IMG/VR virus record: IMGVR_UViG_3300027759_000278
Span: 1 to 32,278 of that record
DNA from: a virus
Reading direction: 5' to 3' (one strand)
DNA: 32,278 bases
Part shown: one piece after another, positions 1 to 32,278 of the stretch
How positions within the stretch are numbered: the first letter of the stretch is position 1
How the letters are laid out: every line of letters begins with the position of its first letter
Position numbers and translations under genes: made by a program
Notes under the pieces: model-generated
Told to the model about the DNA's origin: nothing
Databases searched by the model: none
What the model saw: only the letters and a program-made list of their open reading frames with translations

Positions 1-1
1 T

Positions 2-67
2 AACGACTCTATCGAAGCCCTTGACATCAAATACAAACTCGGCTACACCAAAACTCCCATCCAATGA
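2..67 (+). CDS. 3' end of a truncated gene, product unknown
   Basis: The window opens inside a reading frame (frame 2) that encodes about 21 residues ending in KTPIQ and stops at a TGA (65-67). That stop overlaps the ATG of the next gene as ATGA, which is the usual translational coupling in this phage. The start and the family lie outside the window, so no function can be given. Confidence 0.6.
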   Translation, partial: NDSIEALDIKYKLGYTKTPIQ

Positions 68-228
68 GCAATAAACCTAAAAACCCCAACACATCCGGTG
101 ACCGCACAAGCACCCGATACGACCTCCCCACAACAAACAACAAGGGACAGCCTCCCTCCGCCCCGGTGAAGGGCCGTGTATCGCCTGCCGACCTCGTCAA
201 ACAGGTTGATACCAAAAAGGGCAAGTAA
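64..228 (+). CDS. small basic hypothetical protein, 54 aa
   Basis: The ATG overlaps the preceding stop (ATGA) and the frame runs 54 codons to TAA. The product begins MSNKPKNPNTSGDRTSTRYD and is polar and lysine-rich, ending in KKGK; no membrane segment or known domain is visible. It is followed within ten bases by a GC-rich hairpin terminator, which marks it as the last gene of its transcript. The overlap and the terminator are the evidence that it is real; the function is unknown. Confidence 0.55.
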   Translation: MSNKPKNPNTSGDRTSTRYDLPTTNNKGQPPSAPVKGRVSPADLVKQVDTKKGK

Positions 229-235
229 CTAAACG

Positions 236-256
236 GGGGGCGCAAGCCCCCTTGTT
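236..256 (+). terminator. rho-independent terminator after the first operon
   Basis: GGGGGC (236-241) pairs with GCCCCC (246-251) around a GCAA tetraloop, followed by the T-rich stretch TTGTTATT. It sits between the stop at 228 and the next ATG at 278. A TTGACA box follows at once (258-263). Confidence 0.75.
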
Positions 257-277
257 ATTGACATAGCGCAAATACAA

Positions 278-793
278 ATGGCAGACCCTATCACATCCTC
301 GTCTCGCCCAAACGAAGTTTTTCAGTTTGGAATTACGCAGGCCGAAAAAATGGCCGTAGATTTAAACCGGGTGGCGGACATCAACGCTCTTTTTGAGGGG
401 CTTGATATGTCCATCAAGACAAGCGGTATGGAACTTGCCCTTGCCCGCACAGTTATTACGCGGTCTGTTCCCGGCCCTATGCTTGACGCAATGACCGCCA
501 GACAACTTTACGACAGCATTGTGCTTATTGCCATCCTCGCCGCACGGGGATATTATGATTTGGTGAAAGGCATTCGCCGGGAAGACAACAACGCAAAACA
601 GAAGTTTGAAAGCGTGATTTGGTTTGTAGACTCATCGGGTCAAAAACACTTGGCCGTAAATACTTGGATACCCGCTGGCCTATCCTCGGAGGAGCAGAAC
701 GCATTGCTTATTGTCCAGAAAAACTCGTTTGCCCGTATGGACGCAGAACTGAAGGAGCGTATCGTCGCCTCCCAGCGTGGCATCTACGGCTGA
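278..793 (+). CDS. hypothetical phage protein, 171 aa
   Basis: A 171-residue protein of mixed composition, predicted soluble, with no signal peptide. The middle (about residues 80-105) has an alternating hydrophobic stretch including LYDSIVLIAILAARGYYDL that looks like a buried helix. I do not recognise a family. The ATG lies 14 bases after a TTGACA box and has no Shine-Dalgarno sequence. The 3' end overlaps the next gene by 17 bases, so the two are probably translationally coupled. It belongs to the 278-2309 plus-strand cluster, whose later members carry the MARSY tag also found in the head module, so a virion or assembly role is possible but only inferred. Confidence 0.75.
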   Translation: MADPITSSSRPNEVFQFGITQAEKMAVDLNRVADINALFEGLDMSIKTSGMELALARTVITRSVPGPMLDAMTARQLYDSIVLIAILAARGYYDLVKGIRREDNNAKQKFESVIWFVDSSGQKHLAVNTWIPAGLSSEEQNALLIVQKNSFARMDAELKERIVASQRGIYG

Positions 794-1172
794 CCGGGAA
801 CTCCAGCGCGAACTGATAACCCTTGGTTCGCCCAGCACAATTGCACACGGGGCTGTCGTAGTATCTGGACAGGTAGACGGCGTATCTACTTTAGGTCAAG
901 TCCTTGTCGGTCTGCATCAAGGAGCCATTATCCTTACCGCTTTGCGTGCCTTGGAGCGTCGTGGTGGCTATATGGTGATGCTCCGGGTCATAGAGATAGC
1001 CGACCGATACAAAGTCCCCATACGCCTTACAGCGATGCCCTGCCCCGCAACAGCCGGGTTGCAGATGAGCAAAGACGCTCTTATCGCTTGGTATGGTAGG
1101 TTTGGGTTTGAGTTCGACCCGCACTACTCAACGAAGTTTGCTTGCCTTATCCGATACGCAAGGCACGATTGA
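777..1172 (+). CDS. GNAT-like acetyltransferase or degenerate GNAT fold protein
   Basis: 131 residues from a GTG start inside the end of the upstream gene; no in-frame ATG is available before residue 66. The C-terminal part contains LRVIEIADRYKVPIRLTAMP followed by LIAWYGRFGFEFD. This matches the beta4-alpha4 and terminal 'L..fY.r.GF' signature of GNAT N-acetyltransferases, an arrangement common in small phage GNAT proteins. The acetyl-CoA pyrophosphate loop (Q/RxxGxG/A) is not clear, so acetyl-CoA binding may be weak or lost. The substrate is unknown. The stop TGA is part of a TTGACA box (1169-1174) ahead of the next gene. The fold call is moderately sure; the activity is not established. 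Confidence 0.65.
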   Translation: MASTADRELQRELITLGSPSTIAHGAVVVSGQVDGVSTLGQVLVGLHQGAIILTALRALERRGGYMVMLRVIEIADRYKVPIRLTAMPCPATAGLQMSKDALIAWYGRFGFEFDPHYSTKFACLIRYARHD

Positions 1173-1187
1173 CAATTCACCACGACT

Positions 1188-1889
1188 ATGGCCCGGTCAT
1201 ACAACAAATCCTCCAGCGCAAACAGCGTCCGCTCCGACTTGCCTTCCGGTTCAACCACTTCGCCCAATGAGCGACTTGGTCGCGTCAGCGAACTGAAGTC
1301 CGGCTCCGTCCCCGATGATGTGATGGCGTTCATAGAGAACACCGATGTGGGTGGTATGTATGACAATCTGGAAGAAGCCGCTCACAGGGCAAAAGAGGAG
1401 TTCCTTGATTACATTAATGAAAAGTTTGGGGACGAGCGCGACCCAGACGGAGAAAGCAAAACTTTTGGATTGAACGCTTTCGTTAAGGCTTCCGACGGAT
1501 TTATATACCGGGTAGCCTTTGAGTCAGAGTTTACTCTAAATGGAAGCCGAACGGATTATGACGACCCGAATGAGGCAGACGGAAAGTCCTTCAGAGTTAC
1601 CAAAATAAAGCCCCTACCCGGAGCAGACTTGGATAATGACGGCGAGTTTGTAAATCGAGCCAAGGTTGTCGCCAACAATGAAGACGCTATTCGGACTCTC
1701 CGCACGGCGGCTGGCCCGGTGGGCAGGGAAAGAACCGAAGCAGAAATCCGTCGCAACGATGAGCGTGTCGCCTACCATCAAAACATAATTGACAGACAGA
1801 AAAGCAAGTATCCAGAATTAACAACGCCGGAAGTTATTGATGCGTGGCGCAAAGCACCCAAAACCAAGGGCGGGCTTTACTACGCTTAA
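1188..1889 (+). CDS. MARSY-tagged hypothetical protein, possibly virion-associated
   Basis: 233 residues starting MARSYNKSSSANSVRSD, a Ser/Arg-rich tail that closely resembles the start of the next gene (MARSYSSSTSRVARSD) and of the gene before the capsid gene (MARSYGGRGGESVRR). The rest is acidic and soluble: an N-terminal helical part (about 50-80), a beta-rich central part (about 90-155), and a charged helical C-terminus rich in Arg/Glu (about 170-215). No known domain is recognised. There is no Shine-Dalgarno sequence; the leader ends cacgact-ATG. The shared tag across unrelated proteins suggests a common targeting or assembly signal, which is inference only. Confidence 0.8.
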   Translation: MARSYNKSSSANSVRSDLPSGSTTSPNERLGRVSELKSGSVPDDVMAFIENTDVGGMYDNLEEAAHRAKEEFLDYINEKFGDERDPDGESKTFGLNAFVKASDGFIYRVAFESEFTLNGSRTDYDDPNEADGKSFRVTKIKPLPGADLDNDGEFVNRAKVVANNEDAIRTLRTAAGPVGRERTEAEIRRNDERVAYHQNIIDRQKSKYPELTTPEVIDAWRKAPKTKGGLYYA

Positions 1890-1898
1890 CGCTAACTG

Positions 1899-2309
1899 AT
1901 GGCCCGGTCTTATTCCTCATCCACGAGTCGTGTGGCTCGTTCAGACTTCCGTTCTATGGGAATGTCCGTGCGTGGAGGGGCTACCCGACCAGCATCCGCA
2001 GAACAAGACAGCAATAGGTCAAGGTTTCAGATGGCTTACGGGCTTGGTGGCAACGAAACTCCCCGGCTTGATGTTGGGGCTTTTTTGCGGGACGACCCAG
2101 AAGCAACGCTTAAGTCTATTGTGCTGGAGGGCGACAGCCTAACGCTGGGCGGAGAAGGGGGCTACAAGGTCGTATCGGTCAACGACAAGTCCGTGACTGC
2201 CTCAAGGGGCGCAAGCGACTCCATACGCCTCGTGGTGGGTCGGGATGGCTCTGGGCAAGCCGTGGGGCTTAAGAAAGCCGGGACTACGGACTACGCCGAC
2301 TTCGGCTGA
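1899..2309 (+). CDS. MARSY-tagged hypothetical protein, 136 aa
   Basis: 136 residues beginning MARSYSSSTSRVARSDF. After the basic Ser/Arg-rich start (residues 1-40) comes a compact beta-rich part with many Gly and Asp residues (about 65-136), for example LTLGGEGGYKVVSVNDKSVT. This looks like a small beta-barrel or decoration-type fold, but no family is recognised. It follows the other MARSY gene after ten bases and is the last plus-strand gene before convergent minus-strand genes begin at 2320. No clear terminator is seen in the 10-base gap. Confidence 0.75.
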   Translation: MARSYSSSTSRVARSDFRSMGMSVRGGATRPASAEQDSNRSRFQMAYGLGGNETPRLDVGAFLRDDPEATLKSIVLEGDSLTLGGEGGYKVVSVNDKSVTASRGASDSIRLVVGRDGSGQAVGLKKAGTTDYADFG

Positions 2310-2319
2310 CGCACCACAG

Positions 2320-2580
2320 TTAGAACCCGATAGGTCTGTGCATTTTGGGCGTTTGAAACTCAATCGTCCTGTCCGGGTCGATAAGCCAATTCACATTGCC
2401 CTTACAGCCCTTACAAATGCTAACCCCACGCCACAGTCTTGCTCCGGGAGGCGTTTGAAAAACGCTTTGGTTGTCCCAATTATACCCACCGCAGTTGGGG
2501 CATAAAAACTTGGGATGCACTCTTTGGACGGATATTAATTCCTCCTCGGAGTAATCTTTCTTGTCAAACTTGGGAGCCAT
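2320..2580 (-). CDS. small zinc-ribbon protein
   Basis: 86 residues with two CxxC pairs, CPNC (27-30) and CKGC (56-59), spaced like a zinc ribbon, so one structural zinc is expected. After the second knuckle comes NWLIDPDRTIEFQ. The gene at 27492-27722 encodes the same layout (CPKC, CLTC, then a W-x-I-N-PD-x-x-VEYQ stretch), so the two are paralogues at opposite ends of the window. It is the last gene of the minus-strand run from 3373. Such ribbons often bind nucleic acid or act as protein adaptors; the actual role is unknown. Confidence 0.75.
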   Translation of the reverse strand: MAPKFDKKDYSEEELISVQRVHPKFLCPNCGGYNWDNQSVFQTPPGARLWRGVSICKGCKGNVNWLIDPDRTIEFQTPKMHRPIGF

Positions 2581-2664
2581 CGAGGAGTCAATGTCCGGTA
2601 GCCGTCTTACGACGCAAGCCGGAACTCTCTTTGCGCAATGTCAATGAGAGGGTGGTTAGCCCAC

Positions 2665-2946
2665 TCACGAGTCGTAAGTCTTCTGGTTCATCCGATGGAT
2701 GACATACTTAACCTTGTATTTCTTTGACCAGAGAACTTTTGGGTAGCCCATATCCATCAAGCGAGCGGACGACAGATGTTGCCAGCAATCCGGGAGGGGC
2801 ATCTTGCCCTCACGCATCATAGTGACGAAGTCATCACCCGATAGGATAGTCGTGCTTGCCTTGGGAGGCGTAAGGTTAACCAGCAAACTTGGCTTGACCG
2901 GGGAGAGCGGTGCAGAGGTGTTGGCGTTGAACTTGAAGATAGTCAT
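2665..2946 (-). CDS. hypothetical protein, 93 aa
   Basis: 93 residues. The N-terminal third is Pro/Ser/Thr-rich and probably disordered (SAPLSPVKPS). The rest contains DDFVTMMREGKMPLPDCW, then a basic C-terminus (VLWSKKYKVKYVIHRMN). No recognised domain. Its ATG overlaps the stop of the upstream gene (2943-2946), showing translational coupling in the four-gene minus-strand operon 3373-2320. An 84-base gap to the next gene holds nothing recognisable. Confidence 0.65.
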   Translation of the reverse strand: MTIFKFNANTSAPLSPVKPSLLVNLTPPKASTTILSGDDFVTMMREGKMPLPDCWQHLSSARLMDMGYPKVLWSKKYKVKYVIHRMNQKTYDS

Positions 2947-3167
2947 CGTGTGATATGTGGAATGGTCGTGTCGGGAATGAGACTGACATTGGCATCGGTG
3001 TCCGTCAAGCGGACTCGCACAGGTTGCTCCATATCTCCGTGGGCGATAGCCCTTGCGGTAGCGCGAACCAGCCGGGCTTCATCGGGCTTAAGGGTCTTGA
3101 AGGAGCAAATGACTCCCCAGCACTCAAGGTTGTCCCTGTGTGCCGTGATAGGCTTAATGTGCTTCAC
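2943..3167 (-). CDS. hypothetical protein, 74 aa
   Basis: 74 residues, beginning MKHIKPITAHRDNLECWGV, with the core CSFKTLKPDEARLVRATARA resembling a helix-rich small domain. No family recognised. Both ends overlap neighbours by four bases (ATGA at 2943-2946 and 3164-3167), which is strong evidence that the frame is translated as part of an operon. Confidence 0.65.
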   Translation of the reverse strand: MKHIKPITAHRDNLECWGVICSFKTLKPDEARLVRATARAIAHGDMEQPVRVRLTDTDANVSLIPDTTIPHITR

Positions 3168-3373
3168 GGGAGCGGGACTTCAGTCGTTCCCTCCCACGGG
3201 GCTTTACGCTGTTCGTAGCAAGCAAGGTCGGCGTTCGTAGCCGCGATGTTCTGCACCTTATGCCGGAGGATGCTCTGGGCTTCCATCTGGCTGTCGGCTT
3301 TGACATCGAGGTATACGACAAGAGTCATCGAGACTTTGTGCGTTTGCTTAATTTCTTTGGGTGTAGGTTTCAT
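3164..3373 (-). CDS. hypothetical protein, 69 aa, first gene of operon
   Basis: 69 residues with an N-terminal basic segment, then VSMTLVVYLDVKADSQMEAQ, which fits a beta strand followed by a helix; no domain is recognised. The start is set by a minus-strand promoter-like site at 3395-3422 and by the leader ending acgcat-ATG, the same C/A-rich, SD-less leader seen ahead of most small genes here. It overlaps the next gene by four bases. Confidence 0.65.
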   Translation of the reverse strand: MKPTPKEIKQTHKVSMTLVVYLDVKADSQMEAQSILRHKVQNIAATNADLACYEQRKAPWEGTTEVPLP

Positions 3374-3394
3374 ATGCGTGTATCGTTTGGTAAT

Positions 3395-3422
3395 GTTGTA
3401 AGCGAACGCTTGGGAATGTCAA
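3395..3422 (-). promoter_or_regulatory. promoter for the 3373-2320 operon
   Basis: On the minus strand TTGACA (3422-3417) is followed after 16 bases by TACAAC (3400-3395). The ATG of the first gene lies about 20 bases further on. Confidence 0.55.
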
Positions 3423-3437
3423 GCGGGTATTTGTGAC

Positions 3438-3468
3438 AAAAAAGCCGGGGGCTTTCGCCCCCAGCCGT
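3438..3468 (-). terminator. terminator downstream of the DUF932 gene
   Basis: On the minus strand GGGGGC and GCCCCC pair around a GAAA tetraloop. The stem extends by three further pairs (GCU with GGC) and is followed directly by six T residues. It lies about 15 bases after the stop of the gene ending at 3483 and just upstream of the next minus-strand promoter. Confidence 0.85.
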
Positions 3469-3482
3469 TCGTGTCGCTCGTG

Positions 3483-4352
3483 TCAGTTCAGTTTGACGAG
3501 CAGGTCTTGGATGCCGTTGCCGTTGCGCATCGCCTTGGTGAAGGCTTGGAGGATGCCGGAGTTAACACGCTCCGCCAACTCGAAACGCTTGCCCTCGACC
3601 CGGTGAGTGAGGTGTTGCGTGGCGGCGTTGTATAAGTTCCACAAGTTCCTCTGGCGGTCTTCGTGGTAAGTCGGATTGCTCCACACGGACTCGATGCCTT
3701 CCTTCTGGCGGTCAGTCATAACCTTACGCTTCACCAGATTGTCGAGGACAGTAATGCCCTGCGGGGTAGTGAGAGCCGTGTCAGACATAGCGGACAGCAC
3801 CGGGACAGCGTCTTGGAAGGTCTTCAGAGCCGAGTCAAAGCCACGGGAGACGAACTCCATATCCAGCGACGAGGTGTGCTTACGGGTCATACCGATAGCG
3901 TTCACCGGGATGGCAAGGCCGTTAGAACAGATGAGGCGGAACATTCCCGTGAGGAATGAGGCCCGGAGGCTCCCGTCAAAACTGTTCTGCACCTTAAGGC
4001 GGAAGGTCAAGTCCTGCCCAGCGACTCGCGCACCGAGTTCGGGGAAGTCGTAGATGGCTCGCGCCCTTGCACCGCCCTTGGAGACGACAGCCTTGCGGGT
4101 GAAGTTGGAGAAGCCCTTCGACTTGAACAAGTCTTCCGACTTTTCAAAGAGGTAGGAGTTCTGGCAGACTTCGTAGCGTTCGGTGACGCAACCCAGAACC
4201 TCATTGTTGTCCGTGCGGACATTAGCGAGGAAGCGGGTGCGAGTGCCGTCCGGGAGGTGGAACGGAACCTGCTCGACCCTGTAGTCGAACTTGTCGGTCT
4301 GGCGTTCGTCGCTCTCGTCGAGGACAGCCGGGATGTTATTGATAGGACTCAT
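3483..4352 (-). CDS. DUF932 family protein (phage/plasmid type)
   Basis: 289 residues. The signature stretches are LPDGTRTRFLANVRTDNNEV, VTERYEVCQNSYLFE, a central LKVQNSFDGS and FRLICSNGLAIP, which I recognise as DUF932 (the phage/plasmid-like family also modelled as TIGR03299). The family is common on plasmids and phages and its biochemical role is undefined. I chose the ATG at 4352 because the family begins there and the leader is the usual C/A-rich acacatacacaat-ATG; the longer frame to 4526 would run through a small membrane-peptide frame and a hairpin. It ends in a strong terminator (3438-3468). Confidence 0.88.
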   Translation of the reverse strand: MSPINNIPAVLDESDERQTDKFDYRVEQVPFHLPDGTRTRFLANVRTDNNEVLGCVTERYEVCQNSYLFEKSEDLFKSKGFSNFTRKAVVSKGGARARAIYDFPELGARVAGQDLTFRLKVQNSFDGSLRASFLTGMFRLICSNGLAIPVNAIGMTRKHTSSLDMEFVSRGFDSALKTFQDAVPVLSAMSDTALTTPQGITVLDNLVKRKVMTDRQKEGIESVWSNPTYHEDRQRNLWNLYNAATQHLTHRVEGKRFELAERVNSGILQAFTKAMRNGNGIQDLLVKLN

Positions 4353-4393
4353 ATTGTGTATGTGTTTTTTGGTTTGGTTTGGTGTGGGTGAAA

Positions 4394-4471
4394 TTAGAGC
4401 GAGGCGACAATGGCACAGAGAAGCCCGGCGCAAAGCGTAAGGAAGAACAGGCAGGTAAGGAAGAAGGACAT
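4394..4471 (-). CDS. 25-residue hydrophobic membrane peptide
   Basis: A short frame, MSFFLTCLFFLTLCAGLLCA and then IVASL, lies alone in the 183-base gap between two well-supported minus-strand genes, in a different frame from the start of the DUF932 gene. It is almost entirely hydrophobic and would make one transmembrane helix, with no charged residue at all. An open frame of this length could arise by chance; the argument for it is its composition and its position filling the gap. Possible roles include a small membrane effector or holin-like peptide, but none is shown. Confidence 0.4.
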   Translation of the reverse strand: MSFFLTCLFFLTLCAGLLCAIVASL

Positions 4472-4504
4472 AAAGAAGTGGTAGAGAAAAGTTTTCAAGG
4501 AAGT

Positions 4505-4528
4505 GGGCGGGGGCTTTCGCCCCCACCC
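4505..4528 (-). other. intergenic GC-rich hairpin without T-tract
   Basis: GGGGGC (4509-4514) and GCCCCC (4519-4524) form a stem with a 4-base loop that reads GAAA on the minus strand, extended by GGG/CCC. The core is identical to the hairpin of the terminator at 3438-3468. It lies just after the stop at 4536, but no T-run follows in the minus-strand direction, so it is more likely a partial terminator, attenuator or mRNA 3'-end protector. Confidence 0.6.
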
Positions 4529-4535
4529 GGTTTGA

Positions 4536-5066
4536 TTAAGCAACCTCTCCGTTGAAGGAGATAAGGTTGGCTTCCTTGATGGTGATAACCTCGACCGGGG
4601 CTTTGTCAGCCTTGGCTTCCGAGCGAGCGGAAGGGATGAGGTGGGTTTCAAACTCCTCACGGGAGACTTCTACGCCGTTCACCGAGAAGGTGACGCTCAT
4701 CACCTTGCCAGAGGCGACAGTCAAGCGGAGGAAGTTTTCGCCCTTGTGAGCGATGACGAAGGGGAAGTTAACCCATTCGCCCCAAGCGAGGGGCTGGACT
4801 TCACCACGCTCGTTAGAGGCGATGCCTTCCTTGACCGAGGAGATGTTGGCGAAGTTGATGCCAGCGCGGAAGACTCCGGTGGTCACCTTCTCCAGCATCA
4901 CGCCCTTGGAGGACGCGGCGGGCTTGGGGTTGGACTTGAAGGTCACCGAGGCGAACTGACCCTTGCAGGACAGGAAGGCGGTGAGGGCGGTGTTGATGGC
5001 GGGCGTGTTCATATTGTTGTGCGTGTTGTTAGTGGAGGTGGAATTATCGGGCGTGTTGTTATTCAT
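4536..5066 (-). CDS. hypothetical protein, 176 aa, Asn/Thr-rich N-terminus
   Basis: 176 residues. The first 18 residues (MNNNTPDNSTSTNNTHNN) are low-complexity and a second in-frame Met at 5012 has an equally typical leader, so a 158-residue form is possible. The rest looks like a beta-rich single domain with QFASVTFKS, FRAGINFANISS, WVNFPFVIAHKGENFLRL and MSVTFSVNGVEVSREEFE. No family is recognised. It is the first gene of the minus-strand run that continues to the DUF932 gene. A promoter-like site lies at 5088-5116, giving a leader of only about 15-20 bases. Confidence 0.75.
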   Translation of the reverse strand: MNNNTPDNSTSTNNTHNNMNTPAINTALTAFLSCKGQFASVTFKSNPKPAASSKGVMLEKVTTGVFRAGINFANISSVKEGIASNERGEVQPLAWGEWVNFPFVIAHKGENFLRLTVASGKVMSVTFSVNGVEVSREEFETHLIPSARSEAKADKAPVEVITIKEANLISFNGEVA

Positions 5067-5087
5067 ATGTCGTGGTTGAGTGAAATC

Positions 5088-5116
5088 ATTAGAGCAAATG
5101 GAATTAAGTTTGTCGA
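5088..5116 (-). promoter_or_regulatory. promoter of the 5066-3483 operon
   Basis: On the minus strand TCGACA (5116-5111), a 17-base spacer and TCTAAT (5093-5088) match a sigma-70 type promoter, with the ATG at 5066. Confidence 0.55.
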
Positions 5117-5144
5117 TACGAAAGTTTATTTATTTAAAGATAGT

Positions 5145-5177
5145 TGCAAGTGCTTGCGTATCAACGACTTACAAAAG
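5145..5177. promoter_or_regulatory. possible operator: palindrome plus conserved CAACGACTTA box
   Basis: The gap between divergent genes (5067-5286) holds the inverted repeat GCAAG-TG-CTTGC (about 5146-5157), followed by TATCAACGACTTACAAAAG (5159-5177). An inverted copy of the second element with one mismatch (18 of 19) lies at 12469-12487, ahead of the long RNA. A shorter one (CAACGACTTA) lies at 9720-9729, just before the small terminase gene. All three are at transcript boundaries, which suggests a regulator-binding site. Confidence 0.4.
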
Positions 5178-5286
5178 CATCCTACACCCAAAAACAAAAG
5201 GCTACAGCAAGACTTTTCCAAGTTCGCAGGAAAAATCCGCAGAAATATGCCCTTGCCACAAGCCCGGATAAAACGACAACAGACGA

Positions 5287-5646
5287 ATGAAGCGAACCCC
5301 GCTAAAGCGTAAATCACCAATGCAGGCACACAAAAAGTTGAACGCTGGTTCACCCTTGCGTAGCAAAAATACGCTAAAGACGCATCGACCAATGCGACGG
5401 GTCAGCAAGTCCCGGCAAAAGGAAAACAAACTCTATACGCAGGTGCGCAAGGAATACATCCTTATACATCCACGATGCCAAGTGTGTGAGGTTCACCCCT
5501 CTACGGATATTCATCATCGCCGTGGGCGATGGAAGTCGCGCCTTACTGATGCTACATACTTCCTTGCCGTCTGCCGGGTCTGCCACGACAAGATACACCA
5601 CAACCCGGATTGGGCATACGCCACGGGACTAATGTTGCCACGCTAA
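5287..5646 (+). CDS. HNH endonuclease
   Basis: 119 residues. The N-terminus is strongly basic (MKRTPLKRKSPMQAHKKL), as in many phage HNH proteins. Zinc-binding CxxC pairs at C64/C67 and C96/C99 flank the DIHHRRGR motif (D74, H76, H77), and the final helix carries DKIHHNPDWA. This is the HNH layout: first His pair for metal and catalysis, then the helix with Asn and His. Such enzymes nick or cut DNA, and stand-alone versions in phages often assist packaging or act as mobile endonucleases. Here it opens the replication cluster rather than sitting beside the terminase. All key residues look intact. Confidence 0.88.
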   Translation: MKRTPLKRKSPMQAHKKLNAGSPLRSKNTLKTHRPMRRVSKSRQKENKLYTQVRKEYILIHPRCQVCEVHPSTDIHHRRGRWKSRLTDATYFLAVCRVCHDKIHHNPDWAYATGLMLPR

Positions 5647-5657
5647 CCACATTGCCC

Positions 5658-5686
5658 TTGACACCACCCCCGTCATCACCCATACC
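5658..5686 (+). promoter_or_regulatory. TTGACA-N17-CATACC promoter
   Basis: TTGACA (5658-5663) and CATACC (5681-5686) are 17 bases apart, 25 bases before the ATG at 5712. The same pair of boxes with the same spacing recurs ahead of several other small genes in this window. Confidence 0.55.
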
Positions 5687-5711
5687 AATTTACCTCCAAC
5701 CAATCATCACT

Positions 5712-6074
5712 ATGGAAAGACACGAGTTAGACCACGGCGACCTTTGTCGCGTAACCAACGGAAAGTTTGCCGAGAAGAAAGTTCTCATCATCAAGGCGGG
5801 CATCCAAACCAAGTTTGGCATCAAGGCCATCACAGTCGAATACCACGACAAGGGTTCCGTCGAGTCGGGTGAGAAGATTTGGGTATCCCCCGACCAACTC
5901 GCTTTCCTCGGCGAGCAAGACCTTGAAACCGCCGGGGCGGTCAAGGAAGCAGACTTCCAAGAGTGGAAGGCCCGCAAGAACGCAGGCGTTCCTACCAAGC
6001 CCTCGTTCAACAATCCTCGCAAGCCGTGGATGAAGAAGAAGTCCGATGGAGAGTCGGACGATGTCTCGTTTTGA
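5712..6074 (+). CDS. hypothetical protein, 120 aa, KOW-like N-terminus possible
   Basis: 120 residues. I chose the ATG at 5712 because the promoter at 5658-5686 and the leader (ccaatcatcact-ATG) place it there; the longer open frame would overlap the HNH gene. Residues 8-55 (HGDLCRVTNGKFAEKKVLII, then VEYHDKGSVESGEKIWVSPD) resemble a small SH3-like or KOW-type beta-barrel, but this is only a pattern impression. The C-terminus is basic and Pro/Lys-rich (PRKPWMKKKSDG). It overlaps the next gene by 14 bases. Confidence 0.75.
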   Translation: MERHELDHGDLCRVTNGKFAEKKVLIIKAGIQTKFGIKAITVEYHDKGSVESGEKIWVSPDQLAFLGEQDLETAGAVKEADFQEWKARKNAGVPTKPSFNNPRKPWMKKKSDGESDDVSF

Positions 6075-6555
6075 GGTCAAGATAGAAGACTACCAGAAGG
6101 AGATTGAGGAAGGGTCGGGCTACGAGTTCGCATCCTCCCAGCCATCGGAGACGATGGTGACTGTCGTCTGCACCCCAAGACCGGGTGTGGTTACCCCTCC
6201 ATTGCGGATTGAGTATCACGCCGTGCATCGCCCTCTCCAGAGCGAGGTAATCGTCCACGCTTCAATCCGTGACCTATCCGGGGCTAACAAGTTTGCTACA
6301 CGCCAAGATACTTTCTCTTTCAAGGCATCAGCCCGTATGTCGGATGTGAACCCGTGGATTGCTCTGACCCGAATGAAGCAGTCGGATATGGCTCACGAGG
6401 CAGGCTTGCCCAAAGGCCCTGCGTCAGCCGCGTTCTCATACGCTATGCCCATTGTGTGGGCAGGCGTTCGCATCGGGCTTGAGATACAGCACGAGAAGAA
6501 GTCGCGCCGAAAGGATATCAAGGATGGCGGGTTGTTTGATGTTGATGCGGTCTGA
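6061..6555 (+). CDS. hypothetical protein, 164 aa
   Basis: 164 residues from ATG 6061 (MSRFEVKIEDYQKEIEEGSG); another in-frame ATG at 6046 would add five residues. The frame overlaps the upstream gene. The first half is beta-rich (MVTVVCTPRPG, LRIEYHAVHRPLQSEVIVHA), the second half helical, with an amphipathic stretch around AFSYAMPIVWAGVRIGLEIQ and a basic end. No family is recognised. It lies directly upstream of the primase-helicase, so a replication accessory role is possible. Confidence 0.72.
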   Translation: MSRFEVKIEDYQKEIEEGSGYEFASSQPSETMVTVVCTPRPGVVTPPLRIEYHAVHRPLQSEVIVHASIRDLSGANKFATRQDTFSFKASARMSDVNPWIALTRMKQSDMAHEAGLPKGPASAAFSYAMPIVWAGVRIGLEIQHEKKSRRKDIKDGGLFDVDAV

Positions 6556-6575
6556 AAATTATTTCACTTAACAGG

Positions 6576-6603
6576 TTGACAGGGTAGCAAAACCCGGCAT
6601 ATC
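6576..6603 (+). promoter_or_regulatory. promoter of the primase-helicase gene
   Basis: TTGACA (6576-6581) is followed after 16 bases by CATATC (6598-6603). Transcription would begin near 6610, after the GTG at 6604. This favours the ATG at 6628 as the true start of the following gene. Confidence 0.5.
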
Positions 6604-6627
6604 GTGTGTCCCCGACACGCACACCAA

Positions 6628-8667
6628 ATGCTATCCCCATACGAACGAGCGGCCAAGTATATGGCCGCAACACCACCAGCAGTTAGTGGGCAGGATGGTC
6701 ACGGACAGACATACTCGCTCGCCATTGCCCTCTATCACGGCTTCAACCTTTCCGAACAGGAAGCGTGGGCATTGCTGATGGCTTACAACCTTAAGTGTTC
6801 ACCCCCGTGGCCGGAGCGAGAGTTGCGCCACAAGATGAACGATGCGAAGACAAAGGAGCATTCGCAACCCCGTGGCTGGCTGTTAACTGACGACCCTCGT
6901 GACCTTGCACCTCGCAAGGCGATGCTGTCCAGCGTTACGCAATCCGGTAAGTTCAAAGTGGATTTGGGCAACCTACGCCCTGTGCCGGAAGTTGAACGCT
7001 ACACCACAGAAGAACTACTCAAGAACTGTTTTAAGGAAGACGAAGTCATCTGTATTACCAATGACGCTGGGCAGGACGAAGACGGACGCTGGTTCCCGGC
7101 AAGCAAGGGGACATTCCAGACTGTTGGTTGGTGGCTCACTAAATATTTTGGCGCAACAGCCGAAGACCGGGAACTGTTTCGTGACAAGCCCCAAGGGGCT
7201 TACATCCGCATCAACCCAATTAAGCCAGAGGAGTATTCCGGGCGGGATGACAGCGTAAGCGTGTTCCGTCATTTGCTGGTTGAGTTTGATACCCGACCCA
7301 AGGAAGAACAATACGCCATATTTAAGCAGAGCGAACTGCCTATCTCTGCCATCATCGACTCTGGAGGCAAATCCCTTCACGCTTGGGTGCGTGTTGAGGC
7401 AAAGGACTTTGAGGAGTGGAAGGTGCGTCGCCAGCAGGTGTTTGACTACCTCGCCGACTACGAGCCAGACGAGATGACCAAGAACCCGTCACGCTGGTCA
7501 CGCCTTGGTGGCGTTATGCGTGGCGCAAACGAACAACGCATCGTCGCCTTCAATGTGGGCGTAGAGTCGTGGGATGCTTGGTTATCGTATCTGGAGTCCT
7601 CTGAAGTCCCGGACGAGGTAAGCATCGAGCAGTTAGAGAACTACGACACCGAGAACGACCCCACCACAGTCTTGGGTAATCGCTGGCTCTGCCAAGGCGG
7701 CTCCCTGTGCGTCATTGGACAGTCCGGCATCGGTAAGTCATCCTTCCTTATGCAGATGGCCATTATGCTGGCCGTGGGAAGGCCCTTCTTCGGCATCGAG
7801 GTAAAGCGTCCGTATAAGTGCATCGTGATGCAGGCCGAGAACGACACAGGAGATTTGGCGGAAGCCTTCAAGGGCGTTACCGGGTCGATGTCCCTGTCCG
7901 ACGAGGAAAAAGTCCTACTCCGTAAGAACATCAAGTTTTACCGAGAAACAGTTAAGGTTGGATTGGAGTTTGTGAAGCAGGCACGCAAACTTATCGTCCA
8001 TCACAAGGCCGACTTTTTCTTTGCCGACCCCCTTCTCTCGTTCGCAGGTGGGGCGATTAGTGACCAAGCATACGCATCGCAGTTCCTCCGCAATTGGATT
8101 ACGCCCGTGCTGATGGAGACGAATGTCGTCTGGGTGTTCCTGCACCATACGGGTAAACCCAAAGCCAAGGAAGACTCATCTTCTGCGACAGTTTCAGACT
8201 TGGCCTACTCCGGGTTGGGTTCTTCCGAACTCGTCAATTGGGCAAGAGAGGTAGCCGTCCTTCGGCGCACCGACCGGGTAAAGCCCTTCTTTGAGTTGGT
8301 GCTTACCAAGCGAGGCAAGCGTGCTGGTATCTTGGATAAGGACAGCAAGCCAACGCATACGCTCAACCTGCGTCACGCTGAAGGTCGCATTCTCTGGGAA
8401 GTCAATGACGAGAACTCGCTTAACAGTTTCTCCCTCAAGGACTTAAACAAAATGATAGATATGCCCCCGACCCAACATCTCGCAGATGCCAATCAAAGCC
8501 CGTTTGTTCGCTATGTAGCCCGCAAATTGGCTATCGGCACGATAGCGGCGAGCGATGTGGTTGGCCACTTGATGCGTCTATCCGCTACGAACCCCATTGT
8601 CGTATGGAACCAGCGCGAGGGAATGTGGGTGGGCGTTCAACACGACCCGTCAGTCAATCCGTTCTAA
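6628..8667 (+). CDS. primase-helicase (primase C-terminal-like domain, primase, RecA-like ATPase)
   Basis: 679 residues. Residues 1-85 carry a PriCT-like or replication-initiator helical module (GFNLSEQEAWALLMAYN, PPWPERELRHKM). Residues about 120-320 hold a primase-polymerase-like domain with HLLVEFDTR, IIDSGGKSLHAWVRV and NPSRWSRLGGVMR. The C-terminal half is a RecA/RepA-type helicase: Walker A GQSGIGKSS (364-372), a Walker B-like strand ADFFFADPLLSF (461-472), and VWVFLHHTGKP near 506. Such fusions prime and unwind DNA at phage forks, replacing separate DnaG and DnaB. The start at 6628 is preferred over the GTG at 6604 because of the promoter position and because the helical module begins there. 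The domain order is clear; which strand activity is retained is not testable here. Confidence 0.9.
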   Translation: MLSPYERAAKYMAATPPAVSGQDGHGQTYSLAIALYHGFNLSEQEAWALLMAYNLKCSPPWPERELRHKMNDAKTKEHSQPRGWLLTDDPRDLAPRKAMLSSVTQSGKFKVDLGNLRPVPEVERYTTEELLKNCFKEDEVICITNDAGQDEDGRWFPASKGTFQTVGWWLTKYFGATAEDRELFRDKPQGAYIRINPIKPEEYSGRDDSVSVFRHLLVEFDTRPKEEQYAIFKQSELPISAIIDSGGKSLHAWVRVEAKDFEEWKVRRQQVFDYLADYEPDEMTKNPSRWSRLGGVMRGANEQRIVAFNVGVESWDAWLSYLESSEVPDEVSIEQLENYDTENDPTTVLGNRWLCQGGSLCVIGQSGIGKSSFLMQMAIMLAVGRPFFGIEVKRPYKCIVMQAENDTGDLAEAFKGVTGSMSLSDEEKVLLRKNIKFYRETVKVGLEFVKQARKLIVHHKADFFFADPLLSFAGGAISDQAYASQFLRNWITPVLMETNVVWVFLHHTGKPKAKEDSSSATVSDLAYSGLGSSELVNWAREVAVLRRTDRVKPFFELVLTKRGKRAGILDKDSKPTHTLNLRHAEGRILWEVNDENSLNSFSLKDLNKMIDMPPTQHLADANQSPFVRYVARKLAIGTIAASDVVGHLMRLSATNPIVVWNQREGMWVGVQHDPSVNPF

Positions 8668-8735
8668 CCCGGTCGATACGCAATACTTCACTTACACTTA
8701 TGCTACAGGATAACAGTCAATCACTCTCATCGTTA

Positions 8736-8773
8736 GCCCCGCAAGGGGCGATACTGTAATCATACTACAGTAT
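8736..8773. promoter_or_regulatory. hairpin and perfect inverted repeat upstream of the HTH gene
   Basis: The 138-base gap (8668-8805) contains GCCCC-GCAA-GGGGC (8736-8749), then ATACTGTA (8751-8758), a 7-base spacer and TACAGTAT (8766-8773), a perfect 8-bp inverted repeat. CATACTAC occurs twice and CTTGCTA is tandemly repeated just after it. The palindrome looks like a dimeric regulator site, plausibly for autoregulation of the following HTH gene; the GCAA hairpin could end the upstream transcript, though it has no T-run. Confidence 0.5.
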
Positions 8774-8805
8774 AACCATACTACTTGCTACTTGCTACTA
8801 TCTAT

Positions 8806-9666
8806 ATGTCCCTACTCCCGGATGGCTGTCAAGGCGAAAGTGCGGATTTTGTCTACAAACCCGTGAAACTCACCTCAAAAGGGGGTTTGGACGCTTACGC
8901 AGAGTGGTTTGCACAGCAACCTACACCCATTCAGCAAGAGTATATCAAGCGTGGCCTTGGGCCGGAGGCCCGTGAAGGCGATGGCAACTACACCTTTGAA
9001 ATCAACCCAGACCACCAAGCATACGCCACCATTGACCCACAATATGAGGATGCTGTGGTTACCCCAATAGAACAGCGCACTTACACAGAGGATGAAGTCC
9101 AAGAGGTAGTAAGGCGTGTAGTGATGGCTATGCAGATGACTGAAAGCCCAGACGCATTGTTCCAAGCCCGATGTATCCTCATAGCCTTTGGCATTGGTGA
9201 CCCACCCACCGAGACAGAGTTAGCCAAGCAGAAGGGATGTAGCAGACAATTCGTATCAAAGAAGGTTAAACGCATTCAACAAATGTTTAATCTCGCACCA
9301 TCACAGTTTATGCGAAGCGAACAGGCGTGCAAGGCATATGCAGATGCTTGGCAAAGACAGAGGGAGGATGTTAACCAGCCACCCCGTAGCCAACGCTCCA
9401 CGGCCCCACAGGGGCCTTTGAACCCAAAGAACAATACAACCCCCTCTCGCCGGGCTAAACAAGCCCACAAGCCTCTTAACACAGTCAAGCCCGCTAAACT
9501 ACAGGTTGAACCTTCCATCAACATCGACACCTCTCACCGCTATACACGCTCAACCAAGCGCAAACCCAAGCATTCAAAGCACATCACCCCCTCCCATACC
9601 CCCCCCACCCCCCACCCCCCCTTAAGAAATCTATTATCCGGGGATACCCCCCGTGCTGGGTCGTAA
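8806..9666 (+). CDS. HTH DNA-binding protein with long basic Pro-rich tail
   Basis: 286 residues; the ATG at 8806 is used since the upstream TTG would precede the repeat-rich leader. Residues 136-162 (TETELAKQKGCSRQFVSKKV) form a helix-turn-helix like that of sigma region 4 or TrfB-type proteins, so DNA binding is expected. From about 190 to the end the protein is low-complexity, Pro/Lys/Thr-rich, with HPP-type stretches encoded by a C-rich tract at 9587-9621. It sits between the replication genes and the terminase, where phages often place a late-gene regulator. That role is inference. Confidence 0.75.
   Translation: MSLLPDGCQGESADFVYKPVKLTSKGGLDAYAEWFAQQPTPIQQEYIKRGLGPEAREGDGNYTFEINPDHQAYATIDPQYEDAVVTPIEQRTYTEDEVQEVVRRVVMAMQMTESPDALFQARCILIAFGIGDPPTETELAKQKGCSRQFVSKKVKRIQQMFNLAPSQFMRSEQACKAYADAWQRQREDVNQPPRSQRSTAPQGPLNPKNNTTPSRRAKQAHKPLNTVKPAKLQVEPSINIDTSHRYTRSTKRKPKHSKHITPSHTPPTPHPPLRNLLSGDTPRAGS
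9587..9621 (+). repeat. C-rich tract (C5, C3, C8, C6, C7)
   Basis: Five runs of C separated by one to three bases lie inside the 3' end of the HTH gene. On the other strand these are five G-runs, which meets the pattern for a G-quadruplex. The tract is also a likely slippage site, so the C-terminal frame of the gene may vary. Confidence 0.7.
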
Positions 9667-9719
9667 GACCCCGCATTTTGCTAAAACGAGTTTAGAGATT
9701 TCCAAAAGCAGTTATAAAC

Positions 9720-9729
9720 CAACGACTTA
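9720..9729 (+). promoter_or_regulatory. CAACGACTTA box ahead of the small terminase gene
   Basis: The 69-base gap before the ATG at 9736 ends with ACCAACGACTTAAAAATA. The core CAACGACTTA is shared with 5162-5171 and, inverted, with 12475-12484. Confidence 0.35.
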
Positions 9730-9735
9730 AAAATA

Positions 9736-10521
9736 ATGGCATCACAAATTGAAATTGCTGTGGCACTTGGCTTAACAAAGGGGCGAGTGTCGCAACTTGT
9801 TAAGGAAGGAATGCCGACAGAAAGTATTGAGGCGGCTCGTGCGTGGCGCGACCGGAGAAAATCTGACAACGAGAGAGCGGGGCATATCAGTCAGCCTGTG
9901 CAACCTTTGGTGCTTGGGGATTTGGACAGTATCCTACAGTCGGTAACGGGGGATACGGGTAACTCGGAGATGGATGAGCGTATCCGGAACCAAGTTGAGT
10001 TGTGCCGTTTGACGAGGGAGGTATTCCTACAGGCTTTGACGAGCGGTGACCCCAGCCAAGGAAAGTTGTATGGGAATTATGACCGGGCGATTGGGACGCT
10101 GTTGTCGTTGGAGAAGGTTCGGTTTAACCGGGAGCAAGAGGAGGGGAGGCTGATTGATGCGGATGCGGCGGCGGCTCGTTTTGCCAAGGTGCTGTCGCAG
10201 TTGAGGTCGTTGATTGAGCGAGCGGAGTTGACTGTTGCCCCCCGCGCAAATCCGGAGAACCCGCCTAAAGCACTTAAAGCGTTTCGTGAGTTCCGGGATG
10301 ATATCTTTCGTAAGATTGCGGAGTATAGCCCAAATGTCCGGAGCGAGGCCCCGGCGATTGGGGATGACGAGTCGGTCGGGGTAAGTCCGAAGCCACCGAC
10401 GAACGCGGCGTTTTTTGACAAGATTGCGGAAGGCGAAGTTGATACGGATGCCCCGAAGGAGGGTGGTTCGCTGGAAGACTTTACGGACGACACCCTTGAC
10501 GAACTTGGGGACGAAAAGTAA
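9736..10521 (+). CDS. terS: terminase small subunit
   Basis: 261 residues. The N-terminus (ASQIEIAVALGLTKGRVSQL) is a helix-turn-helix of the Nu1-like kind, used by small terminases to recognise the packaging site. A helical middle follows, with VELCRLTREVFLQALTSGD and LLSLEKVRFNREQEEGRLID (about 90-150), resembling the oligomerisation region. The acidic C-terminus (DFTDDTLDELGDEK) is a usual TerL-contact tail. It lies 12 bases before the GpA-type large terminase, the classical order. The family call rests on the HTH plus context. Confidence 0.85.
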   Translation: MASQIEIAVALGLTKGRVSQLVKEGMPTESIEAARAWRDRRKSDNERAGHISQPVQPLVLGDLDSILQSVTGDTGNSEMDERIRNQVELCRLTREVFLQALTSGDPSQGKLYGNYDRAIGTLLSLEKVRFNREQEEGRLIDADAAAARFAKVLSQLRSLIERAELTVAPRANPENPPKALKAFREFRDDIFRKIAEYSPNVRSEAPAIGDDESVGVSPKPPTNAAFFDKIAEGEVDTDAPKEGGSLEDFTDDTLDELGDEK

Positions 10522-10533
10522 GACCTATACCAG

Positions 10534-12402
10534 ATGACTCCCGCCCAAAAAGAACAGATTGGTGACCGCCTTGAAGCAAAGTTGCGCAAGGTGTGGAGGC
10601 CCGACGACGGAGGGGATATCGTGCAATGGCTGATGGACAACATCCGGCAGATACCTTTCTCGCCGATGCCGTCTGGCTTCCGGGTGCAGGAAACCCCGTG
10701 GCTCGCAGAGCCACTCCGTGCGTGTGCCGACCCGGAAATCCGGTTGGTGCATATCATCGCCCCCATTCAGTCGGGCAAGTCGCTGATGGCGGAGATGCTG
10801 TCGTGCTACATCATAGCCCGCGCCCCTGCTCCGACCCTATACTTGAATGACACGGATGGTAATGCGGCGGATTGGATGCAGAGCCGACTACGAGTTCTGT
10901 GGGAGAATGTCCCGGCGGTCTTGGCAAAGTTGAACAAGGACGAGACGGATAAGAAGACGGGGACAGTCCAGACGGACGAGATGACCTTCTGGTGTCTGGG
11001 TGCGTTCAATGAGAAGAACCTACAGCGTCGGTCTATTCGCTGGCTGGTGGCTGACGAAACTTGGCTGTATCCGAGAGGCCACTTGGCCGAAGCATCGGCC
11101 CGTGTGACTTCATTTGGTTGGCTGGGTAAGCGTATCTTTATGTCGCAGGGTGGGTTTGCCGGGGATGAGACAGAGGAGGTGTGGGTAACCACCGACCAGC
11201 GTGTTTGGTCGTTTCAATGTCCGAAATGCGACCATCGTCAGCCGTGGAGTTGGGACAGGGTAAGGATGCCCGACAACGCTCTTACGCCGGACGGCGAGTA
11301 TGACTATCAAATCATTAAAAAGGATACGACCTATGAGTGCGAGGGGTGCAATCACCGCTTTGCCGATACAAGAACAAACCGGGATGAGATGAACCAGCGT
11401 GGCTTCTACGCACAGACTAATCCCAAGGCAGACTCTGCTAATGTGGGCTTCCAATGGAACGCATTGTGCGCCCGCTCGTGGGGTGGCTTGGCGGAGATGT
11501 ATCTTCGTGCGAAAAATATCCTCGACCTTAACGGCGACGCATCGCCCATCCGCATCTGGAAGCAAAAGCAGATGGCACAATTTTGGTCGGATGCCCCGGA
11601 CTCGTTTGATGTCCTACAAGCAATTGGGGAATACAAGATGGGAGATGAGTGGCTACAGGAGGCCCGGCTGGATGCGACGACCCGCAAAGTTCATACAGAC
11701 TATACACGGGAGAAACAAATCCGCTGTCGTTTTATGACAGTCGATGTGCAACGAAACGGCTTCTATTGCTTGGTTCGCAGTTGGGCAGAGGGAGGAGACT
11801 CACGGCTTGTTCGCTGGCGGTTTGTGCAGACTTGGGAAGATGTTGCGCAAATGGCAAAGGCTAACGATGTGATACCATCGTTCGTCTATGTGGACTGTGG
11901 TGACCAATTCGACGATGTTATCCGGCAATGTGGTATCAATCAATGGACAGCCCTACGAGGTGACCAACGCTACGACTTCCCGTGGCGTGTGCAGACGGCC
12001 CAAGGGCCGAAGATGGTGGCAAAGGTTTACGCTCCTGCCCGATTGGTTAATGTCGGTGCTGGTGCTGTGCGTGTTCACCACTTCTCCAATCTTGCGCTGA
12101 AAGACCAACTGTCGCGTATGCGTAAGTCCGGGAAGCACTCGTGTAGCGTTGACGCAGGCAACGACTACCTTGAGCAAATGGAGTCGGAAGTTCGCCTAAT
12201 GAACCAAGGTGGTAGACCGGAGTGGAAACGAATTGGTAAGCGAGCCAATCACTTGTGGGACTGTGAAGTTATGCAGTTTATCCCGGCTCTGGCGTTTGGC
12301 CTATTAGCCTCGGCTCCAAAGCCGATTGAGGAGAAGAAGCCGGGAGCAGAGGGCGCAACAGCAATTACGCCCAATGAAGACGGGGTTGAAACGCAGGTTT
12401 AA
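10534..12402 (+). CDS. terL: terminase large subunit, GpA family
   Basis: 622 residues, the usual length for lambda gpA-type terminases. The ATPase has Walker A APIQSGKS (76-83) and a Walker B-like WLVADET (170-176). A zinc-ribbon insertion typical of this family carries CPKC (229-232) and CEGC (269-272). The nuclease domain begins near FMTVDVQRNGFYCLV (about 400), and FVYVDCGDQFDDV supplies a second acidic cluster. The protein cuts concatemeric DNA and drives it through the portal. The C-terminal tail (about 600-622) is Glu/Pro-rich. The gene ends with a hairpin and then the 2.6 kb untranslated region, an unusual break between terminase and head genes. Confidence 0.96.
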   Translation: MTPAQKEQIGDRLEAKLRKVWRPDDGGDIVQWLMDNIRQIPFSPMPSGFRVQETPWLAEPLRACADPEIRLVHIIAPIQSGKSLMAEMLSCYIIARAPAPTLYLNDTDGNAADWMQSRLRVLWENVPAVLAKLNKDETDKKTGTVQTDEMTFWCLGAFNEKNLQRRSIRWLVADETWLYPRGHLAEASARVTSFGWLGKRIFMSQGGFAGDETEEVWVTTDQRVWSFQCPKCDHRQPWSWDRVRMPDNALTPDGEYDYQIIKKDTTYECEGCNHRFADTRTNRDEMNQRGFYAQTNPKADSANVGFQWNALCARSWGGLAEMYLRAKNILDLNGDASPIRIWKQKQMAQFWSDAPDSFDVLQAIGEYKMGDEWLQEARLDATTRKVHTDYTREKQIRCRFMTVDVQRNGFYCLVRSWAEGGDSRLVRWRFVQTWEDVAQMAKANDVIPSFVYVDCGDQFDDVIRQCGINQWTALRGDQRYDFPWRVQTAQGPKMVAKVYAPARLVNVGAGAVRVHHFSNLALKDQLSRMRKSGKHSCSVDAGNDYLEQMESEVRLMNQGGRPEWKRIGKRANHLWDCEVMQFIPALAFGLLASAPKPIEEKKPGAEGATAITPNEDGVETQV

Positions 12403-12419
12403 GTATCCGTGTAGCACCG

Positions 12420-12444
12420 GGGGTGGAAAGGGCTAAAACACCCC
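12420..12444 (+). other. hairpin after the large terminase gene
   Basis: GGGGTG (12420-12425) pairs with CACCCC (12439-12444) across a 13-base loop, 18 bases after the TerL stop. There is no T-run, so it is at best a weak terminator or mRNA end stabiliser. Confidence 0.45.
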
Positions 12445-12468
12445 ATCTCAAAAATATTATAAAACGCA

Positions 12469-12487
12469 CTTCTGTAAGTCGTTGATA
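12469..12487 (-). promoter_or_regulatory. inverted copy of the TATCAACGACTTACA element
   Basis: Read on the minus strand this is TATCAACGACTTACAGAAG, identical in 18 of 19 positions to 5159-5177. It lies about 50 bases upstream of the predicted promoter of the long RNA, in an A/T-rich stretch (12449-12463), a place where an activator or repressor would bind. Confidence 0.45.
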
Positions 12488-12535
12488 GACAACGAAATAA
12501 AGATGCAGATTTTTATATCTTTTCGCAAGCGGTTG

Positions 12536-12544
12536 TGGTATACT
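12536..12544 (+). promoter_or_regulatory. extended -10 promoter of the long RNA
   Basis: TGG followed by TATACT (12539-12544) makes an extended -10 element. No good -35 box is found 16-18 bases upstream, as is common with extended -10 promoters. The first base would be near 12551, at the foot of the first hairpin. Confidence 0.55.
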
Positions 12545-12551
12545 TTGTGAG

Positions 12552-12584
12552 TCAGAGTGAGAGTTAACTCTGATTGTTCTTTGA
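12552..12584 (+). promoter_or_regulatory. boxB-like hairpin followed by boxA-like element
   Basis: TCAGAGT (12552-12558) pairs with ACTCTGA (12567-12573), and TGTTCTTTGA (12575-12584) follows. The order hairpin then boxA is that of bacterial rRNA leaders, where boxA (TGCTCTTTAACA in E. coli) recruits NusB-NusE and prevents Rho termination of an untranslated transcript. Confidence 0.55.
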
Positions 12585-12784
12585 AGTCAGACGCGAAACC
12601 GCTACCTTAAGTCCTCTGCAACAAGCAGGGGCTGTGAACCACACCCGCAAGGGCGTGAGCGAAAAGCCAAAGCGTCCGACGGATAAAGTAAGGAGTGCGG
12701 TAGAACCGCCGGAAACATCGAGGGCCGGGTGACAGCAATGTCATCCACTAACTGAAACAATCCTCGACCGAAAACCAAACCTCC

Positions 12785-12794
12785 TGTTCTTTGT
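12785..12794 (+). promoter_or_regulatory. second boxA-like element
   Basis: TGTTCTTTGT repeats the first nine bases of the leader element at 12575, and AAGTC follows closely in both places (TGTTCTTTGAAGTC and TGTTCTTTGTAAGTC). Confidence 0.4.
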
Positions 12795-13391
12795 AAGTCT
12801 TGGTCATCTGAAAATCAAACTTGGCGAGGGGGAAGATTTAAGCCCCCCAAGGTCGGAGAGGACAAATGATTTCGTCTCAATGCTTCAAGCATCGTAAAGC
12901 GAATAGTAGCATCCCTGCCACCACGCCACTAACTTTAAATACCGGGAGGGGTTGAGAAGCCCCGCAAGCACACGCATAAGCGTCCAGATGCCTACGAGGC
13001 AGAGAGGCGTGGAAGTGCTACCCGGTTCAACTTTTGGGTGGGGTTGGAATAAACCCCTTTATCGCAAAGCCCGCCAAGTGCCTCTTGATGAACGACCCAA
13101 ATCCAATTTATGCGGTGTGCGAGACTGACCTCGCCTGTGAAATCCCCCAGCCGACTATCCATAGAGCGGGGGAGTCTGGTATCCAAACCAGCCACATCGC
13201 TCCACTTTAACGGCCCGGCAAAGTGCCTAATGGTTGCTCTCACCTCGCTCCGGCGAGCAAAGGCAAACAACGAGACATCTCACCCGCGCCGTTCTCTTTA
13301 CGCCCACGCTGATTGGCGTTTGGTTCATTGGTTCCGCTGACCTCCAAAAAAAGTCTTACTGCTCTTGCAAGGGCGTGAGGCGACTGACGGG

Positions 13392-13438
13392 GACTGTATC
13401 TGTAACGGATTTAACTGCGAACCGGAGTTCGGGATACC
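13392..13438 (+). repeat. repeated RNA motif, copy A
   Basis: GACTGTATC, a 5-bp hairpin (ATCTG/CGGAT, loop TAA), TTAACTGCG, a short hairpin and GGGATACC. Copy B lies at 13593-13643 with the same order. Confidence 0.6.
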
Positions 13439-13503
13439 GAATGTTAAATGAACTAAACACAAGCAAACTGTCATCTGAAAGGATGACCTGCGGCACTCTT
13501 TAC

Positions 13504-13680
13504 GACCACGCTACTCAATTGGTTGAGTCGGCTCCCGCTGTATCGTCAAAACAAGCCGTCTTCTGGTTGCAACCGGGGACGGGGAGTTAGATGACTGTAT
13601 CCTGTTAAACGGGATTTAACTGTGGAGTCCTTCAAGGGATACCTTGTCGCAAGTTGCAGGTTCAAGTCCTGCCGTGGCCT
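13504..13680 (+). tRNA. tRNA-like domain 1, oversized (about 177 nt)
   Basis: GACCACG (13504-13510) can pair with CGTGGCC (13673-13679) with one mismatch. A D-arm ACTC-AATTGGTT-GAGT follows (13513-13528), and a T-arm with the invariant loop, GCAGGTTCAAGTCCTGC, closes it (13656-13672). CGGCT/AGCCG (13529-13533 with 13554-13558) sits where the anticodon stem should be but has a 20-base loop. About 95 further bases, including motif copy B, lie before the T-arm. The 3' end is TTCA rather than encoded CCA. It is either an interrupted tRNA gene or a tRNA-like domain of the giant RNA, comparable to the tRNA-like part of tmRNA; I favour the latter. Confidence 0.5.
13593..13643 (+). repeat. repeated RNA motif, copy B
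   Basis: GACTGTATC, hairpin ATCCTG/CGGGAT (loop TTAAA), TTAACTGTG, then a short stem and GGGATACC. Compared with copy A the first stem is one pair longer and the loops differ, but the helix and the flanking single strands are kept, as expected for a conserved RNA fold. Confidence 0.6.
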
Positions 13681-13770
13681 TCATTTTGCTGGTAGAAGAT
13701 GTAGAGGCGCTAAATCCCTCTGGCTTTGTTTTGTAAAGCGTAGAGTCTGACCGCCAGCAATTCACTTTAT

Positions 13771-13900
13771 GGACAAGATACTCAATGGTCGAGTTATCTA
13801 ACCAAGTAACGCTATCGTGGCGCGAACGGAAAGGCAAGAGAAGCACCCACGAAGTGCGACTCCGTGAAAGTTGCGGGTTCAACTCCCGCCTTGTCCACCA
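13771..13900 (+). tRNA. tRNA-like domain 2, oversized, with encoded CCA
   Basis: GGACAAG (13771-13777) pairs perfectly with CTTGTCC (13890-13896), followed by A and CCA (to 13900). The D-arm is ACTC-AATGGTC-GAGT (13780-13794) and the T-arm GCGGGTTCAACTCCCGC (13873-13889). The 78 bases between them are far too many for an anticodon arm and variable loop, and no 5-bp/7-base anticodon arm fits. Instead ACGGA/TCCGT encloses GCAC-CCACGAA-GTGC, whose 7-base loop lacks U33. Position 8 is A instead of the conserved U. The T-arm and end resemble those of tmRNA. It may be an intron-bearing tRNA or a charged-end mimic. Confidence 0.55.
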
Positions 13901-14170
13901 TTTCAGACAGGTAAAAAGACAGCCTACAAGGCAGTCTGTAGCCCGGCTACCAGCCGGACAGGGCTTATCACCCCCTGTGGCCACAAAGCCCGCAGAAAGC
14001 CAAGGAGGCAGTCTGGCGACAGGCGTGGATATGGTTAACAGCCCCACGACTCTTACACGGAGCCTCCAAGCGGAAATCGGAATAAGCCCCGCAGGGAAGC
14101 AAGGAAGTGTGTCGGTCGCCCCTTCAACTTTAGTGCTTGACTATCCGGCCCCCGTGGCCACAGTCGATTA

Positions 14171-14182
14171 TGTTCTTTAACA
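14171..14182 (+). promoter_or_regulatory. third boxA-like element
   Basis: TGTTCTTTAACA is the copy closest to the classical boxA (one change from TGCTCTTTAACA). CTTTAACA is repeated immediately after. It could restart antitermination, or mark the 5' part of a second RNA in the same region. Confidence 0.5.
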
Positions 14183-14939
14183 CTTTAACACCCCCGCAAA
14201 CCACCTGCACAGCCTCGCAAGAGGGGAACGCCTAAAGCGTTCGGCATCTGAAAAGTGCCGTAAGCAGAATGGACAAGCCCTGTCTACACAGGGAGTATTC
14301 TTGCGCCGAAGATTAGCCTGCCTTTTCCGCAGGACGGACGGAATGGGGTGAACGAAATTGCAAGGTCTGGTCGCCAGCAATCATCCCGTGTCCAAAACGG
14401 GGAAAGATGCCAGCGAAGATACTGACCCCAAGACGCTTGTGCAGACAAGGCGGGTGGGACAAATAACCTCCGGGTTCCCACCTGCAAAGGCGCAAGATAT
14501 TTAACTTTCGTGGCGTTGACCACGAGCGACCCGCCGGAATATGGCGGAATTAGTCGTGTGGTTGGTTTCCTCTACTGCCTTGGGCGTTAGAACTCACCGC
14601 AGAAGGGGTTGTAGTCTCATCGTCCGCCGGGTGCTTGGTTAACCACCAAGCCGAGTTGCGGAATAAGCGTGAGGCAAAACCAAATGCGGCTTCCGTGAGG
14701 TGGCCTTTGCAATCGGTGTTGCAGGGAAACCCTGCGACATCGCCAGAGGGGAGCGAGTTCGCTACTCGTTTATGGTTTCTCTCTGGTAAATCTTTGGTTT
14801 GGCTGACGAAAGGAGCAGGGCCGGGAAACCGCCTGCCCATCACCGCGACAAGTCCTACGGGATACGACGCTCTGGGAGATAATGGGGTCGTCCAGCAAAC
14901 CTCCAATTTCGGTTGTAAGTGCATAAGGGTTGTTGGTCT

Positions 14940-14974
14940 GGCTCCACCTCAATTAACCGGGGTGGGGCCTTTTT
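14940..14974 (+). terminator. strong terminator of the long RNA
   Basis: GGCTCCACCTC (14940-14950) pairs along all 11 positions (two as G-T) with GGGGTGGGGCC (14959-14969) around an 8-base loop, followed by TTTTT. It ends the untranslated region 40 bases before the first head gene. Confidence 0.9.
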
Positions 14975-15013
14975 GTTTACAGCCTACAGCGTTGACACCC
15001 GGCAAGACTTGCA

Positions 15014-15265
15014 ATGCCAGCATCCGGAATATTCGTCGGACTTCCCCAAGCAACGATTGAAGCAATCCGCGACAAAGCAGTTGCGCTCATCCTTGAAGGG
15101 AAGACAATTATGAGTTACGGGGATGGTGCGAACAACGCCTCAAAACAATTTAGTATGCCGCCCACCCAGATGCTACAGGAAGCAAAATATGCCCTTGAGC
15201 GTCTGGCTTCTCCTACGAGAACCCGTGGCCTTTACACGAATTACAACCGCCTCGTTGACCGCTAA
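15014..15265 (+). CDS. gpW-like head-tail joining protein
   Basis: 83 residues: a helix (ATIEAIRDKAVALILEGKTI), a short beta hairpin (MSYGDGANNASKQFSM), and a second helix (PTQMLQEAKYALERLA). This is the alpha-beta-beta-alpha layout and length of lambda gpW-type head completion proteins. It lies between terminase and portal, the lambda position of gene W. The stop overlaps the portal start (TAATG). The ATG lies 16 bases after a TTGACA box and directly follows the terminator of the long RNA, so it must have its own transcription start or rely on read-through. Confidence 0.75.
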   Translation: MPASGIFVGLPQATIEAIRDKAVALILEGKTIMSYGDGANNASKQFSMPPTQMLQEAKYALERLASPTRTRGLYTNYNRLVDR

Positions 15266-17031
15266 TGCCTCCGGAAGCACCTCGACCCAAGCCCACGACG
15301 GGCGGGCAAACCCCCAACTTCCTCGACAGAGTCCGTATCGGCCTGTCCAACCTCTTAAAGCCGAAGGCTTATCAAGGGGCTTTTGAGTCTACCCGTTATT
15401 CGACCCACCGCACCCGTATCGACGCTCCTCAACCGGACGACTTTCGCCGGGAGATGCAGGACTCGACTCGCCGGGAGATGGTTCGCTTGTCGCGCTGGTT
15501 GGAAAAGAACAACGGCCTCTACAAGCAGATGTTCAAGGATACCTCCATCTACACAGTTGGTGATGGGATAAGCCTACAATGTTTGGGAGGCGACTACGAA
15601 TGGCAGTCGCTGGTTGAAGCAGAGTGGGAGCAAGAGTGTGAAGCCCCAGAAGTGACCGGACGCTTCTCGATGCTGGAATGTCAGTATATGATTTCGGAAG
15701 CCATCGACAGAGACGGCGAGATATTTGCCATCAAGACCAAACGGGGCGGTCAGCCAAAGTTCCAACTTGTCGAAACGCATAGAGTCGAAACACCGCCAGA
15801 CCTATACCAGAACACGGAAATCTCTGATGGCATCCGTTACAACAAGTTGGGTCAGCCAATGGCTTACTATGTCAAGCAAGCCGGAGGCAGTTACACGCTT
15901 ATTCCCGCATCCTCGATGATGCACATTTACGAGGCCGAATATATTTCGCAGTCTCGCGCATACCCGCCTCATCAGCACGCTATCAATAATTTGCGAGACG
16001 AAATGGACTTGCTGGCGATGGAGAAGGTCGCGGCGAAAGACAACGCCCGCACATCTCGTGTCCTCAAGGTCGAGGATACAAAGATGGATACAGGTGACTT
16101 GGGCATTGGCCAACCTCTTGGCCCCGGCAACTCCACCACAGTTCCTACTGACCCGGATACCCTTAATCGAGTTCTTGGTGGCGTGACCGCAGTTTTACAA
16201 AACAATGAGTCCCTCGTCTCGTATGTCTCGGCTCGTCCATCGTCTGCTTTTACAGGTTTTATTGACCATCTTCGACGCGACTCGGTTATGGGTGGCTTGC
16301 CCTATGAGTTTGTGGCTGACCCGACTCGTGCGGGGGGTGCTTCTGTTCGTTTGGTAGTGGCCAAGGCCGGAAGATATTTCGCGCATCGTCAGAATATTAT
16401 CATCCATCGCTTCCTCAATGAATACTTCAAGTATTGGATGGGGGTTAAAATCAAGCAGGGTGAAATTAAGAACGCCAAGAATTGGTGGAAGTGTGAGTGG
16501 GTGACACCTAAATCAGTCACAGTCGATGCGGGCCGGGATGCCGCTAACGAGCGGGCCGACCTTGATATGGGTCGTCAACCTCCGTCCGACGATATGCAGG
16601 CTCGTGGTTATTCCTTTGAGAAGACTGTCCGCAAGACGGCCAGAGACTTTGCTTACATCAAGCGTGTGTCCGAGGAGACGGGTGTCGCTGAAGACAAACT
16701 TTGGCGTAAGTCCCCTGTCGGTGGAGGCGGTGGTGCGCCCGGTGCGCCTCAACCCGGTCAGCCCGGTGGCCCTGCGACCATTCCCGAAGGTGCATTGGGT
16801 GTTGTTATGCCCGGCCCCGACGGCCAACCGCAAATTGTCCCCATTGATAAGATTGCTCCGCAGGAGCCAGAGCCGGAGAAAGATGCTCTCACAAATATGG
16901 AGCCGGAACTGTCTGCGCCCGATTATACAAGCCCTGTAACCCCGATTAACGAGATGGGCGGGGGCGTTGACAACCTTCCAAAACAGAACCCCGGCCTGTC
17001 CCGAAGCCGAGAGCAACCCTACAACCGATGA
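15265..17031 (+). CDS. portal protein, lambda family
   Basis: 588 residues. The lambda gpB-type features are RREMVRLSRWLEKNNGLYKQ near residue 70, AEWEQECEAPEVTGRFSM, EAIDRDGEIFAIK, a core with MHIYEAEYISQSRAYPP, and AAKDNARTSRVLKVED. The portal forms the 12-mer ring through which DNA enters and leaves. The C-terminal 110 residues are Pro/Gly-rich, with GGGGGAPGAPQPGQPGGPA near residue 490, and probably disordered. It overlaps the upstream gene by one base (TAATG) and the protease gene by four (ATGA), typical of a co-translated head operon. Confidence 0.94.
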   Translation: MPPEAPRPKPTTGGQTPNFLDRVRIGLSNLLKPKAYQGAFESTRYSTHRTRIDAPQPDDFRREMQDSTRREMVRLSRWLEKNNGLYKQMFKDTSIYTVGDGISLQCLGGDYEWQSLVEAEWEQECEAPEVTGRFSMLECQYMISEAIDRDGEIFAIKTKRGGQPKFQLVETHRVETPPDLYQNTEISDGIRYNKLGQPMAYYVKQAGGSYTLIPASSMMHIYEAEYISQSRAYPPHQHAINNLRDEMDLLAMEKVAAKDNARTSRVLKVEDTKMDTGDLGIGQPLGPGNSTTVPTDPDTLNRVLGGVTAVLQNNESLVSYVSARPSSAFTGFIDHLRRDSVMGGLPYEFVADPTRAGGASVRLVVAKAGRYFAHRQNIIIHRFLNEYFKYWMGVKIKQGEIKNAKNWWKCEWVTPKSVTVDAGRDAANERADLDMGRQPPSDDMQARGYSFEKTVRKTARDFAYIKRVSEETGVAEDKLWRKSPVGGGGGAPGAPQPGQPGGPATIPEGALGVVMPGPDGQPQIVPIDKIAPQEPEPEKDALTNMEPELSAPDYTSPVTPINEMGGGVDNLPKQNPGLSRSREQPYNR

Positions 17032-18011
17032 TTAGAAACGATTTGTGTTATGCTCTTGCCGCTGGACGGCCAATGCTCATTGACCCTTTGAAGGCCAAGT
17101 CGTTTTTGGCTAACGCCAATGCTATTCTTGCTAACCCAGACCTTGCCCTACTGTTACAGAGGGGTGCTAACCAGAAAGCCAAGCAGGCCACAGGGACTCG
17201 TGCTGACGAAGACGATGTTGAGCCTGCACCCGGTCAGCCGATGGCTGGTGCAGAGTCTATGGCCAAGGATTGCACCCCATATGTCAGAGATGGCATCGGG
17301 ATTATCCCTGTTCGTGGGGTAATTGGTAAAGGCCTATCGTATCTGGAGTCGATGCTCGGCTGTGCCGACATTGATGTTATTTCCAGACAACTTGATACTT
17401 GGAAGGAACGGGACGACATCTTTGAAATCTTGTTCGATATCGACTCCGGCGGTGGCTCTACCACGGGTCTTGAGGAACTTGCCAAGAAAATCCGCACATA
17501 TAACAAGGTAACCATCGGCTTTACCGAAAGCGATTGTGGCTCCGCCGCATATTGGATTGGTTCGCAATGTAAGCGATTTGTATGCACCCCCAGCGCAAGC
17601 GTGGGAGCGTGTGGCGTGTATATCACCCTTACCGATGAGTCGGAAAAGTGGGCCAAGGAAGGGAAGTCCCAAGTGGTAATCAAATCCGGCAAGTATAAAG
17701 CGGCTGGAGTGGAGGGGACAAAACTTACCGACGCTCAATATGAAGACCTTCAACGAGAGGTCGATGAATTGCATAGCCGTTTTATCCGGGATGTGCGTTC
17801 TGTTCGTCAATTTGCAGAGATTGAAGACCTACAGGGCCAATCGTTCTACGGCGACTTTGCCGCCGCTCGTGGTCTGGCTACCGGAGTCGTAGACTCCCTT
17901 GAGGCCCTCATCGAAGATATCAAGTCTACCCGGCGTTTCGCAGTCACGAATACGCTACCGACTTACTATCAATCGAATAACATTATTACCAACAACCCCT
18001 ACGCGGGTTGA
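17028..18011 (+). CDS. S49 family prohead protease (gpC-like)
   Basis: 327 residues. The S49 signatures are GIIPVRGVIGKGL (about 85-97), FDIDSGGGSTTG, DCGSAAYWIGS with the probable nucleophile Ser172, PSASVGACGVYI, and the basic strand IKSGKYKAAGVEG with candidate catalytic Lys222 or Lys224. In lambda the matching gpC cleaves scaffold and portal inside the prohead, and the scaffold is made from an internal start of the same gene. Here no scaffold extension is present; a separate scaffold-like gene follows after 21 bases. The N-terminal 70 residues are not part of the protease core. Confidence 0.92.
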   Translation: MIRNDLCYALAAGRPMLIDPLKAKSFLANANAILANPDLALLLQRGANQKAKQATGTRADEDDVEPAPGQPMAGAESMAKDCTPYVRDGIGIIPVRGVIGKGLSYLESMLGCADIDVISRQLDTWKERDDIFEILFDIDSGGGSTTGLEELAKKIRTYNKVTIGFTESDCGSAAYWIGSQCKRFVCTPSASVGACGVYITLTDESEKWAKEGKSQVVIKSGKYKAAGVEGTKLTDAQYEDLQREVDELHSRFIRDVRSVRQFAEIEDLQGQSFYGDFAAARGLATGVVDSLEALIEDIKSTRRFAVTNTLPTYYQSNNIITNNPYAG

Positions 18012-18032
18012 CAACTATACATTATCAATCAT

Positions 18033-19616
18033 ATGAGCAACAAGTCCGTTGAAGCCCAACTCAAGGAAGCCATCGAAGCGTCGAAGCAGACCCTCGCCCT
18101 TTCTGAACAGGTAACCACCCTCGCTTCCGAGAAGGAAACCCTCTCCAAGCGTCTCGCCGAAATCGAGTCCGCGCTCGCCCCCAAGGCCGAAGTGGCTTCC
18201 GGTAACCAAGTGGTTATCACCCAACTCGCTCAACTGATTGCCGAGCGCGACCTGCAAGCCAAGCAGATTTCTGACCTTAAGGCCGCTACTGAAGCCGTCA
18301 CCAAGGCTCTGGCCACCCAGACTATTGCCCGCTCCGAAGCGAAGGCCGCGAAGGCCGACCTCAAGGAATACATCGAACAGCAGAAGGAAGACGAAGAAGC
18401 CGAAGATTGCGCCCCGATGAAGGGTAAGAAGTCCAAGGCCGAGATGCCCCAATTCATCAAGGACAAGATTGACGAAAAGGAAGAAGACTCTGAAGATGAA
18501 GCCTGTGGCCCGATGAAGGGCAAGAAGGCCAGCAAGGCTACTAAAGCCTACGATGGTGACTTTGGCGACCTCTCCGATGAAGAAGTCCAAATGATTAAGC
18601 AGTATCGCCGTCAGAATGGCGAAGACGACTACGAGGCCAAGAAGGCCAAGAAGGCCGACTCCGAACTGTCTGCTCCTACTGAAGAAGACGACAAGAACTT
18701 TGACAAGTCCATTCCCGGACAGCCTTTGGCCCCCTCCGGCAAAAAGGCGAAGAAGGCTGACAGCAATCTGTCCAACCCGACTGTCGAAGAAGGTAAGAAC
18801 TTTGATAAAGAACTCCCGCAGGGTGGTCTTGACCCGGAGAAGAACAATGTGAACGAAGACAATACCACTTCTCCTACTATGGCCAAGAGCGCAAAGAAGG
18901 CCAAGATGAAGGGCGAGCAGAAGGAAGATGAAACCGATGTTGAAGAAATCATCGAGTCTCCCGATATGCAGAAGGAAGAAGGCGAAGAACACGACCACGA
19001 GAAGACTCTCTCCAAGCCGGAAGGCAAAAAGGCCAAGAAGGCTGAAGATAACTCTATCGGTGGCGTGAACAAGAACGATGTCACGGGTCAACCCGACCAA
19101 GATGACGAGGAGTCCTTCCTCAACAAGAAGGATGCCAAGGGCAAGGCCAAGAAGGCCGACGAGTCCGAAGCCCCTATGCCTGTCGCCCAAGAAGTTGCTC
19201 TCGACCCGGTTGAAGCCGCAGTCCAGAAGTTTGCCTCCCTCGCTCAAGCGAAGGCCAAGGCTGAACAAGAAATGAGCGGTGTGCGCGAAATGCTTGCCCT
19301 CGAAACCAAGGCCAAGGGCGAAGCCCAAGCCGCTGTCCAAGCCCTGCACGCCAAGTTTGAAGCCCTTATGGGTAAGGTTGCCGCTATCGAAGCAGGCGAC
19401 AAGTCTGTTGAGATGAAGGCCGCGAAGATTGTTGCGGCCCAAGGTGTTGACCCGGTTGCCTCTGCCGTCGAAGGCGGTGAAGCCGTCAAGACTGACTCCG
19501 ATATCCTCAAGGAGTTTGAAGCCATCACGGATGCTCGTGCGAAGAACAAGTTCTTCAACGCCAACCGCATCGCTATCGAACGCATCGCGCAGTCGAACCT
19601 CAAGCGTCGCTCTTAA
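18033..19616 (+). CDS. scaffold-like protein, Lys/Glu-rich with repeats
   Basis: 527 residues. The N-terminal 120 residues are a predicted coiled coil (LSEQVTTLASEKETLSKRLAEI). The middle (about 125-385) is acidic and low-complexity, with seven or so copies of a basic GKKAKKAD-like box and a longer imperfect repeat (KKADSELSAPTEEDDKNFDK and KKADSNLSNPTVEEGKNFDK). The C-terminus (about 390-527) is Ala-rich coiled coil. Position between protease and coat gene, charge and coiled coils fit an internal scaffold that the S49 protease would degrade. The regular Lys boxes in acidic linkers are unusual for scaffolds and could bind DNA or serve as cleavage sites. Confidence 0.75.
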   Translation: MSNKSVEAQLKEAIEASKQTLALSEQVTTLASEKETLSKRLAEIESALAPKAEVASGNQVVITQLAQLIAERDLQAKQISDLKAATEAVTKALATQTIARSEAKAAKADLKEYIEQQKEDEEAEDCAPMKGKKSKAEMPQFIKDKIDEKEEDSEDEACGPMKGKKASKATKAYDGDFGDLSDEEVQMIKQYRRQNGEDDYEAKKAKKADSELSAPTEEDDKNFDKSIPGQPLAPSGKKAKKADSNLSNPTVEEGKNFDKELPQGGLDPEKNNVNEDNTTSPTMAKSAKKAKMKGEQKEDETDVEEIIESPDMQKEEGEEHDHEKTLSKPEGKKAKKAEDNSIGGVNKNDVTGQPDQDDEESFLNKKDAKGKAKKADESEAPMPVAQEVALDPVEAAVQKFASLAQAKAKAEQEMSGVREMLALETKAKGEAQAAVQALHAKFEALMGKVAAIEAGDKSVEMKAAKIVAAQGVDPVASAVEGGEAVKTDSDILKEFEAITDARAKNKFFNANRIAIERIAQSNLKRRS

Positions 19617-19625
19617 TTTCCAAAT

Positions 19626-20315
19626 ATGGCCCGCTCTTACGGAGGTCGTGGTGGAGAAAGCGTCCGTCGCCGAACACCTAACACTACGGACGAAAATCTG
19701 CCTCCGCAGGCTCGTGCCAATGTCGAACGAGCCAACCGCCAAGGCGGTGAGTCTGTTGGCAACGCCGTTGCTACCCTTATGAACTCCGGTGGCGGAGAAG
19801 TCCGAGTTAAGGCCAGCGATACTGTTGGTCTTGGCTCCTTGTCCAAGTTTATGGCCAACCCTATTCTTGAAGGCGAGAATGGTGGAGCCGCCGCTCTAAT
19901 TAACGGCGAACTTAAGGTCTTTGATGCCAAGGGCAAGGAAGTAAAGTTTGGTGATACTGTCACGGCTATGGTTACCCAGAACGGCATCTCGGTTAAGATG
20001 ATGGACTCCCTTGGTCGTTTTATGCCACCTAAAGGTAAGGCTGAACTTAACCCGGAGATTACCGCTGGTGTGCTTGAAGCCTTCTACGCCCAGAAGGGCG
20101 CATCTGAAGCCAAGTTCCGTGCAGACCTTGCTGGTGCTGTTCAGCCAGATGGTTCTATCAAACTTCCGGCCTCCGGACTTTCTCTTGGCGACAAGCCGGG
20201 TAGCCTAAACGATTACATTAAGGTTGCTGGAACGGGTCGCACATCTGCCGAAAAAGACACGGCTTATTTCAAGCAACGCGCCCGCGACCTTGGCATCACA
20301 GGACTGAACGACTGA
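19626..20315 (+). CDS. MARSY-tagged head-associated protein, 229 aa
   Basis: 229 residues beginning MARSYGGRGGESVRRRTP, the same five-residue start as the genes at 1188 and 1899 and encoded by nearly the same bases. Residues 60-130 are beta-rich (GEVRVKASDTVGLG, LINGELKVFDAKGKEVKFGD); the rest is mixed. The slot between scaffold and coat gene is where lambda-like phages encode a head decoration protein (gpD), but no gpD similarity is visible. A head component or internal protein is the best guess. Confidence 0.78.
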   Translation: MARSYGGRGGESVRRRTPNTTDENLPPQARANVERANRQGGESVGNAVATLMNSGGGEVRVKASDTVGLGSLSKFMANPILEGENGGAAALINGELKVFDAKGKEVKFGDTVTAMVTQNGISVKMMDSLGRFMPPKGKAELNPEITAGVLEAFYAQKGASEAKFRADLAGAVQPDGSIKLPASGLSLGDKPGSLNDYIKVAGTGRTSAEKDTAYFKQRARDLGITGLND

Positions 20316-20369
20316 CCACAGGTTGACACTTATCAATTGTCGAACCCTTAAATAATTTATCCCTAATAT

Positions 20370-21269
20370 ATGAGTAATACACTCGGAGGCATTAACCTCA
20401 ATGTCATTGCGCAAGACTCGCTTACCACGCTTCTCGCCCAATTCCCCCTCGTCAACAAGTTCACTACGGACTTTGGTGGCGACATCCTGCAACGCGGTGA
20501 AACTGTCACTACTCGTCTCGCTTCCGGCGTTTCGGCTACTGACATTGGCGCTTCCGGCTATGCCAAGACCGCTGTCACCTCGACCCAAAAGCAAGTTACT
20601 CTTAACAAGCATAAGGGTTTCGTGATGGGCTTCTCTGATGGCGAAGTCGCCAAGGGTGGCTACGATGTCCTGCGTCGCACCTTCATCCGTCCTGCCGCTC
20701 ACGCTGTCGTGAAGGCCGTTATGGACGATGTCTTCGCCCTCGTCACCGATGCTGACTTCCCGCTCCTCGGCTACAACTCCACAGTTGCCGCTTTCGATGC
20801 CGACGCTGTCGCTGACATCTCCCAGAAACTGACCGACGCGAATGTCCCGATGGCCAATCGCTCGCTCATCATCCGTCCGGCCCTCTACACCTCGCTCGCC
20901 AAGGATAACAGCATCCAAGCGCAGTATGCTTCTGGCACTAACGCTCCTCTTACGGAGAACCTCCTGCCCCGCATCCACGGCTTTGAAATCAATCAGTATT
21001 CTGCCCTCCCCTATGGTGGCGGTCTGAATGCTAACCTCAAGGGCATCGCGGTTTCTCCGGAGTCCATCCTCATCGCGGCTCGTCTCCCTGCTACCCCGAC
21101 CAATTGGTATGGTAATGTCGCCACCGCTACTGACGCGGAGTCCGGCCTCTCCATCCAAGTCCGTGAATGGTATGACGGCGACTCCGGCGAGCAGAAACTG
21201 TCGATGTCCATCCTTTACGGCGTGGCTATCGGCAATCCGTCGAACCTCGCTCGTATCATCGCCTCGTAA
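20370..21269 (+). CDS. major capsid protein
   Basis: 299 residues, the length expected for a compact HK97-fold coat protein. The N-arm (NVIAQDSLTTLLAQFPLVNK) is followed by GETVTTRLASGV. A spine-helix-like region has VLRRTFIRPAAHAVVKAVMD (about 105-124), a P-domain-like stretch ANRSLIIRPALYTSLAKDN (about 167-185), then ENLLPRIHGFEINQYSALP and VSPESILIAARLP. The gene has its own transcript end (terminator at 21297) and a 54-base leader with a TTGACA box, as expected for a highly expressed gene. Confidence 0.9.
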   Translation: MSNTLGGINLNVIAQDSLTTLLAQFPLVNKFTTDFGGDILQRGETVTTRLASGVSATDIGASGYAKTAVTSTQKQVTLNKHKGFVMGFSDGEVAKGGYDVLRRTFIRPAAHAVVKAVMDDVFALVTDADFPLLGYNSTVAAFDADAVADISQKLTDANVPMANRSLIIRPALYTSLAKDNSIQAQYASGTNAPLTENLLPRIHGFEINQYSALPYGGGLNANLKGIAVSPESILIAARLPATPTNWYGNVATATDAESGLSIQVREWYDGDSGEQKLSMSILYGVAIGNPSNLARIIAS

Positions 21270-21274
21270 GCGAA

Positions 21275-21319
21275 GCGTCGCAAGACGCTATCAAACAGCC
21301 CCTTCACCGGGGCTTTTTT
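21275..21319 (+). terminator. terminator after the capsid gene
   Basis: A first hairpin GCGTC-GCAA-GACGC (21275-21288) is followed by AGCCCC (21297-21302) pairing with GGGGCT (21309-21314), ending in six T residues. A TTGACA box follows at 21328. Confidence 0.9.
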
Positions 21320-21349
21320 GTGCCTCGTTGACATACGACAAGTGGACAA

Positions 21350-21550
21350 ATGGGATACATTCCAAAGTATGCCACAGTCGTCATTAAAGATGGCGAAGTG
21401 GTAACCATCAAACAATTTGTCGATACTACCGAAGCACGCTTGATTTATCAAGATGCGGTCGATGCCGGGAAGGATGCTTACTATTATTTTGGCCCGATTA
21501 AGCGCAAGGCCACATTCGACAATCCGGCTCCTATTGATGTAACACTCTGA
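21350..21550 (+). CDS. small protein with the shared beta-alpha domain, copy 1
   Basis: 66 residues: YATVVIKDGEVVTIKQFVDT (strand-turn-strand), a helix (EARLIYQDAVDAG), and a third strand YYYFGPIKRK. The same order of strands and helix with similar residues is seen at the N-terminus of the next protein and in the genes at 24583 and 24875. No known family is recognised. The stop and the next ATG share bases (TGATG at about 21548-21552). The ATG is 16 bases after TTGACA and has no Shine-Dalgarno sequence. Confidence 0.75.
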   Translation: MGYIPKYATVVIKDGEVVTIKQFVDTTEARLIYQDAVDAGKDAYYYFGPIKRKATFDNPAPIDVTL

Positions 21551-24537
21551 TGTATCGCCCAAAGCCCCACATTCTGATTTCAATCAACTCCGATGGGAGT
21601 GGGTCAATCAAGCAATACGACTCTTACCAAGACGCAAAGGCCGCTTACAATGCCTTGTCCTCTGGGACTATATCTGCCTTCATCTATGCCAAGCCTAACA
21701 AGAGTCTGGGGTCGGGGGCAATTGGTTCGCCTTTAGCCATCCCGGCCAAGGTTGAGTTTACAAAGGTTCAGAACGCTACTGCCGTTTACAATAGTGGTAA
21801 TCCAAGTTACTCGGCCCCTCACCCTTCAATTGTGCAGTATAACTCGCCGGGCGCACCTATCCAGACTCCGCCCTTGCCCCGTATTGTAGACCCCGGCGTA
21901 TTTGGCGGCTCGGAGGAATACAGGGCTTGGCAAATATTCTGCTCTGCTCACCCGACGCATCCAGAATGCACATTGCCCGGAAATCCTGTTTTTGGAACCC
22001 TGTTGGGAGCGGGTTGTCAAATAAGCCAAGGAAGTTTTAGTGATGAAAACGAGAGGGATTGGTTAAATGTTGCTCCCATAAAGGAAGTTCGTTACGCCGA
22101 TGGGCGCGGAGGTGAGTTCACGGAAAACCCTTACGCAATTAATTCAAAAGAAGGTGGTTGTTTCTGGCCTCAAGGTTACGCCACAGAAGGAATTAACAGT
22201 ATGACTTACTATGACAATATGGTCACAATACCGGAGTGTCTGATAAATGTCGCAATTATGACCTACACTACCGGGGGAGGATGGATGCCCATTCGAGACA
22301 CTTTTCTTGCCGACTGCTGGTCTTATTACGGAGGCCAAGACGGCCAAGGAAACCAGAAAGAGTTGGTTGTTGTCGGCGTTAACAAAATTGGCCTCGGCCC
22401 CCATAAAGGTTTAATTGATTACAATACTCGTTCATACCTGCGCGATGTAAACGGCAATTTACACGATAAGTCTGTCAATGGTTTTGTGGTCACTAATGAG
22501 CCTACAGAGAAGGAGGTTCACACCGGAAGATGGTATGTTGACTTTAACTATTACCTGTCACAACTTCCGGAAAACACGGAGGTTGGTCAAAATATTGGTT
22601 CTTACCCCCGCCGGGTAAGAATTAGATTTAAATACAAGCCGACCACAAACCCCATTAGCCCGTTTGAAACAGTTCCTTCCGCGTCGAAGGCAGGACGCGC
22701 CGTTATCAATTCATTTAGCGGAGAGTTGGACGGAATTGACAGCACAGAGACAATTCAACCTCTGGTTGAATATGAATATGAATACCAAAATGTGTTCATT
22801 AGTGAGGTCGGATATGATGCACCCTGCGCCCAGAAGCAAAAGGCTACAATAACCGATGTCGTTGACGGCCCGTATGTTTCTGGCTGGAGCGATATGGAAT
22901 ACTATGTGGCCGGAACGACGCTTGCGTCTGATAGTGTTAATTACTACAAAGCCGACGGGGTGGGTGGTTATTATGCAGAACCCATCCCCGACCCGCCTCC
23001 CGAATGTCCTTTGGAGGGAACTTATCTTGATTATGGAGACAGACCCATCTATCTCACAGTCGATGCGGACAATTGCCCAAGCGTTGAACTTGGTTCTCAA
23101 CACTTTGACATTTACGCAGACGGGGTTTGCGGAACTTATGAGGAGCCGGGCCAATCAACATACAGCCCAAATGGAACCTACCTTACGCACGGGACTAACT
23201 ACAACTACTTTTCCACGGGAGATGGCGGTTACTATACAGAACCAAGAGTAGTTAACCCGCCTTCCGGGACGGAACTTGGGACATTTACCGACCAGCCCAT
23301 TTACGACTCGGAGTCCGGGTTCCAAGTGGGTTATCAACACTCTCCAGACATTGCCGACGGCAATGGTGGCTCTACGCCGGGCGCGGGGTCGTTCTTCTAT
23401 AGTGGCAACGGGACATTCCTTGGTATCGCCAACGGCCTTGACTACTATTCCAATGGCACGGGTGGCTCTTACTCCCAGCCTCACACCTACGAGCCATACG
23501 GAACATACATTACCTCTGTCTACGAGCCGTATTTCATTAACATTGGGTATGGCGATTGGTTCTCCGGCAATCAATACAACGATGTCTTTGCCGATGGTTC
23601 TGGCGGGTCGTATAGCATCAATGGTTCAAACACAATGGTTCAAACAGGCTGGTTCCCCGAAGGCGCGTTCCTTGGCACAGACTTTCAAGGCGCACCTTTC
23701 TTTGCTAACGGCTCCGGCCTGTGGTATAGCCCGGCTTACCTTTCGATTGGAACAGTCCTTGGATACCCTAACTATGTTGCCGAAAATCACGACGCTGGAT
23801 GTGGTATTATGTGGCTTGGTTACAACCAATACACTCAATACGCTGACGGCAAGGGTGGCTCTTTTGAAACGCTTGTTGACCACTATTGGTCAAATGGCTT
23901 TATCGGACAATGCAACGGATATAACTACTATGCCAATGGCAATGGAGGGTATGGTGCATACCCTGTAGAGGGGACTTATCTTGGCTCCGGAAGCGGAACC
24001 AATACCACAAATGTTGGATGCGGTGATTGGGTGGTTGGTGGCTATTCTTACGACACCTTTGCCGACGGGTCTGGAGGAACATACGATAATGGAACGGGTG
24101 GGGGATACACCTCTTACGGAAGTTATCTGGGTGACTGTAACGGATACCATTACTACACAGATGGCTCCGGTGGCACTTATACTGAACAAATTGATAACGG
24201 CGGCGGCGGAGGTTGCCCTAGTGCTGGCGAATGGGTTGGCCGCGATGGAGATTATGATTACTACACGGACGGAAACTGCGGGTCGTATTCTGTCTACAAC
24301 CCTTCCTGCGCTTCAAGTGGGACATTCCTCGACGGCGGAACCGCTCCTATCAATGTTAATGCCGGATGTGGTGAGATTAGTGTTGGCGAGTATTCTTGGG
24401 CGCAATACGCCAATGGTGAATGCGGTTCTTATATCGACCAAGACTCGCCTTCATACTATTACTCCTACGGACAGCAGATTGGAGAGTGTGAGATGACCGC
24501 GATTTATTTTGACGGGCAGGGTGGCTACTACACTTGA
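21550..24537 (+). CDS. large repeat protein with shared N-terminal domain, likely virion fibre or adhesin
   Basis: 995 residues. Residues 1-50 (HILISINSDGSGSIKQYDSY, then helix and FIYAKPNK) are copy 2 of the small domain. Residues about 50-460 contain single blocks such as YADGRGGEFTENP near 180. From about 465 to the end come some fourteen copies of a unit of roughly 20-50 residues centred on Y-(F/Y)-x-(A/T)-D/N-G-x-G-G-x-Y, often preceded by GT(Y/F)LG. The composition is dominated by Gly, Tyr, Ser, Asn and Asp, with paired Cys in some repeats (CGDW, CGEI). No signal peptide is seen. Tyr/Gly repeat rods of this kind suggest a surface fibre or receptor-binding protein; the placement directly after the capsid gene points to a head fibre. 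Confidence 0.8.
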   Translation: MYRPKPHILISINSDGSGSIKQYDSYQDAKAAYNALSSGTISAFIYAKPNKSLGSGAIGSPLAIPAKVEFTKVQNATAVYNSGNPSYSAPHPSIVQYNSPGAPIQTPPLPRIVDPGVFGGSEEYRAWQIFCSAHPTHPECTLPGNPVFGTLLGAGCQISQGSFSDENERDWLNVAPIKEVRYADGRGGEFTENPYAINSKEGGCFWPQGYATEGINSMTYYDNMVTIPECLINVAIMTYTTGGGWMPIRDTFLADCWSYYGGQDGQGNQKELVVVGVNKIGLGPHKGLIDYNTRSYLRDVNGNLHDKSVNGFVVTNEPTEKEVHTGRWYVDFNYYLSQLPENTEVGQNIGSYPRRVRIRFKYKPTTNPISPFETVPSASKAGRAVINSFSGELDGIDSTETIQPLVEYEYEYQNVFISEVGYDAPCAQKQKATITDVVDGPYVSGWSDMEYYVAGTTLASDSVNYYKADGVGGYYAEPIPDPPPECPLEGTYLDYGDRPIYLTVDADNCPSVELGSQHFDIYADGVCGTYEEPGQSTYSPNGTYLTHGTNYNYFSTGDGGYYTEPRVVNPPSGTELGTFTDQPIYDSESGFQVGYQHSPDIADGNGGSTPGAGSFFYSGNGTFLGIANGLDYYSNGTGGSYSQPHTYEPYGTYITSVYEPYFINIGYGDWFSGNQYNDVFADGSGGSYSINGSNTMVQTGWFPEGAFLGTDFQGAPFFANGSGLWYSPAYLSIGTVLGYPNYVAENHDAGCGIMWLGYNQYTQYADGKGGSFETLVDHYWSNGFIGQCNGYNYYANGNGGYGAYPVEGTYLGSGSGTNTTNVGCGDWVVGGYSYDTFADGSGGTYDNGTGGGYTSYGSYLGDCNGYHYYTDGSGGTYTEQIDNGGGGGCPSAGEWVGRDGDYDYYTDGNCGSYSVYNPSCASSGTFLDGGTAPINVNAGCGEISVGEYSWAQYANGECGSYIDQDSPSYYYSYGQQIGECEMTAIYFDGQGGYYT

Positions 24538-24582
24538 CCGGGCAGTTGACAGTCGTCCACTTACGCAACCCCCATCTAATTT

Positions 24583-24831
24583 ATGTCCAGCCCTAACAAC
24601 TATAGCATCATCGTGATTGATGATAACAACGGCAAGGTTTTCGCCCAAGTCTTTCTTACCACCGATGAAGCCAGAACTGCCTTTGCCGACCTCGACCCGG
24701 CAGTCAACGGCAACTGCTATCTCTTTGAAAGCCCGGTTGCAACCAAGGAACTTAAGGTCAAGAAGTTTGGTGGTTATTGGACAAATGCTTACGGCGTTGT
24801 GATGGATGCCTCCAACGGCCTTCCCGACTAA
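24583..24831 (+). CDS. small protein with the shared beta-alpha domain, copy 3
   Basis: 82 residues with YSIIVIDDNNGKVFAQVFLT, a helix (DEARTAFADLDP) and the strand CYLFESPVATKEL: the same layout as the N-terminus of the upstream repeat protein. A C-terminal stretch rich in aromatic and Gly residues follows. The gene starts 31 bases after a TTGACA box. Function is unknown; its place next to the fibre suggests a partner or chaperone. Confidence 0.75.
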   Translation: MSSPNNYSIIVIDDNNGKVFAQVFLTTDEARTAFADLDPAVNGNCYLFESPVATKELKVKKFGGYWTNAYGVVMDASNGLPD

Positions 24832-24874
24832 TTAGTCTTGCACAACGACTAACCGCCGACACACTAACTTACCT

Positions 24875-25213
24875 ATGTCCAACAAGTTCTCCATCGTTAT
24901 CGAAATCAAAGGTGACCAAGTCATTGCCCACGGCTATCACAAGTCTGATGCCGCAGATGCCAACAACCTGTTTAACAAACTGCGCGACGAGCAGAAGGAA
25001 GCATATTTCTTCCAGCACCCCATTGCTGACAAGCGTTGCAAGTCTGCCGAACAGGTTGAAGCCACTCACGGCCACCTTGAGGTCACCCCGGCTTCCGCTC
25101 CGGTTGCTCCGGTGCAGGTCACAATGAAGGCCAAGAAGAACGGCAACAAGATTGAGGGCGTTGGTGCAAACTCTGAAGTTCCTTCGGAACCCACCGCCAT
25201 TGACCTTGGTTAA
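24875..25213 (+). CDS. small protein with the shared beta-alpha domain, copy 4, with basic tail
   Basis: 112 residues. Residues 4-50 repeat the domain (FSIVIEIKGDQVIAHGYHKS, helix NNLFNKLRDEQKEA, strand YFFQHPIAD). The C-terminal half is Pro/Val/Lys-rich (TPASAPVAPVQVTMKAKKNG) and probably unstructured. Fourth member of the local paralogous set. Confidence 0.75.
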   Translation: MSNKFSIVIEIKGDQVIAHGYHKSDAADANNLFNKLRDEQKEAYFFQHPIADKRCKSAEQVEATHGHLEVTPASAPVAPVQVTMKAKKNGNKIEGVGANSEVPSEPTAIDLG

Positions 25214-25226
25214 TTAATCTACCTAT

Positions 25227-25358
25227 ATGCTTACATTCATTATTGGTCTGGTTATTGGTTTTGTTGCGGGTGCGCTCGTGTTCCGTAACAACGCCTCAAA
25301 GGCGGAGTCCATCGTCCAGAAGGCCAAGGACGAGGTTGCCAAGGTTTCCAAGAAGTAA
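25227..25358 (+). CDS. 43-residue membrane protein
   Basis: MLTFIIGLVIGFVAGALVFR forms one transmembrane helix with a GxxxG-like small-residue face; the tail (SKAESIVQKAKDEVAKVSKK) is a charged amphipathic helix. It has a proper start (acctat-ATG), follows the upstream gene by 13 bases and is closed by a terminator at 25379. Size and form fit a small holin-like or membrane-anchoring phage protein, but no lysis gene is adjacent and the function is unproven. Confidence 0.72.
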   Translation: MLTFIIGLVIGFVAGALVFRNNASKAESIVQKAKDEVAKVSKK

Positions 25359-25378
25359 TCTTTGGATTGCTTAATAAG

Positions 25379-25406
25379 GGCTGGCTCTACGGGGCTGGCC
25401 TTTTTT
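25379..25406 (+). terminator. terminator with a UNCG tetraloop
   Basis: GGCTGGCTC (25379-25387) pairs with GGGCTGGCC (25392-25400), using G-T pairs, around a TACG loop closed by C-G, then six T residues. A TTGACA box follows at 25414. Confidence 0.85.
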
Positions 25407-25435
25407 GCGCTCGTTGACATTAGGCCACTATCACA

Positions 25436-25759
25436 ATGTCCCTCTGGTCTGAAATGGAAGCAGACGGCCCGGAGTTTCTGGCCGAGTTTGGTCGTCCTGT
25501 AACATTCCGGGGTGCTTCCACGCTAATGCTTGTAAGCCGTGCGCCTATTGAACAGATGTTGGCTGATGGTGGCTTCACATACCGAGTTGGATACTCTGTC
25601 CGAGTTTACATCCCCGCAGGAAGCCCGTTGCTAACCAACCCGCCTGTATACGGCGAGAGTATGGTTATCTTTGGTCGCAAGCAGGTCATCACACAGGTGA
25701 ACTATCGTCCCCCGGCTCCTTGGTTTGATGTGACCACAGCCGACGACACGACTGTCTGA
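25436..25759 (+). CDS. head-tail connector / stopper-type protein (by position)
   Basis: 107 residues, predicted beta-rich: FGRPVTFRGASTLMLVS, FTYRVGYSVRVYIP and MVIFGRKQVITQVNYRP. The phrase 'E...FG.pV..rG' at the start is typical of small head-tail joining proteins of the HK97 stopper or lambda FII kind, but similarity is weak and the call leans on context: it opens the module after the capsid genes. The stop overlaps the next start (TGATG). Confidence 0.6.
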   Translation: MSLWSEMEADGPEFLAEFGRPVTFRGASTLMLVSRAPIEQMLADGGFTYRVGYSVRVYIPAGSPLLTNPPVYGESMVIFGRKQVITQVNYRPPAPWFDVTTADDTTV

Positions 25760-26604
25760 TGGCTGTTAATGTTTCAGTTAAGACGGACTTTGACCAACTT
25801 GCTCGCAGGTTTGCTACAGCCGGGATGGACATAAACAAAGAACTGCCCGTTCTGGTTAAGCGTTGCGCCGCAGAGACGGCAGAAGAACTGCTCCGTATGT
25901 CTTACCCTGCGGTGAATAACAATCCTCTGTCCAAGACAGGTGGAACGCCCGGCGCACTTGCCCAAGCCCGTAAGAACATTGAGCGGGATGTGAATGCCAA
26001 CTACAGACCCGTAGCCGAGATGAAGATTGGGGCTATCCTTATGGCCAGAGAGGAGAGCGTCCTATGGTCGATGCCCACAACCATTCATTGGCGAAACCCG
26101 GCCTTAAAGAAGGCTTGGGAGCATCGTGACTTTGAGAGACTTTACTCCGCATTTCGTGAAGCCGGATGGCGCGAGGCGGACATTGGAAACAAGTTTACAG
26201 TCGTAGACAGACCAGAGGAGTCTATTCAGAAGATTACGGAAGGCATCAATCAATCTATGTCTGCCGCATCTGGAGCCAAGACCTATGTGCGTGACCCGGC
26301 GGCTATCAAAGCAACCATCCTCAATAAACTTAAGAGCGTTGGTAAGATGGCTGGCGGTTGGTTTCGGGCCTGCAAGGCCCTTGGACACGGAGCGGTCTAC
26401 AATCTTCCGCACCAAGGTTCCGGTGGCGCAACTATTTCGGACGGCGGTATGACAGTCGAGATACACAACGAGTATGGGGACTATGGTGGCCTTATATCGG
26501 AAAAGGGTATCTTTGACCAAGTCACACCAGCATCCGGGGAGAAACTTGCGGAGTCCACAATGGGAGCCGTAGCCAAAGCATTTCAAGCACAACAAAACAA
26601 ATAA
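25759..26604 (+). CDS. minor tail / tail completion candidate, 281 aa
   Basis: 281 residues. The N-terminus (VKTDFDQLARRFATAGMDIN, then LVKRCAAETAEELLRM) resembles the helical start of HK97 gp10-like and lambda gpZ-type tail completion proteins; VEIHNEYGDYGG and IFDQVTPASGEKLAESTMG occur near the end. The middle holds a helix-rich insertion (about 110-190). Coupled to both neighbours by overlap or a 3-base gap. Family assignment is tentative. Confidence 0.62.
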   Translation: MAVNVSVKTDFDQLARRFATAGMDINKELPVLVKRCAAETAEELLRMSYPAVNNNPLSKTGGTPGALAQARKNIERDVNANYRPVAEMKIGAILMAREESVLWSMPTTIHWRNPALKKAWEHRDFERLYSAFREAGWREADIGNKFTVVDRPEESIQKITEGINQSMSAASGAKTYVRDPAAIKATILNKLKSVGKMAGGWFRACKALGHGAVYNLPHQGSGGATISDGGMTVEIHNEYGDYGGLISEKGIFDQVTPASGEKLAESTMGAVAKAFQAQQNK

Positions 26605-26607
26605 CCT

Positions 26608-27060
26608 ATGAGTATCCGTCGCGCCGTTGAGGCACATATTAAGTGGTCACTCGACCCACATTTTGTTGGTAGCCCATACCAAGTGTTTGAGTCATTGCGT
26701 ATAGCAGACAAGCCCGTCCCGGCTATCGTGGTTGTAGCGGCGGCGGCTCAATCGGCATTGGAGAACCAGCCAGACCCTCGTGGTAACTACAATGTTCCTG
26801 TGAGCGTCATCGTGATGACAAGCATTGATGGCCCGGAGACAACTCCGACCAAGGTGGACTACCACGCCAATATTGCTCACAAAGTGGGGCGTATCCTAAA
26901 TAGTCCGGGGCCTCGTGGACACAGTCAGCAAGTGAGTGGGCTGTTCGTCTACAACCTCCTGCCCGGTTCAATCGGCGAGGAGAACGACGGACGAAAGATG
27001 ATTAGCGTCCTCAACTACGATGCGGTGGTTTGCTATGGTCACACAGACCTTACCATCTGA
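26608..27060 (+). CDS. tail terminator-like protein (by position and size)
   Basis: 150 residues. The helix at the start (IRRAVEAHIKWSL) is followed by strands AIVVVAAAAQ, NVPVSVIVMTSID and MISVLNYDAVVCYG, with HANIAHKVGRILNSP as a second helix. This alpha-beta layout and size agree with gpU or HK97 gp9-like tail terminators, and the gene follows the tail completion candidate as expected. It is the last plus-strand gene before convergent minus-strand genes; the rest of the tail genes are not in this window. Confidence 0.58.
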   Translation: MSIRRAVEAHIKWSLDPHFVGSPYQVFESLRIADKPVPAIVVVAAAAQSALENQPDPRGNYNVPVSVIVMTSIDGPETTPTKVDYHANIAHKVGRILNSPGPRGHSQQVSGLFVYNLLPGSIGEENDGRKMISVLNYDAVVCYGHTDLTI

Positions 27061-27065
27061 CCGGA

Positions 27066-27452
27066 TTACTCCTTGTCGTTAAGGTAGTCGTAAACCCGTC
27101 CGGCTTCCCCGACAACTTCGTCAAGGGATGCGGAGATAAACTGCTTCTCGATAAGCGTGGCGAGTTCCGCCTTGTATTTGGCATAGGACTGCTTGTAGTC
27201 AGCAAGGTCTTTCTGAAGGTCTTCAACGGAGAGGTCGAACTCCGACTCCTCGCCGTTCTTTTCCCGGCGAACACCTTCCGCAAGGTCGTGTTCCGTGTCG
27301 CGCACGAGTTCCTCGTAGCGTTCAACATCCTTGGATGCTTCGTAGATTTCTTCCAACTGCTCTTTAGCCTTGTTGGCTTCGGAGGCGGCTTCGCTAACGC
27401 GAGCCAGCAGATTGCGTAGGATAGAGGGTGAGAGCGTGTTAATGTCTTTCAT
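27066..27452 (-). CDS. coiled-coil protein, 128 aa
   Basis: 128 residues from ATG 27452 (leader tatacacgact-ATG); a longer frame to 27488 would run into the promoter. Nearly all helix and highly charged: LARVSEAASEANKAKEQLEE, then RYEELVRDTEHDLAEG and YKQSYAKYKAELATLIEKQF. Two long coiled-coil segments (about 14-60 and 75-110) suggest an oligomer or adaptor. No family recognised. Confidence 0.72.
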   Translation of the reverse strand: MKDINTLSPSILRNLLARVSEAASEANKAKEQLEEIYEASKDVERYEELVRDTEHDLAEGVRREKNGEESEFDLSVEDLQKDLADYKQSYAKYKAELATLIEKQFISASLDEVVGEAGRVYDYLNDKE

Positions 27453-27466
27453 AGTCGTGTATAGAT

Positions 27467-27495
27467 GTTGTGACCGGGCGATGAACACTTGTCAA
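27467..27495 (-). promoter_or_regulatory. TTGACA-N17-CACAAC promoter
   Basis: On the minus strand TTGACA (27495-27490) and CACAAC (27472-27467) are 17 bases apart, 15 bases before the ATG at 27452. The -35 box overlaps the stop end of the upstream zinc-ribbon gene. Confidence 0.5.
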
Positions 27496-27722
27496 GCAAG
27501 ATGCTTCATCAAGTTGCACGGCTGATATTCCACCGGGACATCTGGGTTGATGGGCCAACTGTAAACGGATTGGCAAGTGAGGCAGGTCGAGTGAGCGTTC
27601 CAGACATCTGCGCTGGCGTGATGGAACATCGAGGTGGAATACCACGCTCGCACCCGGCACTTGGGACAGGGTTCAGTCGGGGCGACAAACAGAACTACCG
27701 GGTCTGTGCAGGGCTTGCTCAT
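27492..27722 (-). CDS. small zinc-ribbon protein, paralogue of 2320-2580
   Basis: 76 residues with CPKC (19-22) and CLTC (47-50) and, after the second pair, YSWPINPDVPVEYQ. The spacing and the trailing W-x-I/L-x-PD-x-x-(I/V)E(F/Y)Q segment match the protein at 2320-2580. One zinc is expected. It overlaps its upstream neighbour by four bases (ATGA). Confidence 0.72.
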   Translation of the reverse strand: MSKPCTDPVVLFVAPTEPCPKCRVRAWYSTSMFHHASADVWNAHSTCLTCQSVYSWPINPDVPVEYQPCNLMKHLA

Positions 27723-27907
27723 AGGCTTCCCTCCTTGCCCGCTGGGGGCGTTGCCCGGTGGTAGTGCAGGTAACCATCGTGCGTGGCTTGCAAGAGGATG
27801 TTAAGGGCCTCCCGCTCTACCTGCTCTTGGTAGTCCAGCACCCGGCCCCCATACTCACGGGCAAGAGCCTCGGCGATGTTCTTTTGCTTCTGGTCTTCGG
27901 TGGTCAT
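27719..27907 (-). CDS. hypothetical protein, 62 aa
   Basis: 62 residues from ATG 27907 (MTTEDQKQKNIAEALAREYG), mostly helical and charged; a longer frame would overlap the upstream membrane-peptide gene. The C-terminus is YLHYHRATPPAGKEGSL. The 4-base overlap with the zinc-ribbon gene and the 2-base gap to the membrane-peptide gene support it. No family is recognised. Confidence 0.62.
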   Translation of the reverse strand: MTTEDQKQKNIAEALAREYGGRVLDYQEQVEREALNILLQATHDGYLHYHRATPPAGKEGSL

Positions 27908-27909
27908 AG

Positions 27910-28029
27910 TTACTTCTTCTTGGTAAGGAGGTAGTATGCCAGCCACCCGGCGGCTACGCCACAGATGATGGTGTGAACAATATCAAGGAAGGCATTGGCC
28001 TCGGCGTTGGTGAAGGCAATGAAACTCAT
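27910..28029 (-). CDS. 39-residue membrane peptide
   Basis: MSFIAFTNAEANAFLDIVHT then IICGVAAGWLAYYLLTKKK: one transmembrane helix (about 20-36) with a positive C-terminal KKK, giving an N-out/C-in topology by the positive-inside rule. Its start overlaps the stop of the upstream gene (TAATG) and its stop lies two bases before the next ATG, so it is well embedded in the operon. Function unknown; size fits small phage membrane effectors. Confidence 0.65.
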   Translation of the reverse strand: MSFIAFTNAEANAFLDIVHTIICGVAAGWLAYYLLTKKK

Positions 28030-28346
28030 TAGGCAATGGTCACGGCGTAGAGAGTGGAGTAGTCACGATTGTAGTCAAAGGACTTCTCCCGTCCACAAGC
28101 CATCCCGTGGAACCAACCACCATTGTAAGTCTCCCCGTAGAGCCGGACAGACAGGTGGCGGAAGTTAGCCTTGAGTTCGGAGTCATACCATTCAATGCCG
28201 AAGCAGGTTCGGGAGTCGCGGTCAACAGGTTCGCCTGCAAGTTTCTGGAGACGAGCCGCAAGGACGCGCTCCTCACCACGAGGCAGTTCGTGTTTTCCGG
28301 CGAGAACCAACTTGGCGAGTTCTGCGGATTTGTTTTTGGGAGCCAT
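28029..28346 (-). CDS. hypothetical protein, 105 aa
   Basis: 105 residues from ATG 28346 (leader acgcacgact-ATG, promoter upstream). A basic N-terminus (MAPKNKSAELAKLVLAGKHE) leads into SRTCFGIEWYDSELKANFRH and LYGETYNGGWFHGMACGREK, a probably compact alpha-beta fold rich in aromatic residues. No family recognised. First gene of the four-gene run ending at 27492. Confidence 0.7.
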   Translation of the reverse strand: MAPKNKSAELAKLVLAGKHELPRGEERVLAARLQKLAGEPVDRDSRTCFGIEWYDSELKANFRHLSVRLYGETYNGGWFHGMACGREKSFDYNRDYSTLYAVTIA

Positions 28347-28365
28347 AGTCGTGCGTGTGGTTATC

Positions 28366-28394
28366 GGTATGCGTAGTAGGTGTATGTCTGTCAA
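28366..28394 (-). promoter_or_regulatory. TTGACA-N17-CATACC promoter
   Basis: On the minus strand TTGACA (28394-28389) and CATACC (28371-28366), 17 bases apart, 19 bases before the ATG at 28346. Same boxes and spacing as at 5658-5686. Confidence 0.55.
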
Positions 28395-28401
28395 GTCTCT
28401 A

Positions 28402-28731
28402 TTAACGGATACGAATGGCGTAGCGGGCGTAGTTGTATCCTTCCGTGTTGATATAGAACTCGTCCTTGGCGACAGAGTCCTCGGAGTTAGCAAACTGAAG
28501 GATGAACCGATTGCCCGGCAGGGCGAAATCAAAATCTCGCAGAGGGCTGGAGTCCTTGACGCTACCAATGACCCGGACGATGGGCAGATGAGCAAACACC
28601 TCGCGCTCCATCTTCTTGGAAGACTTCATCCGGCGGATGCAATCCCACGAGTCCGGCTTACGCTCGCAATTGTGGTCAAGGACGGCACAGAGAACTCGTA
28701 GGTCTTTGGGCTGGCGTGGAGTGGTAGACAT
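28402..28731 (-). CDS. hypothetical protein, 109 aa
   Basis: 109 residues from ATG 28731 (MSTTPRQPKDLRVLCAVLDH); an ATG at 28743 would add four residues and overlap the upstream stop by eight bases. Contains CERKPDSWDCIRRMK, then a beta-rich end (VRVIGSVKDS, NRFILQFANS, YARYAIRIR). The two Cys are not in a zinc-knuckle spacing. No family recognised. Confidence 0.65.
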   Translation of the reverse strand: MSTTPRQPKDLRVLCAVLDHNCERKPDSWDCIRRMKSSKKMEREVFAHLPIVRVIGSVKDSSPLRDFDFALPGNRFILQFANSEDSVAKDEFYINTEGYNYARYAIRIR

Positions 28732-28735
28732 TGGA

Positions 28736-28978
28736 TTAGACATTGTGGGGGAAAATGCGGTTAGCAGACTCGCCCTGCGAGGCGAGCAGTTCGGACTTGA
28801 GGCGACGCTGTGCCAAGAGGCACTCGATAGCGTTGACGGCATCGAGGACTTCATTCTGAAAGGCGACCGGAGTCTCCTTGCTGACGGCATCGTAGTCGGC
28901 CTTGGCCTTGAGCATCGCGTTGCGAGCGTCGAGGAAGCGGATGGCTTCCGGGGTGGTGAGGATGGTCGTGTTGGACAT
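28736..28978 (-). CDS. hypothetical helical protein, 80 aa
   Basis: 80 residues, nearly all helix: EAIRFLDARNAMLKAKADYD, then VLDAVNAIECLLAQRRLKSE. Leader cacacgcat-ATG. Its length and heptad-like pattern suggest a helical hairpin or small coiled coil. No family recognised. Confidence 0.65.
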   Translation of the reverse strand: MSNTTILTTPEAIRFLDARNAMLKAKADYDAVSKETPVAFQNEVLDAVNAIECLLAQRRLKSELLASQGESANRIFPHNV

Positions 28979-29002
28979 ATGCGTGTGTGGGTGTGAGAGT
29001 GA

Positions 29003-29200
29003 TTAGCGGTTGCCGAAGATGTAGGCCGCGAGCGAAGCGTCGAGGGTCTTCTTACCGCCGTTGTGTTCAGCGATAGCCACGAGGAGTTTCTTTTCGAGGT
29101 AGCGGTCAAGGGCTTCCAAGAACTCCTTGGAGGTGCGCTTGCCGTGGCTCTTGATGAACTTCCGGATGGAAGCGGGCTTGATGTAGTTGGGCTTGCTCAT
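29003..29200 (-). CDS. single histone-fold protein (putative)
   Basis: 65 residues that fit a histone fold: helix 1 IKPASIRKFIKSHG (7-20), loop with KRTS (21-24), long helix 2 KEFLEALDRYLEKKLLVAIA (25-44), then the GGKKTL loop (48-53) that corresponds to the 'RKT' L2 loop, and helix 3 (54-62). The pattern 'S...f.eAL...l...l..Ai.......kkTl' is that of archaeal and bacterial histones (including DUF1931-like proteins). Rich in Lys, so DNA binding is plausible. Bacterial histones are sparse and phage ones more so. The call is by pattern only; a different three-helix DNA binder is possible. Confidence 0.55.
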   Translation of the reverse strand: MSKPNYIKPASIRKFIKSHGKRTSKEFLEALDRYLEKKLLVAIAEHNGGKKTLDASLAAYIFGNR

Positions 29201-29235
29201 AGGTCTGTCGTGTTGGTGTGGTTTTGGGCTGGGGG

Positions 29236-29508
29236 TTAGAGGATGCCTCCGTTGATACGGAGTTTGGAAAGGTTGCGGGTCATACGCTCAACCTCACGGG
29301 AGTTGTTGGGGCGGACGCACTTCACGCCCGTGTCCGTGGAGAGGTGCTGGATGGCATCCGCGAGGATGGCTCCGTGTCCCTGCTTGATGAGGATGCTCAC
29401 AAGACGCATCACAGTTTCCGGGAGGTGCTTCTTGGCGTTCTTACAGGCGACCTTGAAGTCTGCGGTGCTGGTGATGGGCTGGCGTTCGTTTTGGTTGGTG
29501 GGTTCCAT
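29236..29508 (-). CDS. hypothetical protein, 90 aa
   Basis: 90 residues from ATG 29508 (MEPTNQNERQPITSTADFKV). The core is helical (AKKHLPETVMRLVSILIKQG, ADAIQHLSTDTGV) with a basic C-terminus (SREVERMTRNLSKLRINGG). Leader cgacatctct-ATG with a TTGACA box upstream. No family recognised. Confidence 0.65.
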   Translation of the reverse strand: MEPTNQNERQPITSTADFKVACKNAKKHLPETVMRLVSILIKQGHGAILADAIQHLSTDTGVKCVRPNNSREVERMTRNLSKLRINGGIL

Positions 29509-29531
29509 AGAGATGTCGTGCTTGAGTAGAT

Positions 29532-29562
29532 ATGTTATTTCAGAAAGGTGGACAGGTGTCAA
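29532..29562 (-). promoter_or_regulatory. TTGACA promoter for the 29508 gene
   Basis: On the minus strand TTGACA (29562-29557) is followed by AATAAC at 17 bases or TAACAT at 19. The ATG lies about 25 bases downstream. Confidence 0.45.
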
Positions 29563-29572
29563 GTGTATATTT

Positions 29573-29842
29573 TCAGTTGGCGAATTGGGACAGGAGGCGA
29601 CGAGCGACCTTGCGCCCGTGAGGCGTGGAGTAGTTGGCATCGGTGTTGGCGTAGAGGTCGGCTTGGTCGTAGAGCCACGGGAGAATGTCGCCGTGTTCCT
29701 TGACCGACTCGATGATTTCTTTCGCGTCGCCGTCGAAGTGGCGAAACCAGATTTCGTAAGCAGACTCGCTACCGGGGAGGATGTTGCGACCTCGCAGGAC
29801 GGCGTGTGCGTGTTGGATGAGGTGGATGTGCGGATGAGACAT
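29573..29842 (-). CDS. hypothetical protein, 89 aa
   Basis: 89 residues starting MSHPHIHLIQHAHAVLRGRN, a His-rich start that could bind metal. Then SAYEIWFRHFDGDAKEIIES and a C-terminal GRKVARRLLSQF. Probably helical. First gene of the minus-strand run, with its own promoter at 29876-29903; it diverges from the plus-strand gene at 29999. No family recognised. Confidence 0.65.
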   Translation of the reverse strand: MSHPHIHLIQHAHAVLRGRNILPGSESAYEIWFRHFDGDAKEIIESVKEHGDILPWLYDQADLYANTDANYSTPHGRKVARRLLSQFAN

Positions 29843-29875
29843 AGTTGTATGTGTGTAGTGCGGTTGAAGAACTGT

Positions 29876-29903
29876 ATCCTACTACATTGTGTGGATATGT
29901 CAA
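29876..29903 (-). promoter_or_regulatory. minus-strand promoter of the divergent region
   Basis: TTGACA (29903-29898) and TAGGAT (29881-29876) on the minus strand, 16 bases apart, about 35 bases before the ATG at 29842. Confidence 0.55.
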
Positions 29904-29949
29904 CAACATATTTTTAGCCGGGTGCATAGTTTGTCTTTATTTTATGCGC

Positions 29950-29977
29950 TTGACATAACCGACGGCTTGAGTATAGT
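29950..29977 (+). promoter_or_regulatory. plus-strand sigma-70 type promoter
   Basis: TTGACA (29950-29955) and TATAGT (29972-29977) with a 16-base spacer; the best match to a housekeeping promoter in the window. The ATG at 29999 follows after about 21 bases. Confidence 0.75.
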
Positions 29978-29998
29978 GAATGTAATCAATCATCCCAT

Positions 29999-30217
29999 AT
30001 GACATACGCCCAATACGAAACGCTCCGTCAGCCCCTGCTGGCCAACCTCCAGCAGAAGACTGTCGGGTTCAAGGAAGCCCGCAAGCAGTTCGGGGAAGAT
30101 AGCCCGGAGTTCAAGGAGGCCGTCCTACAATACAATGTGGCTTGGGACGCTTGCCAAGCCCTCACCAAGTCCGCCCGGTCACAGGGCGCGTTCAAAGACT
30201 CCGGGATGTCCTTCTAA
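29999..30217 (+). CDS. hypothetical helical protein, 72 aa
   Basis: 72 residues: TYAQYETLRQPLLANLQQKT, then KEARKQFGEDSPEFKEAVLQ and a C-terminal tail. Predicted two-helix hairpin with a charged surface. Stands behind the strongest promoter of the window, so it is probably an early, well-expressed gene. No family recognised. Confidence 0.7.
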   Translation: MTYAQYETLRQPLLANLQQKTVGFKEARKQFGEDSPEFKEAVLQYNVAWDACQALTKSARSQGAFKDSGMSF

Positions 30218-30227
30218 CAGAATACGC

Positions 30228-30256
30228 TTGACACCTGTTCACCCATAATCCATAAC
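30228..30256 (+). promoter_or_regulatory. TTGACA-N17-CATAAC promoter
   Basis: TTGACA (30228-30233) and CATAAC (30251-30256), 17 bases apart, 23 bases before the ATG at 30280. Confidence 0.55.
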
Positions 30257-30279
30257 ATAGACCTTCACCCAACGCACAT

Positions 30280-30507
30280 ATGAATACTATCACCCTCACG
30301 CAGTTCGACCAAATCCAAATCTTCGCCACCGCGCAGGCTCTGTCCTGTGCCAAGGACGGATTGTTCCTCACCCGGCCCGCCAACATCCGCCACACCGCTC
30401 TGGTCTGGCTGGACAAGGTAAATGTCAAGGTCAGCCCCAAGGCCAAGTGGGCTACGCTCCACAAGGAGTTCGCCGAAGCATTCGCTCCAATCATCCAGAA
30501 GAAATAA
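30280..30507 (+). CDS. hypothetical protein, 75 aa
   Basis: 75 residues: TITLTQFDQIQIFATAQALS, then NIRHTALVWLDKVNVKVSP and KEFAEAFAPIIQKK. Mixed alpha-beta, soluble, no family recognised. Leader cgcacat-ATG. Its own promoter lies at 30228-30256. Confidence 0.68.
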   Translation: MNTITLTQFDQIQIFATAQALSCAKDGLFLTRPANIRHTALVWLDKVNVKVSPKAKWATLHKEFAEAFAPIIQKK

Positions 30508-30527
30508 TCTTCACCAACCCACCGCGT

Positions 30528-30746
30528 ATGAAAACCAAGCACTACTCCCACGCCGTCGTAACCGACCTCGGAACCGAATGGTTCAACCTCCTCGGCGTTC
30601 GCAATGCGACTGCTTACGGGAGCGCCAAATACCTCAACACCGAAGCCCGGATGGAAACGATTGAGAACAAAGCCTCGATGATGGTCTTCAACGACACCGA
30701 CCACACGATGTGCGAGTGCCTCAACGGACACGAGGACGAACGCTAA
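30528..30746 (+). CDS. hypothetical protein, 72 aa
   Basis: 72 residues from ATG 30528 (MKTKHYSHAVVTDLGTEWFN); the longer frame starting at 30447 would overlap the upstream gene. Contains RNATAYGSAKYLNTEARMET and ends HTMCECLNGHEDER. No family recognised. It follows the upstream stop by 20 bases. Confidence 0.62.
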   Translation: MKTKHYSHAVVTDLGTEWFNLLGVRNATAYGSAKYLNTEARMETIENKASMMVFNDTDHTMCECLNGHEDER

Positions 30747-30766
30747 TCCCCGCCACCACTACACCT

Positions 30767-31009
30767 ATGGAAAAGAAAAACTATAACACCCGGCTCAAAG
30801 CCCTCACCACCATCGTCAGCAAGAAGACGCTGGTTCGCACCGACATCGAGTCTGCCCTTCACCGGGCAGTATCGCTTAAAGCCGGGGAGCCGTTCACTCG
30901 GTCTACCTCGCTTGAGGAAATCGGACGGCTGTCCGTAGACCTATACAATGCACAGTTCCACGAGAACCTTGCCCGGTATAACCTCCGCCAGCACGAGGCT
31001 AAAAAATAA
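30767..31009 (+). CDS. hypothetical helical protein, 80 aa
   Basis: 80 residues from ATG 30767 (MEKKNYNTRLKALTTIVSKK); the frame from 30710 would overlap the upstream gene. Helical and basic, with DIESALHRAVSLKAGEP and EEIGRLSVDLYNAQFHENLA. No family recognised. Leader actacacct-ATG. Confidence 0.62.
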   Translation: MEKKNYNTRLKALTTIVSKKTLVRTDIESALHRAVSLKAGEPFTRSTSLEEIGRLSVDLYNAQFHENLARYNLRQHEAKK

Positions 31010-31011
31010 TC

Positions 31012-31040
31012 TTGACGACTACCTTACAACTGTTCATACA
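31012..31040 (+). promoter_or_regulatory. TTGACG-N17-CATACA promoter
   Basis: TTGACG (31012-31017) and CATACA (31035-31040), 17 bases apart, before the ATG at 31063. Confidence 0.45.
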
Positions 31041-31062
31041 CATATATACACCAACACGACAT

Positions 31063-31587
31063 ATGACTACTGCACTCACCATCAATAACCAGACGCTCAC
31101 GCTTAAGTCCTACAAGACTGTAAAGTGGATGTCCGAAGAAACCATCTGCTTCACCACGACTGTCTGCCTCAACGGCCAGCCTGTCTGCACCGCCTGTAAC
31201 GAAGGTCACGGCGGTTCTACCAGCATCGGCTGGGTGTCCGCCATCGCCGAACGCAAGGCTGAAGACCTCGCGCTCCTTGCCAAGCCCGGCGACTACGGCT
31301 GGGACTTTGCTACCTCCCTTAAGTTTGTAGACCTCGTGGACATTCTCGTCCATAAGGTTGATGCCGACAAGGAAGCCGAAAAGGCTCTCAAGAAGGTAGT
31401 CAAGGATATGACCGACAAGGTTGTGTTCGTCCTGCCGGGCGAAGACCCGAAGCAGGGCTACCGCTACCTCAAGTGTGGCTCCGACAACATCCGCGACGGC
31501 ATCCAGAAGATGCTGGTGAAGTATCCCGGATGCACCATCTATAACGACTTCCCCATTGTCGCGCTGAAGTCCGTCTTCCTCGGATAA
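31063..31587 (+). CDS. hypothetical protein, 174 aa
   Basis: 174 residues from ATG 31063 (leader acgacat-ATG). The first part is beta-rich (ALTINNQTLTLKSYKTVKWM, CFTTTVCLNGQPVCTACNEG), with four Cys close together that could bind a metal; helices follow (KEAEKALKKVVKDMTDKV), then YLKCGSDNIRDGI. No family recognised. The longer open frame from 31012 would begin inside the promoter. Confidence 0.7.
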   Translation: MTTALTINNQTLTLKSYKTVKWMSEETICFTTTVCLNGQPVCTACNEGHGGSTSIGWVSAIAERKAEDLALLAKPGDYGWDFATSLKFVDLVDILVHKVDADKEAEKALKKVVKDMTDKVVFVLPGEDPKQGYRYLKCGSDNIRDGIQKMLVKYPGCTIYNDFPIVALKSVFLG

Positions 31588-31591
31588 GCAC

Positions 31592-31620
31592 TTGACAACA
31601 GTCATCCACTCGTCCACAAC
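31592..31620 (+). promoter_or_regulatory. TTGACA-N17-CACAAC promoter
   Basis: TTGACA (31592-31597) and CACAAC (31615-31620), 17 bases apart, 29 bases before the ATG at 31650. Confidence 0.5.
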
Positions 31621-31649
31621 ATATACACACGACTAACCAAACACACACG

Positions 31650-32021
31650 ATGCCTTCCTACGATAAACAATACTGCGAACTGTCTCCGGCAGTTCACGAC
31701 CTTGTGTCGGCTCTCAACGCCGGACACGACGAACTGTCTTCCCTCAAGGGGCGGTTCGGTATCGGTTGCCTCCGCTGTGAGCCAGAAGATAAGTTCGGCT
31801 CGCCACACTCCTACGCTATGGAACTGCGCAATCTAATGCTCCATACTTCCGACACCATTGTTCCGCTGAACATCGACACCGACCTGCTCATTGCCCTCTC
31901 CAAGCAGATGGCTAATGTCTCCCGGCTACGCTTGCTCACCGACAAGGAGGCGAAGGTGGTTAACGGCTGTAACGCCCTTACCTTCCTCTCTGCAACCAAG
32001 AGCCACATTAACTACGCCTAA
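31650..32021 (+). CDS. hypothetical protein, 123 aa
   Basis: 123 residues: YCELSPAVHDLVSALNAGHD, then KGRFGIGCLRCEP with one CxxC, and helices NIDTDLLIALSKQMANVSRL. No family recognised. Stop and next start overlap (TAATG). Leader acacacacg-ATG. Confidence 0.7.
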   Translation: MPSYDKQYCELSPAVHDLVSALNAGHDELSSLKGRFGIGCLRCEPEDKFGSPHSYAMELRNLMLHTSDTIVPLNIDTDLLIALSKQMANVSRLRLLTDKEAKVVNGCNALTFLSATKSHINYA

Positions 32022-32233
32022 TGAGTCAGACAAACGATTTCTACAACGCCCTCAAGGGCGTGGGCGAAGATATGGCTACGCTCAAGGCGGAGAACGCACG
32101 GCTACGCCGTCGCTGTGAGGCACTACGAGAAGCCGGAGATGAGGTATGGTATTGCTACCGCCACCGGGAGCCTCTGGCTGATGCCATTGCCGAGTGGGTC
32201 GAGACTCGTGACGACAAGGGGGCTAACCAATGA
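32021..32233 (+). CDS. small coiled-coil protein, 70 aa
   Basis: 70 residues: an N-terminal coiled coil (MATLKAENARLRRRCEALRE) followed by VWYCYRHREPLADAIAEWVE. The 'L..A...W...' ending after a coiled coil is common in small phage proteins of unknown role. It overlaps both neighbours (TAATG and ATGA). Confidence 0.65.
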   Translation: MSQTNDFYNALKGVGEDMATLKAENARLRRRCEALREAGDEVWYCYRHREPLADAIAEWVETRDDKGANQ

Positions 32234-32278
32234 GCGAGCATACTCCCCAATGGCCTCCGCGCATCTTTGTCGTGGGCT
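32230..32278 (+). CDS. 5' end of a gene cut by the window edge
   Basis: An ATG overlapping the preceding stop (ATGA) opens a frame reading MSEHTPQWPPRIFVVG to the window end. The overlap supports it; the family cannot be told. Confidence 0.5.
   Translation, partial: MSEHTPQWPPRIFVVG

Follow-up and report, generated by a model that had tools for sequence, protein, structure and literature searches.

The window analyzed here, a virus sequence of 32,278 bases taken at its full length, carries recognizable genes for TerL, a portal protein, an S49 peptidase, and a P22-type coat protein. Between TerL and a short ORF preceding the portal gene lies the gap examined here (Table 1). Among named genomes, the closest relative of TerL is that of Verrucomicrobium sp. 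BvORR106 (42% identity), and other Verrucomicrobiota MAGs occur among the nine TerL matches; the host is therefore probably a verrucomicrobium. GTTGACA recurs shortly upstream of the 83-aa ORF start (just before 15014) and in relatives, with no clear −10 partner. Unrelated proteins encoded at 1188–1889, 1899–2309, and 19626–20315 have an N-terminal tag in common (MARSY..., MARGNNQS..SVRSE, MGRSYEMKEG), and the same tag type is found on gap proteins of three related loci (L018, L033, and L038); it is perhaps a targeting signal for virion or ejection.

The gap contains overlapping ORFs only, on both strands, the longest stop-to-stop stretch being 174 codons on the minus strand, in line with the sequence-only reading, which saw no credible gene here. 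Comparison with relatives bears this out. Across 222 gap alignments of relatives, the commonest mismatch phase accounted for a mean of 0.414 of mismatches vs. 0.633 in the portal gene, and it is mainly this absence of codon phase that rules out a protein-coding gap. Indels that are not multiples of three (894/1002 in gap alignments) separate coding from noncoding sequence poorly and say little, because the portal control also reached 597/840.

TerL searches of viral contigs yielded overlapping sets of 18 and 33 loci. Among loci with both flanks, the place of the gap is kept and its length is not: It spans 1.8–6.2 kb in the window’s clade and 1.8–5.8 kb, with protein ORFs inside, in a sister clade. 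An outgroup, at ~59% TerL identity, has gaps of 157–196 bases. The array set comprises 16 nonredundant loci, window included, after removal of copies. Repeat or shorter copies (L001, L003–L007, L009–L017, L019, L020, L024, L028, L032, L036, and L042) stand outside the 16-locus module counts, as do the sister clade, the outgroup, and the distant loci. Six loci (L018, L021, L029, L030, L033, and L035) were cut about where protein ORFs begin, and two (L002 and L034) end at contig ends.

BLAST comparisons between gaps revealed blocks with shared sharp ends in changed order. Profiles that we seeded from these matches define 34 module families with 176 placed copies in the TerL–portal gaps of the 16 loci; 13 families occur in the window, whose gap is 63% covered by placed modules, and no module match falls on the minus strand in the 16 loci. 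Twenty families are present in at least three loci and 14 of the 34 in two; family M16 holds a true tRNA-Thr gene. Placed modules number four in L018, one in L021, and three in L034, which reaches a contig end.

Table 1. Features of the gap and its flanks in the window
Feature	Positions	Strand	Remarks
TerL	10534–12402	+	tblastn to annotated terminases
Whole noncoding gap, terL to 83-aa ORF before portal gene	12403–15013	+	2,611 bases
Extended −10 promoter-like element, TGG-TATACT	12536–12544	+	From sequence
Hairpin TCAGAGT..ACTCTGA, boxB-like	12552–12573	+	Directly 5′ of boxA
Module I, 5′ leader module	12575–12668	+	12/16 loci; first placed in 11, second in L025
First boxA-like element, GTTCTTTGAAG	12576–12586	+	
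Second boxA-like element, GTTCTTTGTAA	12786–12796	+	
Module M19	12826–12918	+	2 loci
Module G	12925–13034	+	4 loci; helices
Module F	13036–13095	+	6 loci; order with G swapped in L026, L027
Module H, cloverleaf-like	13112–13204	+	13 loci
Module E, paralogue of B core	13302–13494	+	nhmmer core match 13300–13417, alignment; outer borders by eye
Module B, tRNA-like	13504–13679	+	Acceptor, D-arm, T-arm, enlarged middle; 176 nt
Module A, tRNA-like, ACCA end	13771–13900	+	126 nt + ACCA
Module M20	13948–14010	+	3 loci
Module D	14016–14118	+	11 loci; 5/23 pairs changed on both sides
Third boxA-like element, GTTCTTTAACA	14172–14182	+	Exact fit to GYTCTTTAANA
Module C	14174–14336	+	11 loci; 19/42 pairs changed on both sides in 9 sequences
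Module J	14368–14449	+	8 loci
Module M21	14506–14792	+	2 loci
Module K, 3′ module	14794–14902	+	12 loci, last placed in each; also in sister clade
Intrinsic terminator	14940–14974	+	Hairpin + T5
83-aa ORF	15014–15265		Precedes portal gene
Portal gene	15265–17031		Pfam Phage_portal_2

Of 100 locus pairs with two or more single-copy modules in common, 34 disagree in module order. The window itself has C and D reversed relative to all eight other loci with single copies of both, T is the first placed module in L035 and lies in the 3′ half elsewhere, and the B core occurs twice in the window, L023, L031, and L033. Cassettes have been gained, lost, duplicated, and reordered between these related phages. 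A scan of viral contigs for the C and D patterns returned 12 and 11 stretches, respectively, all from this phage group; two further contigs from that scan (L060 and L070) differ very little from L008 and L023 across the array. Searched against 50,697 records of isolated phages, the gaps of the window and L031 gave T-arm-sized or chance-sized matches only. Model R1, built on module K, matched 5 of 387 bacterial genomes at E up to 0.01; the ORF check covered three of these matches (L110, L112, and L113), which lie over long ORFs and were taken as chance, the remaining two being L111 and L114.

Covariation among relatives supports the earlier proposal of a structured noncoding RNA, with both-sided changes found in helices of C, B, and K in the gaps of related phages. 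In C and K—whose structures, like those of T and D, were derived from the tested alignments and are favored over slid versions for that reason—98.4% and 96.1% of cells are paired vs. 34–43% and 30–44% in slid controls, and 10 of 21 pairs in K have changed on both sides. Four of five covariation measures for C and K lie above all 500 shuffles; the measure of further pair types does not (380/500 shuffles as high for C, 180/500 for K). The B structure was written from the tRNA rule and the window sequence, and its alignment takes in a B-like element of L022 and a tRNA gene of L008; here 11 of 21 pairs have changed on both sides, 95.5% of cells are paired vs. 30–52% in slid versions, and both-sided changes affect 6 of the 7 acceptor pairs, with 12% of acceptor cells unpaired. 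Module T, found in relatives, has such changes in 11 of 36 pairs, and D covaries more weakly (Table 1). Folding into RNA structure is demonstrated for three modules of the window (B, C, and K) and for T in relatives, and less strongly for D. Of the features that had been offered as signs of structure, GNRA-type loops are common, the 7-mers TCGCAAG, CCGCAAG, and CGAAAGG being overrepresented over the 16 loci. The many stable hairpins add nothing by energy alone: Over the 14 window modules the mean z is −1.27 on the plus strand vs. −1.15 on the minus strand, making thermodynamic stability weak evidence that applies equally to both strands.

Some modules bear the marks of tRNA. T-arms with a 5-bp stem and a TTCRANN loop number 35 on the plus strand and 1 on the minus strand, against a shuffled mean of 0.41. 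When an acceptor stem and a D-arm were demanded as well, 13 elements of 125–221 nt were obtained, which belong to families A and B (one of them, in L022, is B-like), together with four tRNA genes of 71–73 nt (in L008, L021, L027, and L035); five more acceptor candidates (85, 81, 121, 271, and 301 nt) are doubtful and stand outside the 13. In L030 and L035, the true tRNA genes are located downstream of K, close to the cut at the ORF start. Modules A and B are tRNA-like, with acceptor stem, D-arm, and T-arm kept and the anticodon part replaced. Neither A (126 nt) nor B (176 nt) is a canonical cloverleaf of ~70–95 nt with an anticodon arm, and ARAGORN reports no tRNA and 0 tmRNA in the window. 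The one Rfam indication of a tmRNA, at 17.8 bits vs. a cut-off of 47, covers the 3′ part of A only, and tmRNA was rejected.

All five loci in which the acceptor and D-arm search located the 3′ end of module A (window, L002, L008, L023, and L027) have ACCA there, and the A loops TCGTGG and CCACGA, compared by eye, can kiss; B and T end without CCA. Further T-arm families are confined to relatives: M3 (145 nt, ACCA), M7 (about 150–160 nt), and T. In module H, a closing stem judged by eye (GCGGTGTG/CACATCGC) is followed by TCCA. The interval between M12 and M11 is occupied by a 73-nt tRNA-Phe(AAA) gene in two loci (L008 and L027) and by a long B element in two others (L031 and L033); L022 has a B-like element of 152 nt there. 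A single slot serves for tRNA and enlarged tRNA alike. Such a mixture of real and tRNA-like genes might be expected of a graveyard of decaying tRNA and intron remnants, as might anticodon loops that look noncanonical (the tRNA-Phe(AAA) of L008, by eye, has G at position 33). Decay is nevertheless extremely unlikely as the explanation: Compensatory changes preserve helices, as the paired cells of C attest, and module A is 95–96% identical between the window and L008 or L023, whose TerL proteins are 75–76% identical to that of the window.

The window’s leader lies at about 12536–12586. The extended −10 element from which transcription had been proposed to start is present, and L029 has a similar one (TGC-TATACT), but its score is not unusual, 35 of 100 shuffles being equally good. 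A hairpin stands directly before the first boxA-like element in 13 of 15 loci (folded without a shuffle control, with compensated changes seen by eye). The published boxA consensus, GYTCTTTAANA, is described in PMC5725501 as derived for gamma-proteobacteria; the leader copy, GTTCTTTGAAG at 12576, is one or two bases off this gamma-proteobacterial consensus. In uncut gaps, TTCTTT[GAT]A-type motifs occur 39 times on the plus strand and 4 times on the minus strand, vs. 2.1 in shuffles, and are found in 13 of the 16 loci; three loci lack an exact motif (L023, L030, and L035), and two of these, L030 and L035, carry GTTCTTC instead. Among 13 rRNA operons of the Verrucomicrobium phylum, 4 have a boxA-like motif ahead of the 16S gene and 5 have one in the ITS; the 16S bodies contain none. 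A second recurrent motif, ACTTTA[TC], is found 39 times on the plus strand and twice on the minus strand, and 77 of the 176 modules have CTTT close to where they begin (background 14%): CTTT-type linkers often part modules.

At the other end of the region, the terminator hairpin with T5 noted from the sequence is indeed present. Of the 12 K-bearing loci, only two have a strong terminator after K (the window and L023), and L029 has a weak one; elsewhere, therefore, the transcript may extend into the genes that follow.

The sister clade carries a short form of the array consisting of boxA, a module of ~125 nt, a CACTTT-type linker, K, and a terminator. K was detected there by the covariance model in 7 of 8 loci (E 1e-7 to 1e-3; L036 and L037 are near-identical), and L039, unreported by the model, aligns by sequence. 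The 11 pairs of the terminator stem show no variation among seven loci. Because the sister clade has boxA, two modules, and a terminator, the ancestral state may have been a short operon of two modules, which then expanded between these two bookends in the window’s clade.

These comparisons bear on a cis-acting reading, in which the gap is a head-operon leader whose structure and boxA elements tune portal and head transcription or translation. Such a leader would fit the position directly before the 83-aa ORF and portal, the repeated boxA-like elements, and five loci (L008, L022, L025, L027, and L031) with no terminator found in the 46–55 bases from K to the next gene. It has no need of tRNA-like ends, duplicated modules, or shuffled order, however; the sister clade’s two-module operon closes with a terminator, and in L038, L040, L041, L043, and L047 the genes that come next, such as RtcB, are on the minus strand. 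We regard this reading as distinctly improbable.

Model R1 gave no match in the outgroup loci L044–L046. Two outgroup gaps (L044:5326–5521 and L046:3432–3588) each show by eye a single long closed stem with a CTTT-type stretch after it, perhaps a one-module form. A packaging function, whether a pRNA-like cofactor or a pac/cos DNA site beside the terminase, would explain an array that always lies between TerL and portal and a K kept in both clades. It accounts for K at most, many other families being optional and shuffled, and distant relatives lack a match or the room for one: L051 and L052 give no R1 match, and phage P8625 leaves 64 bases between TerL and the start of the following gene. A packaging role is accordingly very unlikely.

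The same site carries proteins in some phages. RtcB is present in 7 of 25 related records: An RtcB RNA ligase gene lies within the TerL–portal gap, on the minus strand, in L038 (3360–4580), L040, L041, L043, and L047, and elsewhere in the records of L022 and L030; the window has none. In L041, RtcB is adjacent to FecR-like and kinase-like genes. The gap at L018:2623–4377, in a locus with few RNA modules, is filled by a tandem pair of similar proteins that bear the MARGNNQS tag; the first of them contains pentapeptide repeats. Gap proteins of L030, L033, L035, L037, L038, L040, L041, and L043 have in common an HxHP..S..D stretch, reminiscent of JAB/MPN metalloproteases; the two scanned (L030 and L038) gave no Pfam match.

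Structure and modularity are well supported. The earlier proposal of one 2.4-kb RNA stands insofar as the region is structured and noncoding, but a single RNA is doubtful, since the region is a mosaic of modules with other orders and numbers in relatives. Because this mosaic has tRNA genes and tRNA-like ends among its modules, we favor one transcript cut into many RNAs and consider it moderately probable that the gap is an operon of separate RNAs—a polycistronic array that is cut—rather than one RNA. This operon would be untranslated, and its layout resembles that of an rRNA or tRNA operon. RNA polymerase would start at ~12551; host Nus factors would modify it at the hairpin–boxA leader, so that Rho would not stop the untranslated transcript, and read-through would continue to the terminator at 14974. 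The transcript would be a string of separately folded modules, and host RNA-processing enzymes would cut at ACTTTA-type linkers and tRNA-like ends, releasing roughly a dozen small RNAs of about 60–300 nt. Some products would be tRNA mimics that keep the acceptor stem, D-arm, and T-arm, with another domain replacing the anticodon part; those of family A would end in ACCA.

The main competitor to this operon reading is one giant RNA with interchangeable domains, working uncut as a scaffold or cage like GOLLD and ROOL. The arrangement of a 5′ module I and a 3′ module K with variable modules between them is compatible with it, and GOLLD too, according to PMC12286853, has a conserved 3′ part, a less conserved 5′ part, and sometimes tRNAs in the linker. 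Against it stand the variation of module number, order, and total length between relatives, the expectation that tRNA genes and tRNA-like ends would be excised from such an array, and the Rfam searches. These searches also lend no support to the suggestion that the region belongs to GOLLD or ROOL: The window has no match to any Rfam family at gathering score, the gap gives five matches at E up to 10 with neither family among them, and the relatives (array set, scanned sister clade, and outgroup) give tRNAs only at gathering score. An uncut giant RNA is, in our judgment, unlikely.

As to what the separate RNAs of an operon might do, we suggest a role in trans, as mimics or decoys occupying host tRNA- or RNA-binding proteins, for example those of a tRNA-targeting defense. 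We prefer it because it fits the variability of the locus, the presence of protein cargo and an RNA ligase at this site in sister phages, and a tRNA chassis without its decoding part; it is offered tentatively, as a guess. Equally tentative is the broader picture of an RNA cassette island: an integron-like phage locus whose exchangeable cargo would be RNA modules, not genes, several of them having a tRNA framework in which a new domain takes the place of the anticodon arm. The modules would be released from a single rRNA-like transcript and favored by selection, in an arms race, as counter-defense or host-takeover agents. If this is correct, phages carry interchangeable sets of structured RNAs, as they do accessory protein sets, and tRNA can act as a scaffold for building new RNA functions. 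The locus would then yield a whole group of new RNA families, with natural variants available for structural studies, and would be an instance of phage use of rRNA-type antitermination for a long untranslated RNA.

Among the matches listed from the open-licence PubMed Central literature, the text covered describes no such array, and an earlier report elsewhere is possible. GOLLD and ROOL are described in PMC12286853 as large, ornate, noncoding phage RNAs, often near tRNA islands. The array resembles them in being large, ornate, noncoding, and phage-borne, with tRNA genes inside it in relatives and none in the window; it differs in having no covariance-model match and in consisting of separate shuffled modules vs. 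one conserved fold. Like rRNA operons with boxA leaders, it has a hairpin and a boxA-like element followed by a long untranslated structured RNA, and arrays of relatives include tRNAs; unlike them, it is phage-borne and has no rRNA.

YrlA and other bacterial Y RNAs mimic tRNA without decoding, and RtcB is part of some Ro/Y RNA repair operons. The array likewise has putative tRNA mimics without decoding, and RtcB occurs among the related records, but the array has no Rfam match and the records searched have no Ro60 gene. A Ro60/Y RNA system was rejected, a TROVE/Ro60 gene being present in 0 of 25 records, many of them fragments.

To our knowledge, the nearest known precedent is the tRNA cluster of T4, which also encodes two stable RNAs: rnaC (species 1, 139 nt) and rnaD (species 2, 119 nt). 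There, too, phage tRNAs stand together with small stable RNAs, separated by linkers a few bases long. The T4 cluster differs in having two such RNAs and no shuffled set, and our 34 module profiles did not match rnaC or rnaD; the four matches at E up to 0.1 (M16 and T) were all to T4 tRNA genes. Yet rnaC ends in a T-arm, CCGGG-TTCGAAT-CCCGG, and therefore itself looks like an enlarged tRNA.

Follow-up and report, generated by a model that had tools for sequence, protein, structure and literature searches.

A minimal, stand-alone histone-fold protein encoded by phages

The question raised by one very short gene in a virus fragment record of 32,278 bases, the whole of which is referred to here as the window, is whether its product is a histone and, if so, on which DNA such a protein would act. 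The first-pass annotation had placed an open reading frame of 65 residues at 29003-29200 without naming a strand; the frame is present at those coordinates on the minus strand, where the ATG at 29200 is the earliest start possible in frame after the upstream stop. The record has one copy of it. The product reads MSKPNYIKPASIRKFIKSHGKRTSKEFLEALDRYLEKKLLVAIAEHNGGKKTLDASLAAYIFGNR, and the gene and its predicted elements are as follows.

29003..29200, minus strand: phage histone gene encoding 65 aa, a stand-alone protein with one histone fold
29147..29176, minus strand: helix alpha-1, residues 9-18 (AlphaFold2)
29129..29140, minus strand: loop 1 motif KRTS, residues 21-24; K21 and R22 unchanged across 29 sequences
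29066..29128, minus strand: helix alpha-2, residues 25-45 (AlphaFold2)
29045..29065, minus strand: loop 2 motif HNGGKKT, residues 46-52
29015..29038, minus strand: helix alpha-3, residues 55-62 (AlphaFold2); longer than in alpha-3 histones

The product is a real protein rather than a chance open reading frame, because relatives are found in other viral contigs and the gene is under purifying selection. Scanning with the protein and then with family alignments recovered relatives with 42-87% identity in 42 other IMG/VR contigs. Codon comparison of the window with contig L010 gave a dN of 0.089 and a dS of 0.77, and across the family the mean over all pairs was 0.30 for pN versus 0.74 for pS. 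Each of the 43 virus records carries one copy. The members with a settled start, which the divergent member L047 does not have, are stand-alone proteins of 61-71 aa, and all members are basic, with a pI of 9.6-10.3 and a net charge of +6 to +9. Two proteins of uncultured Caudovirales phages in BFVD, A0A6J5QYV5 and A0A6J5MS37, are 58-61% identical to the window protein and have the same predicted fold (TM 0.86-0.89); they are members of the same family. Among about 85,000 species genomes of bacteria and archaea, one match came up, L044, in a Candidatus Aquidulcis MAG. We rejected it as a bacterial host copy: the 32-kb contig is phage DNA, because most of its genes are common to the phage contig L025 and because it shares primase and terminase with the window (in its right part, the window's primase is matched at 74% and its terminase small subunit at 74%). 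The histone family was not found in 300 other genomes of the Candidatus Aquidulcis phylum.

The first-pass annotation had read a helix-loop-long helix-loop-helix spacing from the sequence, placing KRTS in the first loop and GGKKTL in the second, and structure prediction bears this out. An AlphaFold2 model of the window protein built with 29 sequences (pLDDT 87.8) is a three-helix histone fold in which KRTS (residues 21-24) lies between helices 9-18 and 25-45, and GGKKTL (residues 48-53) between helices 25-45 and 55-62. The search of a predicted structure against histone folds that the annotation had proposed was carried out with Foldseek, and alpha-3-type histones (HLp, HBb and HTkC) fill the first six places against the PDB, with a probability of 0.91-0.98, a TM of about 0.7 and an rmsd of 1.4-1.6 A; the matches below them are mostly eukaryotic histone folds. 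The E-values are weak (0.3-0.9, with about 54 residues aligned) because the chain is very short, and the ranking is unanimous. The divergent relative L049, which is 42% identical, is predicted to have the same fold with helix 3 at residues 54-60, and the ten best Foldseek matches of its model are histone folds only, HLp among them at a probability of 1.00.

Profile comparison, the other check that had been suggested, agrees with the structural one. Aligned by hhalign with HBb, HTkC and HLp, whose sequences were taken from the PDB alignments, the family profile scored 35.3 with a probability of 92.5; the best of 200 column-permuted decoys reached 23.4 and the reversed profile 7.1. The corresponding E-value, which is for one comparison, was 4.8e-7 versus 2.4e-4 for the best decoy. 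In hmmsearch with the family profiles, the PDB entries of HBb, HTkC and HLp were matched at E-values of 0.0015-0.15, and the commonest weak match is the NCBIfam archaeal histone. No Pfam histone model matched, and a single-sequence search found no histone. The protein thus combines what defines the histone fold superfamily, a helix-loop-long helix-loop-helix arrangement in about 65 aa and matches to solved histones, and the structure and profile comparisons support the annotated single histone fold close to archaeal and bacterial histones.

Several other matches were discarded. Those to Pfam HTH_16, HI0933 and PHROG 36445 were far below cut-off. Matches to TAL effectors in PDB sequence searches are an artefact of the GGK..L motif, in which a few bits per repeat are summed over many repeats. 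Matches to the Vibrio phages VBP47, VBP32 and PJN101, where residues 1-33 fall inside a RuvC-like resolvase, were judged to be due to chance. The H1-like proteins of Moraphage belong to PF07432 and are of an unrelated kind (PMC12619734).

The annotation was right that histones in phages are little described, though not absolutely, since one paper defines phage histones as a category within the alpha-3 histones (Schwab et al. 2024, PMC11390915). The proteins of that category have an N-terminal histone fold and a C-terminal helical domain predicted to tetramerise, lack the RxTxxxxD motif and were proposed to bridge DNA (PMC11390915). Our family resembles them in its histone fold, its occurrence in tailed phages, its viral metagenome source, the missing RxTxxxxD, a conserved basic residue in helix 1 and a lysine in loop 2. 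Unlike them, it has no C-terminal tetramerisation domain and ends 10-19 residues past the loop-2 threonine. It keeps the alpha-3 trait of a helix 2 that is 4-5 residues shorter than in nucleosomal histones: the loop-1 T/V and the loop-2 T are 29 residues apart in the family, 30 in HBb and 34 in HMfB. In contrast to alpha-3 histones, whose helix 3 has 3-4 residues, helix 3 of the family has 8 in the AlphaFold2 monomer, where confidence is lower.

The family also resembles HBb (Bd0055) of Bdellovibrio bacteriovorus (PDB 8FVX, 9EZZ, 9F0E), which is likewise a stand-alone single histone fold of equal length with a short helix 2, KT in loop 2, TS in loop 1 and a basic helix 1, and which superimposes with an rmsd of 1.4-1.5 A. 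The family differs from HBb in having no RD clamp (K50 and V/L/I57 stand in place of R and D), no equivalent of R57, a longer helix 3 and an invariant HNGG before KKT, and it was found in this analysis in phages only. Of the RKTxxxD motif of bacterial dimer histones, KT is kept whereas R and D are not, and the sequence match to HBb is weak. The face-to-face histones HTkC (PDB 9F2C) and HLp (PDB 9QT0) have the same fold and a similar size, and together with HBb they are the best Foldseek and hmmsearch matches of the family. However, the family does not have the HLp tetramer residues R49, N53 and R55 as a complete set, and it also lacks the RD clamp; when the face-to-face tetramer residues were compared in the 29-sequence alignment, N47 was invariant without the arginine pair. 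By its defining features the family therefore cannot be filed under the phage histones of Schwab et al. or the bacterial dimers, and probably not under the face-to-face histones; by analogy it likeliest works in the manner of the bacterial dimer HBb. Some members may already be in the histone list of Schwab et al.; going by the category descriptions, the family is a minimal phage histone variant that is new compared with the two-domain proteins published so far. In the openly licensed literature, core-type histones of phages were not found described elsewhere, and two papers on viral histones make no mention of phages. Two further viral proteins in BFVD, A0A516LIY4 (139 aa, probability 0.99) and A0A516M1G1 (99 aa, probability 0.94), gave histone-fold matches to the model in the range of 22-25% identity and may be published two-domain phage histones.

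The pattern of conservation bears on what such a protein would touch. HBb contacts DNA through K12 and K16 in helix 1, T23 and S24 in loop 1, K52 and T53 in loop 2, and R57 (PMC11317129). In the alignment of 29 sequences, R/K13 (29/29) aligns with K12 of HBb, K17 (23/29) with K16, T/V23 (24/29) and S24 (23/29) with T23 and S24, and K51 (27/29) and T52 (29/29) with the DNA-binding K52 and T53; R57 of HBb is not conserved. Conservation within the family is strongest in the two loops, both of which coincide with the DNA-contact loops of HBb and HLp. Loop 1 follows the pattern GKR[TV]S, K21 and R22 being invariant, and loop 2 the pattern HNGGKxT, with H46, N47, G48, G49, K50 and T52 invariant. The H46-N47-G48-G49 stretch has no equivalent in HBb or HLp. 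All 29 sequences lack the RD clamp (RxTxxxxD), having K50-x-T52 followed by V/L/I at position 57. D54, present in 28 of the 29 and placed directly before helix 3 in the AlphaFold2 model, may cap that helix.

Judged by its PHROGs (terminase small and large subunits, portal, head maturation protease and major head protein), the window contig is from a tailed phage, and the contigs of the relatives carry terminases of two families. In the window the histone gene lies among small minus-strand genes with no assigned function and does not adjoin replication genes. Its neighbours are:

29236..29508, minus strand: small gene upstream of the histone, 90 aa, no assigned function
28736..28978, minus strand: small gene downstream of the histone, 80 aa, no assigned function
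28402..28731, minus strand: neighbouring gene, 109 aa, with a homologue of about 40% identity in phage contig G001:C68

In G001:C68, the homologue of the last of these follows about 400 bp downstream from the histone gene. A large group of sister phages has another arrangement, in which the histone gene stands upstream of genes for endonuclease VII and exonuclease VIII in a recombination and replication block that also holds an O-like replication initiation protein, a DnaC-like helicase loader and an Erf annealing protein. A terminator-like hairpin, GGGGGAAGTTACTAACCCC, is found 60-150 bases before the histone start codon in 17 of 18 sister-phage loci, usually followed by a T run, and about half of the loci have more copies upstream between other genes. 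Directly before the histone ATG, most of these loci have a leader of the TTTCTGTTCTTTCACATCC type without a Shine-Dalgarno sequence. This arrangement is consistent with a separate transcription unit for the gene, which is probably expressed early.

A conserved leader type without a Shine-Dalgarno sequence, TTTCTGTTCTTTCACATCCCGCAT, occurs 20-30 bases before the histone ATG in L013, L024, L026, L027, L029, L031, L032, L034-L037 and L040-L043. Where present, its exact core is found almost only before the histone gene, and a phage-wide promoter was rejected as an explanation of the shared leader motif, which does not recur genome-wide. For the window genes starting at 29200 and 28978 on the minus strand, and in many relatives, CA-rich leaders such as CACACCAACACGACAGACCT replace the Shine-Dalgarno sequence and may indicate that the host starts translation by a non-SD route.

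Our preferred reading, to which we give a probability of about 0.68, is that of a minimal phage histone that would act as a homodimer, bend DNA without sequence specificity and work on phage DNA early. A DNA-bending dimer is the likeliest form because the HBb contact positions are conserved, the loops are the most conserved stretches and the members are basic. The computations establish the fold, the family, the conservation, the purifying selection and, for one phage group, that the gene precedes those for recombination and replication; dimerisation, DNA binding, bending and timing are our inference. By analogy with HBb of Bdellovibrio, two single histone folds would most likely form a homodimer, which would bind the DNA backbone and bend the DNA as HBb does. 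Its DNA-contact ridge would be made of the GKR[TV]S and HNGGKKT loops of opposite subunits together with basic residues of helix 1. The DNA on which such a dimer acts would probably be that of the phage, at an early stage of infection while it replicates and recombines, as with phage-encoded proteins of the HU type. No HU or IHF gene was found in the 43 virus records, while 9 of 14 control genomes have them. Many ordinary phages lack HU, so this absence agrees weakly with the histone being a substitute.

A bolder form of this reading, which we regard as doubtful, is that the family is a separate minimal phage histone lineage in which the invariant HNGGKxT loop replaces the RD clamp, giving a DNA-binding mode unseen in other histones and a chromatin protein in replication and recombination. 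The same protein could instead be aimed at the host nucleoid, silencing or reorganising host DNA early rather than managing phage DNA. The small basic histone fold and, in one phage group, a start region of its own right after a terminator-like hairpin would suit such a role, and expressed HLp reorganises the nucleoid in E. coli (PMC12701072). We consider a host target unlikely, however, as in a large group of loci the gene precedes those for recombination and replication, which suggests a role on phage DNA.

Less probable again is that the fold works through protein contacts, as a regulator or an anti-defence factor, and does not bind DNA in earnest. Many histone-fold proteins do not package DNA, and both the loss of the RD clamp with the unconserved R57 position and the invariant H46-N47-G48-G49 without a counterpart in HBb or HLp could be read in this way; yet the net positive charge of every member, and conservation that peaks precisely in the pair of loops through which HBb and HLp touch DNA, speak against it. 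Least probable of all is that the protein is no histone at all and instead some other small three-helix protein, for example a helix-turn-helix DNA binder. The HTH_16 match that would favour this has an E-value of 0.084 and 13.4 bits, far under the cut-off of 22, whereas histones come first in Foldseek for both AlphaFold2 models of divergent members, the profile-profile score is well above the decoys, and the NCBIfam archaeal histone is the commonest weak match.

The family represents the simplest possible form of a histone, with one fold, 61-71 residues and one gene, and the tailed phages that encode it have terminases of at least two families. Since such a gene is present in at least 40 related virus contigs, these viruses may shape their own or their host's DNA with histones. 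A 65-aa histone is easy to purify and could show whether phages put true histones on their own DNA, and the family could show whether alpha-3 histones are exchanged between phages and cells.

The window has other features of interest. A 2.6-kb gap between terminase and portal (12403-15013) contains no plausible protein gene and looks like an array of structured RNAs. Two other histone phages, L096 and L095, share blocks of it at the corresponding place (95% over 142 bases and 91% over 103 bases), and these blocks are better conserved than the terminase protein encoded next to the gap (75% and 70%, respectively). On the plus strand, 13771-13900 (130 nt) and 13504-13683 (180 nt) each hold a tRNA-like RNA. 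The former combines an acceptor stem GGACAAG/CTTGTCC ending in ACCA with a D-arm and a T-arm, but it has about 55 surplus bases and lacks a clear anticodon arm. For these RNAs of the gap, ARAGORN found no tRNA and Rfam gave only a weak match to the 3' half of tmRNA; they may represent tRNAs into which short stretches are inserted, or else a new RNA. Finally, a 995-aa protein with no PHROG match, encoded on the plus strand at 21550-24537, is rich in repeats of the YADGxGGxY type and is possibly a tail or surface adhesin.
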